DNA from: Natronohydrobacter sp.
GTDB taxonomy: Bacteria; Pseudomonadota; Alphaproteobacteria; Rhodobacterales; Rhodobacteraceae
Direction: 5' to 3'
Assembly (NCBI GenBank): GCA_007125005.1
Contig: SLDY01000016.1
Location: 22,579 to 86,578, forward strand
Length of the DNA: 64,000 nt
The position numbers and the translations under genes are program-made. Positions 1-64,000 of the stretch are shown here, in pieces. The notes beneath the pieces were generated by a model. It searched no databases and was not told where the DNA came from. It worked only from the letters and a program-made list of their open reading frames with translations. Each line of letters begins with the position of its first letter. The first letter of the stretch is position 1.

Positions 1-116
1 GTGTCGGGAACGGGTCTTGCGCGACGTGAAGCCCGGATGATTCAGGGATAAAAGCCGCCGGGGAACTCGAAAGCCGGGGGGCGCAAATCGATGCCGATCT
101 GAGCTTGCGGCATATG

Positions 117-150
117 AAAAACCCCCGCAGGCCGCGCCTTCGGGGGTTGA
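117..150 (-). terminator. Intrinsic terminator downstream of rpsU
   Basis: GC-rich dyad CCCCCGCAGGCCGCGCCTTCGGGGG; on the minus strand it is followed by a T-run (gggggtttttc). Confidence 0.7.
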
Positions 151-190
151 TCCGTGCAGCAGGTTAACCTGCCGGTCTGGCTCTGTCAGA

Positions 191-397
191 TCAGAGCATG
201 CCTTCGCGCTGCGCCTTTTTGCGCGCAAGTTTGCGCGCACGGCGGATCGCTTCAGCCTTCTCGCGTGCTTTCTTCTCGGAGGGCTTCTCAAAATGCTGCT
301 TGAGCTTCATTTCACGAAACACCCCTTCACGCTGGAGCTTCTTCTTCAGCGCACGAAGTGCCTGATCAACATTGTTGTCACGAACCGATACCTGCAT
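191..397 (-). CDS. rpsU: 30S ribosomal protein S21
   Basis: [56 protein letters not shown]... is characteristic of S21; start ATG at 397 inside the longer ORF. Confidence 0.97.
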
Positions 398-505
398 GTG
401 GTTTTCACCACCTTTCCAAGTTAAAGTTACATCAAACTGCAGGAGGCTGTCGTCTAGCAGAGGCAAGGCGCTATGTCCAGACTCTGCTGGCCAAGGAGAA
501 GAGAG

Positions 506-1201
506 ATGAAAGACCAGATCAATGCATTGCTGGACGCTGCCATGGTGCATGTGCCATTTGATGGCTGGAGTGATGTGACCTTGAAAGCCGCAGCCGCTGA
601 TTGCGGGATAGACTTGGCAACGGCACGCGCGCTGTTCCCGCGAGGCGGTGTCGACCTTGCGCTTGCTTTCCACAGACGCGGGGATTCCGCGATGGCGTCG
701 CGCCTTGCACAAGAGGATCTCGGCGATCTGCGCTTTCGTGATCGTATTGCGCGTGCCGTGCGCTACCGCATTGAGGCGGCTCAGGATCGAGAGTTGGTGC
801 GCAGGGGCACAGCGCTTTTTGCATTGCCACCCTATGCGGCGGATGGGGTGCGCGCGATCTGGGGCACTGCGGATATGATCTGGTCCACACTGGGTGATCG
901 CTCGACCGATTATAACTGGTACACCAAGCGCGCCAGCCTTTCGGGTGTCTATTCAGCAACAGTGCTCTACTGGCTGGGGGATGATAGTCCCGATGCGCAA
1001 GCCACATGGAACTTCCTGGACAGGCGTATCGATGGCGTCATGCAATTTGAGCGCATCAAGAGCGCAGTGGAGAAGAACCCCGTGGCGCGGATGGCCCTTG
1101 CGGGGCCACGCGCATTCTTGTCTTGCATCAAGGCGCCCGAGCGTGATCCACGGACGGACTTGCCGGGGTATATCCAGCCGAAAGCGCCGCAACAGGGTTG
1201 A
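506..1201 (+). CDS. COQ9 family ubiquinone biosynthesis protein
   Basis: TetR-like helical N-terminus, then [29 protein letters not shown], a COQ9 family signature. Confidence 0.9.
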
Positions 1202-1261
1202 CGCGCACGGGAATGCGCCGCAATTTGCCGCCCTGATCGAAACAGGATAACGAGGCTGTGC

Positions 1262-2125
1262 ATGGCCGTCGGCAAGGAAATCGTTACGTGGTATGAAGGC
1301 CAGTGGCATCGGGGCAATGCGCTGATAATCGGGGCTGCGGACCACGCTGCGTGGCTGGGATCACAGGTGTTTGACGGTGCGCGGCAATTCGAAGGGGCGC
1401 GGCCCGATCTCGATCTGCATGCCGCTCGCATCATCCGCTCCGCCGAAGTGATGGGAATGCACCCCCCTGTCGATGCCGAAACGGTGCAAGGCTTGATGGA
1501 AGAGGGGTGCCGCATGTTCGGCGCTGATGCGGCGCTCTACCTGCGCCCGATGATGTGGTCGCGTGAATCGAGCCCCGGAATTATTGACGCAACGCCAGAG
1601 AGCACGGGATTTGCCATTTGTATCGAGTCATTGGCCATGCCGGTGCCGGGGGGTTTCTCGCTGACTGTCTCGCCCTTTTGTCGCCCGCGCCCGGATATGG
1701 CGTTGACCGAGGCCAAGGCGGGCTCACTTTATGCAAATAACGCCCGGATCATGGCGGATGCGCGCGCGCGGGGCTATTCCAATGCCTTGTCGCTCGACAT
1801 TAACGGGCATGTGGCGGAAACTGCGTCTACGAATGTGTTCATGGTGCGCGACGGGGTCGTGTTTACACCGGTGCCGAATGGGATGTTCCTGAATGGAATT
1901 ACCCGCCAGCGTGTGATCGGGTTGCTGCGTGACGATGGGGTGGAGGTCGTGGAAAGCGCGCTTACACTGGCCGATTTTGAGGCGGCGGAGGAAATTTTCG
2001 TGACCGGGAATATCGCGAAGGTCATGCCGGTTGCCCGGTACAAAGAACGTGATCTTGGGACAGGCCGGCTCGGGGCTCGGGCGCGGGAGCTTTACTGGGA
2101 TTATGCTGCCTCGCAGCGGAGCTGA
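1262..2125 (+). CDS. Branched-chain amino acid aminotransferase family (class IV PLP aminotransferase)
   Basis: EAKAGSLYANNARIMADARARGYSNALSLD and AETASTNVFMVRDGVVFTP motifs of class IV aminotransferases. Confidence 0.88.
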   Translation: MAVGKEIVTWYEGQWHRGNALIIGAADHAAWLGSQVFDGARQFEGARPDLDLHAARIIRSAEVMGMHPPVDAETVQGLMEEGCRMFGADAALYLRPMMWSRESSPGIIDATPESTGFAICIESLAMPVPGGFSLTVSPFCRPRPDMALTEAKAGSLYANNARIMADARARGYSNALSLDINGHVAETASTNVFMVRDGVVFTPVPNGMFLNGITRQRVIGLLRDDGVEVVESALTLADFEAAEEIFVTGNIAKVMPVARYKERDLGTGRLGARARELYWDYAASQRS

Positions 2126-2222
2126 GATGCGTTGCCGTTGTTGAGCGCGTGCAGCGTTCAACTCTCCGTGGAGAGTTCAGGATGCGAAATTGACCCTTCG
2201 CCAAGTGAATAAGGGAATGATC

Positions 2223-3215
2223 ATGGACCTGCCAGATACCATGCGCGCCATCGAAATTTCAGAGCCGGGTGGACCCGAGGTATTGCGCGAGACATTGCGC
2301 CCCGTGCCGGTTCCCGGTGCAGGGCAGGTCGTGGTGCGCATGGCCTATGCAGGCGTAAATCGCCCCGATGCCTTGCAGCGTGCGGGGGCTTATGATCCCC
2401 CTCCCGGTGCGAGTGATCTGCCCGGGCTTGAGGGCGCGGGGACGATCGTTGCGCTCGGGGCGGGTGTCACACGCTGGAAGATCGGCGATCAGGTTTGCGC
2501 ATTGTTTCCGGGCGGTGCATATGCTGAACATGCGCTCACGGATGCCGGGCAGGTTTTACCAGTGCCCGCCGGTATGGGGTTGCGTGAGGCGGCCTGTCTG
2601 CCGGAGACATTCTTCACAGTATGGTCCAATGTGTTCATGCGCGGTGGGCTGCAGGCGGGTGAGAGGTTCCTTGTTCACGGAGGTTCATCGGGGATTGGCA
2701 CAACGGCGATCCAGCTTGCAAATATCTTCGGGGCGCGTGTTTTCACAACTGCAGGATCGTCGGAGAAATGTGCGGCTTGTGAAGAACTCGGCGCTGAGCG
2801 CGCGATCAATTACCGCGATGAAGATTTCGTCAAGGTCGTGCAAGGCGAGGGGGGCGCGAATCTGATCCTTGACATGGTTGGTGGTGCCTATCTTCCACGC
2901 AATCTCAAGGCCCTTGCCGAAGATGGGCGGCTGGTGCAGATCGCGTTTTTGCAAGGCCCGAAAGTTGAAGTGAATTTTGCGCCATTGATGGTGCGGCGGC
3001 TGACAATCACTGGCTCGACGCTGCGCCCGCAATCAGATGCTGCAAAAGCCAGGATTGCGCAGGCGCTTGAGCGCGAAGTCTGGCCGCATCTCACCGCGGG
3101 CCGCATCGCACCTGTCATGGACAGTGAATTCATGCTGGCAGAAGCTCCAAAGGCCCATGCTCGGATGGAAAGCTCCGCCCATATCGGTAAGATCGTTTTG
3201 AAAATTGCGTCTTGA
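2223..3215 (+). CDS. NAD(P)H-quinone oxidoreductase, zinc-type ADH superfamily (PIG3-like)
   Basis: MRAIEISEPGGPEVL, FLVHGGSSGIGTTAIQLANIFGARVFTTAGS. Confidence 0.9.
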   Translation: MDLPDTMRAIEISEPGGPEVLRETLRPVPVPGAGQVVVRMAYAGVNRPDALQRAGAYDPPPGASDLPGLEGAGTIVALGAGVTRWKIGDQVCALFPGGAYAEHALTDAGQVLPVPAGMGLREAACLPETFFTVWSNVFMRGGLQAGERFLVHGGSSGIGTTAIQLANIFGARVFTTAGSSEKCAACEELGAERAINYRDEDFVKVVQGEGGANLILDMVGGAYLPRNLKALAEDGRLVQIAFLQGPKVEVNFAPLMVRRLTITGSTLRPQSDAAKARIAQALEREVWPHLTAGRIAPVMDSEFMLAEAPKAHARMESSAHIGKIVLKIAS

Positions 3216-3366
3216 GCAGTCAATTTTCGCACATTTGATCAAATTGTGGAAGGAAAGACGAGAAAGAGGCTTGCAATGAGCCGGGTTCTTCATGTGGAAT
3301 ATTGCACATGACTGGTCACAGGTCTGCACTTGTGATCAGGAGAGAAAACAACAGGGAGACCATGAC

Positions 3367-4458
3367 ATGACCAAGACGCGACTTCTGGGGACTGCGGCAG
3401 CTATCGGTATCCTGCATTCCGGAATGGCAGTGGCTGAGACTGTAAATGTTTTCAACTGGTCGGATTACATAACTGTCGAAGTGCTCGAGCAGTTCACTGC
3501 CGAAACGGGCATCAGTGTGAATTACGATGTCTATGACAGCAATGATACGCTTGAAGCACGACTGCTGGCAGGTTCTTCAGGATTTGATGTGGTTGTGCCG
3601 ACTGCGACCTTCCTGCAGCGCCAGATTGCAGCCGGTGTGTATCAGCCGCTCAATCGCGATCTGTTGTCCAATTGGGACAACATGGATCCCGCTCTGATGG
3701 CGGCTGCGGCATCTCACGATCCGGACAATGAACATGCAGTCATCTATATGTGGGGGACCACGGGTATTGGCTACAATATCGATATGGTGGCTGCGCGTCT
3801 GGGCGAGGATTTCGAAGTTGATACATGGGCGATGATCTTTGACCCGGAAATCGCAGGTCAGCTGGCTGATTGCGGGATTTCCTGGCTTGATTCGCCGGCA
3901 GATATGTTTCCTGCTGCGTTTTCGTGGATGGGGCTCAACCCGCAATCCACCGATGCCGCAGATTTCGAGGCGGCGACCGAGATGATGATGGGTGTGCGCG
4001 ATACCGTGAGATATTTCCACTCATCGCAATATATCTCTGACCTTGCCAATGGTGAAACCTGTGTTGCTGTAGGCTGGTCGGGCGATGTGCTGCAAGCTGC
4101 AGAGCGCGCTGAGGAAGCGGGGCAGGGCGTGAATGTCTGGTATGCGATCCCGCGCGAGGGGGCGATGCAGTGGTTTGACATGATGGGCATCCCTGCAGAT
4201 GCACCCAATCCCGAAAACGCGCATGCTTTCATCGATTTCATCATGCGCCCGGAAATCAGTGCAGCGATCACCAACTATGTCTGGTTCCCCAATGCTAATT
4301 CTGCGTCATGGGACCTTGTCGATGAGGATATTTTCAACGATCCCGCGATCTTCCCGACAGAGGATGTCAGTGAAACGCTGTTTACTGGCGTGACATATGA
4401 CAGCCGGACAGACCGGACTGTAACACGACTATGGACCCGCGTGCGGACAGGCCAGTAA
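3367..4458 (+). CDS. potF: Polyamine (putrescine-type) ABC transporter substrate-binding protein
   Basis: Signal peptide, then ETVNVFNWSDYITVEVLEQFTAETGISVNYDVYDSNDTLEARLLAGSSGFDVVVPT; followed by potGHI-like genes. Confidence 0.88.
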   Translation: MTKTRLLGTAAAIGILHSGMAVAETVNVFNWSDYITVEVLEQFTAETGISVNYDVYDSNDTLEARLLAGSSGFDVVVPTATFLQRQIAAGVYQPLNRDLLSNWDNMDPALMAAAASHDPDNEHAVIYMWGTTGIGYNIDMVAARLGEDFEVDTWAMIFDPEIAGQLADCGISWLDSPADMFPAAFSWMGLNPQSTDAADFEAATEMMMGVRDTVRYFHSSQYISDLANGETCVAVGWSGDVLQAAERAEEAGQGVNVWYAIPREGAMQWFDMMGIPADAPNPENAHAFIDFIMRPEISAAITNYVWFPNANSASWDLVDEDIFNDPAIFPTEDVSETLFTGVTYDSRTDRTVTRLWTRVRTGQ

Positions 4459-4466
4459 AGGCTGCA

Positions 4467-4494
4467 CCCTGCCCGGTAGCGGGCAGGGGTTTTT
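4467..4494 (+). terminator. Intrinsic terminator/attenuator between potF and potG
   Basis: CCCTGCCCGGTAGCGGGCAGGGG followed by TTTTT, immediately after the potF stop. Confidence 0.75.
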
Positions 4495-4502
4495 CGTGTG
4501 TA

Positions 4503-5648
4503 ATGAGGGACATCGACGTGCAGCCAGCGATTGCAGCAGATACCAAGCCCTGGCGTAGCGCTGGGGTGGAGCCCTTCATTTCGGTGCGCGGGGCCACCAA
4601 ACGTTTTGGCGATTTCACGGCCGTCTCGAATGTGGACCTGGACATCTACAAGGGAGAGTTGTTTTGCCTGCTGGGTGAATCCGGTTGCGGCAAATCCACC
4701 TTGCTGCGGATGTTGGCCGGGTTCGAGCAACCAACCAGCGGAAGCATCCGAATCGATGGCGAGGATATGGCGCATGTGCCTCCGGATCGGCGCCCGACCA
4801 ATATGATGTTCCAGTCCTACGCGCTGTTTCCGCATATGAGCGTGGAAAAGAATGTTGCCTACGGATTGTTGCGCGAGGGTTTGAAGAAATCCGAAGCCTA
4901 TGCGCGGGCAGGCGAGATGCTACGCATGGTCAAGCTCGAGAAACAGGCAAAGCGCAAGCCCGACCAGCTTTCGGGGGGACAGCGCCAGCGAGTGGCGCTT
5001 GCGCGTGCGCTGGTGAAGCGACCGAAGCTGCTGTTGCTCGATGAGCCTCTGGGCGCGCTCGACAAGAAGCTGCGTGAAGAAACCCAATTCGAGTTGATCA
5101 AGATTCAGGAGACGCTTGGAGTAACATTTATCGTCGTTACCCATGATCAGGATGAGGCGATGACACTCGCCACGCGCATCGGTGTGATGAAGGATGGCGT
5201 GATCGAGCAGATCGGGGAGCCGCGCGAGATTTACGAGACGCCCAACTCGCGCTTCGTGGCGGATTTTATCGGCACCGTGAATCTCTTTGAAGGTAGTGTC
5301 GATGCGGTGGCACCGGACTTGATGCGTATTGTCACCTCAGAGCTTGGCGATGTGTTACTGCCGCCGCAATCCGATCTGACGCGGGGACAGCAGGTTTGGG
5401 GCGCTGTGCGGCCAGAGCGATTCGCCATTACGCGCGCCAAGCCTGAAGGCGTGCAGAATGCCTGGCACGGGCATGTCGAGGAGATGGGATATATCGGACA
5501 TATGTCGCATTACCGGATCCGTTTGGAGAATGGTGTGCTGATCCGGGCCAGCCAGTCGAACCGCCTGCGCGACGAAGATCCAATTTCGTGGGATGAGCGG
5601 GTCTGGGTTTCTGTGGCACCAGGGGCGTTCAGGGTGCTGTCGCGATGA
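4503..5648 (+). CDS. potG: Polyamine ABC transporter ATP-binding protein
   Basis: Walker A GESGCGKST, LSGGQRQRVALARAL, LLLDEPLGALDKKLR, TOBE-like C-terminus. Confidence 0.9.
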   Translation: MRDIDVQPAIAADTKPWRSAGVEPFISVRGATKRFGDFTAVSNVDLDIYKGELFCLLGESGCGKSTLLRMLAGFEQPTSGSIRIDGEDMAHVPPDRRPTNMMFQSYALFPHMSVEKNVAYGLLREGLKKSEAYARAGEMLRMVKLEKQAKRKPDQLSGGQRQRVALARALVKRPKLLLLDEPLGALDKKLREETQFELIKIQETLGVTFIVVTHDQDEAMTLATRIGVMKDGVIEQIGEPREIYETPNSRFVADFIGTVNLFEGSVDAVAPDLMRIVTSELGDVLLPPQSDLTRGQQVWGAVRPERFAITRAKPEGVQNAWHGHVEEMGYIGHMSHYRIRLENGVLIRASQSNRLRDEDPISWDERVWVSVAPGAFRVLSR

Positions 5649-6592
5649 GCGCGGGCAATGCGTTGACACGCTCGGGGCCATGGCGCGGCACGGCCTGGGC
5701 GATGGGCAAGCTTGGTATCTCGGGGCGCATGCTCGTAATCGCGATCCCGATGCTCTGGCTCGGTGTGTTCTTTCTGGCCCCGTTTTTCGTGCTGGGGCGC
5801 ATCTCGCTGGCCGAAGCCATCATCGCCCGCCCACCTTTTACGCCGCTCTTTGATCGTGCGCCCGATGGCTCGCTTGAGATTATCGCAAGCCTTGAGAATT
5901 ATCGCTTCCTGCTGCAGGACGCGCTCTATCGCAATGCCTATCTATCCTCAATCCGGGTGGCGTTGGTTTCGACCATCTTCGCGCTGCTGATCGGCTATCC
6001 CATCGCCTATTACATCGCCCGCGCGCCTGAACCGAAGCGCTCGCTGCTGCTGTTGATGGTGATCTTGCCGTTCTGGACCAGCTTCCTGTTGCGCGTCTAT
6101 GCATGGATGGGGTTCCTGCGCTCTAATGGGGTGATCAACAATACGCTGATTTCGCTCGGTCTTATCGATAGTCCGATCCAGATGATGCAAACCGATTTTG
6201 CGGTCTATATTGGCATCGTCTATACCTATCTGCCGTTCATGATCCTGCCGCTTTACGCCAATCTCACCAAACTTGACGGCGCACTTCTGGAGGCAGCCAG
6301 CGACCTCGGGGCCTCTCCGATGGTAACCTTCTTTACAGTGACGCTGCCGCTGTCGCTGCCGGGGATTGTTGCTGGCTCGATGCTGGTGTTCATCCCGGCA
6401 ATTGGCGAATACGTGATCCCGGCGTTGTTGGGCGGCCCCGATACGCTGATGATCGGGCGCGTGCTCTGGGATGAATTCTTTTCCTCGCGCGACTGGCCGG
6501 TGGCCTCTGCCGTGGCGATTGTCATGCTGTTTCTCGTGGTTGCGCCGATCATGTGGCTGCAATCCGTACAAAACCGGCGGGGGATGGACTGA
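5645..6592 (+). CDS. potH: Polyamine ABC transporter permease
   Basis: Hydrophobic protein with EAASDLGASPMVTFFTVTLPLSLPGI (EAA loop); overlaps potG and potI ends. Confidence 0.9.
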   Translation: MSAGNALTRSGPWRGTAWAMGKLGISGRMLVIAIPMLWLGVFFLAPFFVLGRISLAEAIIARPPFTPLFDRAPDGSLEIIASLENYRFLLQDALYRNAYLSSIRVALVSTIFALLIGYPIAYYIARAPEPKRSLLLLMVILPFWTSFLLRVYAWMGFLRSNGVINNTLISLGLIDSPIQMMQTDFAVYIGIVYTYLPFMILPLYANLTKLDGALLEAASDLGASPMVTFFTVTLPLSLPGIVAGSMLVFIPAIGEYVIPALLGGPDTLMIGRVLWDEFFSSRDWPVASAVAIVMLFLVVAPIMWLQSVQNRRGMD

Positions 6593-7392
6593 TGCGCGGC
6601 TGGTTCCTGCCCATGGCGGTGGCATTGGGGTTCATCTTTCTCTATGCACCGATCATCTCGCTTGTTGTGTTTTCTTTCAATGAAAGCCGCCTTGTCACTG
6701 TCTGGGGTGGGTTCTCGACCAAGTGGTATGGCGAGTTATTGCGCGATCGTCAGATCCTCGGTTCGGCATGGGTCAGTCTGCAAGTTGCTTTCTGGTCGGC
6801 CAATCTCGCGGTCATCATCGGGACACTCGGCGCGTTTGTTCTCACGCGTTTCGGCAAGTTCACGGGGCGCCTCTTGCTCACTGCGATGATCACAGCACCG
6901 CTTGTCATGCCCGAGGTCATCACTGGCTTGTCGCTCCTGCTCCTGTTCGTATCCATGGAATTGACACTGGGCTGGCCAGCAGGGCGCGGCCTGATCACGA
7001 TCATCATTGCGCATACGACCTTCTGCGCGGCCTTTGTCGCTGTTATTGCGCAATCACGTCTGCGTAGTATGGACGAGTCGCTCGAAGAAGCCGCGCGCGA
7101 TCTGGGCGCAGGGCCGGTGCGCGTGTTCTTTGATATCACTCTGCCGGTGATTACGCCGGCGCTTGTCGCCGGGTGGCTCTTGGCCTTCACTTTATCTCTG
7201 GATGATCTTGTGATCGCGAGCTTTGTTTCCGGGCCGGGAGCGTCGACCTTGCCCATGGTCATTTTCTCCAAGGTCCGGCTTGGGGTCAGCCCTGATGTGA
7301 ATGCGCTGGCGACCATCATCATCGGGTTTGTGCTGGTTGCTGTGCTGATTGCAGCATGGCTGATGCGTCGGGCTGTGCAGCGGGAGAGGTGA
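6592..7392 (+). CDS. potI: Polyamine ABC transporter permease
   Basis: LEEAARDLGAGPVRVFFDITLPVITPALVAGWLLAFTLSLDDLVIASF; 1-nt overlap with potH stop. Confidence 0.9.
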   Translation: MRGWFLPMAVALGFIFLYAPIISLVVFSFNESRLVTVWGGFSTKWYGELLRDRQILGSAWVSLQVAFWSANLAVIIGTLGAFVLTRFGKFTGRLLLTAMITAPLVMPEVITGLSLLLLFVSMELTLGWPAGRGLITIIIAHTTFCAAFVAVIAQSRLRSMDESLEEAARDLGAGPVRVFFDITLPVITPALVAGWLLAFTLSLDDLVIASFVSGPGASTLPMVIFSKVRLGVSPDVNALATIIIGFVLVAVLIAAWLMRRAVQRER

Positions 7393-7441
7393 TAAGAAAG
7401 TCTTATCTTAACAATTAGAAAAAGCAGCTTAACCTGATTGA

Positions 7442-9652
<2,211 letters not shown>

Positions 9653-9676
9653 AGCGCGATTGATACAAAACTTCTG

Positions 9677-9705
9677 CGCGGCGTGCCCAAGGGTGCGCCG
9701 CGTTT
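9677..9705 (+). terminator. Terminator hairpin downstream of katG (convergent junction)
   Basis: CGCGGCGTGCCCAAGGGTGCGCCGCG followed by TTT. Confidence 0.55.
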
Positions 9706-9707
9706 GC

Positions 9708-10463
9708 TCATTTGCTCAGGCTTGCGCTCTCATGCAGCACGAGATTGCGCAATTTCCGCAAGGCGCGAAACTCACTGCGTTTCTTGTCGCGAATCACATG
9801 CCACCAGATCACAGGTGCTGCGAGCGCCTCAAGCCAGCCGAGTTTACGCGCCAGTTCTCGCGCTTTTTGCCAGACCTGAGCTTCCCCCTGACTGCGATAC
9901 GCCTGCAAAATGACCTCCGCAGCCCTTTGCGTGTCCGTCTCAAAAACCAGCGCGGAATGGAGCAACAACAAAAGATCGCGCGCCTTGTCATGCGTGTTTG
10001 CATCAAGCTTCGCGCCCGCTTCGAGATCGAGAAATGTTACGCGTGCGCCATCCCAGCAGAGGTCGCGCAATGACGGACGACCGTGCGCAAGACCTTTGCG
10101 GTGAAGCTCTGCCAATGTTTGACCTGCGCTGTGCAAGCCTTGCTGTGCCGCCTCACCTTCTATCAGAAAGCGATGCAACGGCCTGCCGTGATCAGCCAGA
10201 ACGATACGCTTTTCATCTTGCGTCAGAACCTTGGGAACCGCTGCCCCGCGCGCCAGAAAAGCCGTCAGCAAGGACTTCTCGCGCTCGAAGGCTTTAAGCG
10301 GATCTCCTTTCTGCAACCGCCAGCGCCAGTTGGCATGAGTTTCCGCCATTTTGACATAGTAATTCCTGCCATCGACGCAGAGCTTCGAGACGCGCTGTAC
10401 GGGAAGGGCCCGCGCAGCCTTGAGCAACCTGTCGCTGACTTGGTCGTGGCTCTGGACTGTCAT
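9708..10463 (-). CDS. Protein-kinase-fold protein, LPS kinase (InaA/WaaP-like) family
   Basis: LAELHRKGLAHGRPSLRDLCWDGARVTFLDLEAG resembles the catalytic segment of LPS-kinase-like proteins. Confidence 0.6.
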   Translation of the reverse strand: MTVQSHDQVSDRLLKAARALPVQRVSKLCVDGRNYYVKMAETHANWRWRLQKGDPLKAFEREKSLLTAFLARGAAVPKVLTQDEKRIVLADHGRPLHRFLIEGEAAQQGLHSAGQTLAELHRKGLAHGRPSLRDLCWDGARVTFLDLEAGAKLDANTHDKARDLLLLLHSALVFETDTQRAAEVILQAYRSQGEAQVWQKARELARKLGWLEALAAPVIWWHVIRDKKRSEFRALRKLRNLVLHESASLSK

Positions 10464-10611
10464 GCAGCTGGCTCTTGTGTCGTGAATATGAAACCGAAAC
10501 GTTACGCGAGTGTCACACTACGACAGCAGAGTGCAGCAATCCAGTGACATTCCTCGACGGTTGCGTGTGTTTCGGGATGCAGATGTTTGGTTTTGGCACT
10601 AGACCGGAGCC

Positions 10612-11022
10612 ATGGAGAGCACAATCGGACAGTTCCTCGTGATCTGCCTTGGAGGAGGTATCGGCAGTATGGTCCGGGCTGCGATGTCGGCGCGCCTAAC
10701 AGCCTTGATGCCCGCCGCCGGGGCCGTCTTCCTGATCAACGCATGTGGCAGCTTTGTGATCGGCGCGGCTTTGGGAGTGGTTTTGACGTCCGTACAGGGT
10801 ATCAATAGCGGCGCGGCTCTACCTCTGTGGTTTCAGATCTTTGCCATCGGAATTCTCGGTGGCTTCACCACAGTTTCTACATTCGCGCTGCAAATACATG
10901 AACTGTGGCAGCGCGCAGAGCGCCGTACCGCTGTCGCAGTTGCACTGGGATCGGTCATTCTATGCCCAGCTCTGGCCGCGACTGGCCTGATCACTGTTCT
11001 GGCCATCGGGGGGGCGTTGTGA
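10612..11022 (+). CDS. crcB: Fluoride efflux transporter CrcB/Fluc, subunit 1
   Basis: LGGGIGSMVRA, NACGSFVIG and GGFTTVSTFALQ motifs; about 136 aa, 4 TM. Confidence 0.9.
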   Translation: MESTIGQFLVICLGGGIGSMVRAAMSARLTALMPAAGAVFLINACGSFVIGAALGVVLTSVQGINSGAALPLWFQIFAIGILGGFTTVSTFALQIHELWQRAERRTAVAVALGSVILCPALAATGLITVLAIGGAL

Positions 11023-11423
11023 TGCGGAGCGTCAAAACCCTGTCTGCCGTGGGTCTGGGAGGAGCCATTGGTACTGGAACGCGCTTCGCGCTCAGTCTGT
11101 TCGCACTACGTTACGATCCGCAAATCGCAGTTCTCGCAACACTTGCGGCAAACACATTAGGGGCTGCATTGATCGGCTTTCTTGCAACGCGGGACTTGAG
11201 TGCAATGAAAAGCGCACTGTGGATGACTGGATTCTGCGGGGGCTTCACGACGTTTTCGTTGTTCTCGCTGGAGATCCTGCTGCTGCTCGAGACCAACCCT
11301 GCGCTGGCTATTACCTATGCCGCTTTGTCGCTCGTCTTGTGGCTCATGGCCGTATGGGCTGGCTTTTCCGTGGGGCGGCGGGGCAGAAGTGCCCGCTCAG
11401 GGTCCCCACCCACCCACCCGTGA
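11022..11423 (+). CDS. crcB: Fluoride efflux transporter CrcB/Fluc, subunit 2
   Basis: GLGGAIGTGTRFALSL, NTLGAALIGFLATR, GFCGGFTTFSLFSLE; ATGA overlap with the first crcB. Confidence 0.9.
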   Translation: MRSVKTLSAVGLGGAIGTGTRFALSLFALRYDPQIAVLATLAANTLGAALIGFLATRDLSAMKSALWMTGFCGGFTTFSLFSLEILLLLETNPALAITYAALSLVLWLMAVWAGFSVGRRGRSARSGSPPTHP

Positions 11424-11459
11424 CCCTTCACGGGCGCTTGCCCGGGCAGTCGCCCGGGC
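11417..11459. terminator. Tandem hairpins at crcB/fabI convergent junction
   Basis: CCCGTGA-CCCT-TCACGGG at 11417-11434, then the palindrome GCCCGGGC twice (11440-11447, 11452-11459). Confidence 0.45.
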
Positions 11460-11481
11460 TGGGACAGGGTGCGGGACAGGC

Positions 11482-12270
11482 TTAGATATTATCAACCTGC
11501 GGCATGCCCATGACGTGATAGCCGCCATCGACATGGATGATTTCGCCGGTTGTATGGGCGCCAAGGTCTGATGCGAGGAAGACAGCGGTTCCGCCGACGC
11601 TCTCAAGCGATGCATTGCTGCGCAGCGGCGCATTGGCTTCGGCATGGCGGAAGGTCTTGCGCGCCCCGCCGATGGCAGCACCCGCGAGGGTTTTCATCGG
11701 TCCGGGGCTGATTGCGTTCACGCGGATGCCCTCCGGGCCGAGGTCATTCGCGAGATAGCGCACCGAGGATTCGAGCGCGGCCTTGGCCACGCCCATCACG
11801 TTATAAAATGGTGTGACAGTGTTGGAGCCTTGAAAGGTGAGGGTAAGAAGACAACCGCCATCGGGCATGAGTTCCGAGGCGCGGCGGCCAAGATCAATGA
11901 AACTATAGCAGCTGATCTCCAGCGAGCGCGCGAAATTCGCGCGGCTGGTGTCACGGAAGCGCCCGGTCAGTTCTGCCTTGTCGGAAAAGGCGATGGCATG
12001 GACAAGGAAATCCATTTTGCCCCAATGCGATTTCAGCTCTGCGAAGGCCGCATCGAGTGAGGTCTCATCGGTCACATCCACATCGAGCAGGATGTCTGAA
12101 CCAAGCGAGGCCGCAAGGGGTTCGACCCGTTTGCCAAAGGCCTCGCCCTGAAAGCTGAAGGCGAGTTCCGCACCCTGATCGGCCAGAGCTTTCGCAATGC
12201 CCCATGCGATGGAGCGTTCGTTCGCAACCCCCATAACCAGCCCGCGTTTACCTGTCATCAAGCCAGCCAT
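11482..12270 (-). CDS. fabI: Enoyl-[acyl-carrier-protein] reductase (NADH)
   Basis: MAGLMTGKRGLVMGVANERSIAWGIAKALADQGAELAFSFQGE; C-terminal GEIIHVDGGYHVMGM. Confidence 0.97.
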   Translation of the reverse strand: MAGLMTGKRGLVMGVANERSIAWGIAKALADQGAELAFSFQGEAFGKRVEPLAASLGSDILLDVDVTDETSLDAAFAELKSHWGKMDFLVHAIAFSDKAELTGRFRDTSRANFARSLEISCYSFIDLGRRASELMPDGGCLLTLTFQGSNTVTPFYNVMGVAKAALESSVRYLANDLGPEGIRVNAISPGPMKTLAGAAIGGARKTFRHAEANAPLRSNASLESVGGTAVFLASDLGAHTTGEIIHVDGGYHVMGMPQVDNI

Positions 12271-12280
12271 GTCGCTCTCC

Positions 12281-13510
12281 TCAGTCGCGATAGGAACTCA
12301 TCACGAGCGTCGCATTGGTGCCGCCAAAGCCGAAGCTGTTGGACAGGACCGAGTCCAGTTCGATATTCTCGACGAGGCTGGTGGCGATCTCGCCCTCGCG
12401 AATGCCTGGATCAAGCTCGGTGACATTGGCAGAGGCCGTTATGAAACTGCCTTGCATCATCAGCAGCGAATAGATTGCCTCCTGTACGCCGGTTGCCCCG
12501 AGGCTGTGGCCGGTTAGGGACTTGGTCGAGGAGATGGAGGGCACATTGCCTTCGCCCCAGATGCGGCGGATCGCTTCCACCTCGGTCACATCGCCTGCTG
12601 GGGTTGAAGTGCCATGCGCGTTTATATAGCTGATCTTTCGCCCTTCGGGCAGGGTCTGCAACGCAAGCAGCATCGAGCGTTCGCCACCCTCGCCGGAAGG
12701 GGCGACCATGTCATGGCCATCTGAGGTCGCTCCATAGCCTGTGATCTCGGCATAGATTTTCGCGCCGCGTGCTTTTGCGTGCTCCAACTCTTCAAGCACC
12801 AGCATGCCCCCACCGCCACCGATTACAAACCCGTCGCGGGTGGCATCGAACGCGCGCGCAGCGGTCTCGGGCGTGTCATTGTATTTCGAAGACATCGCGC
12901 CCATCGCGTCAAAGAGGCAGGAGAGTGTCCAGTCAAGCTCCTCCCCGCCGCCGGCGAAGATGATATCCTGTTTGCCCATCTGGATCAGTTCGGCGGCATT
13001 GCCGATGCAATGCGCCGACGTGGAGCAGGCCGAGGTGATCGAGTAATTCACACCCTTGATCCTGAAGGGCGTCGCAAGGCAGGCGGAATTAGTTGAAGAC
13101 ATGCAGCGTGTGACCATGAAGGGCCCCATCCGCTTTGGGCTGCCCTTCTCGACCACGATCTTGTGCGCCTGAAACAGGTTTGAGGTGGATGGCCCACCTG
13201 AGCCTGTGATCAGCCCAGTGCGTGGGTTTGAGACATCGCTCTCCTCCAGCCCGGCATCGGCGATTGCCTGTTCCATCGAGAGGAAGTTATAGGCCGCGCC
13301 TGGCCCCATGAAACGCAGATTGCGCTTGTCGATATGGTCTTCGAGCACGATCTGAGGCTTGCCATGGACCTGGCTGCGAAAGCCATGCTCGGCATATTCG
13401 GGCGCAAAGACAATGCCCGAACGACCTGCGCGGAGGCTTTCGGAAACCTCGGCGGCGGAATTTCCTATGGGCGAGATGATCCCCAGCCCAGTGATGACAA
13501 CACGACGCAT
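12281..13510 (-). CDS. fabB: 3-oxoacyl-ACP synthase I
   Basis: [38 protein letters not shown] active site, [26 protein letters not shown]. Confidence 0.97.
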
Positions 13511-13578
13511 TCTGCCCCCCATTTCATTTGTTCTGTCTGTCTAGGACAGTGCAGGCCGTGGGGCAAGGCCCCGTTGAA

Positions 13579-13594
13579 AGCCGCTTTAGCGGCT
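13579..13594 (-). terminator. Hairpin spanning the gltX stop codon
   Basis: Minus strand AGCCGCT-AA-AGCGGCT-TT; the TAA stop lies in the loop region. Confidence 0.4.
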
Positions 13595-14920
13595 GTCAAG
13601 TGCTGGAATGCGCTGCAAGAGCGGCATCAGCGCCGCCATGTCTGGCCCGTGGGCCTGGCCCGTCAGCGCTTTGCGCAGTGGCATGAAAAGCCCTTTGCCT
13701 TTGCGTCCGGTTGCCTCTTTCACCGCTGCAGTCCAGTCCTTCCATGCATCGGGGCCGTAGGGTGGCGGCGGCAGCAATTCCAGCGCCTTTGCCACGAATT
13801 CGGCATCCTCGGGAGCGATCTCGGGGTCAGCGCCATCACGACAAAGCGCCCACCACTCCTGCAGATCGTCGAGCTTCGTGATGTTTTCGCGCGCAACGGT
13901 CCAGAATTGCTCTGCCAATTCTTCGGGCACGCCGAGACGCGCAATTTCATTGGCGACCTCGCCAAAGGGGCGCGCTTGCAGATCAGCGCGAGTGAGCGGC
14001 CACAGGTCTTCTGCATCAAACTTCGTGGGCGCTGCGCCGAACTGACCGAGGTCAAACCCTTCGGTGATCTCTTCGAGCGTCTGGCGCAGTTCCACTGGCT
14101 GGCTGGACCCGAGCCGTGCCATCAGCGACAACAGCGCTGCAGCCGTCACGCCCTGCGCGCGCAGATCGCGCAGCGAGAGCGTGCCCAGCCGCTTTGAAAG
14201 TGCCTCGCCCTGCGCGCCTGTCAGCAAGGAGTGATGCGCGAAGGCAGGTGGCTTGCCGCCAAGCGCCTCGATGATCTGGATCTGGGTCGCGGTATTCGTT
14301 ACATGATCCGAGCCGCGCACGATATGGGTGACGCCCATTTCCATGTCATCGACGACAGAGGCCAGCGTGTAGAGCACCTGACCATCGGCCCGGATCAGCA
14401 CCGGATCGGAGACCGAGGCCGCATCGATCGAGAGCGGGCCGAGAATCCCGTCTTCCCATTCGATCCGGGTCTGGTTCAGCAGGAAACGCCAATAGCCATC
14501 ACGTTGTGCGCGCATCTGTATCCGCGTGGCGTCATCCATCGACAATGCCGCTCGATCATAAACAGGCGGACGGCCCATATTGAGCTGCTTCTTGCGCTTG
14601 AGATCCAATTCGCCCGGTGTCTCGAAGCACTCGTAAAAACGCCCATCCGCGCGCAGCTTTTCTGCGGCTGCCTCGTAGCGGTCCAGCCGTTTCGACTGCT
14701 GCTCGATCCTGTCCCAGCCAAGGCCCAGCCACTCCAGATCCTGCTGGATGGCATCGATATAAATCTGTTTCGAGCGGTCAGCATCAGTATCATCAAGGCG
14801 CAGGATGAACTCCCCACCTGATTTGCGTGCGATCATATAATTGAAGAGCGCCGTGCGCAGATTGCCGATATGAAGATAGCCTGTGGGCGAGGGTGCAAAG
14901 CGAGTAACGATGCGGGACAT
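13586..14920 (-). CDS. gltX: Glutamate--tRNA ligase
   Basis: MSRIVTRFAPSPTGYLHIGNLRTALFNY (HIGN), LSKRLGTLSL (KMSKS-like); start ATG at 14920 inside the longer ORF. Confidence 0.96.
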   Translation of the reverse strand: MSRIVTRFAPSPTGYLHIGNLRTALFNYMIARKSGGEFILRLDDTDADRSKQIYIDAIQQDLEWLGLGWDRIEQQSKRLDRYEAAAEKLRADGRFYECFETPGELDLKRKKQLNMGRPPVYDRAALSMDDATRIQMRAQRDGYWRFLLNQTRIEWEDGILGPLSIDAASVSDPVLIRADGQVLYTLASVVDDMEMGVTHIVRGSDHVTNTATQIQIIEALGGKPPAFAHHSLLTGAQGEALSKRLGTLSLRDLRAQGVTAAALLSLMARLGSSQPVELRQTLEEITEGFDLGQFGAAPTKFDAEDLWPLTRADLQARPFGEVANEIARLGVPEELAEQFWTVARENITKLDDLQEWWALCRDGADPEIAPEDAEFVAKALELLPPPPYGPDAWKDWTAAVKEATGRKGKGLFMPLRKALTGQAHGPDMAALMPLLQRIPALDSR

Positions 14921-15085
14921 TAGCGCGACCTTTCGGAAAACACCGCTCTCCTCTTTCACATGCCCCGCTGCAGTGCAAGCCTTGGTCACATTTACGCAGG
15001 CACGGTCTGCGAGCAGTTTTTCGTCAAGACAGAAAGCTGAAGGAGCGTTAGACTCGTGTCGGCAGGTATTGGTTCTGGGGGGAAT

Positions 15086-17050
15086 ATGCGTCTGATCAAA
15101 GCCTTGATCGCAATGGTGTTGGGTCTGGTCGTGCTGATTTTTGTGGCACTGTTGCTCATACCCACGGAGCGGATCGCGAATATCGCCGCGCAGCAATTCC
15201 AGAGCGCGACCGGGCGAAGCCTGCATTTTGGCGGAGATTTGCGACCGAGCTTCTACCCGGTCATCGGGGCTACTGCGCAGAATGTACAGGTCGGTAATCC
15301 TGAATGGGCAGGGAGCGCGCCGATGCTGAACGCTGCGGTAATGGATATCGGCCTTGATGTGATGGCGCTGATCCGTGGCGATATCATTGTCGATCGGGTT
15401 GTGCTGCAAAGCCCGGTGCTGCATCTGATACGCGATGCTGAGGGCCGCGCGAATTGGGATTTCTCGCGTGAGGGTGCGGGCACTGGCGTTGGCTCACAAG
15501 GTCAGCAGCGCGGCTTTTCACTCCCCGAAGCACGGATCGTTGGCGGGGAGTTGCGCCTGCAAGATATGCAGTCAGGGTTGGAACTGGGTATCGACAGCCT
15601 TGATGCAACGCTGCGCCTTCCTGCACTTGCCGGACCGGTTGGTCTGATCGCGCAGGGGCGTATGAACGGACAGCCCTTCCAATTTGACGTGCGTGGCGAG
15701 AATGCCGAGCGCCTGATGTCCGGGGCTGTGACGGGAGTGCAAATCACAGGGCGCGCAGCGGGTGCCTCATTCGATTTTGCGGGCCGCCTCGGCTTGGAGG
15801 ATTTGGCGATTGATGGCCGCCTTGACACGCAGATCCCGGCGTTGCGGCCGCTCATGCAAATGATTGGTCAGAGCGGAGAAGAGATCGCTTCTGACTACTT
15901 GCCTTTGGGGTTGAATGGCCAAGTGACGCGCACTGCCGATGGCAGGCTCTTTGCGCGGGAGACCCAGTTCCGAGCCGGCGGTCTACGCCTTTCAGGGGCA
16001 CTCGATCTGGTGCAGGGGAGCGAGCGCCCGCGTCTGACCGGGCAGCTTGCAGGTGATGTCATCGATATGCGCTCTGCGGGTGGCACGAGGGGCGGGCAGG
16101 CTGCGCCAGGATGGTCGCGAGAGACCATTGACGCGAGCGGTTTGGGGCTAATCGACGCTGATATTTCGCTGACACTGGCCGGGGTGCGCACGGATCTCAC
16201 CACTCTGGGACGGACACGACTTGGCATTGCGATTGATCGTGCCCGAGCGGTGCTGGAGTTACGTGAAGTTGCGATGTTCGGGGGGCAACTGGCCGGTGAA
16301 TTTGTAATGAACAACCGGTCGGGGCTTTCGGTGGGCGGCAATTTGCGCCTGCGCGGGATAGACCTGTTGCCGCTTCTGACCGAGCTTGCCGAGTATCGCC
16401 GATTGCAGGGCCTTGCCAATCTGGATCTGCAATTCCTTGGAGTTGGGAACACGATTCATGACATCATGAATTCGCTGCGCGGTGAGGGTGCTCTTGCCTT
16501 ATCGCAGGGTGAGATCATTGGTTTCGATCTGGCGGGGATGCTGCGCAACTTGGACATGTCCTACATGGGGGAGGGCAATCGGACCGTTTATCAGTCGATT
16601 AATGGCACATTCTCGATATCAGATGGCATTTTGCGCAACGAGGATCTGCGTCTTGAAGCCTCGCGCGTTTCGGTGTCAGGGCGAGGCTCGGTCGGGATCG
16701 GGCCGCGTAATCTCGATTTCAGGCTGGTCCCAACGGCATTGCGCGGCGAGGGTGAAGAGGTATTGCGGGTGCCGCTGATGATCACCGGCCCGTGGGCAGA
16801 ACCGCGCTTCCGGCTGGATCTGGAAGCACTGGCGCGCGAGCAGTTGCGCATGGAGCAGGAACGCATTGAAGATATCGCACGTGAGGAGGCGCGACGGCTC
16901 GAAGAACGCGCGCGCGCCGAAGCGGAGCGTCGTTTGCAACAGGAACTGGGGGTGGAACGTCAGGAGGGTGAACGGATCGAGGATACGCTACGGCGCGGGC
17001 TGGAGGATGAGGTCGGACGACGCTTGCGCGGGTTGTTGGGTGGGAATTGA
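15086..17050 (+). CDS. AsmA family protein
   Basis: N-terminal TM, then IPTERIANIAAQQFQSATGRSLHFGGDLRPSFYPVIGATAQNVQVGNPEWA; C-terminal charged coiled tail. Confidence 0.88.
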   Translation: MRLIKALIAMVLGLVVLIFVALLLIPTERIANIAAQQFQSATGRSLHFGGDLRPSFYPVIGATAQNVQVGNPEWAGSAPMLNAAVMDIGLDVMALIRGDIIVDRVVLQSPVLHLIRDAEGRANWDFSREGAGTGVGSQGQQRGFSLPEARIVGGELRLQDMQSGLELGIDSLDATLRLPALAGPVGLIAQGRMNGQPFQFDVRGENAERLMSGAVTGVQITGRAAGASFDFAGRLGLEDLAIDGRLDTQIPALRPLMQMIGQSGEEIASDYLPLGLNGQVTRTADGRLFARETQFRAGGLRLSGALDLVQGSERPRLTGQLAGDVIDMRSAGGTRGGQAAPGWSRETIDASGLGLIDADISLTLAGVRTDLTTLGRTRLGIAIDRARAVLELREVAMFGGQLAGEFVMNNRSGLSVGGNLRLRGIDLLPLLTELAEYRRLQGLANLDLQFLGVGNTIHDIMNSLRGEGALALSQGEIIGFDLAGMLRNLDMSYMGEGNRTVYQSINGTFSISDGILRNEDLRLEASRVSVSGRGSVGIGPRNLDFRLVPTALRGEGEEVLRVPLMITGPWAEPRFRLDLEALAREQLRMEQERIEDIAREEARRLEERARAEAERRLQQELGVERQEGERIEDTLRRGLEDEVGRRLRGLLGGN

Positions 17051-17052
17051 TA

Positions 17053-17092
17053 CTTGCGCTCAGCGAGATTTCCTTGCGCTCAGCGAGATTTC
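17053..17092. repeat. Perfect 20-bp tandem duplication
   Basis: CTTGCGCTCAGCGAGATTTC at 17053-17072 and again at 17073-17092. Confidence 0.97.
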
Positions 17093-17262
17093 GGCCCGGC
17101 CAGAAACCAGATGATCAAACCGATAAGCGGGAAGATCAGGACCAGCAGGATCCATAATACCTTCTGGCCCTGTGTCGCGCCGGAATTCAGGATCGATACC
17201 GCCGCCCAGATCACCACCGCCAGATGCAGGATGCCAAGGATACCAGAATAATCCGCGTTCAT
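17080..17262 (-). CDS. Small PLDc_N-domain membrane protein
   Basis: HLAVVIWAAVSILNSGATQGQKVLWILLVLIFPLIGLIIWFLAGPKSR matches the phospholipase D N-terminal-type small protein pattern. Confidence 0.8.
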   Translation of the reverse strand: MNADYSGILGILHLAVVIWAAVSILNSGATQGQKVLWILLVLIFPLIGLIIWFLAGPKSR

Positions 17263-17364
17263 GGTTGGGCCTTGCCTTTACTGTCTTAAGTTGTCTTGAT
17301 TGCGCTCACCTCAACAGTTTCACAATTGCTCCCTGAAGGCAAACACCACATCCTCAGAGGCCCC

Positions 17365-17709
17365 ATGTCCCTGCTACATCTTACTCTCACGACTGACCGT
17401 GCACCTGACGAGACTGCGTGCCCTGATCCCGCGAAACTCCTCAAAGGTGATCCACTCCATGAGACCTGGCTCCATGAGGATCGTGCGCCGCTTTACGCGG
17501 GCGTGTGGCGCTCGAGTCCCGGCAAGTGGCGTGTGAATTATGACGAATGGGAATATTTCCACGTTCTGAGCGGGCGAGGTGTGCTCACCGATGCGCATGG
17601 TCAGACATCTGCACTGGAGCCGGGCGGGCGGCATATCATCCGTCCCGGTTTCAGTGGTAGCTTCGAGGTGACGGAGACCTTGACCAAGGACTTCGTGATC
17701 CTGACCTGA
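17365..17709 (+). CDS. Cupin domain-containing protein
   Basis: WRVNYDEWEYFHVLSGRGVLTDAHGQTSALEPGGRHIIRPGFSGSFEV. Confidence 0.8.
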   Translation: MSLLHLTLTTDRAPDETACPDPAKLLKGDPLHETWLHEDRAPLYAGVWRSSPGKWRVNYDEWEYFHVLSGRGVLTDAHGQTSALEPGGRHIIRPGFSGSFEVTETLTKDFVILT

Positions 17710-17754
17710 TACCCACTCTCGACAAGCCCCCGGCCTTCGCGCTACTCACGCGCC

Positions 17755-18729
17755 ATGACACCTGATCAGATCCACATACGCGGAACGCTCACAGCGCAGA
17801 AACCGCTCGATAGCCTGACATGGTTGCGCGTTGGTGGGCCTGCGGACTGGTTGTTCCAGCCAGCGGATGAGGCCGATCTGAGTGATTTCCTCAAGGCGCT
17901 TGATCCCGCTATCCCGGTCTTCCCGATGGGATTAGGGTCCAATCTGATCGTACGCGATGGTGGGATCCGGGCGGTCGTCATTCGCTTGGGGCGGGGTTTC
18001 AACGCGATAGAAATCAACGAAACAGTCACTGCAGGTGCTGCTGCCCTTGATGCGCATGTTGCGCGCAAGGCCGCCGATGCCGGACGTGATCTGACCTTCC
18101 TGCGCACGATCCCCGGCAGTATCGGCGGGGCTGTGCGGATGAATGCAGGCTGTTACGGCACCTATGTTGCCGATCATCTGATAGAGGTGACAGCGATTGA
18201 CCGGCAGGGCCAGCGCCATATCCTGCCTGCAGTTGCGCTCAACCTGCGCTACCGCCAATCGGATCTGCCCGAGGGCATGGTCATAACTTCGGCGCGGTTT
18301 CAGGCGCCTTTGGGCGATCCTGAAGCGCTTCATGCCCGCATGGAAGAGCAGCTTGCGCGGCGTGATGCGACCCAGCCCACGAAAGCGCGCAGTGCCGGTT
18401 CGACCTTTCGCAACCCCGCAGGATTCAGCTCGACGGGACGCGCAGATGACAGCCATGAGTTGAAAGCCTGGAAAGTCATCGAAGATGCGGGCTTGCGTGG
18501 TGCAAGGCTCGGTGGGGCGCAGATGTCGTCCAAGCATCCGAATTTCCTCACGAATACCGGTGGTGCAACTGCGCAGGAACTCGAGGCTCTGGGCGAGGAA
18601 GTGCGAAAAAGGGTTTTGCAAGCGCGCGGTATTTCGCTACAGTGGGAGATAATGCGGATCGGTGAAGCAACGCCGACCGTAGAATTGCCGGCGATTGAAC
18701 TCGATACTGGCGAAATAACACAAGAATAA
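17755..18729 (+). CDS. murB: UDP-N-acetylmuramate dehydrogenase
   Basis: [53 protein letters not shown]. Confidence 0.97.
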
Positions 18730-18776
18730 CGCCCAAAACGGGCAAAGCGGGCCGAAAAGGCTCAGAGGCAGTGGGA

Positions 18777-19697
18777 ATGGGCATGTCGAGCAGGGCAGCC
18801 CCCCGGATATGTGTGCTGAAAGGCGGTCTCTCGGCTGAGCGCGAGGTGTCGCTGTCGTCAGGGCATGAATGCGCGAAAGCGTTGCGGGTGGCGGGCTATG
18901 AGGTGATCGAACTGGATGCGCGCGGCGATGTCGTGCAGCGTCTGGTCGAGATCGCTCCTGATATTGTGTTCAACGCGCTGCATGGTCGCTTTGGCGAGGA
19001 TGGCTGCGTTCAGGGCATACTGGAATGGCTGCGCTTGCCTTACACGCATTCCGGTGTGCTTGCCTCTGCTCTGGCGATGGACAAGGAGCGCACCAAAGAT
19101 GCATTTCGCGCTGAAGGTCTGCCGGTCGCGCCCTCTGTGATTGCGTCCAAGGCTGATGTGATGGCGAAGCATGTCATGGCGCCACCTTATGTTGTGAAAC
19201 CCAACAACGAAGGCAGTTCGGTCGGTGTGTATCTGGTGATGGATGGGGCAAATGCGCCCCCACAGCTTGGGCCAGAGATGCCCGAGCTGGTCATGGTTGA
19301 GGCTTTCGCGCCGGGGCGTGAATTGACAACAACGGTCATCGGGGGCCGGGCGCTGACGGTCACGGATATCCTGACCGATGGCTGGTATGATTACGATGCA
19401 AAATACAAGCCAGGCGGCTCGCGTCATGTCGTACCCGCCGATATCCCGTCGGAGATACATGCAGCCTGCCTCGATTATGCGCTGCGCGCACATCGCTGTC
19501 TTGGGTGCCGCGGCGTCAGCCGGACAGATTTCCGTTGGGACGAGGCGCGAGGGCTTGATGGGCTGATCTTGCTTGAGACCAACACGCAACCCGGAATGAC
19601 ACCTACTTCGCTTGTGCCGGAGCAGGCCGCGCAATGCGGCATCAGTTTTTCCGAGTTGTGCCGCTGGATCGTAGAGGATGCCTCATGCGACAGATAG
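18777..19697 (+). CDS. ddl: D-alanine--D-alanine ligase
   Basis: VLKGGLSAEREVSLSSG, VVKPNNEGSSVGV, LLETNTQPGMTPTSLVPEQA. Confidence 0.97.
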   Translation: MGMSSRAAPRICVLKGGLSAEREVSLSSGHECAKALRVAGYEVIELDARGDVVQRLVEIAPDIVFNALHGRFGEDGCVQGILEWLRLPYTHSGVLASALAMDKERTKDAFRAEGLPVAPSVIASKADVMAKHVMAPPYVVKPNNEGSSVGVYLVMDGANAPPQLGPEMPELVMVEAFAPGRELTTTVIGGRALTVTDILTDGWYDYDAKYKPGGSRHVVPADIPSEIHAACLDYALRAHRCLGCRGVSRTDFRWDEARGLDGLILLETNTQPGMTPTSLVPEQAAQCGISFSELCRWIVEDASCDR

Positions 19698-21004
19698 ACA
19701 GTCATGTGCTCGACAGGACAGGTTTGTCGCATCCCGAACATGAGGAGGCGCGTCCAACCGATGCTGGCGCGCCGCTTTCGGCTTTTTCGGATGCAGGCGC
19801 CTTCTGGGATCATCTCGGAGCCACGCGTGCAGAGGAATACGCCCTTGAAGCGATCCTGCCGAACATGACCCTGCCGGAAATCTCTGGGGCCGAACACAAG
19901 GGTAAATCTGACTGGCCCGATTTGACAGCACCTGCATTGAATGCTGATGGGCAATTGGGTAGCCTTGAAGACACCCTGCGCAGCATTGATCAGCAGGAGC
20001 CTTTTGAGACAGAGCTTCATACCAATTTTTCAGATACGATCCGGCGCGAGCCTGTGACGACAGGGCTTGAGCTGGTCGAGGAGCATTTGCCAAAAACCGC
20101 GCCCTATGTGGCGCATTTCGAGACACCGCATGGCTTGAGCACGCGCCCCCCCAGGCAAATCTCGAAGGGCCGTCTGGCGTATAAGCTGCAGCGTATCTGG
20201 CTGACCCCAACCTATCGCGTGATGTTTAAGTTCGGGCTGCCATTGATTCTGGTCGCGATTCTTGTCGCAGCGTTTCTGGCTGATGAAACACGCCGCGATG
20301 CCTTATACGCGCAGTATATCATGATCTACGATGCGATTGTTGATCGCCCGGAGTTTTTGGTCACTGAGCTGCAATTGCCCGAAATGTCCTCCGAGTTGGC
20401 AAAGACCGTGCATCAGAAGCTCGATATTGATTTGCCGAAATCTTCTTTCCGGCTCGATCTCGATGCCCTGCGGCTGGAAGTTGAATCCCTTGACTGGGTG
20501 CGCTCTGCTGATTTGCGCCTGCTCTCAGGCGGAGTTCTGGCGCTTTCGGTCACAGAGCGCATTCCGGCTGTCTTGTGGCGCTCTGATATCGGCTTGGAGT
20601 TGCTCGATACCGAAGGTGTACGCGTTGCTTATGTGCTGAACCGCGGTTTGCGGCCGGACCTTCCGCTGATCATGGGCAAGGGGGCAGATGCTCATGTGGC
20701 TGAAGCGCTGGTGCTGCTTGATGCCGCGCAGCCACTTGGAGATAGCTTGCGTGGGCTGGTGCGGATGGGTGAGAGGCGTTGGGATATCGTGCTGGACCGC
20801 GATCAGCGCATCAAGCTGCCCGAGCGCGGCGCGCTGGCTGCGCTTGAGCGTATCCTCGCGCTCGATCAGGCGCAGGATCTTCTCGCAAGGGATTTGCTGG
20901 TGGCGGATATGCGCATTCCCGCTCGTCCAGTTCTTCAGGTGAGTGCAGGTGCAATGGAAACCCTGCGCGATATTCGTTCCCAGTCAATGGAGGCCATGCA
21001 GTGA
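19685..21004 (+). CDS. ftsQ: Cell division protein FtsQ with long N-terminal cytoplasmic region
   Basis: Single TM FGLPLILVAILVAAFL, POTRA/FtsQ part LEVESLDWVRSADLRLLSGGVLALSVTERIPAVLWR; between ddl and ftsA. Confidence 0.9.
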   Translation: MRQIDSHVLDRTGLSHPEHEEARPTDAGAPLSAFSDAGAFWDHLGATRAEEYALEAILPNMTLPEISGAEHKGKSDWPDLTAPALNADGQLGSLEDTLRSIDQQEPFETELHTNFSDTIRREPVTTGLELVEEHLPKTAPYVAHFETPHGLSTRPPRQISKGRLAYKLQRIWLTPTYRVMFKFGLPLILVAILVAAFLADETRRDALYAQYIMIYDAIVDRPEFLVTELQLPEMSSELAKTVHQKLDIDLPKSSFRLDLDALRLEVESLDWVRSADLRLLSGGVLALSVTERIPAVLWRSDIGLELLDTEGVRVAYVLNRGLRPDLPLIMGKGADAHVAEALVLLDAAQPLGDSLRGLVRMGERRWDIVLDRDQRIKLPERGALAALERILALDQAQDLLARDLLVADMRIPARPVLQVSAGAMETLRDIRSQSMEAMQ

Positions 21005-22338
21005 TCTTAGACCCTTACGCATCGCAGCGCGCAATGCGTCAACTCCGCCGGGCGGCCATGCAGCGCGGTGTGATCGCAGTTCTGGATATTGGCACATACA
21101 AGATAGCGGCGCTGGTGCTGAAGCTCGATCCTGATACCACGCCACGCGACCAGCTTGGCATCGGCAAGATGGCCGGACAGGCATCTTTCCGCGTTATCGG
21201 TGCGGGTACGACCCGCTCGCGCGGTGTGCAATTCGGTGAAGTATCTGCCATGGCGGAGACCGAAAGTGCTATCCGGACAGCCTTGCAGGCAGCGCAGAAA
21301 ATGGCTCAGACGCGCGTGGATCATGTCATGGTCTGTCTCTCGGGGGGGAATGTGCGCTCCTACGGCCTTGCAGGCGAGGTAGAGATCGCCCATGGCACTG
21401 TCGCAGAGAATGACATCTCGCGGGTTATGGCGGCCTGTGAAACACCGGATTACGGCTCGGGCCGCGATGTATTGCATGCCCAACCCATCAATTTTGCTCT
21501 CGATCAGCGGACTGGACTTGCGGACCCACGCGGACAAAGCGGACAGCGGCTGTCTTGCGACATGCATCTGTTGACAGTCGATGCGAACCTTGTTCAGAAC
21601 ATTTGCAACTGCCTTAAGCGCTGCGATGTTGAGCTTGCCGGGATTGTCTCAAGCGCATATGCAACCGGCATGTCAGCGCTTGTCGAAGACGAACAGGAAT
21701 TGGGCGCTGCCTGTATTGACCTTGGGGCAGGGACAACGAGTCTCTCCATCTTTATCAAGAAGCACATGATCTATGCCGATACTGTTCGCATGGGCGGTGG
21801 GCATGTGACGCTGGATATTTCCAAGGGGTTACAGATCGATTTCGGAACAGCCGAGCGGATAAAGACAGTTCATGGCGGCATTCAGGCGACATCTATGGAT
21901 GATCGTGAGATGATTGAACTGACCGGGCATAGTGGCGACTGGGACAAGGATCGTCGTCGTATCAGCCGAGCCGAGCTTATCGGCATCATGCGCCCCCGGA
22001 TCGAAGAGATCTTGGAAGAGATCCGGGCCTTGCTGGACGCGGCAGGGTTCAGCCATCTTCCGAGCCAGCAGGTCGTCCTGACAGGCGGCGGAGCGCAGGT
22101 TCCGGGTATTGACGGGCTCGCCGCACGCATCTTCGGCCAGCAAGTCCGTTTAGGGCGCCCGATGCGAGTGCGCGGCTTGCCACAGGCGGCGTCCGGGCCG
22201 TCATTTGCAAGCGCTGTCGGCCTGAGTTTGCTGGCCACGCATCCGCAGGATGAGTGGTGGGATTTCGAACTTCCGATGGACACATATCCGGCGCGCTCTC
22301 TGAAACGCGCTGTCAAATGGTTTCGCGATCATTGGTGA
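21001..22338 (+). CDS. ftsA: Cell division protein FtsA
   Basis: VIAVLDIGTYKIAALVLKL, AACIDLGAGTTSLSIF, VVLTGGGAQVPGIDGLA. Confidence 0.97.
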   Translation: MILDPYASQRAMRQLRRAAMQRGVIAVLDIGTYKIAALVLKLDPDTTPRDQLGIGKMAGQASFRVIGAGTTRSRGVQFGEVSAMAETESAIRTALQAAQKMAQTRVDHVMVCLSGGNVRSYGLAGEVEIAHGTVAENDISRVMAACETPDYGSGRDVLHAQPINFALDQRTGLADPRGQSGQRLSCDMHLLTVDANLVQNICNCLKRCDVELAGIVSSAYATGMSALVEDEQELGAACIDLGAGTTSLSIFIKKHMIYADTVRMGGGHVTLDISKGLQIDFGTAERIKTVHGGIQATSMDDREMIELTGHSGDWDKDRRRISRAELIGIMRPRIEEILEEIRALLDAAGFSHLPSQQVVLTGGGAQVPGIDGLAARIFGQQVRLGRPMRVRGLPQAASGPSFASAVGLSLLATHPQDEWWDFELPMDTYPARSLKRAVKWFRDHW

Positions 22339-22525
22339 TCCCAAAACCTTGCGCCCACTTCGAGACTCAGCGGAAAATCGAAAAAAAATTGCGACATGTG
22401 GTAAAGATATGCGAATTTTTTGATGACCTCGCGCAGATAGCCATGTAGGATCGTGGAAAAACATGATGGTACGGCGCATGATCCCAAAAAATGTGTCGGC
22501 TGGGCAATAAAGGCGGAGTGAGCAG

Positions 22526-24205
22526 ATGGCATTGAATTTCACGGAAAATGCGCGTCACGATGATCTGTCGCCGAGGATTACTGTCTTCGGTGTCGGTGGT
22601 GCTGGCGGGAATGCGGTCAACAACATGATCGAAAAGGCGCTCGAAGGCGTCGAGTTCGTTGTTGCGAATACAGATGCGCAGGCATTGCAGCAAAGCCGTG
22701 CTCCGGGGCGCATCCAGATGGGTGTCAAGATTACCGAAGGTTTGGGTGCGGGTGCGCGACCATCGGTTGGATCGGCTGCCGCCGAAGAAACCATCGAAGA
22801 GGTCATAGACCATCTTGCAGGCTCGCATATGTGTTTCATTACTGCTGGTATGGGTGGTGGAACCGGAACCGGTGCCGCACCGATCATTGCACAGGCCGCG
22901 CGCGAGTTGGGTGTGCTGACGGTCGGTGTCGTGACCAAACCCTTCCAGTTCGAGGGCGCGAAGCGTATGCGGCAGGCCGAAGAGGGCGTTGCAGCGCTCC
23001 AGAAGGTCGTCGATACGCTCATCATCATCCCCAACCAGAACCTGTTCCGTCTGGCCAATGAAAAGACCACCTTCACCGAAGCCTTCGCGCTGGCCGATGA
23101 CGTGCTTTATCAGGGCGTCAAGGGTGTCACCGATCTGATGGTGCGCCCGGGCCTGATCAATCTCGATTTCGCCGATGTCCGCGCCGTGATGGACGAGATG
23201 GGCAAGGCGATGATGGGAACAGGCGAGGCCACAGGCGAAGACCGTGCCGTGCAGGCGGCGGAAAAAGCCATCGCCAACCCGCTTCTCGATGAGATCAGCC
23301 TGCATGGTGCGCGTGGGGTGTTGATCAATATCACAGGCGGTTATGACCTGACCCTGTTCGAGCTTGATGAAGCTGCCAACCGGATCCGTGAAAAAGTAGA
23401 TCCGGAGGCCAATATCATTGTTGGTTCGACGCTCGATCCTTCGATGGAAGGCACATTGCGCGTATCGGTTGTGGCGACTGGTATTGATGTCGAACCAAAA
23501 GTTGAGGCTGAAACGCCACAGCGGCGCTCGATGCTTAACGCCCCGCGCCCTGTTATGCCAGAGAAGCCGGCGGTTCAGGCGGATCCGCGTCCAGCACCCG
23601 CAGCAACTCCTGAGCCTCAGCCTCAAGTCGCTGCGCGCGAGTATCCCGAGCCAGAGGCCCAGCGGACGCTCTTTGAGCGCACACGTCCCGAGCCCGAGCC
23701 TGCAGTGGCTTCGCGCCAGAGTTCGCCTGACTTCCCCGATCAGGCACCGCGCCAATACGCTGCACCAAAACCGCAGCAAGCGCCGCAGCCTCAACAAATG
23801 CGTGAGCCAAGCGGGTTTGATATCGATTCTGTGATATCGGAGCAAATGCACAGCAAGGCACCTGTTCCCACACCTGCGGCCGAATACACTGGGCCGCGCC
23901 GGGCATCGCCGGGCACACCTTCGCCCGAGACGCTTGCCAAGCTGCAACGTGCCGTTCAGAAAGCACCCGAAAATAATTACGCTCCACGGCAGGAGCCGCG
24001 CGAGCCAGCGCCCGCTGACAGAGGGTCGCGATTTGGGATTGGCTCGCTCATCAGCCGTATGTCGGGGCATTCTGCCGAACAACCTTCATCGGCTGCGCAG
24101 CGGCGCGTCTCTCCGCCTGTCAGCAATTACGAAGAAGACCCCGCTCCAAGACCTTCGGATGAGCGGATCGAGATCCCGGCGTTCTTGCGCAGGCAGGCAA
24201 ATTAA
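22526..24205 (+). CDS. ftsZ: Cell division protein FtsZ
   Basis: [34 protein letters not shown] tubulin signature, C-terminal peptide [12 protein letters not shown]. Confidence 0.99.
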
Positions 24206-24230
24206 CGCTGATCACATACTCAATGGTTAA

Positions 24231-24254
24231 AGCCGACCGAATGGTCGGCTTTTT
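24231..24254 (+). terminator. Intrinsic terminator downstream of ftsZ
   Basis: AGCCGACCGAATGGTCGGCTTTTT. Confidence 0.85.
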
Positions 24255-24872
24255 CTATCTGTCGGGCTCCAGAAACCCCAATCCTCTGAGATATATCCCG
24301 ATCCCTGTTTCCAACAATTCCTCTGGTGAAAACGGACTGCGTTTGCCCGGTGCACCGCGGGCGTATAGCTCCACAATTCCATGACTCATTGCAGTAACAT
24401 GCGCAGCAAACATCTCCGTAGGGGGCCGTCTGTCAGCAGGTAGATGCTGAGACAGGTCATGCGCTGCGCGCACCAGAACCTGATTGGCGCGGGCGCAGGC
24501 AGCAGCCAGATCGCGGCTGGCATCGGGCGAAATACCGGATTCGAACATCGCAACATAGTGCCCCGGATGCTTCCGGGCGAATGCAAGATATGCATGACCC
24601 ACTGCCTCAAAGGCAGTGAGTGGCGAAGGCTGACCGTCACGATAGGCATATTCCAACAAATCTGCGAACAGGTCGAACCCCTCGCAGGCCATCGCGACGA
24701 TAAGCTCTTCGCGCCCTGTAAAATGGCGATAGGGTGCAGCCGCCGACACATTAGCCTGCTTGGCCGCCTCTGCCATCGTAAAGCCCCGTGGGCCGTTCTC
24801 CGCAATCAGTTTGAGTGCGGCCTCGATCAGGGCCTGACGCAGATTGCCGTGATGATAACCTCTTTTACTCAA
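24255..24872 (-). CDS. TetR/AcrR family transcriptional regulator
   Basis: GYHHGNLRQALIEAALKLIAENGPRGFTMAEAAKQANVSAAAPYRHFTGREELIVAMA. Confidence 0.93.
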   Translation of the reverse strand: MSKRGYHHGNLRQALIEAALKLIAENGPRGFTMAEAAKQANVSAAAPYRHFTGREELIVAMACEGFDLFADLLEYAYRDGQPSPLTAFEAVGHAYLAFARKHPGHYVAMFESGISPDASRDLAAACARANQVLVRAAHDLSQHLPADRRPPTEMFAAHVTAMSHGIVELYARGAPGKRSPFSPEELLETGIGIYLRGLGFLEPDR

Positions 24873-24983
24873 GCCCTGTCGCTTTCCCTGCCATAACCTT
24901 ATCTATCGAAAAACACGACGGATGAAAGAGTGTAAACTCTTGCGTGACTTGCAAAGGCAATGCGAATTGCTTAAGTGCACCTT

Positions 24984-25077
24984 GAGAGGCTGGCGCGGGC
25001 AGATGCCATGCCAACCCGGTCAGGTCCGGAAGGAAGCAGCCGCAGCATTTTCCATCTGGGTCGCTGTCCAGTCTCTC
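24984..25077 (+). ncRNA. ffs: Signal recognition particle RNA (small bacterial 4.5S type)
   Basis: Conserved core GGTCAGGTCCGGAAGGAAGCAGCCGCAGC closed by the terminal helix GAGAGGCTGG/CCAGTCTCTC. Confidence 0.92.
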
Positions 25078-25091
25078 ACCTCAACTTCAAG

Positions 25092-25496
25092 TCAGTTGGA
25101 AAGGCTTTGCAGATACGCAAAGAGTTCGCGTGCACCGCTGCGAAGCTCAACATGCATGCCGCTTTGTGCCGACGGGTTTCCAGTCACAGAGCGCAAAAAC
25201 TGATCGGGTGCGGCAAGATATGCAACGAAATTGTCTTCGGTCCAGCGTGCGCCAGTTGCTGCTGCCGCGCGTAAATCGTCTGAATAGAACCTGAAACCGC
25301 TATCATTGGCCAGCGGTGCGTTTGCAATACCAAAAAGATTTGGTCCGCTACGCCCCCCGCGGGCAAGTTCGCTACCATCTGGTGCGCTGACGGTATGACA
25401 GGTCCGGCAATCACGCCAGCGTGCTTCACCGGCCATGGCCGGTGCGGTGACGACGAGTGCCAGCGATGCTGCCTGCAATAGGGAAAAGACTCTCAT
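25092..25496 (-). CDS. Small soluble/periplasmic c-type cytochrome
   Basis: Signal peptide MRVFSLLQAASLALVVTAPAMA, heme motif CRTCH, C-terminal SGMHVELRSGARELFAYLQSL. Confidence 0.88.
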   Translation of the reverse strand: MRVFSLLQAASLALVVTAPAMAGEARWRDCRTCHTVSAPDGSELARGGRSGPNLFGIANAPLANDSGFRFYSDDLRAAAATGARWTEDNFVAYLAAPDQFLRSVTGNPSAQSGMHVELRSGARELFAYLQSLSN

Positions 25497-25582
25497 GCCC
25501 GGTTGCCTTTTTGGTCTGTGACTGAGTTTATCATGACTCTTGGGACTTACAATTCCCACAAACTCACGAAGTCGGCACAGCG

Positions 25583-26398
25583 TCAGGGCTTTAACCTGTA
25601 GCCGCTGCGAAACCACCGCCAGCAAAGAACTGTAACTCCTGCTGTTGTGGCCGAGACGACGGATAATCCCAGAACGGGAGATGCGTCTGATGCGCCGATC
25701 ACGCCATACCGCGCTCCGTCTATAAGATAGAATACCGGGTTGAACCGACTCAGTGCCTCAAGAAATGGTGGCAGGGTGGAGATTGAATAGAAGGTTCCAG
25801 ACAGAAAAGACAGTGGAACCACAATGAAATTCGTGATTGCCGCGATCTGATCGAACTTATTCGAGATGATCCCCGCTGCGATCCCGATTGCCCCGAGCAT
25901 TGCCGCGCCTAGCGTGAGGAAAGACAAAAGCCAAAACGGGTGTGCAACACCCTGACGGAGGAGAAGCCCGAGAGCCAGCAAGATGACAAGCCCTACCATC
26001 AATCCGCGTGCAATCCCGCCTGCGAGATAGCCCAACACCAATTCTCCGGGAGAGAGGGGGGGCATCAGTGTGTCAACAATATTGCCCTGCACTTTTGAAA
26101 TAACGATAGATGAGGATGTGTTTGCAAAGCTGTTCTGGATGACTGTCATCATCAGAATGCCAGGAGCAAGAAAGCTGGTGAATGGCACGCCGAGCACATC
26201 GCCGCGCGACGGCCCTATGGCAAGCGAGAAAACTGCGAGGAACAGGCCTGCTGTCACAAGTGGTGCTGCGAGTGTCTGGGTCCAGACGACAAGGAAGCGG
26301 CGTACTTCGCGGTCGGCGAGGGCATGAAGCCCAAGCCAGTTCACCCGACCAAATCGCCGAGTCCCCATCGCGAAATTCTGGCCTTGCTCGTCGCGCAT
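25583..26398 (-). CDS. ABC-2 type transporter permease
   Basis: Six hydrophobic segments; SGTFYSISTLPPFLEALSRFNPVFYLIDGARYG. Start uncertain (ORF open to 26485). Confidence 0.8.
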   Translation of the reverse strand: MRDEQGQNFAMGTRRFGRVNWLGLHALADREVRRFLVVWTQTLAAPLVTAGLFLAVFSLAIGPSRGDVLGVPFTSFLAPGILMMTVIQNSFANTSSSIVISKVQGNIVDTLMPPLSPGELVLGYLAGGIARGLMVGLVILLALGLLLRQGVAHPFWLLSFLTLGAAMLGAIGIAAGIISNKFDQIAAITNFIVVPLSFLSGTFYSISTLPPFLEALSRFNPVFYLIDGARYGVIGASDASPVLGLSVVSATTAGVTVLCWRWFRSGYRLKP

Positions 26399-26558
26399 TT
26401 CTGCTGCCCTTTTGTTGTTTCGTCCGGCACCGGCTTTTTCCAGTGCCAGAGCAATTGTATTTAGTTCCTCGGCGATGTATTTCATTCACTCGCCCATTTC
26501 CATGGGCAATCCTTTTGACCGGGTCGTAGAGCCCGGTTCGCCAGCCGGAGAGATAGAC

Positions 26559-27203
26559 ATGTCATGGACAGACGATCGTGTCGAATTGCTCAAGAAGATG
26601 TGGAATGAAGGCCATTCAGCCTCGCAGATCGCCAAGGAACTCGGCGGCGTTACCCGTAACGCTGTGATTGGCAAGGTACATCGTCTTGGCCTCTCCAATC
26701 GCACGAATAGCGAGCCTGAGACCAAGGTAGAGCCGTCTGTGACCGTGACTGCGGATGCGCGTGAGGTCCCTGAGCATGACGTAAAGGTTGCGGATGTACT
26801 TGAGGGACAAGCGTTGGTATCGCCCGTAGTTGATCTGGCGCAGGCAAAGGCAGAGCGTGCTGCGGCTGCGAAATCGCCAGAGGTCACCGTGCCAGAGCCG
26901 GAAGAACCTCCGGCCTATCAGCCGCGCGCCATCATCCCTGCAGGACAACCACTGCCGCCGCAACCTTCAGCGAACGAGATTGATCCGGAAGCGTTGGCCA
27001 CTGTCCGTGAAGTCGAGAAAACCGCACGCAAGCTGTCATTGCTGGAATTGACGGAGCGCACCTGCAAATGGCCTATCGGAGACCCGGCAACTGAAGATTT
27101 CTGGTTCTGTGGGCTCCCAGTGAAAGCCGGAAAGCCTTATTGCGAGGCACATGTCTCGGTCGCCTTCCAGCCGATGAGCGCGAGACGTGACCGCAAGCGC
27201 TGA
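26559..27203 (+). CDS. gcrA: Cell cycle regulator GcrA family protein
   Basis: MSWTDDRVELLKKMWNEGHSASQIAKELGGVTRNAVIGKVHRLGLSNR; C-terminal RTCKWPIGDPATEDFWFCGLPVKAGKPYCEAHVSVAFQP. Confidence 0.96.
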   Translation: MSWTDDRVELLKKMWNEGHSASQIAKELGGVTRNAVIGKVHRLGLSNRTNSEPETKVEPSVTVTADAREVPEHDVKVADVLEGQALVSPVVDLAQAKAERAAAAKSPEVTVPEPEEPPAYQPRAIIPAGQPLPPQPSANEIDPEALATVREVEKTARKLSLLELTERTCKWPIGDPATEDFWFCGLPVKAGKPYCEAHVSVAFQPMSARRDRKR

Positions 27204-27205
27204 GA

Positions 27206-27592
27206 TCAGATCAGCATGATCCGGGCCATCCCGGTCGCCGCAGCATAGTTACACCGGACCTCGATCTCGGTGCTGCCGCGGCGCACGCGCAGCATGACAT
27301 CGCGCGTCTGATCCCCATTGGTGGCAGTAACATCGCGCGCGCCAACAACACCAAGCACCTCCAGCCCGCGTTCCTGCCCGGCTGCCATACAGGCACGCTC
27401 GGCAGCGGTCGCATCAATGCCGCCAAAGGGGTCATCAGGGATTGCAGTCTCGCCTGTTGCAGGCGGGGGCACGGCAGGGCCGGTCGCGGAGCCGCGCGGC
27501 ATGAGCGCAGCTGGATTAAGGGTGCAGCCCGAAAGCAAAACCACAACGCATCCGGCCAGTGGCCAAAGTGTTTTCCTTGTGTGTGGCTTCAT
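27206..27592 (-). CDS. Hypothetical lipoprotein
   Basis: MKPHTRKTLWPLAGCVVVLLSGC lipobox; conserved soluble C-terminus. Confidence 0.7.
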   Translation of the reverse strand: MKPHTRKTLWPLAGCVVVLLSGCTLNPAALMPRGSATGPAVPPPATGETAIPDDPFGGIDATAAERACMAAGQERGLEVLGVVGARDVTATNGDQTRDVMLRVRRGSTEIEVRCNYAAATGMARIMLI

Positions 27593-27630
27593 GTCTAACC
27601 TTCCCTGCTGAACCCGATCCTCGTGTTCGC

Positions 27631-29292
27631 TCATCGCATAGACTCCGCTGTCAGAAGGTCTTGTGCGGCTGCGCGTGCAGCATCGGTGATCGTATCACCC
27701 GAGAGCATTCTTGCAATCTCTTCAATACGGGCATCGGCGGAAAGCGGCACAACCCGCGAGAGCGTCTGGTCGCGGTGAACCTGTTTTTCAACCCGCCAGT
27801 GATGTTGTCCACGCGCGGCCACTTGAGGGGAATGGGTCACCACAAGCACCTGAGCTCCATTTGCCAGATCACGCAAGCGTCGCCCGACAGCATCTGCAGT
27901 AGCTCCGCCTACACCACGGTCAATCTCGTCAAAGATCATGGTCAGCCCGCTTGTTCCGCGCGCAAGGCAGACTTTCAGAGCCAACAGGAAGCGCGAAAGT
28001 TCACCACCAGAAGCTATGCGCGTGAGCGGGCCGGCTGGTGCGCCGGGATTGGTAGCAACTTCAAACTGCACGAGATCATATCCGTCAGGCCCCGGCTCGC
28101 TTTGTGCCAAAGCGGTCTTGAATACTGCTCGCTCAAGCTTGAGAGGTGCCAATTCGCGCGCCATCTCAATGTCCAGTTGTGTCGCGGCTTGCATACGTAA
28201 AGCACTCAGCGCCGCTGCCTGCTCTGAATAGGCCGTCTCCGCGATCTTCTCAGCTTTAGCGAGCTCTGCAATCTGGCGGGCACCGTTGTCCAGCCGGTCG
28301 AGTTTGTTGCGCAGATCATCGCTGAGTTGGGCCAGATCATCGGGCAGGCAGCCATGTTTGCGCGCAAGCCCCCGTAGCGCGAAAAGGCGCTCCTCCACAG
28401 CCTCCAACTCGCCGGGATGGTAATTGAGCGCTTCGACAGCCGCCTCCAAGCCCTGTTGCGCTTCACCCAGCGCATCTATCGCGCGGGTGAGGGCTTCGAT
28501 TGGCGCATCAAGCTGCTCTTGCAGCCCGTCTGATGCCGTTTCCAGCCAGCGCATCGCATCCATGAGCAAGCGTTCTGCACCTTCCTCGGAGAGAGCGGCA
28601 TGTGCGCGAGAGACATCTGCACGCAGACGTTCGGCGGCTTGCATTTGACGGCGGCGTGCATCCAGTGCTGCTTCTTCTCCCGGTTCGGGGGCGAGCGTGT
28701 CAAGTTCGGAGACTGCATGGCGTAGAAAGTCTTCTTCTTTTGCCATATCCCTGAGCCGTGCAGCCTCGGCCATATGAGCGTCCCGTGCAACGCGTAAACC
28801 GCGCCATGCGGCGCGACACGCGCTTAACGCTGAGTCGATTCCGGCATAGGCATCAAGTAACTGGCGATGCGCGCGCGGGTTCAGAAGCCCGCGATCATCT
28901 TGCCGGCCATGTAATTCAACCAGCGTATCAGACAGCGCGCGTAGTACCTCTCCCGAGGCGCGCCGGTCGTTTACGAAGGCTGTCTTTCGTCCATCGCGGT
29001 TATTAACGCGGCGCAGGAGGAGTGTGTCGGTCTGTCCAAGTCCGGCCTCCTGCAAGATGGCTTGTGCAGGGTGATCTGTGGCAAGTGCGAACTCTGCTAT
29101 GACCTCGCCCTGTTCTGCGCCTTGGCGCACCAGATCGGCGCGGCCCCTCCACCCCAGAACGAATCCGAGCGCATCAAGCAGGATAGATTTGCCAGCGCCC
29201 GTTTCCCCCGTCAGTACATTCAATCCGGGCTGGAAGCGCAATTCCAGCCTGTCGATGATAAGAACATCGCGAATATCAAGCGAAAGAAGCAT
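27631..29292 (-). CDS. recN: DNA repair protein RecN
   Basis: MLLSLDIRDVLIIDRLELRFQPGLNVLTGETGAGKSILLDALGFVLG; MIFDEIDRGVGGATADAVGRRL. Confidence 0.97.
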   Translation of the reverse strand: MLLSLDIRDVLIIDRLELRFQPGLNVLTGETGAGKSILLDALGFVLGWRGRADLVRQGAEQGEVIAEFALATDHPAQAILQEAGLGQTDTLLLRRVNNRDGRKTAFVNDRRASGEVLRALSDTLVELHGRQDDRGLLNPRAHRQLLDAYAGIDSALSACRAAWRGLRVARDAHMAEAARLRDMAKEEDFLRHAVSELDTLAPEPGEEAALDARRRQMQAAERLRADVSRAHAALSEEGAERLLMDAMRWLETASDGLQEQLDAPIEALTRAIDALGEAQQGLEAAVEALNYHPGELEAVEERLFALRGLARKHGCLPDDLAQLSDDLRNKLDRLDNGARQIAELAKAEKIAETAYSEQAAALSALRMQAATQLDIEMARELAPLKLERAVFKTALAQSEPGPDGYDLVQFEVATNPGAPAGPLTRIASGGELSRFLLALKVCLARGTSGLTMIFDEIDRGVGGATADAVGRRLRDLANGAQVLVVTHSPQVAARGQHHWRVEKQVHRDQTLSRVVPLSADARIEEIARMLSGDTITDAARAAAQDLLTAESMR

Positions 29293-29328
29293 GGCAAGGA
29301 TCAGCCTTGGCCCATGAGCACGACCTGA

Positions 29329-30171
29329 TCAGATCCACTCGCCACGCACGGCCTGACGATAGATCGTGCGCAACCAGCCTTCGCCGCTGGCTTCGGGCTC
29401 CAATCCCTGACCACTTAGCAGGCGGAAGCTGTCGGCATAGAAGGGGTTAGCCTCAAAGTTATAGCCAAGAATCGCCCCTGCGGTCTGTGCGTCTTCGCGC
29501 AGTCCCAACGAAAGGTAAGATTCGACCAGCCTATGCAGGGCTTCAGGCGTATGAGTCGAGGTCTGGAAATCCTCGACCACCACGCGGAAACGGTTGATCG
29601 CGGCATTGTAATTGCCGCGACGCAGGTAATAGCGCCCGATCTCCATTTCCTTTGCTGCAAGATGATCGAAAGCCAGTTCGAATTTCAGAATGGCAGAGCG
29701 CGCATAATCGGAATCCGGGTATTGTTCGATCAGCCGACGTAGATGTTGCAATGCTTGGAACGTGACGCCCTGATCACGTCCGACTTCATCGACCTGATCG
29801 TAGAATGACAAGGCCAGAAGATAGGCTGCGTAAGGTGCGTCTTCATCATTGGGATATGTATCGAGAAAGCGCTGTGCAGCCGCGCGGCTATCTTCGAATT
29901 CGCGCGCGCGGTGATGGGCATAGGCTTGCATGATAAGCGCTCGGCGTGACCATTCGGTATATGGATATAGCCGTTCGATTTCCTGGAAATACCGCAGCGA
30001 AGCGCTGCTTCTGCGCGATGTCTCCAATTCGTATTCGCCGCGCTGAAAAATCTCTTCCGCAGAAAATCCTGCGAGCGATTCGTCTGGGCCACGATTGCGG
30101 TCACAAGCCGCCAGAGCTGCCAAGACCAACGCAAAGATGCCAAGCCGCCTTACTCCAGCCTTCGCGATCAT
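29329..30171 (-). CDS. bamD: Outer membrane protein assembly factor BamD
   Basis: Lipobox LAALAACD, TPR-like YFQEIERLYPYTEWSRRALIMQAYAHHRAREFEDSRAAAQRFLDTYP. Confidence 0.93.
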   Translation of the reverse strand: MIAKAGVRRLGIFALVLAALAACDRNRGPDESLAGFSAEEIFQRGEYELETSRRSSASLRYFQEIERLYPYTEWSRRALIMQAYAHHRAREFEDSRAAAQRFLDTYPNDEDAPYAAYLLALSFYDQVDEVGRDQGVTFQALQHLRRLIEQYPDSDYARSAILKFELAFDHLAAKEMEIGRYYLRRGNYNAAINRFRVVVEDFQTSTHTPEALHRLVESYLSLGLREDAQTAGAILGYNFEANPFYADSFRLLSGQGLEPEASGEGWLRTIYRQAVRGEWI

Positions 30172-30278
30172 CCCCTGCCACCCCATAGCTCTTTTCGTCT
30201 TATTGGTCTGTTAGCATAGAAAAATGGGAGGCGCAAAACGCCTTTTGGTGGTTGCGGAAGCTATGTGGCAGCTATCAA

Positions 30279-31199
30279 TCAAGCCGACATGCGAAGGTCG
30301 GCAGCCGAAACACCGTTTCCGGGCAGCTTGCGCTGCACGAAAGGGTCGCTTGCTACAATTTCATAATTGGCAGGATCAGCAAGAAGTGTCTTCAGCAGGC
30401 GCCCAGTCAGTGCATGGCCCGCGCGTACGCCCTCATAGCGACCGATCATCGGATAGCCTGCGACATAAAGATCGCCCATCGCATCAAGCATCTTGTGCCG
30501 CACTGGCTCATCGGCGCGGCGCAGACCGCCAGGGCTCAGCACTTCGCCGTTATGGAAAACGACCGCATTATCAAGCGATCCGCCCAGCGCAAGGCCATGC
30601 GCCTGCATGGTCTCGACATCCTTGCGCAGGCAGAATGTACGACAATCGCTCAACTCTCGCAGGAAGGCTCCGTTCGAGACTGTCAATTGCTTGCGCTGTT
30701 GTCCGATTGCGGGCTCGGCGAAATCGATTTCGAACGCGATTTCAAAATTTGCTGCAGGCATCAGTCGCGCCGATGCGCCGTCTTTCTCCACTGTCACAGT
30801 TTTGCGTACACGCAGAACCTTTGCAGGCACGCCCTGCGCGCGCAGACCGGCGGCAAAGATATGTCTCACGAACGGATCAGCGCTTCCATCGAGGATCGGC
30901 ACTTCGGGGCCGTCAATCTCGATAATGGCATTGTGCACACCACAGCCATGCAGCGCCGCCAGCAAATGCTCCACAGTGCTGACCCGCGCGCCATGCTGGT
31001 TTTCAAGAACAGTACACAGAGATGCTTCAACCCAGGCGCTCACACCGACTGGAATGATCCTGTGCTCTGCATCCAGATCCATCCGATGAAATTGCAATCC
31101 AGTATCTGACGGAGCCGGACGCAACCGCATTCGAACTGGTTTGCCGCTGTGCAGACCGATCCCGACGATTTCCCGATTTTTGAGAAATGTGTGTTGCAT
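30279..31199 (-). CDS. lpxC: UDP-3-O-acyl-N-acetylglucosamine deacetylase
   Basis: MQHTFLKNREIVGIGLHSGKPVRMRLRPAP; STVEHLLAALHGCGV; DALGDL-like DAMGDLYVAGYPMIGRYEGVRAGHALTGRLL. Confidence 0.97.
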   Translation of the reverse strand: MQHTFLKNREIVGIGLHSGKPVRMRLRPAPSDTGLQFHRMDLDAEHRIIPVGVSAWVEASLCTVLENQHGARVSTVEHLLAALHGCGVHNAIIEIDGPEVPILDGSADPFVRHIFAAGLRAQGVPAKVLRVRKTVTVEKDGASARLMPAANFEIAFEIDFAEPAIGQQRKQLTVSNGAFLRELSDCRTFCLRKDVETMQAHGLALGGSLDNAVVFHNGEVLSPGGLRRADEPVRHKMLDAMGDLYVAGYPMIGRYEGVRAGHALTGRLLKTLLADPANYEIVASDPFVQRKLPGNGVSAADLRMSA

Positions 31200-31348
31200 A
31201 CCCAATACCCGCCTGACCGTTTCTGTGCAGTTTTGCTGAATCTTAACTATCGGGGCACTAGGTGCAATTCACAGATTGTGACCTGATGTAACACAGAGGA
31301 TCTGCCATGCCCGATGGGTGTGCGGGCTTGGCTGCACGAGGCTTTGGC

Positions 31349-31558
31349 TTAGCGTTTCTTGCTTTTTGCACTATCCTTCAGCTTGCGCGCTGCACTGGCC
31401 GCGGCACGCAGTTCTTCTGCAATTTCTTCCGCCTCATCGGGGTCAAAATCAAGCGGCAGATCAATGCCATCTCCTGCAAGATAGATCCGCACCATGCCAA
31501 GATTTGTCGGGCCGATCTGAAGGTTGGCAGAGATGTCGCTTTCCGAGTTGATGCCCAT
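31349..31558 (-). CDS. Small conserved hypothetical protein (DUF6324-like, tentative)
   Basis: 69 aa MGINSESDISANLQIGPTNLGMVRIYLAGDGIDLPLDFDPDEAEEIAEELRAAASAARK; family assignment from memory. Confidence 0.65.
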   Translation of the reverse strand: MGINSESDISANLQIGPTNLGMVRIYLAGDGIDLPLDFDPDEAEEIAEELRAAASAARKLKDSAKSKKR

Positions 31559-31671
31559 TGTGACAATGTCCTTCGCTTATGGGTCGTGCAACGGCGATAA
31601 GGCCTGTTGGCGGTTATTTCAAGTTGCCGGCTCTTGCATTTCTCAGAACCTGAGGCTAAATCGCCCGCAGT

Positions 31672-31748
31672 GCCGCCTTAGCTCAGTTGGTTAGAGCGCT
31701 GGATTGTGGATCCAGAGGTCCCCCGTTCAAGCCGGGGAGGCGGTACCA
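31672..31748 (+). tRNA. tRNA-His (anticodon GTG)
   Basis: Cloverleaf GCCGCCT...CTGGA-TTGTGGA-TCCAG...GTTCAAGC...AGGCGGT-ACCA; anticodon at 31706-31708; CCA encoded. Confidence 0.97.
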
Positions 31749-31839
31749 CCTCAAAAACAGTAATGTCTTTTTGCGTAGATGGCTTGCCTGTCTTGTGGCA
31801 CGGGCGTATCTGGCGCAGCAATATTCTTAACGGAAAGCT

Positions 31840-32478
31840 GTGCAGAAAATGCCCGTTCCGCCCAGACATGCCTTGCCCCATGCGCCCAAAGATGCCGTTA
31901 TCGGGCTGTTTGGCGGCTCTTTTGATCCCGCGCATGAAGGTCATGTCCAAGTATCGCGTCATGCGCTGAAACGCTTGCAACTTCGTCAACTCTGGTGGCT
32001 GGTTTCACCAGGTAATCCGCTAAAGGCACATGGTCCGGCTGCTTTGGAGCGTCGGGTGGCCTATGCGCGTGCTCTGATGCAACATCCGCAGGTGCAGATT
32101 ACATCTGTGGAGGCTGTACTCGGCACGCGCTTTACTGCCGACACCTTGGTCGCTTTGCAGCGCCTCTATCCCCGGCAGCGATTTGTCTGGATCATGGGGG
32201 CGGATAACCTTGCCTCCTTGCATCACTGGGAGAGTTGGCATCGCATCATGCGCAGCGTGCCAGTTGCTGTCATGGCACGGCCCGGGCAATGCCGGCCTGC
32301 GCTGTCATCTGTTGCAGCGCGCAGTTACGCTGCGGCGCGCATACCCGCCGAAGCGGCAGCGCATCTGGGGCAGATGCGTGCGCCAGCATGGTGCTTTCTG
32401 AACATTCCCATGCTTGACACCTCATCAAGCAAGCTGCGTGAACTTGGGGCTTGGCGCGGCATTGATGCTGCAGTCTGA
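31840..32478 (+). CDS. nadD: Nicotinate-nucleotide adenylyltransferase
   Basis: AVIGLFGGSFDPAHEGHVQVSRHAL; FVWIMGADNLASLHHWESW; DTSSSKLRE. Confidence 0.95.
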   Translation: MQKMPVPPRHALPHAPKDAVIGLFGGSFDPAHEGHVQVSRHALKRLQLRQLWWLVSPGNPLKAHGPAALERRVAYARALMQHPQVQITSVEAVLGTRFTADTLVALQRLYPRQRFVWIMGADNLASLHHWESWHRIMRSVPVAVMARPGQCRPALSSVAARSYAAARIPAEAAAHLGQMRAPAWCFLNIPMLDTSSSKLRELGAWRGIDAAV

Positions 32479-32641
32479 TGGGTTCAGACCTTGATTTGTG
32501 ACTTGCTGCGGGGAGGTAGAGCTTGCCTGTCGGCCGTAAACTTGCTGATATCGCCTCAGGAACTGAATTTCGGGAAGATCGTGCGCGCAGGGGCAGGGTA
32601 TTTGTCATGCCAAAACGCGGCGAGCAGCGGGGAAGTAAGAT

Positions 32642-34117
32642 ATGCACAGGCCAATTCATCGCCGTGACCTCTTGCAGCTTCTCATGGGTGGAACCGCGCT
32701 TCTGGCAATGCCCGCCTGTGCGAATGCGCCTGATCGCTCGCTGCGCCCAACACTCAGACCTGCCGCCCCAGTTGAGGGGATTGTTGCGCGCGCGGGATTG
32801 GGCGGGGACCTCGCCTTCGCAGTGGTTGATATGCAATCCGGCAATCTGCTCGAAGGCCAATCCGCCAATATGCCCTTACCACCCGCGAGCGTCGCCAAGG
32901 CGGTCACAGCACTCTATGCACTTGATGCCTTGGGCGCGGGTTATCAGTTTCGCACAAGACTGGTTGCGACCGGACCTGTAAGTGAAGGTGTGCTGCAGGG
33001 CGATCTGGTTTTGGCAGGCGGTGGCGACCCGACTCTCGAAACCGATCATCTGGCCGCGATGGCGCGGGAACTGAGCGTTGCGGGCGTGCGGCGGGTAACT
33101 GGGCGATTTCTGGTTTGGGGAGGCGCCCTGCCTTTCACTCACGAAATCGCAGATGATCAGGCGGTTCAGGCGGGTTACAACCCGGCAATCTCCGGGCTGA
33201 ATCTCAACTTCAACCGCGTCCACTTCGAATGGCGGCGCGCCGGGAACGACTATTCGATCTCGATGGACGCGCGGTCAAATACACATCAACCGGCGGTTGG
33301 TGTCGCTCAGATGCAAGTGGTAGCGCGCTCGAGTCCGCTTTATACCTATCGCAGAACTGCGAACCGCGACGAATGGACCGTTGCGCGCAGCGCATTGGGG
33401 AATACCGGCTCGCGCTGGCTTCCGGTGCGTCATCCCGAGCTTTATGCCGGCGAAGTCTTTCGCGTGCTGGCACGCGCGCAGGGGGTTGAATTGCCCGCCC
33501 CGAGCGTGAGTGCAGGCATTCCATCAGGGCGCGATCTGGTCACACATCTTTCGCAGCCCTTGCAGATCGTGCTGCGCGATGTCCTGCGCTTTTCGACCAA
33601 TATCAGCGCTGAAGCTGTGGGGCTGACAGCGTCAGTCGCCCGCGGTGGCAGGCCATCGAGCTTGCGCGCTTCTGCGGCACAGATGTCAGACTGGGCGCGC
33701 ACGCGTTACGGATTGTCGAGCATGCAGCTTGTGGATCACTCAGGGTTGGGAGCAGCCTCAAGGGTATCGATGATCGATCTGGCCAATATGTTCCGACGTG
33801 CCGGGGCCGATGGGATGCTGCGCAGTCTCCTGCGCGCGCATCCGATTCGTGACGGCAATAACACCATCATTGCCAATCCAGGCTTTGACGTGCACGCCAA
33901 GACCGGGACACTATATTTCGTCTCGGCCCTTGGCGGGTATCTGCGCGCGCCGGGAGGTCGTGAGTTAGCGTTCTCGATCTGCGCTGCTGATCTCGCGCGG
34001 CGTGCCCGTGTTGCGGGTGGTCAGGTAGATCGCCCCGAGGGTACTGCCGTCTGGTCACGTGCAGCGCGCGACATGCAGCAGCAGCTGTTGTATCGCTGGG
34101 TCCAGGCGCATTCGTGA
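32642..34117 (+). CDS. dacB: D-alanyl-D-alanine carboxypeptidase/endopeptidase (PBP4 family)
   Basis: SxxK motif ASVAKAVTALYALD, SNxSAE-like STNISAEAVGL, KTG motif HAKTGTLYFVSALGGYL. Confidence 0.92.
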   Translation: MHRPIHRRDLLQLLMGGTALLAMPACANAPDRSLRPTLRPAAPVEGIVARAGLGGDLAFAVVDMQSGNLLEGQSANMPLPPASVAKAVTALYALDALGAGYQFRTRLVATGPVSEGVLQGDLVLAGGGDPTLETDHLAAMARELSVAGVRRVTGRFLVWGGALPFTHEIADDQAVQAGYNPAISGLNLNFNRVHFEWRRAGNDYSISMDARSNTHQPAVGVAQMQVVARSSPLYTYRRTANRDEWTVARSALGNTGSRWLPVRHPELYAGEVFRVLARAQGVELPAPSVSAGIPSGRDLVTHLSQPLQIVLRDVLRFSTNISAEAVGLTASVARGGRPSSLRASAAQMSDWARTRYGLSSMQLVDHSGLGAASRVSMIDLANMFRRAGADGMLRSLLRAHPIRDGNNTIIANPGFDVHAKTGTLYFVSALGGYLRAPGGRELAFSICAADLARRARVAGGQVDRPEGTAVWSRAARDMQQQLLYRWVQAHS

Positions 34118-34123
34118 CCAAGG

Positions 34124-34179
34124 CAAGGGGGCCGTCTGCCCCCTTGAACCCCCGAGGATATTTTTACAAGGATGAAGGA
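34124..34179 (+). repeat. Intergenic hairpin-plus-tail repeat, copy A
   Basis: AAGGGGGC-CGTCT-GCCCCCTT then gaACCCCCGAGGATATTTTTACAAGGATGAAGGAA; matches the reverse complement of copy B at 48286-48337. Confidence 0.8.
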
Positions 34180-34191
34180 AGCGGGTAGCCC

Positions 34192-35541
34192 TCAGCTTTG
34201 ACCGGGCTTGGCCAGAAATGCCTCCAGCCAATGGATGTCATAATTGCCGCTCTGCACATCCGGTTCTGCAAGAAGAGCACGAAAGAGTGGAACCGAACTG
34301 TCCACTCCGTCGATGATCAGTTCGCCAAGCGCCCGATTGAGGCGGGCGAGGGCTTCTGGACGATCGCGGCCATGCACGATCAGTTTCGCGATCAGACTGT
34401 CGTAATGCGGTGGGATCGTGTAGCCCGAATAGAGTGCTGAATCCATGCGCACGCCGAGGCCGCCCGGTGCATGGTAGGTCTCGACCCTGCCGGGGCAGGG
34501 CGTGAAATTGGGAAGACGTTCGGCATTGATACGCACTTCGATGGCATGGCCATTGAGCACGAGATTGTCTTGTGTGAATGATAGCGGATGGCCGCCTGCG
34601 ACCCGGATCTGCTCGCGCACAAGATCCACGCCGAATATGGCCTCTGTCACGGGATGCTCGACCTGAAGCCGGGTGTTCATCTCGATGAAGTAGAACTCGC
34701 CATTCTCATAGAGAAACTCGATTGTGCCAGCGCCACGATAGCCAATGCGCGCGATGGCTTCGGCGCAGGTCTGCCCGATGCGGGCTCGGGTCTCGGGATC
34801 AATGGCGGGGCCGGGGGCTTCCTCAAGCACTTTCTGGTGGCGGCGCTGAAGTGAGCAGTCGCGCTCGCCCAAGTGCACGGCATTGCCCTTGCCATCACCA
34901 AAGACCTGAATTTCGATATGGCGTGGCGCGCCGAGATATTTCTCGAGATAGACTTCGTCATTGCCAAAAGCCGCCTTGCCCTCGGCGCGGGCCGTGCGGA
35001 AAGCTGTCTCAAGATCAGCCTCGCTGCGCGCCAGTTTCATGCCACGCCCACCGCCACCGGCTGTGGCCTTGATGATGACGGGATAGCCGATCTCTGCGGC
35101 GACCGTCTGCGCGGTCTCAAAATCCGGCACGCCACCCTCAGAGCCGGGCACGCAGGGCACGCCAAGAGCCTTCATAGTTTCCTTGGCAGTGATCTTGTCA
35201 CCCATCATGCGGATATGTTCAGCAGAGGGCCCGATGAACGTGATCCCATGATCCTCGACCACTTGCACGAATGCCGCGTTTTCCGACAGGAAACCATATC
35301 CGGGGTGAATTGCCTCGGCCCCGGAAATCTCGCAGGCCGAAATAATCGCCGGGACATGCAGATAGCTTTGTGATGCAGGCGCAGGGCCAATGCAGATGGC
35401 TTCATCCGCCATGCGCACATGCATTGCATCGGCATCAGCAGTGGAGTGCACAGCGACCGAGCCTATTCCCATCTCTCGGCAGGCGCGGATAACGCGCAGG
35501 GCGATCTCACCGCGATTGGCAATCAGGATCTTGTTGAACAT
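34192..35541 (-). CDS. accC: Acetyl-CoA carboxylase biotin carboxylase subunit
   Basis: [54 protein letters not shown]. Confidence 0.98.
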
Positions 35542-35554
35542 CCCACACCCTGCC

Positions 35555-36046
35555 TTATTCGATAATCATCAGAGGTGCGCCAAACTCGACAGGGCTGCCA
35601 TCGCTGACAAGAATACGTTTCACTGTTCCCGCGCGTGGAGCAGGAATATGGTTCATCGTTTTCATGGCCTCGATGATCATGAGTGTATCGCCTTCGGCGA
35701 CTTGCGAACCGATATTGACAAAGTTTGCAGCACCGGGTTCGGCGGCCAGATAGGCCGTGCCGACCATCGGTGACGTGACTGCACCGGGATGCTGCGCCGG
35801 ATCTGCGGGCAAGTCAGATTTCGCCGGGCCGGATTGCGCCGGCGCTGTTGCGGATACAACAGGCGCGGGAGCCGGTGCCATCTGCTGCACAGCACTGGCG
35901 CTTGAAAACTTGGATACCTTGACGTTCAGACTGTCATTTTCGCCATATTCCCGTTTGACGCTGAGTTCGGAGAGGTTGTTCTCGTCGAGAAGCTCCGCAA
36001 GGGCTTTGATAAAGGCAACATCGGCATCATTGCGGCTCTGCGTCAT
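35555..36046 (-). CDS. accB: Acetyl-CoA carboxylase biotin carboxyl carrier protein
   Basis: C-terminal biotinyl domain [40 protein letters not shown]; start at MTQSRN within the longer ORF. Confidence 0.97.
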
Positions 36047-36233
36047 CGGGATCCTCGTTTTTATACATGACACGGCCACCGGGGCAGCCTGCGCTTGTTG
36101 GGGCGCCTTATACTTGAGTGATCCAGCGCTGTGAAGCCGGGTTTTCATCTCTTGCGGGCGTGCGCTTGAGCAACAGAAAAACGTTTTGCGGTGACCGGGA
36201 TTTGGATAGAGATGGAATCGGGAAGGATCACAT

Positions 36234-37553
36234 ATGGCTCGGAACGCATTAACCGGAACGCGAATACGCGCTCGACGCAACATGCGTGGATTGCGACAGT
36301 CGGAGCTTGCGCGGACCGTTGGGGTGTCTCCATCTTATCTGAATCTTATTGAGCATAACCGGCGCAAGGTCGGACCAGATCTTCTGGATGCTCTGGCGCA
36401 GGCGCTGGGTGTGTCTCCTGATACACTTGCGGAGGATGGCGATGCGCGATTGGTCGAAGGCGCGCGCGCTGCTGCGTTGCGCAGTGGCGCAGACCTTGCC
36501 GATCTTGAGCGCATAGAGGAGTTTACCGGGCGGTTTCCGGGCTGGGCCAAGGTTCTCGCACAGACCCAGGGGCGCGTTGAAAGGCTGGAGCGCGTTGTTG
36601 ATCAGCTTAATGACCGCATGACGCATGACCCTTATCTGGGCGAGGCATTGCACGAGATCATCTCAGCAGTGACATCCGTGCAATCCACAGCGACAATTCT
36701 CAACGACGCACAAGAGATCGAACCGGATTGGCAACTGCGATTTCATCAAAATATCCTGCAGGATAGTGCGCGCCTCGCGGAAGGGGCTGTCGCACTTGTG
36801 AATTATCTCGATGCTGCCAAAGACGATGAGATGGGCCTTGCTGCGCCGCAGGAAGAAGTAGAATCATGGCTTGCAGAGCGGGGGTTTCATCTGAAAGAAC
36901 TCGAAACGGGGAGTTCGCCTTCAGAGGTTCGGGTCACCGATCAGATCGCGCTTTCCTCGGAAGCCTCGCGCACACTCGCGCGGCGCTGGGTCGCAAGGTT
37001 CGGGGCTGATGTGTCGGCCTTGCCGCTGGAGCCATTCGTGAGTGCCATTGACATGTACGGGATGGCGCCGGATGTTCTTGCCGAAACGTTCCAGGTTCCA
37101 TTTGACCAGATCCTGCGTCGCCTCGCATTTCTGCCGCCTGAGATATATGAGCAGCGTTCAGTGCCTGCTCCAGGTCTGGTCATATGTGACAGTTCAGGGA
37201 CGCTTGTCTTCCGTCGACCACTGCAAGGTTTCACCTTTCCGCGCTTTGGTGGCGGCTGCCCGCTCTGGCCATTGTATCAGGCACTTCAAACCCCTGATAT
37301 GCCGCTGCGCGTGCCACTGGTAACAGCTGGCCGGCTGGGGCGGCGGTTCATAGCCTTTGCTTATTGTGCACGACAGGGTCAGATGAGTTTTGATGCGCCA
37401 AGATTGCTTCAGGCCACCATGCTTGTCATCCCCGATGACGCGACTCAACATACCGATAAGCCAATGCTTTCGGTGGGGGCGAGCTGCAGGACTTGTGCCC
37501 AGCTCGATTGCCCTGCCAGGCGTGAGCCCTCGATACTGATGGGGGCTGTATGA
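36234..37553 (+). CDS. XRE-type regulator with DUF2083/ScfR-like C-terminus and an internal DHp-like segment
   Basis: N-terminal HTH RIRARRNMRGLRQSELARTVGVSPSYLNLIEHNRRKVG; C-terminal GASCRTCAQLDCPARREPSI typical of DUF2083 proteins; residues about 134-195 resemble HisKA. Confidence 0.85.
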   Translation: MARNALTGTRIRARRNMRGLRQSELARTVGVSPSYLNLIEHNRRKVGPDLLDALAQALGVSPDTLAEDGDARLVEGARAAALRSGADLADLERIEEFTGRFPGWAKVLAQTQGRVERLERVVDQLNDRMTHDPYLGEALHEIISAVTSVQSTATILNDAQEIEPDWQLRFHQNILQDSARLAEGAVALVNYLDAAKDDEMGLAAPQEEVESWLAERGFHLKELETGSSPSEVRVTDQIALSSEASRTLARRWVARFGADVSALPLEPFVSAIDMYGMAPDVLAETFQVPFDQILRRLAFLPPEIYEQRSVPAPGLVICDSSGTLVFRRPLQGFTFPRFGGGCPLWPLYQALQTPDMPLRVPLVTAGRLGRRFIAFAYCARQGQMSFDAPRLLQATMLVIPDDATQHTDKPMLSVGASCRTCAQLDCPARREPSILMGAV

Positions 37554-37595
37554 AATGGCGCTTTGACTCGAAGAGATTAACCCGCATAAATGAAT

Positions 37596-37684
37596 TTGCC
37601 GGACGGCGGGAGGAAAAGGGCCGTCGGGCAATCTGACCGGGGAGCGCCCCGCCGCGCATGCTCGCTGGCCTGCGCGCCCCGGTC
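37596..37684 (+). promoter_or_regulatory. Two consecutive strong stem-loops in the leader upstream of the response regulator
   Basis: TTGCCGGACGGC...GCCGTCGGGCAA (37596-37631) and GACCGGGG...CGCGCA...TGCGCGCCCCGGTC (37635-37684). Confidence 0.55.
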
Positions 37685-37712
37685 CCCCGCGAGGGAGAGG
37701 GAGGGAACCGCT

Positions 37713-38081
37713 ATGGAGAAGCGTATTCTGGTCATTGAGGATGAGCCCAATATCTCAGAAGCATTGCGCTTCATCCTATCTCGAAACGGCTGGCAGGTGG
37801 ATGTTTCGGCGGATGGTCATGCTGCTATCGAGACCATGCGCAAAGACCCCCCTGATCTGTTAATTCTGGATGTGATGCTCCCCGGTCTGAGCGGTTTTGA
37901 TGTGCTTCGCTCGGTTCGCGAGGTCGAATGCACGCGTGACCTGCCGGTACTGATGCTGACCGCCAAAGGTCAGGGAGCCGATCGCGCCGAAGCGGAGCGC
38001 TTGGGGGTGACGCGCTTCATGACGAAGCCTTTCGCCAATGCAGAGGTGATCGCGGCCGTTCAGGATTTGGCCGGAACATGA
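37713..38081 (+). CDS. Single-domain (receiver-only) response regulator
   Basis: MEKRILVIEDEPNISEALRFILSRNGW, LLILDVMLPGLSGFDVL, VLMLTAKGQ, RFMTKPFANAEV; no output domain. Confidence 0.93.
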   Translation: MEKRILVIEDEPNISEALRFILSRNGWQVDVSADGHAAIETMRKDPPDLLILDVMLPGLSGFDVLRSVREVECTRDLPVLMLTAKGQGADRAEAERLGVTRFMTKPFANAEVIAAVQDLAGT

Positions 38082-38386
38082 AACCACCACGCAGCTCTCA
38101 GTTTGTGGCCAGAGAAAGTTACCGTATCCGGCGGTTGATGGATGCTGCACGCTTTTTGCCGGTTTTCGGGCTGATGCTTTTGCTGTTGCCGCTTATGCGT
38201 GGCACATCCGGCCCGGAGGCACCTCCTACGGCAGCCGAGTCTGTCTATCTCTTCAGTGTTTGGATAGGTCTTGTGCTCGTCGCCTTTCTGATGTCGCTTG
38301 TATTGCGCAGGACGCTTGATCCGCCGAAGTCGGCACAACCGCCTCTGCCCCAAAAGCGTGAAGCCCTTCCTGAAGCAGAGGACTAG
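38078..38386 (+). CDS. Small two-TM protein between response regulator and SLC5-type histidine kinase
   Basis: MDAARFLPVFGLMLLLLPLM and AAESVYLFSVWIGLVLVAFLMSLVLRRTLD; 4-nt overlap with the response regulator. Confidence 0.75.
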   Translation: MKPPRSSQFVARESYRIRRLMDAARFLPVFGLMLLLLPLMRGTSGPEAPPTAAESVYLFSVWIGLVLVAFLMSLVLRRTLDPPKSAQPPLPQKREALPEAED

Positions 38387-38393
38387 CGCGTCG

Positions 38394-41123
38394 ATGTCTT
38401 TCAACCTGCTTGTCCTGACCTGCATCGCCTATGTGATCTTGCTTTTCGCCGTTGCTTCTGCCGCCGAGCGCAGTGCCGCCGAGGGAAGAGCAAAATGGCT
38501 CCGCTCGCCGCTGATATACACGCTATCGCTGTCAGTCTATTGCACGGCGTGGACTTTCTACGGTGCCGTTGGATATGCAGCGCGTTCCGGGCTCGAGTTC
38601 ATGACCATTTACCTCGGGCCAACGCTGGTTTTTGTCGGCTGGTGGGTGATTCTGCGCAAGCTGGTGCGGATAGGGCGCGAGAACCGCGTGACCTCCATAG
38701 CTGACATGATTTCAGCGCGATATGGCAAGTCGAACCTGCTGGGCGTTATCGTCACGCTGTTATGCATTTCGGCAGGAACTCCTTATATCGCGCTGCAACT
38801 GCAATCCATTGCACAATCATTCACGGTCTTTGCCACGGATTCTGTCGGGACTGGCCTCGCCGCCGACCGTAATTTCATTGCCTTCTGGGTCGCAGCGGGG
38901 CTTGCACTCTTCACGATCGCATTTGGCACGCGCAATCTTGATGTGAACGAGCAGCATCCGGGTGTCGTAACAGCAATTGCTGTCGAGGCAGTGGTGAAGT
39001 TGTTAGCGCTGATTGCAGTTGGCGTATTTGCCGTGTGGTTTGTTGCGTCCGGGCCTGCCGATATTCTGGCCCGTATCGACGCGCAGGCCCTTCCAGAGTG
39101 GCATATACAACCTGGGCGCTGGACCGGGTTGATCCTGCTTTCGGCCATTGCCATCATCTGCTTGCCACGCATGTTTCAGGTCACAGTTGTTGAGAATACC
39201 GATGACCAGCATCTGGCAACAGCCAGCTGGGCGTTTCCGCTCTATCTCTTTCTGATCAGTCTCTTTGTCTTGCCTATCGCCGTTGTGGGGCTAGAAGTCA
39301 TGCCCACAGGGACAAATCCCGACATGTTCGTGCTCACGCTGCCGCTGCATCTTGGGCAGGATGGCTTGGCACTCTTGTCTTTTCTTGGGGGATTCTCGGC
39401 GGCGACCTCCATGGTTATCGTCGCCTCGCTGGCACTTGCGACGATGGTGTCGAACCACATCGTCGTGCCGCTTTGGCTGAAGGCGCGAGCGGTGCAGAAT
39501 CTCGATACAGGTGACATGCGGGTTCTGGTGCTAAGCGTCCGTCGGCTATCGATCGTGCTCGTGCTGTGCTTTGGCTACATCTACTATGTCATTTCTGGTG
39601 GCTCTGCTGCCTTGGCAGCTATAGGGCTCATTGCTTTTGTCGGCGTCGCGCAGATCATGCCTGCGCTTCTGGGCGCGCTGTTCTGGCGGGGTGCAAGCCG
39701 AACCGGTGCAGCCATTGGCCTTACAATTGGTTCGCTGCTGTGGTTCTATACGTTGTTCCTCCCCAGTTTTGGGCCAGATGTCATCCTTTCAGCTCGGGTG
39801 ATGGAGCAGGGGTTGTTTGGGCTGTCATGGCTCAGGCCCTACAGTCTATTCGGGTTGACTGCGCTTGATCCGTTGCTGCATTCGCTCTTCTGGTCGCTCC
39901 TGCTGAATGCGCTGGCCTTTTGCGTAGGCTCATTCGTTAGCTTCCCGAGCCCCATTGAGCGTGTGCAAGGCGCTCTCTTTGTCGATATTTTTGACCGGCC
40001 CGGCCCGGCGCGAAGCTGGACCCACCCCGCTGCCGAGGCTGAGGACCTCCTTCCGATGGCGCAGCGAATCCTTGGGCAAAGCGAAGGCCAGAGTTTCTTT
40101 CGTGTGCAGGCGGAGCTGCAAGGAAAACAGGGCTATCTACCTGATATTACGCCAGAGTTTCTGGAGGCGCTGGAACTGAAGCTTTCGGGCTCGGTCGGTG
40201 CCGCAACGGCCCATGCGATGCTTGCCCAGACAGTGGGTACAGCTGTTGTCTCGGTCGAGGATCTGATGGCAGTTGCCTCCGAGACGGCGCAAATCATGGA
40301 GTATTCTGCGCAGCTTGAGGCGAAATCAGAAGAACTGAGTCGCACTGCGCGCAAGCTGCGTGACGCCAATGAAATGCTTCAGAAGCTCTCTGTGCAGAAA
40401 GATGCCTTTCTCAGTCAGATCAGCCACGAGTTGCGTACTCCGATGACATCGATTCGTGCTTTCTCCGAGATCCTTATGGATGGCGAGGGCATGTCTGACG
40501 AGGAGCAGCATCATTTTGCGCAAATCATTCATGATGAATCAATCCGTTTGACACGGCTGCTGGATGATCTGCTTGACCTGAGTGTTCTTGAACATGGACA
40601 GGTTCAGCTCAATATCGGTCCGGCATTGCTGCGCGACCTGATCGACAAATCGATCACCGCCTCCAATTCGGTGCAGGCGGAGCGCAAATTCCGCTTTACG
40701 CGGAGCCGCGACCCCGAGACGATTGAGATCGTGACGGATGCGGGACGCTTGACGCAAGTCTTCATCAATATTCTGTCGAATGCGCGAAAATACTGCATCT
40801 CGGATGACCCCCAAATGAAGATTTCAGTGCGACGGCGCGATGGTATGATCGAGGTCGATTTCACTGATAACGGAGAGGGCATCCCGCGTGACAAGCAGGC
40901 GCTTATCTTCGAGAAATTCTCGCGCCTGACAGATTCCATGCAGGCAGGCGGCGCAGGACTCGGCCTCGCGATTTGCCGTGAGATCATGCATAATCTGGGC
41001 GGTGACATAACCTATGTGCCGGGGCAGGGGGGGGCATGCTTCCGGGTGAGTTTCCCGCTGGAACTTTCACCGCGCGAGGCTTCGCAGAAACCACTTGGCA
41101 AGGAAACAGAAGCTGTCGAATAG
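38394..41123 (+). CDS. Sodium:solute symporter (SLC5-like)-STAC-histidine kinase hybrid (CbrA/CrbS-like)
   Basis: About 13 TM SSS-like N-terminus; STAC-like YLPDITPEFLEALELKLSGSVGAATAHAMLAQ; H-box SHELRTPMTSIRAFSEIL; N-box NILSNARKYC; G-boxes DNGEGIP and GGAGLGLAICREI. Confidence 0.93.
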   Translation: MSFNLLVLTCIAYVILLFAVASAAERSAAEGRAKWLRSPLIYTLSLSVYCTAWTFYGAVGYAARSGLEFMTIYLGPTLVFVGWWVILRKLVRIGRENRVTSIADMISARYGKSNLLGVIVTLLCISAGTPYIALQLQSIAQSFTVFATDSVGTGLAADRNFIAFWVAAGLALFTIAFGTRNLDVNEQHPGVVTAIAVEAVVKLLALIAVGVFAVWFVASGPADILARIDAQALPEWHIQPGRWTGLILLSAIAIICLPRMFQVTVVENTDDQHLATASWAFPLYLFLISLFVLPIAVVGLEVMPTGTNPDMFVLTLPLHLGQDGLALLSFLGGFSAATSMVIVASLALATMVSNHIVVPLWLKARAVQNLDTGDMRVLVLSVRRLSIVLVLCFGYIYYVISGGSAALAAIGLIAFVGVAQIMPALLGALFWRGASRTGAAIGLTIGSLLWFYTLFLPSFGPDVILSARVMEQGLFGLSWLRPYSLFGLTALDPLLHSLFWSLLLNALAFCVGSFVSFPSPIERVQGALFVDIFDRPGPARSWTHPAAEAEDLLPMAQRILGQSEGQSFFRVQAELQGKQGYLPDITPEFLEALELKLSGSVGAATAHAMLAQTVGTAVVSVEDLMAVASETAQIMEYSAQLEAKSEELSRTARKLRDANEMLQKLSVQKDAFLSQISHELRTPMTSIRAFSEILMDGEGMSDEEQHHFAQIIHDESIRLTRLLDDLLDLSVLEHGQVQLNIGPALLRDLIDKSITASNSVQAERKFRFTRSRDPETIEIVTDAGRLTQVFINILSNARKYCISDDPQMKISVRRRDGMIEVDFTDNGEGIPRDKQALIFEKFSRLTDSMQAGGAGLGLAICREIMHNLGGDITYVPGQGGACFRVSFPLELSPREASQKPLGKETEAVE

Positions 41124-41150
41124 CTTGGTGCCCAGGAAAACGGCAGGAGC

Positions 41151-41176
41151 AAAATTTTTGCAGGGACAAAAATTTT
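41151..41176. promoter_or_regulatory. Perfect 10-bp AT-rich inverted repeat upstream of preT
   Basis: AAAATTTTTG-CAGGGA-CAAAAATTTT. Confidence 0.6.
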
Positions 41177-41246
41177 ACTAATTGATAAAAAAACGGAGCC
41201 GTGGTTTGCTGCACAAATAAGAGCCAGTCAGAACAGGGCCAGCAAA

Positions 41247-42590
41247 ATGTCCAACAGTCCTACCACTCCCGGCATCGTGCCTGCGCGCCTTCATCCCGAG
41301 GATTACCCGCGCCATTTCGATGATCTTTATCCCGATTTTGATCCGCATGAGGCAAGGGTCGCTGCGGATCGGTGCTATTTCTGCCATGATGCTCCCTGCA
41401 TCACGGCCTGTCCGACAGAGATCGATATTCCTCTCTTCATTCGCCAGATCCAGAACGGCCAACCCGAGGCGGCAGCGAAGACGATCTTTGATCAGAACAT
41501 TCTTGGCGGTATGTGCGCGCGGGTGTGCCCCACAGAAACCCTTTGCGAAGGTGCTTGTGTGCGGGAGGCCGCTGAAGGCAAGCCTGTCGAGATCGGCCGT
41601 CTGCAACGCTATGCAACCGAGACGCTTATCGCCAAGGGCGCGCATCCTTATCAACGCGCAGCGTCAAGCGGCAAGCGCGTGGCCGTGGTAGGGGCAGGGC
41701 CTGCAGGGCTTGCTTGTGCGCACAGGCTCGCGATGCATGGCCATGAAGTCACTGTGTTTGATGCGCGCGAGAAACCCGGCGGGCTGAACGAATACGGCAT
41801 CGCGGCCTACAAGACTGCACATGGATTTGCTGCGGCCGAAGTCGACTGGCTGATGCAGATCGGCGGGATTGAACTGCGGCAAGGCTGGCGGCTTGGCAGC
41901 GATGGGACACTTGGCGATCTCAAGGCAGAGTTCGACGCGGTCTTCCTTGGGATTGGTCTTGCCGGGGTCAATGCGCTCGGGATCGCGCAGGAAGATGCAC
42001 CGGGCGCGCGCGACGCAGTCGATTTCATCGCCGAATTGCGACAGACCCCCGATGTCTCGACTGTGCCTATCGGGCGGCATGTCGTTGTGATCGGGGGCGG
42101 CATGACTGCTGTTGACGCTGCTGTGCAGTCGCGGCTTTTAGGGGCGGAGCATGTGACCATGGTCTATCGTCGCGGGCGCGAGGATATGAGCGCCTCCGAT
42201 TACGAGTTGAGCCATGCCGCTAATGAAGGTGTGAAGATCATTACAAATGCGATGCCTGTGGCGATTCATGCAAATGGTGCGCTGCGCGAGATCGAATTCG
42301 CCTATACACATGCAGGAGAGACGGGGCTGGAGCCCACCGGCGAGACGTTCCGGCTCAAGGCAGATCAGGTTTTCAAGGCGATCGGGCAGATGCTGGAGGG
42401 CGCGCCCGAGGAGCTTGCGCTCGACGGGCGCAAACTTGCGGTCGATTCCGAGGGGCGTACATCGCTTGAGGGCGTCTGGGCCGGCGGCGATTGCACGGGC
42501 GGCGGCGAAGACCTGACAGTGACTGCTGTCGCGCAAGGCCGCGATGCGGCCATGAGCATCCACGCCTATCTGACTGGGACTGGTGGCTGA
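41247..42590 (+). CDS. preT: NAD-dependent dihydropyrimidine dehydrogenase subunit PreT
   Basis: RCYFCHDAPCITACPTEIDIPLFIRQIQNG; GGMCARVCPTETLCEGACVR; VAVVGAGPAGLACAHRLAMHGHEVTVFDAREKPGGL; adjacent preA. Confidence 0.92.
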   Translation: MSNSPTTPGIVPARLHPEDYPRHFDDLYPDFDPHEARVAADRCYFCHDAPCITACPTEIDIPLFIRQIQNGQPEAAAKTIFDQNILGGMCARVCPTETLCEGACVREAAEGKPVEIGRLQRYATETLIAKGAHPYQRAASSGKRVAVVGAGPAGLACAHRLAMHGHEVTVFDAREKPGGLNEYGIAAYKTAHGFAAAEVDWLMQIGGIELRQGWRLGSDGTLGDLKAEFDAVFLGIGLAGVNALGIAQEDAPGARDAVDFIAELRQTPDVSTVPIGRHVVVIGGGMTAVDAAVQSRLLGAEHVTMVYRRGREDMSASDYELSHAANEGVKIITNAMPVAIHANGALREIEFAYTHAGETGLEPTGETFRLKADQVFKAIGQMLEGAPEELALDGRKLAVDSEGRTSLEGVWAGGDCTGGGEDLTVTAVAQGRDAAMSIHAYLTGTGG

Positions 42591-42616
42591 TCGCCCGCCA
42601 TACGGAGACATATATC

Positions 42617-43918
42617 ATGGCAGACCTGACTACGAATTTCATCGGCATAAAATCCCCCAACCCATATTGGCTCGCCTCAGCGCCGCCGACCGACAAGGAA
42701 TACAACGTCGTGCGCGCTTTCAAGGCGGGCTGGGGCGGTGTTGTCTGGAAGACGCTCGGCGCCGAAGGCCCGCCGGTGGTCAATGTCAACGGCCCGCGTT
42801 ACGGGGCAATCTGGGGCGCGGATCGCCGACTTCTGGGGCTGAACAATATCGAACTGATCACCGACCGCCCGCTGGAGGTCAACCTGCGCGAGATCAAGCA
42901 GGTCAAGCGCGACTGGCCTGACCGGGCAATGGTGGTCTCGCTCATGGTGCCTTGCGATGAGGAAAGCTGGAAAGCGATCCTTGCGCGTGTGGAAGAGACC
43001 GAAGCCGATGGGGTTGAGCTCAACTTCGGCTGCCCGCATGGCATGTCCGAGCGTGGCATGGGTTCTGCCGTGGGGCAGGTGCCGGAGTATATCGAGATGG
43101 TGACGCGCTGGGTAAAACAGCACTCGCGCATGCCCTGCATCGTGAAGCTGACGCCGAATATCACTGACATTCGCAAACCGGCCGAGGCTGCGAAACGCGG
43201 CGGCGCGGATGCGGTCAGCCTGATCAACACGATCAATTCGATCACATCGGTCAATCTCGACACCTTCAGCCCCGAGCCGATGATCGATGGTAAAGGCGCG
43301 CATGGCGGTTATTGCGGGCCCGCCGTGAAACCGATTGCGCTGAACATGGTGGCAGAGATCGCGCGCAGTCCTGAAACTGCGGGCCTGCCAATCTCCGGCA
43401 TCGGTGGTGTAACAACATGGCGCGACGCAGCGGAATTCTTGAGCCTTGGTGCGGGCACAGTTCAGGTCTGCACTGCTGCCATGACCTATGGCTTTGGGAT
43501 CATCAAGGAGCTGACTGCGGGTCTTTCGCTCTACATGGATCAGAAGGGCTTTACCTCGGTTGATGATGTTGTTGGCCGTGCCGTGCCGAATGTGACCGAT
43601 TGGCAGTATCTCAACCTCAATCATGTTACCAAGGCGCGGATCGATCAGGATCTCTGCATACAGTGCGGGCGTTGCTTTGCCGCCTGCGAGGACACCTCCC
43701 ATCAGGCGATTTCCATGTCATCCGATCGGGTCTTCGAGGTGATTGACGCGGAGTGCGTGGCCTGCAATCTCTGCGTGAATGTTTGCCCTGTGCAGGACTG
43801 CATCACGATGGAGACCTTGCCGAAGGGGGCGACTGACCCGCGCACCGGTGAAGTTGTCGGCGATTACGCCAACTGGACGACGCATCCAAACAATCCGATG
43901 GCGAAGGCTGCGGAGTGA
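42617..43918 (+). CDS. preA: NAD-dependent dihydropyrimidine dehydrogenase subunit PreA
   Basis: MADLTTNFIGIKSPNPYWLASAPPTDKEYNVVRAFKAGWGG; ELNFGCPHGMSERGMGSAVGQ; C-terminal 4Fe4S LCIQCGRCFAACEDTSHQAI and CVACNLCVNVCPVQDC. Confidence 0.96.
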   Translation: MADLTTNFIGIKSPNPYWLASAPPTDKEYNVVRAFKAGWGGVVWKTLGAEGPPVVNVNGPRYGAIWGADRRLLGLNNIELITDRPLEVNLREIKQVKRDWPDRAMVVSLMVPCDEESWKAILARVEETEADGVELNFGCPHGMSERGMGSAVGQVPEYIEMVTRWVKQHSRMPCIVKLTPNITDIRKPAEAAKRGGADAVSLINTINSITSVNLDTFSPEPMIDGKGAHGGYCGPAVKPIALNMVAEIARSPETAGLPISGIGGVTTWRDAAEFLSLGAGTVQVCTAAMTYGFGIIKELTAGLSLYMDQKGFTSVDDVVGRAVPNVTDWQYLNLNHVTKARIDQDLCIQCGRCFAACEDTSHQAISMSSDRVFEVIDAECVACNLCVNVCPVQDCITMETLPKGATDPRTGEVVGDYANWTTHPNNPMAKAAE

Positions 43919-44569
43919 TTAGGGAGCGAGAAGGCGGGAATAGAGATGCTCGAGAAACGCCTCGGCTCCTTCGTGGGGCTCATGCCCCGCACCGCGTATC
44001 AGCGCAATCTGGGCGGCAAAATCCGCATAATGCTGCGTGAGCGCCCAGATAGAGAAGATCAGGTGATACGGATCGACCGGCGCGATGCGGCCTTGATCGA
44101 CCCAGCCGCGCAGGGTAATCGCGGTCTGGTCCACCAGAAGGCGCAAATCATCGCGGATAAAGCCCTCGATTCGGGGAGCGCCCTGCAGGATCTCATTGGC
44201 GAAAAGTCTGCTCTCGCGCGGAAAGTCGCGCGACATCTCAAGCTTGCGGCGCATATACTCCATGATTTCCGTGCGCGGATCGCCTTGGGGATTGATCAGA
44301 CGCAGTGGCGCCAGCCATGTATCGAGAAGCTGCGTCAGCAATTCGCGGTGGATGTCTTCTTTGCCATCGAAATAGTAAAGAAGATTCGGCTTAGACAGTC
44401 CGGCTTCGGTTGCGAGCTGGTCGAGGGTGGCGCCGCGAAAACCATGCGTGGAAAACACTTCAAGGGCTGCCTCCAGAATGATCTGGCGATTGCGCTTCTG
44501 GATGCGCGAGCGAGTGACTGGCCGCGCGCTGCTGGAATTCCGGGCGGTCGAGGATCGGGGTACGTTCAT
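43919..44569 (-). CDS. rutR: TetR family regulator, RutR-like
   Basis: IQKRNRQIILEAALEVFSTHGFRGATLDQLATEAGLSKPNLLYYFDGKEDIHRELLTQLLDTWLAPL; located inside the pyrimidine catabolism locus. Confidence 0.85.
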   Translation of the reverse strand: MNVPRSSTARNSSSARPVTRSRIQKRNRQIILEAALEVFSTHGFRGATLDQLATEAGLSKPNLLYYFDGKEDIHRELLTQLLDTWLAPLRLINPQGDPRTEIMEYMRRKLEMSRDFPRESRLFANEILQGAPRIEGFIRDDLRLLVDQTAITLRGWVDQGRIAPVDPYHLIFSIWALTQHYADFAAQIALIRGAGHEPHEGAEAFLEHLYSRLLAP

Positions 44570-44584
44570 CTTGGGACAAGCTTC

Positions 44585-44600
44585 TTGACTGGATGGTCAA
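44585..44600. promoter_or_regulatory. RutR-type operator
   Basis: TTGACTGGATGGTCAA versus RutR consensus TTGACCAnnTGGTCAA (one half-site perfect, the other 5/7). Confidence 0.7.
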
Positions 44601-44725
44601 AATTGATAGCGTTCAGGCGGATCGAGTGCAAGCAGAGCGCAGCAGGGTGCGAAAGCTCTCGTGCATATTGCCTTGTATGAACATAAAAGAACGGCAGCGC
44701 ATGCCGTCATGACAGGGAGTTACAG

Positions 44726-45976
44726 ATGTCTGCACTTGGTGCGAACCTCAAGGTGAATGGCGAGCGGCTTTGGGACAGCCTCATGGAGATGGCGCAAATC
44801 GGTCCTGGCGTTGCCGGAGGCAATAATCGCCAGACCCTGACCGATGAGGATGGCGAGGGGCGCCACCTGTTCAAGCGCTGGTGCGAAGAGGCAGGCGCGA
44901 CAGTGGCGGTGGATGAGATGGGCACTATGTTCGCCCGCTTTGAAGGCACCGATCCCGAAGCGTTGCCGGTCTATGTGGGGAGCCATCTGGACACACAACC
45001 GACAGGCGGCAAATATGACGGGGTTCTGGGGGTTCTCGCCGGGCTGGAAGTCATCCGCTCGATCCGCGATCTTGGCGTCAAGACGCGGCGATCCATCGTT
45101 GTAACCAACTGGACCAATGAAGAGGGCACACGCTTTGCGCCCGCGATGCTGGCCTCGGGTGTGTTCGCGGGTGTGCATGAGCGCGACTGGGCCTATGCGC
45201 GGGTCGATGCGCAGGGCAAACGCTTCGGCGATGAGCTTAAGCGCATTGGCTGGAAGGGTGATGAACCCGTGGGCAAGCGCAAGATGCATGCGTTTTTCGA
45301 GTTGCATATCGAACAGGGCCCGATCCTCGAGGCCGAGGGCCAGGATATCGGCGTCGTTACCCATGGTCAGGGGTTGCGCTGGATCGAATGCACCGTGAGC
45401 GGGAAGGGCCAGCACACCGGCTCGACGCCGATGTATATGCGCCGTAATGCCGGCCGGGGGCTGGCGCGCGTGACCGAACTGGTGCATGAGATCGCGATGA
45501 AGCATCAGCCCGATGCGGTAGGCGCGATCGGCCATATCGACGTTTATCCCAACAGCCGCAACATCATTCCGGAAAAGGTTGTTTTCACGATAGACTTTCG
45601 TAGCCACAAACTTGATGTGCTACAGGCAATGGAGGCTGAATTGCTGGCCCGCGCGCCGGGTATATGCGCCGATATCGGCGTGAAATTCACCGCTCGCAGC
45701 AGCGGCCAGTTCGATCCGCCTGCCTTTGACGAAACCCTGCTGGGCCGCATCCGCGACGCAGCCGACAGGCTGGGCTATAGCCATATGGATATCGTCTCGG
45801 GCGCGGGTCATGATGCTTGTTGGATCAACCGGATCTATCCGACAGCGATGATCTTCTGCCCTTGTGTCGATGGGTTGAGCCATAATGAAGCTGAGGAAAT
45901 CTCACCCGCATGGGCTGAAGCTGGGACGAATGTGCTCTTGCACGCCGTGCTGGAGACGGCAGAGGTGGTCGGCTGA
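44726..45976 (+). CDS. Zn-dependent hydantoinase/carbamoylase family amidase (probable beta-ureidopropionase)
   Basis: MAQIGPGVAGGNNRQTLTDEDGEGR; VYVGSHLDTQPTGGKYDGVLGVLAGLEV; SGAGHDACWINRIYPTAMIFCPCVDGLSHNEAEEI. Confidence 0.92.
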   Translation: MSALGANLKVNGERLWDSLMEMAQIGPGVAGGNNRQTLTDEDGEGRHLFKRWCEEAGATVAVDEMGTMFARFEGTDPEALPVYVGSHLDTQPTGGKYDGVLGVLAGLEVIRSIRDLGVKTRRSIVVTNWTNEEGTRFAPAMLASGVFAGVHERDWAYARVDAQGKRFGDELKRIGWKGDEPVGKRKMHAFFELHIEQGPILEAEGQDIGVVTHGQGLRWIECTVSGKGQHTGSTPMYMRRNAGRGLARVTELVHEIAMKHQPDAVGAIGHIDVYPNSRNIIPEKVVFTIDFRSHKLDVLQAMEAELLARAPGICADIGVKFTARSSGQFDPPAFDETLLGRIRDAADRLGYSHMDIVSGAGHDACWINRIYPTAMIFCPCVDGLSHNEAEEISPAWAEAGTNVLLHAVLETAEVVG

Positions 45977-46038
45977 ATTCGACCAGAAGTTATCAGATTG
46001 CCCCTGGCACGATACAAGGACGAAGAGGGAGAAACGAA

Positions 46039-47490
46039 ATGACAACCGTCATCAAGAACGGCACCATCGTCACCCATGACCTGACCTACAAGGCCGATAT
46101 CCGCGTTGAGGGCGGCCGGATCACCGAGATCGGGCCGAACCTCTCGGGCGATACCACGCTTGACGCGACCGGCTGCTATGTCATGCCCGGCGGGATCGAC
46201 CCGCACACCCATCTGGAAATGCCCTTCATGGGCACCTATTCCAGCGATGATTTCGAATCCGGCACGCGCGCAGCGCTCTCGGGTGGCACGACGATGGTAA
46301 TCGATTTCGCACTGCCCTCTCCCGGTCAGGGCCTGCATGACGCGCTCAAGATGTGGGACAACAAATCTGGCCGCGCCCATTGTGACTATTCCTATCATAT
46401 GGCGGTCACATGGTGGAGCGAGCAGGTCTTCAACGAGATGCCAGAGGTCGTCAAGCGCGGCATCACCAGCTTCAAGCATTTCCTCGCCTATAAGGGCGCG
46501 CTGATGGTGAATGATGACGAGCTCTTCGCCAGCTTCCAGCGCTTGCGCGAACTGGGCGCGATTGCGATGGTGCATGCCGAAAACGGTGATGTGGTTGCCG
46601 AACTTTCCGCAAAACTTCTGGCCGAGGGCAATACCGGCCCCGAAGCGCATGCCTATTCCCGGCCTTCTCAGGTCGAAGGTGAGGCGACCAATCGTGCCAT
46701 CATGATCGCTGATATGGCCGGGGTGCCGCTCTACGTCGTCCATACCTCTTGCGAGGAAGCCCATGAAGCGATCCGTCGCGCCAAGGCGCAAGGCAAGCGC
46801 GTCTGGGGCGAGCCGCTCATTCAGCACCTGACACTTGATGAGTCAGAATACTTTCATCCGGACTGGGATCATGCTGCCCGCCGGGTCATGTCGCCCCCGT
46901 TTCGAAATAAATCGCATCAGGACAGCCTTTGGGCTGGCCTTGCATCGGGCTCTCTCTCGGTTGTGGCAACGGATCATTGCGCCTTCACAACTGAGCAGAA
47001 ACGCTTTGGTGTAGGCGATTTTTCCAAGATCCCGAATGGCACAGGCGGGCTGGAGGATCGCATGCCGATGCTCTGGACGCAGGGTGTGCGCACTGGTCGA
47101 ATCACGATGAATGAATTTGTTGCCGTGACCTCGACCAATGTGGCCAAGATTTTCGGCATGTACCCGCGCAAGGGAGCAGTGGCCGTAGGAGCGGATGCTG
47201 ACCTTGTGGTCTGGGATCCGGCGAAATCCAAAACCATCACAGCAAGTAGCCAGCAATCGGCCATCGATTACAATGTGTTTGAGGGTCATGAAGTTACCGG
47301 CCTGCCACGCTATGTGCTCTCGCGTGGGCGGGTCATGGTGAAAGACGGTGACTTCGATGGTCAGGAAGGGCATGGCCAGTTCATTGAGCGCTGCCCCAAC
47401 GGCCCGGTCAATCAGGCACTCTCGACTTGGAAAGACCTCACTGCACCGCGCCCCGTGCAACGCAGTGGTATTCCGGCTACGGGGGTCTGA
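46039..47490 (+). CDS. hydA: Dihydropyrimidinase
   Basis: TVIKNGTIVTHDLTYKADIRVEGGRITEIG; PGGIDPHTHLEMPFMGTYSSDDFESGTRAALSGGTTMVIDF; SFKHFLAYKGALM (carbamylated Lys). Confidence 0.96.
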   Translation: MTTVIKNGTIVTHDLTYKADIRVEGGRITEIGPNLSGDTTLDATGCYVMPGGIDPHTHLEMPFMGTYSSDDFESGTRAALSGGTTMVIDFALPSPGQGLHDALKMWDNKSGRAHCDYSYHMAVTWWSEQVFNEMPEVVKRGITSFKHFLAYKGALMVNDDELFASFQRLRELGAIAMVHAENGDVVAELSAKLLAEGNTGPEAHAYSRPSQVEGEATNRAIMIADMAGVPLYVVHTSCEEAHEAIRRAKAQGKRVWGEPLIQHLTLDESEYFHPDWDHAARRVMSPPFRNKSHQDSLWAGLASGSLSVVATDHCAFTTEQKRFGVGDFSKIPNGTGGLEDRMPMLWTQGVRTGRITMNEFVAVTSTNVAKIFGMYPRKGAVAVGADADLVVWDPAKSKTITASSQQSAIDYNVFEGHEVTGLPRYVLSRGRVMVKDGDFDGQEGHGQFIERCPNGPVNQALSTWKDLTAPRPVQRSGIPATGV

Positions 47491-48281
47491 TGCGCGATAC
47501 GGCATCCGCGCCCGTCATATCTGCAAAGGGCCTCAACCTTACCTTCCAGACCAATGACGGGCCTGTGCACGCACTCAAGGACGTAACGCTTGATATTGGT
47601 CGGGGCGAATTTGTGAGCTTTATCGGCCCCTCCGGCTGTGGCAAGACTACGTTCCTGCGCGTGATCGCCGATCTCGAACACCCGACATCCGGTACGATCA
47701 GCGTTAATGGCATGTCACCAGAGGCTGCGCGCCGCGCGCGTGCATATGGCTATGTGTTTCAGGCCGCCGGGCTGTACCCATGGCGCACGATTGCAGGAAA
47801 CGTGAAGCTTCCGCTCGAGATCATGGGATATTCCAAGGCAGAACAGGATGCCCGTGTTGAAAAAGTGCTAGAACTGGTGGAGCTCTCAGGCTTTGAACGC
47901 AAGTTTCCCTGGCAGCTTTCCGGGGGCATGCAGCAGCGCGCCTCGATCGCCCGCGCGCTTGCCTTCGATGCAGATATTTTGCTGATGGATGAACCTTTTG
48001 GCGCACTCGACGAGATCGTGCGCGACAGGCTCAACGAGCAACTGCTCGAACTTTGGGCGCGCACGGAAAAGACCATCGGTTTTGTCACCCACTCAATCCC
48101 CGAGGCGGTCTATCTCTCGACAAAGATCGTGGTCATGTCGCCGCGTCCGGGACGCATCACCGATATCATAGACAGCCCCCTGCCGCGGGCCCGCCCGCTC
48201 GATATCCGCGACAGTCCCGAATTCATCGAGATCGCCCATCGCGTGCGTGAAGGGCTCAGGGCAGGGCATCTAGATGACTGA
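47490..48281 (+). CDS. ABC transporter ATP-binding protein (SsuB/TauB-like)
   Basis: FIGPSGCGKTTFLRVIADLEHPTSG; LSGGMQQRASIARALAFDADILLMDEPFGALDEIVRDRLNEQLLELW. Confidence 0.94.
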   Translation: MRDTASAPVISAKGLNLTFQTNDGPVHALKDVTLDIGRGEFVSFIGPSGCGKTTFLRVIADLEHPTSGTISVNGMSPEAARRARAYGYVFQAAGLYPWRTIAGNVKLPLEIMGYSKAEQDARVEKVLELVELSGFERKFPWQLSGGMQQRASIARALAFDADILLMDEPFGALDEIVRDRLNEQLLELWARTEKTIGFVTHSIPEAVYLSTKIVVMSPRPGRITDIIDSPLPRARPLDIRDSPEFIEIAHRVREGLRAGHLDD

Positions 48282-48285
48282 GCCT

Positions 48286-48337
48286 CATTCATTCTTGTCC
48301 AAATATCCCGGGGGTCCGGGGGCGAAGCCCCCGGCGC
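48286..48337 (-). repeat. Intergenic hairpin-plus-tail repeat, copy B
   Basis: cattcattcttgtccaaatatcccgggggtCCGGGGGC-GAA-GCCCCCGGcgc; reverse complement resembles copy A at 34124-34179. Confidence 0.8.
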
Positions 48338-48343
48338 TGGCAT

Positions 48344-49240
48344 ATGCGTAACCTTCTGCCGGTGCTCAGTGTCGTCGCAGCGCTTCTTGCGTTGTGGTAT
48401 GCGGCAGTCGTGCCGATGAATGCGCAATGGGCCCAGGATCAGGCACGGCGCGCGGGGCAGGAGCTGAGCTTTGCCGCACTGGTCACAGATACGATGAACC
48501 AGCAACGCCCGCGCTTGCCTGCCCCGCATCAGGTGGCGCAGGAACTCTGGAACTCGACTGTGGTTGAGGAAATGACCGGGCGGCGTGGTTTCATGAATAC
48601 AGGAACGCTCTCCAACCGCTCGTTGATCTATCACGGATGGGTTACGCTTTCAGCGACGCTTCTGGGCTTTGCCATCGGCTCGGGCCTGGGCATCGCTCTG
48701 GCCGTGGGGATCGTTCATAACCGTGCCATGGATGCCTCGGTCATGCCCTGGGCGATAGCCAGCCAGACCATTCCCATCCTAGCCATCGCGCCCATGATTA
48801 TCGTGGTGTTGAACGCCGTGGGCATTACCGGGCTGGTGCCGAAGGCCATTATCTCAACTTATCTCAGCTTCTTCCCGGTTGTGGTCGGCATGGTGAAAGG
48901 TTTGCGTGCGCCCGACCAGATGCAGCTGGATCTGATGAAGACCTATAGCGCGAGTGGTAGGCAGGTTTTTGCAAAACTGCGCTGGCCCTCGGCAATGCCT
49001 TATCTCTTCGCATCGCTCAAGGTTGCGATTGCCGCAGCGCTGGTAGGCGCGATCGTAGCCGAACTGCCCACCGGGGCGGTCGCTGGGCTGGGTGCGCGCC
49101 TGCTCTCGGGCAGTTATTACGGCCAGACAGTGCAGATATGGTCCGCGCTTTTCGCCGCAGCGATCCTCGCTGCGAGCATGGTCGCTCTGATCGGGCTGAT
49201 CCAGCGGGTCACGCTCAGGCGGATGGGGATGGCGACATGA
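48344..49240 (+). CDS. ABC transporter permease (SsuC-like)
   Basis: Multi-TM; MKTYSASGRQVFAKLRWPSAMPYLFASLKVAIAAALVGAIVAELPTGAVAGLGARLL. Confidence 0.92.
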   Translation: MRNLLPVLSVVAALLALWYAAVVPMNAQWAQDQARRAGQELSFAALVTDTMNQQRPRLPAPHQVAQELWNSTVVEEMTGRRGFMNTGTLSNRSLIYHGWVTLSATLLGFAIGSGLGIALAVGIVHNRAMDASVMPWAIASQTIPILAIAPMIIVVLNAVGITGLVPKAIISTYLSFFPVVVGMVKGLRAPDQMQLDLMKTYSASGRQVFAKLRWPSAMPYLFASLKVAIAAALVGAIVAELPTGAVAGLGARLLSGSYYGQTVQIWSALFAAAILAASMVALIGLIQRVTLRRMGMAT

Positions 49241-50349
49241 CATTTCTGCGCGCCAGCGGCGGAGTGCAATGGACCGGTATGATTTTGGCCCTGCTGGTGG
49301 CTGCCGTTTTCGGTGGAGCCAGTGCTCAGGGGCAACCGGGTTTTCCGGTGCTTGCGAGCCTGGGCGGCGTCGCAATTGCTTCGGGTCTCTTGTGGCAGTT
49401 CCGCAGGGGCATGTACGCCGTGTCGCTTTGCGCGGTTGCTCTGGTTCTTGCAATCGCGGCCTATCTGTTGGCCGATGGCGCGACAAGACACCCAGGTTAC
49501 TGGGCTACTGTCATCGCTGTCTGGCTCGGGGCGTGGATGTTGGTGGCACGCTTCGCGGAACTGCCGCGGCGCAACGGAGCCGTCGGTAACATGCAGGCAC
49601 TCCTGGCGCCGGTCACTTTCGGGGCAACTTTGCTCTGGTTGTGGGAAGTGATCGTGCGCGCCCTCGAAGTGCCGCGTGTGATCCTGCCTGCGCCAAGTGC
49701 GATCTGGGCGCGAATCATCCGCTCAACCGATGTGCTCTGGATCGATTTCGTGCAGACCTTCGTCAAGGGGGCGCTCTCAGGCTTTGCCATTGGGGTTGGG
49801 GCGGCGCTTGTTTTTGCTTTGCTGGTTGATCGCAGCGATTTCTTGCGCCGCGGATTGTTACCCGTGGGCAATTTTCTTGCAGCCTTGCCCATCATCGGTA
49901 CAGCGCCGATCATGGTGATGTGGTTCGGCTTCGACTGGCCGTCCAAGGCAGCGGTCGTTGTGGCGATGGTATTCTTTCCGATGCTGGTAAATACCGTACA
50001 GGGGCTCGCCGCGACAGAGGCGATGCAACGCGACCTGATGCGCACATATAATGCAAGTTGGGCACAGGCGCTTTTCAAGCTGCGCTTGCCGGCAGCGATG
50101 CCCTTTATATTCAACGGGCTCAAAATTTCATCGACTCTGGCGTTGATCGGGGCAATCGTTGCTGAATTCTTCGGCTCACCTACACGCGGCATGGGCTTTC
50201 GTATTTCTACCGAAGTCGGGCGCTTGCAGTTGGATATGGTCTGGGCAGAAATTGCCGTAGCAGCCCTTGCGGGGTCGCTGTTCTACGGCCTTATCGCGCT
50301 TGCCGAGCGGTGGGTGACATTCTGGCACCCCTCGCAACGCGGGCGCTAA
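49237..50349 (+). CDS. ABC transporter permease with extra N-terminal TM segments
   Basis: MRTYNASWAQALFKLRLPAAMPFIFNGLKISSTLALIGAIVAEFFGSPTRGMGF; about 100 aa hydrophobic N-terminal extension. Confidence 0.92.
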   Translation: MTFLRASGGVQWTGMILALLVAAVFGGASAQGQPGFPVLASLGGVAIASGLLWQFRRGMYAVSLCAVALVLAIAAYLLADGATRHPGYWATVIAVWLGAWMLVARFAELPRRNGAVGNMQALLAPVTFGATLLWLWEVIVRALEVPRVILPAPSAIWARIIRSTDVLWIDFVQTFVKGALSGFAIGVGAALVFALLVDRSDFLRRGLLPVGNFLAALPIIGTAPIMVMWFGFDWPSKAAVVVAMVFFPMLVNTVQGLAATEAMQRDLMRTYNASWAQALFKLRLPAAMPFIFNGLKISSTLALIGAIVAEFFGSPTRGMGFRISTEVGRLQLDMVWAEIAVAALAGSLFYGLIALAERWVTFWHPSQRGR

Positions 50350-50389
50350 CTTCTGAGCCCGTAACGGGTCAGACAACATGGAGGTGAAA

Positions 50390-51379
50390 ATGAAGAAAAC
50401 AGTACTGGGATCGGTTGCGGTGCTGGGGCTTGGGTTCGCACCGGCAGCATGGGCGCTGGATGATGTCACGCTGCAACTCAAATGGGTTACACAGGCACAA
50501 TTTGCTGGCTACTATGTCGCACTCGAGAATGGATTTTTCGAGGAAGAAGGGCTGAATGTGACCATCCGCCCGGGTGGCCCGGATATCGCGCCGCCGCAGG
50601 TGATTGCAGGCGGGGGCGCTGATGTGATCGTGGAGTGGATGCCTGCAGCACTCGCCGCTCGTGAGAGTGGTCTGTCGCTGGTCAATATCGCGCAACCCTT
50701 CAAACGCTCCGGCATGATGCTGACCTGCCTTGCGGAATCCGGCGTAACTGGCCCAGAGGATTTCCCTGGCCGTACTCTTGGGGTCTGGTTCTTCGGCAAT
50801 GAATACCCATTCCTGTCATGGATGAGCACGCTCGGTATACCGACCGAGGGCGGCTCGGATGGTGTGGAAGTTCTTCGTCAGGGTTTCAATGTCGATCCGC
50901 TCCTGCAGCGTCAGGCTGATTGCATTTCGACCATGACATATAATGAATACTGGCAGGTGATCGATGCCGGTATTTCCGAAGATGAGCTTGTAACTTTCAA
51001 ATACGAGGACCAGGGCGTGGCGACGCTGGAAGATGGGCTCTGGGTGCTCGAGGACCGGCTGGAAGACCCGGATTTCGTCGATAAGATGGCACGCTTTGTC
51101 CGCGCCGCGATGCGTGGTTGGGAATGGGCAGCAGAGAATGTCGAGGAAGCGGCTATGATCGTGCTCGAGTATGACGATACGGGCGCACAGACCGAAGAGC
51201 ACCAGATCCGCATGATGGGCGAGGTCGCGCTGTTGATCGAGGGCTCTGACGGGACGCTGGCAATCGAGGATGCCGAGCGTACGGTTGCTACCTTGCTGGG
51301 CGGCGGTTCCGACCCGGTGATCACCGCTGCGCCTGAGGGTGCCTGGACAAGCGTTGTGACCGACGCAGCCTTCAACTGA
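50390..51379 (+). CDS. NMT1/THI5-like ABC transporter substrate-binding protein
   Basis: Signal peptide; DDVTLQLKWVTQAQFAGYYVALENGFFEEEGLNVTIRPGGPDIAPPQVIAGGGADVIVEWM. Confidence 0.93.
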   Translation: MKKTVLGSVAVLGLGFAPAAWALDDVTLQLKWVTQAQFAGYYVALENGFFEEEGLNVTIRPGGPDIAPPQVIAGGGADVIVEWMPAALAARESGLSLVNIAQPFKRSGMMLTCLAESGVTGPEDFPGRTLGVWFFGNEYPFLSWMSTLGIPTEGGSDGVEVLRQGFNVDPLLQRQADCISTMTYNEYWQVIDAGISEDELVTFKYEDQGVATLEDGLWVLEDRLEDPDFVDKMARFVRAAMRGWEWAAENVEEAAMIVLEYDDTGAQTEEHQIRMMGEVALLIEGSDGTLAIEDAERTVATLLGGGSDPVITAAPEGAWTSVVTDAAFN

Positions 51380-51419
51380 CGCAACAAAGACCAGCCCTGA
51401 TAAGAGCGGCAATAATGAT

Positions 51420-51450
51420 GGCGGGCGCAGCAGAATTATCTGCGCCCGCC
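51420..51450 (+). terminator. Strong hairpin downstream of the pyrimidine/ABC operon
   Basis: GGCGGGCGCAG-cagaattat-CTGCGCCCGCC (11-bp perfect arms), weak T tract. Confidence 0.65.
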
Positions 51451-51516
51451 TTGCTGTCTGGGTTGTTCTGACTGTCATCGCTCCGGCTGTGTTACGGTCT
51501 CTGACAGATTGCGGTT

Positions 51517-54078
51517 CTATTCCAAGACCCGCGCGATCATCTCGCTCATGTCTCGGCTCAGAGACTCCTGAGCCATGATCCTTTCAAGTTCTGCCCGGAT
51601 AAGTTCCTGACGCGCTTTGTCATAACGCCGCCAAGTCTCGAACAAAGTGGACATTCGTGCCGCAGTTTGCGGGTTCACTGGGTCGAGCCGAATTAGCCAA
51701 TCGCTGACGAGGCGATAACCCGACCCGTCACGAGTGTGGAAACCGGCAGGATTCAATCCTAGCGCGCCGATGACTGAACGGAAGCGATTGGGGTTTTTCC
51801 AATCGAAGTCTGGGTGCTCAGTCAGGTTTCTCGCCAAGTCAGCCACCCGCTCTGGCGCTGAATGCGTAATCTGCGCTGCGAACCATTTATCCAGGACAAG
51901 GCGGTCCTGCGCCCATTGGCGGTAGAATTGCGCCGTTTCGTCATGCCCTGCCCCGATGCCAAGCAGCGCGATCCAGGCGCCCAGCTGCTCAGTCATGTTA
52001 TCAGCACTGGCGAACATCTCGCGCGCTTTGGCACCCCCATCAACTTGCGCCAAAAGCGCGACCGCTTGCACCCTCAAGGCGCGGCGGCCCGCGTCCCGCG
52101 CATCAGCGCTGTAGGGACCGGGAGTTTGCATTGACGCAATGACAGTGTTCAGGTCTGCCGCGAGTGCCTCAGAAATCATTCGCAGCGCCTGTCGTCTTGC
52201 AGAGTAGATGGCGTCCGGGTCTGGGGTTTCGCCCGCCTCATGTAAAGCCGACGCCAGATTGTCTTGCGAGGGCAACCCGAGCGCCAACGCGCGGAAAGCC
52301 GGATCAAGCGTTTCATCGCGCAGCATCAGGCGCAGCGCCTCTAGATAATCCGGCCCCGGCTTTGCGTTGTCGCGGATCATCGCCAGCAAGATCTCACGCG
52401 CTAGGGCGCGTCCGGCTTCGAAGCGGTTTACCGGGTCGGTATCATATGCCAGCAGGAGGGCGCGATCCTCGCGACTGAGCGCATGGTTCAGAATTACCGG
52501 TGCCGAGACGCCGCGTAAAAGTGAGGGGACAGGCTTCTCGGCCAACCCCTCGAAAATGAAGCTCTGTTGGGGACTGTCAAGCTCAAGCACGCGCGTAGGC
52601 AAGACTTCCTGCCCGTTGCGACCAAGCAGACCCATTGCGACGGGGATGACGAGCGGCTCCTTCAGTGGCTGGCCCGGTGTGGCTGGCGTATGCTGGCGCA
52701 AGTTCAGACTATAGCATCCATCTTGCCATGTTTCCGATACATCCACCCGCGGGGTGCCGGCCTGTTCATACCAGCGCTTGAATTGCGACAAGTCCCGCCC
52801 TGCCGCTTCCTCGAAAACAGCAATCCAGTCTTCGATGGTGCAGGCTTGCCCGTCATGACGGTTGAAATACAGCTCCAATGCTGTTCGATAGCGGTCCTCC
52901 CCGACCAGAAGTTGCAACATGCGGATCAGTTCTGCACCTTTTTCATACACTGTTGCTGTGTAGAAATTGTTAATCTCGACATAGCTTTCAGGCCGTACCG
53001 GATGCGCCAAAGGCCCGGCATCCTCACGAAACTGCCGCGCGCGCAGTGTCAGTACATCCTCGATCCGCTTTACCGCATGGCTGCGCATGTCGCCCATGAA
53101 TTGCTGGTCGCGGAAAACAGTCAGTCCTTCTTTCAGCGAAAGCTGAAACCAGTCGCGGCAGGTGATACGGTTGCCTGTCCAATTGTGGAAATACTCATGC
53201 GCGATGATCCGCTCGATCGCGGCATAATCGCTGTCGGTTGCTGTCTCGGGCGACGCAAGAACATAGCGAGAGTTGAAAATGTTCAAGCCTTTGTTCTCCA
53301 TCGCGCCCATATTGAAGTCATCGACAGCGACGATGTTGAAAATGTCTAAGTCATACGCGCGCCCATAGACCTGTTCATCCCAGATCATAGAGCGTTTGAG
53401 CGCCTCCATTGCGTACGCTGTCTTGCCTTCGTCGCCCCTGCGCACCCAGATATTGAGCGTCACATCGCGCCCGTCCATTGTGCGAAAACAGTCGGAGGTC
53501 GCGTGGAGATCTCCTGCGACGAGCGCGAAGAGATAACTCGGTTTGGGATGGGGGTCGTGCCATTCTGCCCAGCCATCACCTTTGGCGACCAGATTGCCAT
53601 TCGACAGAAGCACCGGCAGATCTGCTTCGATGCGCACACGAAAAGGGGCCATCACATCAGGACGGTCGAGATAGTAAGTGATCTTGCGAAATCCTTCGGC
53701 CTCGCATTGCGTGCAATACATGCCCTTTGACATGTAAAGCCCTTCCAGAGCCATGTTGCCCTCGGGCGCAATCTCGACTTCGGCCTGCCAGTCGAACACA
53801 CCTTCGGGTAAGTCCTGCGACGGGATTGTGAGACCTGTTGCATCGGGCTGTGCAGCATAGGTTTGGCCATTCAGATGTGCCGAGATCAGTTTCAGCCCTT
53901 CGCCATCCAGACGCAGATCATGGCCCGAATGCACATCGGGATTGGGACGGAAGCGAATTTGTGCACGCACTCTTGTCGCCGTTGAGGCGAGACAGAAGGT
54001 CAGTTGCACGTCATCGACGAGAAATGGCGGGGGTTGGTAATCGGCCAGATAGATAGGCTGCGGGGCAGTATCGCGCAT
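51517..54078 (-). CDS. pepN: Aminopeptidase N
   Basis: GAMENKGLNIFNSRYVLA; IIAHEYFHNWTGNRITCRDWFQLSLKEGLTVFRDQQF (HEYxHxx18E). Confidence 0.98.
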   Translation of the reverse strand: MRDTAPQPIYLADYQPPPFLVDDVQLTFCLASTATRVRAQIRFRPNPDVHSGHDLRLDGEGLKLISAHLNGQTYAAQPDATGLTIPSQDLPEGVFDWQAEVEIAPEGNMALEGLYMSKGMYCTQCEAEGFRKITYYLDRPDVMAPFRVRIEADLPVLLSNGNLVAKGDGWAEWHDPHPKPSYLFALVAGDLHATSDCFRTMDGRDVTLNIWVRRGDEGKTAYAMEALKRSMIWDEQVYGRAYDLDIFNIVAVDDFNMGAMENKGLNIFNSRYVLASPETATDSDYAAIERIIAHEYFHNWTGNRITCRDWFQLSLKEGLTVFRDQQFMGDMRSHAVKRIEDVLTLRARQFREDAGPLAHPVRPESYVEINNFYTATVYEKGAELIRMLQLLVGEDRYRTALELYFNRHDGQACTIEDWIAVFEEAAGRDLSQFKRWYEQAGTPRVDVSETWQDGCYSLNLRQHTPATPGQPLKEPLVIPVAMGLLGRNGQEVLPTRVLELDSPQQSFIFEGLAEKPVPSLLRGVSAPVILNHALSREDRALLLAYDTDPVNRFEAGRALAREILLAMIRDNAKPGPDYLEALRLMLRDETLDPAFRALALGLPSQDNLASALHEAGETPDPDAIYSARRQALRMISEALAADLNTVIASMQTPGPYSADARDAGRRALRVQAVALLAQVDGGAKAREMFASADNMTEQLGAWIALLGIGAGHDETAQFYRQWAQDRLVLDKWFAAQITHSAPERVADLARNLTEHPDFDWKNPNRFRSVIGALGLNPAGFHTRDGSGYRLVSDWLIRLDPVNPQTAARMSTLFETWRRYDKARQELIRAELERIMAQESLSRDMSEMIARVLE

Positions 54079-54138
54079 GTCTTACTCCTGCTGAACCTTG
54101 TCTCGCCCAGATGTAGTCCAGAGTGCGGGAAGCGACAA

Positions 54139-54588
54139 TCAGCAAGACCCGGCGAAGACCTGAACCCATATAGGCCCCGGTGCGCGTCCGAAGCCGACCA
54201 AAACATAGTCGCGATCCAGAATGTTACGCCGATGACCGGGCGAGCGCATCCAGCCAGCAACAACGTCTGGCACATCGCGCTGACCGCGTCCGATATTTTC
54301 GCCCATCGTGCATAGCCCGCTGATCCCGGCACGCCGTGCGCGCTCCATCAAGCCGCGTCCGTCGGGGCTGGTATGGCTGAAATAGCCTTGCTGCGTCATG
54401 TCGCAGGCATGGGCCTGCGCCACTGCGCTGAGGTCTGGTGAGAGGCGCAGGGCAGGGTGGCCCGCCCGTGCGCGTTCGGCATTCACGGCTGCGAGGTGGA
54501 TTTCCTGTTCCGGTATCGGCGGTACAGGGCAAGCCAGCGCGGATCCGGCGCTTAAGGTGAGGGTGAGCAAGGCAGCAAGCCGCAACAT
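54139..54588 (-). CDS. CAP-domain (SCP-like) secreted protein
   Basis: LAAVNAERARAGHPALRLSPDLSAVAQAHACDMTQQGYFSHTSPDGRGLMERARRAGI. Confidence 0.92.
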   Translation of the reverse strand: MLRLAALLTLTLSAGSALACPVPPIPEQEIHLAAVNAERARAGHPALRLSPDLSAVAQAHACDMTQQGYFSHTSPDGRGLMERARRAGISGLCTMGENIGRGQRDVPDVVAGWMRSPGHRRNILDRDYVLVGFGRAPGPIWVQVFAGSC

Positions 54589-54756
54589 CTGAATAATCTC
54601 GATTTACCAGCAACGACCCAGCATTACAGGTTCGGCTCAAAGACCGATATGACAGGCGTGTGAACAGCGCCGCGCGCGCGGATTTCTGCGCATGCTTGCA
54701 CCTTGCGCGTCATGCCGCTAAAGCCCAGAGTCAAACCCCGAAAGACCGGAGTCCGC

Positions 54757-55047
54757 ATGTCCGAGATTGACATTGAGACCGCGCGCAAGGTGGCCCATCT
54801 GGCCCGTATCGCGGTGCCGGAAGACAACCTGCCTGCACTGGCACAGGAGCTCAGCCGCATTCTCACCTTCATGGAAGAGCTGAACGAGGTTGATGTGGAC
54901 GGTGTGGAGCCGATGACCTCGGTGACGCCGATGCGCCTGAAACGCCGCAAGGACGGGGTCACAGATGGCGATATTCAGGCAAAGATCCTCTCCAATGCGC
55001 CAGATGCGCGCGAAGGCTTCTTTGCAGTGCCAAAGGTGGTGGAATGA
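54757..55047 (+). CDS. gatC: Asp/Glu-tRNA amidotransferase subunit C
   Basis: [58 protein letters not shown]. Confidence 0.97.
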
Positions 55048-56525
55048 GTGAACTGAACAAACTGACCATCGCAGAGGCGCGTGATCTACTGCGCAAGGGC
55101 GAGGTGACTTCTGTTGCTCTGACTGAAGCCTGCCTTTCGGCTATGGATGGCGCGGGCCAACTCAATGCATTTGTGCATCCCACAGCTGATCTCGCGCTGG
55201 AGCGTGCACAGGCGGCGGACGCAAGGCTTAAGGCAGGCGATGCCCCTGCGATGTGCGGCATTCCCGTTGGCATCAAGGATTTGTTCTGTACCCAAGGTGT
55301 GGCAAGCCAAGCGGCTTCGCGCATCCTTGAGGGCTTTCGGCCGGAATACGAATCTACTGTCAGTGCGCAATTGCGCGATGCGGGAGCAGTCATGCTCGGT
55401 AAGCTGAACATGGATGAATTTGCCATGGGATCGAGCAATGAGACTTCGGTTTATGGTAATGTGGTTAATCCGTGGAAGGTGGACGGTCGCGATCTGACAC
55501 CGGGCGGCTCGTCTGGCGGCTCGGCGGCGGCTGTGGCAGCAGATCTTTGCCTTGCGGCCACAGGCACTGATACTGGCGGCTCGATTCGCCAACCTGCCGC
55601 CTTCACAGGCACTGTCGGGATTAAGCCCACCTATGGGCGCTGCTCGCGTTGGGGGATCGTCGCGTTTGCCTCTTCGCTCGATCAGGCCGGGCCGATGACC
55701 AAGACTGTGCGCGACGCGGCGATCATGCTGGAGGCCATGTGTGGGCACGACCCCAAGGATTCGACCTCTGCCGATCTGCCCGTGCCGGACTTTGAGTCGA
55801 TGCTCACGGGCGATATACGCGGTCAAAAAATCGGCATCCCGCGAGAATATCGCATGGAGGGCATGTCTGCCGAGATCGAAAAGCTTTGGGCGCAAGGAGC
55901 CGAGATGCTGCGCGATGCGGGTGCCGAGATCATTGATATCTCGCTGCCACATACGAAATACGCGCTGCCAGCTTATTATGTCATCGCGCCCGCAGAAGCG
56001 TCCTCGAATCTCGCGCGCTATGACGGGGTGCGCTACGGCCATCGTGCGAAACTCGCGCAAGGCGATGGTATCTCGCAAATGTATGAGAAGACCCGCGCCG
56101 AAGGCTTTGGTCATGAAGTCCAGCGCCGCGTGATGATCGGGACTTATGTGCTCTCGGCGGGCTTCTATGACGCTTATTATAACCGCGCCCGCAAAGTGCG
56201 CACGCTTATCAAGCGCGATTTCGAGGAGGCCTTCGCATCCGGGATTGATGCGATCCTGACTCCAGCCACGCCCTCGGCCGCTTTCGGGCTGGGCGAGATG
56301 GCAGGGGCTGATCCGGTGGAGATGTATCTCAACGACGTTTTCACAGTTACGGTGAATCTTGCGGGGCTGCCGGGGATCGCTGTGCCTGCGGGGCTGGATG
56401 CCCAAGGTCTGCCGCTAGGGTTGCAGCTAATCGGGCGGCCATGGGAGGAGGGGGCCTTGCTGAAAACCGCGCATGTTCTCGAGGCTGCGACAGGGTTTGT
56501 TTTCAAGCCTGAAAAATGGTGGTAG
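55044..56525 (+). CDS. gatA: Asp/Glu-tRNA amidotransferase subunit A
   Basis: Amidase signature [50 protein letters not shown]. Confidence 0.98.
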
Positions 56526-56557
56526 TCTTGACGAAAATCCAGAGGCCGAGAGTGGTT

Positions 56558-57421
56558 ATGCGAAACCGGATATCCCTGCTAATAATGGGAGCAGCGATGG
56601 CTGCTCTTGCGGCCTGCGATGGTTCTGCACCTTATTCCAACATTATCGACACAACGGGACGTGGTGTCGGCTTTAGCGATTATGCGCAATACATGCGCGC
56701 GCAGGAGGAGTTGTCACGCATTCGCAGAGCAGAGGCTGAACAGGCACGAGGTATTCGGGCTCCTGCCAACGCGCCGCAATTTGCGCAACAACAGCGCGGC
56801 CAATCTGCGGAGCCCGGGAATATCGCGCAGGAGGCGGTAGCGGCAGTGCGTGGTGGTGCGGCGCAACAGCAGACCCAGACTGCCCAAGCACCTGTGCCAC
56901 AATTCCCAGTCGCGCAGTCTCAGCCGGCTCAACCCGCACAACAGCAAGCTGGCGCACCGCTCTCTGCAATTGCGCCAATTTCCGGCTCCCAGCCTGATCA
57001 GCTGGCCGGAACATCGCCGCGTGCCGAAGCGGGTGTCAGCGAGCAGCAATTCACGCCGCAACCATTTGGCACCGCGCAGCCTGATCAGTTGATCGAGCGT
57101 GATTTCGTGCCGCAGGTGCGTGTCAGCCAGACCGAGCTTGGGCAGGGTTCCGGCGGGCCCAATCTGTTTGTTTACGCGCTCTCAACCCAGCATAATGTCG
57201 GGCAGGTGCGCTATAACCGTAGCCATCCGTTACGCTGGCGACGCTGGGAAGCTGCCTGTGCGCAGTTTCCGACACAAGACCTCGCGCAGGAAGCATTCCT
57301 TGCTGCCGGTGGCCCGGAGCGTGATCCTAACCATTTGGACCCGGATGGCGATGGGTTTGCCTGCTGGTGGGATCCCGCGCCGTTCCGTCAGGCCGCACGA
57401 ACAGTGCGCGCCCGCGAGTAA
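56558..57421 (+). CDS. Hypothetical lipoprotein with Q/P-rich linker and Excalibur-like C-terminus
   Basis: Lipobox MAALAAC; Q/A/P-rich middle; C-terminal AGGPERDPNHLDPDGDGFACWWDP. Confidence 0.75.
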   Translation: MRNRISLLIMGAAMAALAACDGSAPYSNIIDTTGRGVGFSDYAQYMRAQEELSRIRRAEAEQARGIRAPANAPQFAQQQRGQSAEPGNIAQEAVAAVRGGAAQQQTQTAQAPVPQFPVAQSQPAQPAQQQAGAPLSAIAPISGSQPDQLAGTSPRAEAGVSEQQFTPQPFGTAQPDQLIERDFVPQVRVSQTELGQGSGGPNLFVYALSTQHNVGQVRYNRSHPLRWRRWEAACAQFPTQDLAQEAFLAAGGPERDPNHLDPDGDGFACWWDPAPFRQAARTVRARE

Positions 57422-57430
57422 AGGCCTGCG

Positions 57431-58099
57431 TTGCAATCCATCTGGTATCCGTCCCCAAATTTCGGAACGCGTCGCAACGGTTTGAAGCCAACACATATTG
57501 TGCTCCATTACACTGGAATGCGAGATGCCACAGAGGCGCTTGAGCGCCTATGTGCACGCGAGGCTGAGGTCTCTGCCCATTATGTAATAGGAACGTGCGG
57601 AACCCTTTGGCATCTGGTCAAGCAAGAGGATCGCGCATGGCATGCCGGAGCAGGTGCATGGCAGGGCCTGACGGATATCAACTCGCGCTCAATCGGGATC
57701 GAGTTGGTCAATTCCGGCGCCCATCCCTTTCCAGAACCGCAGATGCGCGAGCTTGAGATTCTGATGACGGCGATCATGGAGCATTGGCGGATTCCGCCCG
57801 AGAATGTCATCGGGCATTCCGATATGGCTCCTGAGCGCAAGGAAGATCCGGGGCCGCATTTCGACTGGCGCAGACTTGCCTTGCAACGTCTTGCGGTCTG
57901 GCCAGAGGGATATGGCGAAGACAAGGCGCTGGAAACAAGTCTCGACAGTATTGGGTATCCGAAGGCAACGCCGGGAAAACGCCTGCAGGCGTTCAGGTTT
58001 CGGTTCTTGCCTTGGGTCACAGGCCCGGAGACGGCAACAGATAGACGTCGTGCCGACGCTGTGGCGGCCGCATTGTCCAGGATCCTTGAGACGAAGTAA
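57431..58099 (+). CDS. N-acetylmuramoyl-L-alanine amidase (AmpD/PGRP family)
   Basis: THIVLHYTGMRDATEALERLCAREAEVSAHYVI; DRAWHAGAGAW; NVIGHSDMAPERKEDPGPHFDW; TTG start. Confidence 0.92.
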   Translation: MQSIWYPSPNFGTRRNGLKPTHIVLHYTGMRDATEALERLCAREAEVSAHYVIGTCGTLWHLVKQEDRAWHAGAGAWQGLTDINSRSIGIELVNSGAHPFPEPQMRELEILMTAIMEHWRIPPENVIGHSDMAPERKEDPGPHFDWRRLALQRLAVWPEGYGEDKALETSLDSIGYPKATPGKRLQAFRFRFLPWVTGPETATDRRRADAVAAALSRILETK

Positions 58100-58127
58100 C
58101 GCGAGGGCCGTCCGGGGCCGTGTGGCA

Positions 58128-58664
58128 CTACCGCAGATGTCGCAGTGCGAGCGAGAGATCGTCATGCAGCTTTGCGCGCTCTTCAGGGCTGAGAAAAGCC
58201 CCTAGCTCGACCACACGCCCGCCGCCCTCTAGCGTCAGGTAATTTTCAACCTTGCCGCCCTTCTCTTGCAGGTTAAGCCGCACCCAATATGGATTGGCAT
58301 GCCAATGCTGCGTGGGTGTTCGTGGGTTGTTGCGGGTAATCTTGATCTCGTTGTGGGTCAAGCGCAATTCTTCATGCAGGCGTTCACGCTCTGCGGCATT
58401 TCGTGAGAGTGCGTACCAAAGCCCCCAGAGCGCAAGGCCGGCGAAAGGTAAAAGCCCCCAGAGCACGGGAGTTCCCAAAACGGCGAGTAGGGGGAGCGCG
58501 AGAAATCCTGCACTGAGCGCAATCATCCGGGCAAAGCCGCGTGGTCCCATCGAGATATTCGGCGAAAGGCTGAGCCGATACTCTGCCCCTTCGTTTTTCG
58601 AGACAGCAAAGGCCCCGGGAGGCACTCCCGGGGCCTTTGGAGATATGGTCCAGTAGACAGGCAC
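58128..58664 (-). CDS. DUF2244 domain-containing membrane protein
   Basis: RLSLSPNISMGPRGFARMIALSAGFLALPLLAVLGTPVLWGLLPFAGLALWGLWYALSRNAAERERLHEELRLTHNEI; start uncertain (GTG 58664 or further downstream). Confidence 0.78.
   Translation of the reverse strand: MPVYWTISPKAPGVPPGAFAVSKNEGAEYRLSLSPNISMGPRGFARMIALSAGFLALPLLAVLGTPVLWGLLPFAGLALWGLWYALSRNAAERERLHEELRLTHNEIKITRNNPRTPTQHWHANPYWVRLNLQEKGGKVENYLTLEGGGRVVELGAFLSPEERAKLHDDLSLALRHLR
58608..58638 (-). terminator. Perfect 14-bp hairpin downstream of ctaD, overlapping the 5' end of the DUF2244 ORF
   Basis: AAAGGCCCCGGGAG-GCA-CTCCCGGGGCCTTT. Confidence 0.8.
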
Positions 58665-58686
58665 GCGCCTTGCCCGGCTGGCTCGC

Positions 58687-60360
58687 TTAATGCGCGGGCT
58701 GCTTGTCCCAGTCCTCACGCTTGGGCAACTGCTCGAATGTGTGTTCGGGCGGAGGCGAGGGCAGGGTCCACTCAAGTGTATCCGCGTGCTCGTTCCAGTA
58801 GTTCTTCTCGGTGATCCGTGCACCGCGCGTCAGCGTGTAATACATCACACCGATGAAGAAGAGGAACGAAGCGAAGCTGATGAAAGCGCCAATGGAGCTC
58901 ACATAGTTCCACAGAGCATAGGCTTCCGGGTAGTCGATATAGCGGCGCGGCATGCCCTGACGGCCCAAGAAGTGCTGCGGGAAAAAGGTCAGGTTGGCAC
59001 CGATGAACATCGTCCAGAAATGCAGCTTTCCAGCCCATTCCGGATACTGCCGACCCGACATCTTGCCGATCCAGTAGTAGATCCCTGCAAATAGCGCAAA
59101 GACAGCACCGAGTGACATCACATAGTGGAAATGCGCGACCACATAGTAGGTGTCATGATAAACCCGGTCGATTGGGGCCTGCGACAAAACGAGCCCGGTT
59201 ACACCCCCGACTGTGAACAGGAACAGGAAGCCAAAAGCCCAGAGCATCGGGGTCTCGAAGCTGACCGAGCCTTTCCACATCGTTGCGATCCATGAGAAGA
59301 TCTTGATCCCTGTCGGTACGGCAATGACCATCGTCGCGAGCATGAAATAGGTTTGCTGCGTTAGCGACATCCCAACCGTATACATGTGGTGCGCCCAGAC
59401 GATGAAGCCCAGAACCGCAATCGCGATCATCGCCCAGACCATCGGGAGATAGCCGAAGACCGGCTTGCGCGAGAATGTCGCAATTACGTGGCTGATGATC
59501 CCGAAGCCTGGGAGGATGATGATATAAACTTCCGGATGCCCGAAGAACCAGAGGATGTGCTGATAGAGCACCGGATCACCACCGCCTGCAGGATCAAAGA
59601 AGCTTGTCCCGAAATTGCGATCCGTGAGCAGCATGGTAATAGCGCCTGCAAGGACCGGAAGTGCGAGCAGGATCATCCACGCGGTGATGAAGACCGACCA
59701 TGCAAAGAGCGGCACCTTGAACAGTGTCATGCCCGGTGCACGCATGTTGAGGAAAGTCGTGATGATGTTGATCGCACCGAGGATTGACGAGGCACCAGAG
59801 ACATGGACCGCGAAAATTGCGAGATCCATTGAGTATCCCGCTTCGGTCGTGGAGAGTGGCGGATAGAGTACCCAGCCAACCCCAGAGCCAAGCTGCCCGT
59901 TGCCGCCCGGAGAGAGAACCGATGCAACCGCGAGAGCAGAGCCAGCAACGAACAGCCAGTAGCTCAGATTGTTCAGCCGAGGAAATGCCATATCGGGCGC
60001 ACCGATCTGCAATGGCATGAAGTAGTTACCGAAACCTCCAAACAGCGCGGGAATCAGCACGAAGAACATCATCAGGATGCCATGCGCTGTTACCAGAACG
60101 TTCCAGATATGACCGTTCGGTGTGCACTCTCCTTCTGGCGCGGCCGTCAGGCGCGCGCCTTCCATGCACATATACTGGACGCCCGGATCCATGAGCTCCA
60201 TGCGCATGTAAATCGAGAAGGCCACCGCAATGAAGCCGACGACCCCGGCGGTGAACAGATAGAGGATACCGATATCCTTGTGGTTCGTGGACATGAACCA
60301 ACGGGTGAAGAACGAACGATTGTCCTCGTGCCCGTGATCATGGGTGGCTGCATCGGCCAT
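58687..60360 (-). CDS. ctaD: Cytochrome c oxidase subunit I (aa3 type)
   Basis: [73 protein letters not shown]. Confidence 0.99.
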
Positions 60361-60594
60361 AGGCTACTCCAGTTCCCGGTTCCTGTTGCGTTGTCCGCAA
60401 CTGTTGTCGTCCCAAAGGGTGCCTTGGTCACCCCTGCTAGTACATCCATACCTTCTGGCAGCCGCTCGCGGCGATGTGTGGCATGGTATACTTTGCTTTT
60501 AGAATGTGAGTTTTCTCAGGGCAATGCTCCAAGTGTCGCATTCCGGCTTTTTTTGATCCAGCGCATGGCAATACTTGACGCATGGATCCGCGAA

Positions 60595-61287
60595 TCAGTC
60601 AGATTTGCAATTACGCGGCGCGAAACTGTTGGCAAAGTTGCGTGCGAGCGCATTGTCCACGTCTTCCATGGTGACGGGCAATCCAAGATCGACCAATGAC
60701 GTTACACCATGCTCACGAATCCCACAGGGGATGATCCCCGTAAAATGCTCAAGATCGGGCTCGACATTGATCGAAAGCCCATGAAAGCTGATCCAGCGCC
60801 GTAACTTGATGCCGATTGCTGCGATCTTGTCTTCTCGCGCGCTACCATCGGGCAGGGGCGCCTTTTCCGGCCGCGTGACCCAAACCCCGACACGGCCTGC
60901 ACGGCGCTCTCCGGTCACGCCGAATTCGGCCAGCGTTGTGATCACCCATGCCTCGATGTGATTTACAAAACAGCGCACATCGCGCCCGCGCTTGTTGAGA
61001 TCGAGCATCACGTAAACAACCCGCTGGCCAGGCCCGTGATATGTGTATTGGCCACCCCTCCCGGCGATATGAACCGGAAAGCGGTTCGGTTCGCTAAGGT
61101 CTGCAGGATTGGCGCTGGTGCCGGCCGTATATAGTGGCGGGTGCTCCAGAAGCCAGATCGTCTCGGGCGCGTGACCAAGTGCTATGGCCGCCACGCGTGC
61201 CTCCATCTGCGCGAGCGTATCTGCGTAATCCGAGAGACCGGGCAAGACCTGCCAGTCAATATCCGTTGGCAGGAGAGTATCGTTCAT
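60595..61287 (-). CDS. lipB: Octanoyltransferase
   Basis: [84 protein letters not shown]. Confidence 0.97.
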
Positions 61288-61461
61288 CTTTGCGTATCCA
61301 TTGCAATCGTCCCGAAAGGTGACGCCAGATGATAAGATCACAAGGCCATCTAGGCCAGTGGGGCGATGAATTATATGCGCCGCACACGCACAACGGAAAT
61401 TTCGTTTTTCCTCTTCACAAGCCCAACCAGAGTCAGTAAAGACGCGGTCATCTGATCACGT

Positions 61462-61548
61462 GCGGTCGTGGCGGAATTGGTAGACGCGCAGCGTTGAGGT
61501 CGCTGTGGGGTAACTCCCGTGGAAGTTCGAGTCTTCTCGACCGCACCA
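61462..61548 (+). tRNA. tRNA-Leu (anticodon GAG)
   Basis: GCGGTCGTGGCGGAATTGGTAGACGCGCAGCGTTGAGGTCGCTG...GTTCGAGTCTTCTCGACCGCACCA; anticodon at 61496-61498; long variable arm. Confidence 0.96.
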
Positions 61549-61789
61549 TCAAACTCCCCGAGAGACATATATTAGTCGAGCTGGACGCTGGCTGTATAGC
61601 AGGCGGCATTCGAATTTTTTTGGTGGGTTGCAGGCCAATTTGCTGAAAAGATCGACTCTTGCGGGCAAATGAACTTAATTCTTATCGGAATATCGATGAA
61701 ATCAGTTATGACTTGCAATCATGTTCCTGCTTGGCTTTTACTGAAGGCATCAGAAGAGCGGATTACCGCCAAGACACGGGGAGATAGCT

Positions 61790-62896
61790 GTGGTCGCAGC
61801 ACAGGGTAGCGATAGCTTTGTCGTATTTGATGGTGTTCAGAAGAGCTATGATGGCGAGACCCTCGTCGTGAAGGATCTGAACTTGTCCGTTGCAAAGGGC
61901 GAGTTCCTGACGATGCTGGGGCCTTCCGGGTCAGGGAAAACAACCTGCCTGATGATGCTCGCGGGATTTGAGACAGCCACCAATGGCGAAATCCTGCTGG
62001 ATGGCCGGCCCATAAACAGTGTGCCGCCACACAAGCGCGGCATTGGGATGGTGTTCCAGAACTACGCTCTTTTTCCGCATATGACAGTGGGAGAGAACCT
62101 TTCGTTTCCGCTCGAGGTGCGCGGGCTCGGGAAATCAGAGCGAGAGAAAAAGATAAAGCGGGCTTTGGATATGGTCCAGATGGGGGCGTTTGCGAGCAGG
62201 CGTCCGGCCCAACTCTCTGGCGGTCAGCAGCAGCGGATCGCTCTGGCGCGCGCATTGGTATTCGAACCCGAGCTTGTGTTGATGGACGAGCCTCTTGGCG
62301 CTCTGGACAAGCAATTGCGTGAACATATGCAATTCGAGATCACCAATCTGGCGCATAGCCTTGGAATCACGACAGTCTATGTGACGCATGACCAGACAGA
62401 AGCGCTGACGATGTCCGATAATGTGGCGGTTTTTGAAGATGGTCGCATCCAGCAGCTTGATCCGCCAGATGTGCTCTATGAAGAGCCGCGCAACTCATTC
62501 GTCGCGCAGTTTATTGGCGAAAACAACACGCTCGACGGAGTTGTCAAGGAGATCAAAGGCGAATCCTGTCTGGTGCAACTTGATGGTGGCGCGGTGATTG
62601 ACGCTAAGCCTGTGAATGTTTCTAAAGTAGGTGAGCGGACGCGTGTGTCGATTCGTCCCGAAAGGGTTGAGGCCAACAAAGACCGTCTCGATTCCGACGC
62701 GCATCTGATTGACGCCGAAGTGTTGGAATTCATCTACATGGGCGATGTGTTCCGCACCCGCTTGAAAGTGGCCGGAAATGAAAATTTCATCATGAAAACG
62801 CGCAATGCACCCGATCAGATGCGGCACTCGAAAGGTGATCGTATCCAGATCGGATGGTTGCCGAAGGATTGCCGCGCTCTTGACTGTCCGGCGTGA
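61790..62896 (+). CDS. Polyamine-type ABC transporter ATP-binding protein (PotA-like)
   Basis: LGPSGSGKTTCLMMLAGFETATNGEI; LSGGQQQRIALARALVFEPELVLMDEPLGALDKQLREHMQFEI; GTG start. Confidence 0.9.
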   Translation: MVAAQGSDSFVVFDGVQKSYDGETLVVKDLNLSVAKGEFLTMLGPSGSGKTTCLMMLAGFETATNGEILLDGRPINSVPPHKRGIGMVFQNYALFPHMTVGENLSFPLEVRGLGKSEREKKIKRALDMVQMGAFASRRPAQLSGGQQQRIALARALVFEPELVLMDEPLGALDKQLREHMQFEITNLAHSLGITTVYVTHDQTEALTMSDNVAVFEDGRIQQLDPPDVLYEEPRNSFVAQFIGENNTLDGVVKEIKGESCLVQLDGGAVIDAKPVNVSKVGERTRVSIRPERVEANKDRLDSDAHLIDAEVLEFIYMGDVFRTRLKVAGNENFIMKTRNAPDQMRHSKGDRIQIGWLPKDCRALDCPA

Positions 62897-62993
62897 CACG
62901 CGTGGCGTGTTGAAGGAAACGGTCCGGGGGACAGGACTGTAAAAACACGCAAGAGAACTCTCTCTTGTGAGAACCCAACTAAGGAGGAATGCA

Positions 62994-64000
62994 ATGTCAT
63001 CCAAACTGAAACTGGTCGCCCTGAGTTCGGCTGTCAGTGTCATGGCGCTGAGCGCTGCCGCTGACGATCCGGTCTCGCTGACCATCGTGTCCTGGGGCGG
63101 GGCTTACACGGCCAGCCAGCAGCGCGCTTATCACGAGCCCTTCATGGAAGCCAATCCGCATGTCACCATCATCAATGACGATGGTTCGGCCAATGCGCTT
63201 GCCGGTCTGCGCGCGCAGGCACAAGCCGGCAATGTGACCTGGGATCTGGTGGATATGCTGCCATCAGATGCACAGCTTGCCTGTGACGAAGGCATCATTC
63301 TCGAAATCGACCATGATGCGATGCTGGCCGCTGCCCCCGATGGCACACCGCCGACCGAGGATTTCCTGCCCGGCAGCCTTGGCGAGTGCTTCATCCCGCA
63401 GATCGTCTACTCGACCGTTCTGTCCTATCGCCCGGATGCTTTCCCCGAGGATGCACAGCCGACCAGCATCAATGATCTGTTCGATGTCGAGAACTTCCCG
63501 GGCCGCCGCGCGCTGCAGGACCGTCCGGGCACCAATCTGGAATGGGCGCTCTATGCCGATGGTGTGGACCCCGACGACATCTATGACGTGCTGAGCACGC
63601 CCGAAGGTGTGGACCGCGCCTTTGCCAAGCTCGACACGATCAAGGATCACATCATCTTCTGGACCGAAGGTGCGCAGGCACCGCAGCTTCTGGCGGATGG
63701 CGAAGTGGCCTTTGCGACCGGCTATAATGGCCGGATGTTCGATGCGATCCAGGTCGAGGGCATGGAAGCTGACATCATCTGGGATGGTCAGATCGTCGAA
63801 TGGGATGGCTGGGTTGTGCCTGCCGATGGCCCGAATCTCGATCTGGTGATGGAATACCTGTATTTCGCGACCGACACGCAGCGTCTGGCCGATCAGGCGA
63901 AATTCATCAGCTATGGCCCGGCCCGCGCTTCCTCGGCGGCTCTGGTGGGTGAACATGCTGATCTGGGCATCGACATGAACGAGCATATGCCGACCGCGCC
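62994..64000 (+). CDS. Polyamine-type ABC transporter substrate-binding protein (3' truncated by window end)
   Basis: Signal peptide, SLTIVSWGGAYTASQQRAYHEPFMEANPHVTIINDDGSANALAGLRAQAQAGNVTWDLVDM; still open at 64000. Confidence 0.9.
   Translation, partial: MSSKLKLVALSSAVSVMALSAAADDPVSLTIVSWGGAYTASQQRAYHEPFMEANPHVTIINDDGSANALAGLRAQAQAGNVTWDLVDMLPSDAQLACDEGIILEIDHDAMLAAAPDGTPPTEDFLPGSLGECFIPQIVYSTVLSYRPDAFPEDAQPTSINDLFDVENFPGRRALQDRPGTNLEWALYADGVDPDDIYDVLSTPEGVDRAFAKLDTIKDHIIFWTEGAQAPQLLADGEVAFATGYNGRMFDAIQVEGMEADIIWDGQIVEWDGWVVPADGPNLDLVMEYLYFATDTQRLADQAKFISYGPARASSAALVGEHADLGIDMNEHMPTA

Follow-up and report, generated by a model that had tools for sequence, protein, structure and literature searches.

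A HisKA-type DHp domain within an ScfR-family transcription factor encoded beside a receiver-only response regulator and an SLC5 transceptor kinase

Described systems related to the locus

Transcription factors of the ScfR/IsaR family, such as RamB, PccR and MccR/PrpR, combine an XRE helix-turn-helix (HTH) with a GAF-like ScfRs C-terminal domain that carries a C-X2-C-X4-C motif and one further cysteine. Members act through two-box operators and control genes of short-chain acyl-CoA metabolism, and ScfR sites consist of two near-identical boxes (PMC10370305). A study of P. denitrificans noted, without analysis, that the ScfR-network member Pden_1785 lies beside a two-component system; Pden_1785 may be an orthologue of the regulator described below.

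Transceptor kinases, in which an SLC5 transporter is fused to a histidine kinase, are represented by CbrA; its partner, the response regulator CbrB, carries a DNA-binding output of its own. Similarly, control of acs, the acetyl-CoA synthetase gene, is exerted by an SLC5 transceptor kinase in the CrbS/CrbR (MxtR/ErdR) acetate system, and CrbS/R activates acs (PMC5436829). CrbR is likewise a DNA-binding response regulator.

DHp-type phosphoacceptors that lack autokinase activity and are paired with a receiver are found in the Spo0F–Spo0B and CckA–ChpT phosphorelays, where Spo0B and ChpT hand the phosphoryl group to a DNA-binding response regulator; ChpT provides a precedent for a phosphotransferase (PMC3433190). 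In Caulobacter, the receiver-only response regulator DivK is paired with DivL, a kinase-like protein that has a CA domain and a DHp that is not part of a working kinase. DivK~P binds to the DHp of this pseudokinase (PMC4211667).

In the window, the 64,000-nucleotide stretch of Natronohydrobacter sp. DNA analysed here, an XRE regulator (termed REG) is encoded with a receiver-only response regulator and an SLC5/SSS-type kinase. Unlike described ScfR/IsaR proteins, REG has a DHp domain between the HTH and DIII, its DIII is truncated in Rhodobacteraceae, and it has an obligate-looking partnership with a two-component system. Whereas CrbR and CbrB carry DNA-binding outputs, the response regulator here is receiver-only, the likely DNA-binding output being the separate, DHp-bearing REG; in a further difference from CrbS/CrbR, the REG-associated kinase has no receiver domain. 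In contrast with DivL, REG is predicted to bind DNA and has no CA domain, and in contrast with Spo0B and ChpT, the putative phosphoacceptor lies inside the DNA-binding protein itself. A literature search for a DHp in an XRE/ScfR regulator found no report, and no precedent for this wiring was found.

The DHp domain of REG

REG (36234–37553, +) is a protein of 439 residues whose open reading frame, reading frame and His140 codon (36651–36653, +) were given correctly in the initial annotation. An XRE HTH (residues 8–67; 36255–36434, +; Pfam HTH_3, E = 1.9e-14) is joined by a long, coiled-coil-like linker predicted to be helical (residues 102–131; 36537–36626, +) to a HisKA-like two-helix DHp hairpin (residues 132–201; 36627–36836, +), which is followed by the truncated DIII and by the GAF-like/ScfRs C-terminal domain (residues 308–434; 37155–37535, +; Pfam ScfRs, E = 9.6e-14). 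The HTH and the ScfRs domain both score above their Pfam cut-offs, which places REG in the ScfR family; elsewhere an orthologue is annotated merely as 'XRE family transcriptional regulator'. Residues C342, C418, C421 and C426, which comprise the C-X2-C-X4-C motif and the GAF cysteine, are invariant among the orthologues. By analogy with MtPrpR, these cysteines would be [4Fe-4S] ligands (PMC6765138).

The middle segment of REG is a real HisKA-type DHp domain, as confirmed by several comparisons. A DHp-like segment at 36633–36818, aligning without gaps to the DHp of the kinase encoded downstream, had been proposed from the sequence, and profile–profile comparison (hhalign) of the two domains bears this out: 58 ungapped columns are aligned (probability 95.8, E = 6.6e-9), and His140 of REG falls on the phospho-acceptor His of the kinase. 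When the source genome was searched with a profile of REG residues 100–205 built from 61 orthologues, REG itself was recovered, followed only by the adjacent kinase (E = 6.3e-8), in a match that covers the HisKA region of the kinase. The genome contains 17 HisKA matches, and that of the adjacent kinase was the only one found by this profile. Correspondingly, a broader REG family profile scored the adjacent kinase at 47.0 bits and the other kinases of the genome at 9.3 bits or less.

AlphaFold modelling of REG predicted helices at residues 102–131, 133–157 and 164–201, with a pLDDT of 76 for the fragment and 86 for the whole protein, and thus produced the helical hairpin expected of the domain. 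In a Foldseek search of the PDB with the REG fragment, the top neighbours were histidine kinases, with HK853 best and VC2136, SrrB and DivL near, at marginal E-values of 0.03–0.3. When the DHp alignment was used as a sequence profile against the PDB, no histidine kinases were returned: the sequence signal is specific to the co-encoded kinase family, and the general resemblance to DHp domains was apparent in the fold search alone. The window REG by itself scores below the Pfam HisKA cut-off of 26.9 bits; two homologues score 38.7 (L202) and 33.7 bits (L201), their HisKA match falling between the HTH and the M78/ScfRs domains, and the H-box of L202, STHELRTFLTSIRSFSEIL, is almost textbook. In agreement with the initial annotation, no HATPase domain was matched by Pfam in REG, nor in eight distant homologues.

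A simple MAFFT pairwise alignment can equate His140 with the FFHY His of canonical ScfR DIII, an assignment that was rejected on profile comparison, in which the REG DHp profile failed to match the middle part of canonical ScfR proteins (probability 0.7), and on the long members of the family. These long members, of 480–600 residues and from other alphaproteobacterial families, have the order HTH, DHp, full DIII and GAF-like domain. Because their DIII begins after the DHp, the DHp is an insertion between the HTH and DIII, and the Rhodobacteraceae REG subsequently lost the first half of DIII. REG homologues extend to many alphaproteobacterial families, and the REG DHp was found only in Alphaproteobacteria when 289 genomes spanning the class and 299 spanning the phylum were searched. 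In a DHp tree, which has few columns, all REG domains formed one clade (SH-aLRT 98) that grouped loosely with the kinase family.

In the window REG, residues 205–307, between the DHp and the ScfRs domain, correspond to only the second half of the ScfR CoA-binding domain. The match to M. tuberculosis PrpR starts in mid-DIII and a complete DIII/IrrE-like CoA-pocket domain is absent; Pfam gave no M78 match in the window REG, and M78 is present in distant DHp-bearing members. Residues Phe155, Lys217 and Phe240 of MtPrpR, which contact CoA, fall in the part missing from REG. Acyl-CoA sensing by the window REG is doubtful, as half of the CoA pocket is absent, and the description of this protein as 'acyl-responsive' in the initial annotation is not supported, though the putative [4Fe-4S] cysteines are kept.

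Operon partners and the acs operator

The receiver-only response regulator (37713–38081, +; 122 residues; Pfam Response_reg, E = 2.9e-26) has its phosphorylation site at Asp53 (37869–37871, +), as judged by conservation among homologues; Asp53 and Lys105 are present in all 146. It is followed by a small ORF for a membrane-protein-like product (38078–38386, +), conserved in 103 of 110 loci, which overlaps the response regulator stop and whose placement recalls that of cbrX upstream of cbrA in Pseudomonas. The SLC5/SSS-type transceptor histidine kinase (38394–41123, +) contains HisKA and HATPase_c domains by Pfam, and its phospho-acceptor His (40425–40427, +), located by profile–profile alignment, has the number 680 when the query is translated from 38388 onwards. 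The transporter half of the kinase matches PDB entry 10ed, a 'histidine kinase' that has such a half (E = 1.3e-72), and an orthologue of the kinase is annotated as a sodium:solute symporter. REG is the sole product of the operon with a DNA-binding domain recognised by Pfam.

The genes for REG, the response regulator, the small ORF and the kinase are adjacent in about 102 of 110 loci, and also in most distant families. Among 150 genomes of the family, sampled at one per genus, searches recovered REG from 131 and the kinase from 133. When the discordant cases were inspected, G008, G017 and G148 also proved to have REG together with the kinase, so that about 133 of the 150 have both and 16 have neither; G023 alone has a divergent kinase without REG. 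The near-constant adjacency and co-occurrence, together with a bare receiver whose Asp and Lys are invariant, uphold the earlier proposal that REG is tied to a receiver-only response regulator. In G023, the divergent SLC5-type kinase (locus L204; 41% identity) is followed by a receiver and no DHp regulator, possibly representing another wiring of the same kinase family. In Paracoccus ferrooxidans (CP038202; L231), the region directly upstream of REG holds another two-component system, next to RND efflux genes.

Many roseobacters have two TTTGTAAA boxes 32 bp apart upstream of REG. This two-box operator, TTTGTAAA-N24-TTTGTAAA, occurs upstream both of REG and of acs, and it agrees with the paired, near-identical boxes of ScfR sites (PMC10370305). 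Whole-genome searches for the TTTGTAAA pair returned the REG promoter and, in G007, G100, G485, G490 and G491, also the acs promoter, and acs promoters that carry the operator were found at L246, L248, L250, L253, L259 and L300. An operator matrix was built from REG promoters alone, 99% of shuffled sequences scoring below 10.1 with it. Across genera, this matrix scored sites in acs promoters that lie at about -130 to -200 and are oriented alike, and the acs of the source genome, which lies on another contig, received a score of 29.9. The operator pair is absent from the REG promoter of the window. Close relatives of the window instead carry, at the REG promoter, a pair of TGTAAA boxes spaced by about 12 bp.

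The acs gene also lies near REG in 56 of 117 genomes, nearly always 6.2–7.3 kb away, as the last gene of a conserved divergent operon that begins with genes of a urea/branched-chain amino-acid type ABC transporter (for example L293, 2524–10080, +). Immediately upstream of the acs genes in this position there is no operator; in L258 it is located in the interval between the divergent genes. In the lineage of the window, the gene pair divergent from REG (34192–36283, −, in the window itself) consists instead of accB/accC-like genes, read by eye as encoding a biotin carboxyl carrier protein and a biotin carboxylase, which replace the ABC–acs operon; a biotin carboxylase neighbour of REG recurs in about 20 loci. 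From gene linkage and the shared operator, the SLC5 kinase appears to be linked to the control of acs.

DHp conservation and a proposed route of the signal

His140 is kept in 111 of 112 first-set orthologues and in 142 of the 146 rows of the extended family (95% weighted), where it is the seventh most conserved position. Neither of the sequence and structure outcomes that the initial annotation had named as refuting its proposal, an unconserved His140 and the lack of a two-helix hairpin, was observed. The +4 position (Ser144 in the window REG; 36663–36665, +) is Ser, Thr or Asn in 99% of the family, and positions +8, +11 and +15, which correspond to the HK853 specificity positions A268, A271 and T275 as named in PDB titles, are well conserved as small, small and Ile. 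By our own mapping, the REG counterparts of the helix-2 specificity positions of HK853 are variable. The +1 acid has a part in the autophosphorylation of HisKA kinases; in REG this position is relaxed, just 38% of members having Glu there, and the +5 Pro has disappeared. All of the co-encoded kinases retain the two residues. Such a pattern is as expected for a DHp that would address a receiver and no longer an ATPase domain. Since the residues that would face the response regulator are conserved and the autokinase residues are relaxed, docking of REG with the response regulator is likely, and phosphorylation of His140 is plausible.

The exceptions at His140 are Gln (L198, L200), Tyr (L203) and Ser (L082). 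A coupling of His loss to kinase loss was considered and rejected, as these four genomes still carry the kinase at some location. They also retain the response regulator, so phosphorylation would not be essential in every member of the family. The same four loci constitute natural experiments for docking versus phosphotransfer.

Alongside the domain identity, conservation, operon linkage and operator sharing with acs, all of which are computed, the following mechanism is proposed. The SLC5 transceptor kinase probably senses acetate or a related carboxylate, and would autophosphorylate and then phosphorylate Asp53 of the receiver-only response regulator. As this protein has no output domain, it would dock on the helix bundle formed by the DHp of REG, a protein that lacks an ATPase domain; the DHp, closest to that of the co-encoded kinase, was inserted into an ScfR-family regulator after the HTH and ahead of the ligand-binding part. 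A phosphoryl group would most likely be exchanged between the response regulator and His140, much as between Spo0F and Spo0B, and the exchange may alter the REG dimer or tetramer and its grip on the paired TTTGTAAA boxes. The targets would be the REG operon itself and acs.

It is reasonably probable that the signal runs from kinase to receiver to REG DHp to acs, as an alphaproteobacterial counterpart of CrbS/R. The more specific proposal is that the transcription factor is itself a histidine phosphoacceptor, with an inserted DHp and a receiver-only donor, combining a relay like that of Spo0F and Spo0B with an ScfR-type Fe-S sensor in the control of acetate activation; long members would possibly add acyl-CoA sensing. 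This proposal is advanced tentatively, at somewhat short of even confidence. Its strongest competitor, itself rather unlikely, is docking without phosphotransfer, in which the phosphorylated response regulator would be an allosteric ligand of the REG DHp and His140 would contribute to the interface only. DivL, a DHp transmitter core turned into a sensor of DivK~P, is a precedent for such docking (PMC4211667), and the natural Tyr, Gln and Ser variants that retain kinase and response regulator, as well as the fact that the +1 acid and the +5 Pro have been lost, are consistent with it. However, His is among the most conserved positions while +1 and +5 vary freely, and under docking alone drift from His should exceed the observed 4 of 146. 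The conservation of His, and of Ser, Thr or Asn at +4, speaks for a role in which the His is used.

A role for the REG DHp as a phosphate sink or phosphatase, which would drain or hydrolyse the phosphorylated response regulator and so feed metabolic information back on the kinase and not to an output, is improbable. It could draw on the conserved Ser/Thr/Asn at +4, the residue class used by HisKA phosphatases. The phosphotransferases ChpT (PMC3433190) and PhyT (PMC5898713) would be precedents. Against this, no other product of the operon has a recognised DNA-binding domain and the REG operator recurs upstream of acs, so that an output role for REG is the simpler explanation. Even less probable is a DHp whose helix bundle serves dimerisation alone and makes no contact with the response regulator: DHp domains do dimerise and XRE regulators bind DNA as dimers, but canonical ScfR proteins manage without a DHp, a mere dimerisation bundle would not keep His, +4 and +8/+11/+15 while relaxing +1 and +5, and the linkage to a kinase and a receiver-only response regulator would be left unexplained. 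A coincidental helix similarity, with the segment an ordinary ScfR helical region and no DHp, might be suggested by the sub-threshold Pfam score of the window REG and the pairwise alignment with the FFHY helix, but is already refuted by the failure to match canonical ScfR middles, the position of DIII after the DHp in long members, the homologues above the HisKA cut-off, and the own-genome search and profile–profile alignment that both point to the adjacent kinase.

Because the DHp-bearing regulator adjoins a matching kinase and a receiver-only response regulator, acetate-use genes are probably under the control of a membrane sensor that signals straight into a DHp-bearing gene switch. This would provide a route of acs control for a widespread alphaproteobacterial group; in gammaproteobacteria the task falls to the DNA-binding response regulator CrbR. 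For receiver-only response regulators an output is often not known, and the REG family offers a concrete one, a DHp inside a transcription factor. The wiring would reverse the usual direction, with the receiver speaking to the DHp, and would extend the DivK–DivL idea to DNA binding. If REG is indeed a histidine phosphoacceptor, the family would represent a distinct class of two-component output in Alphaproteobacteria.
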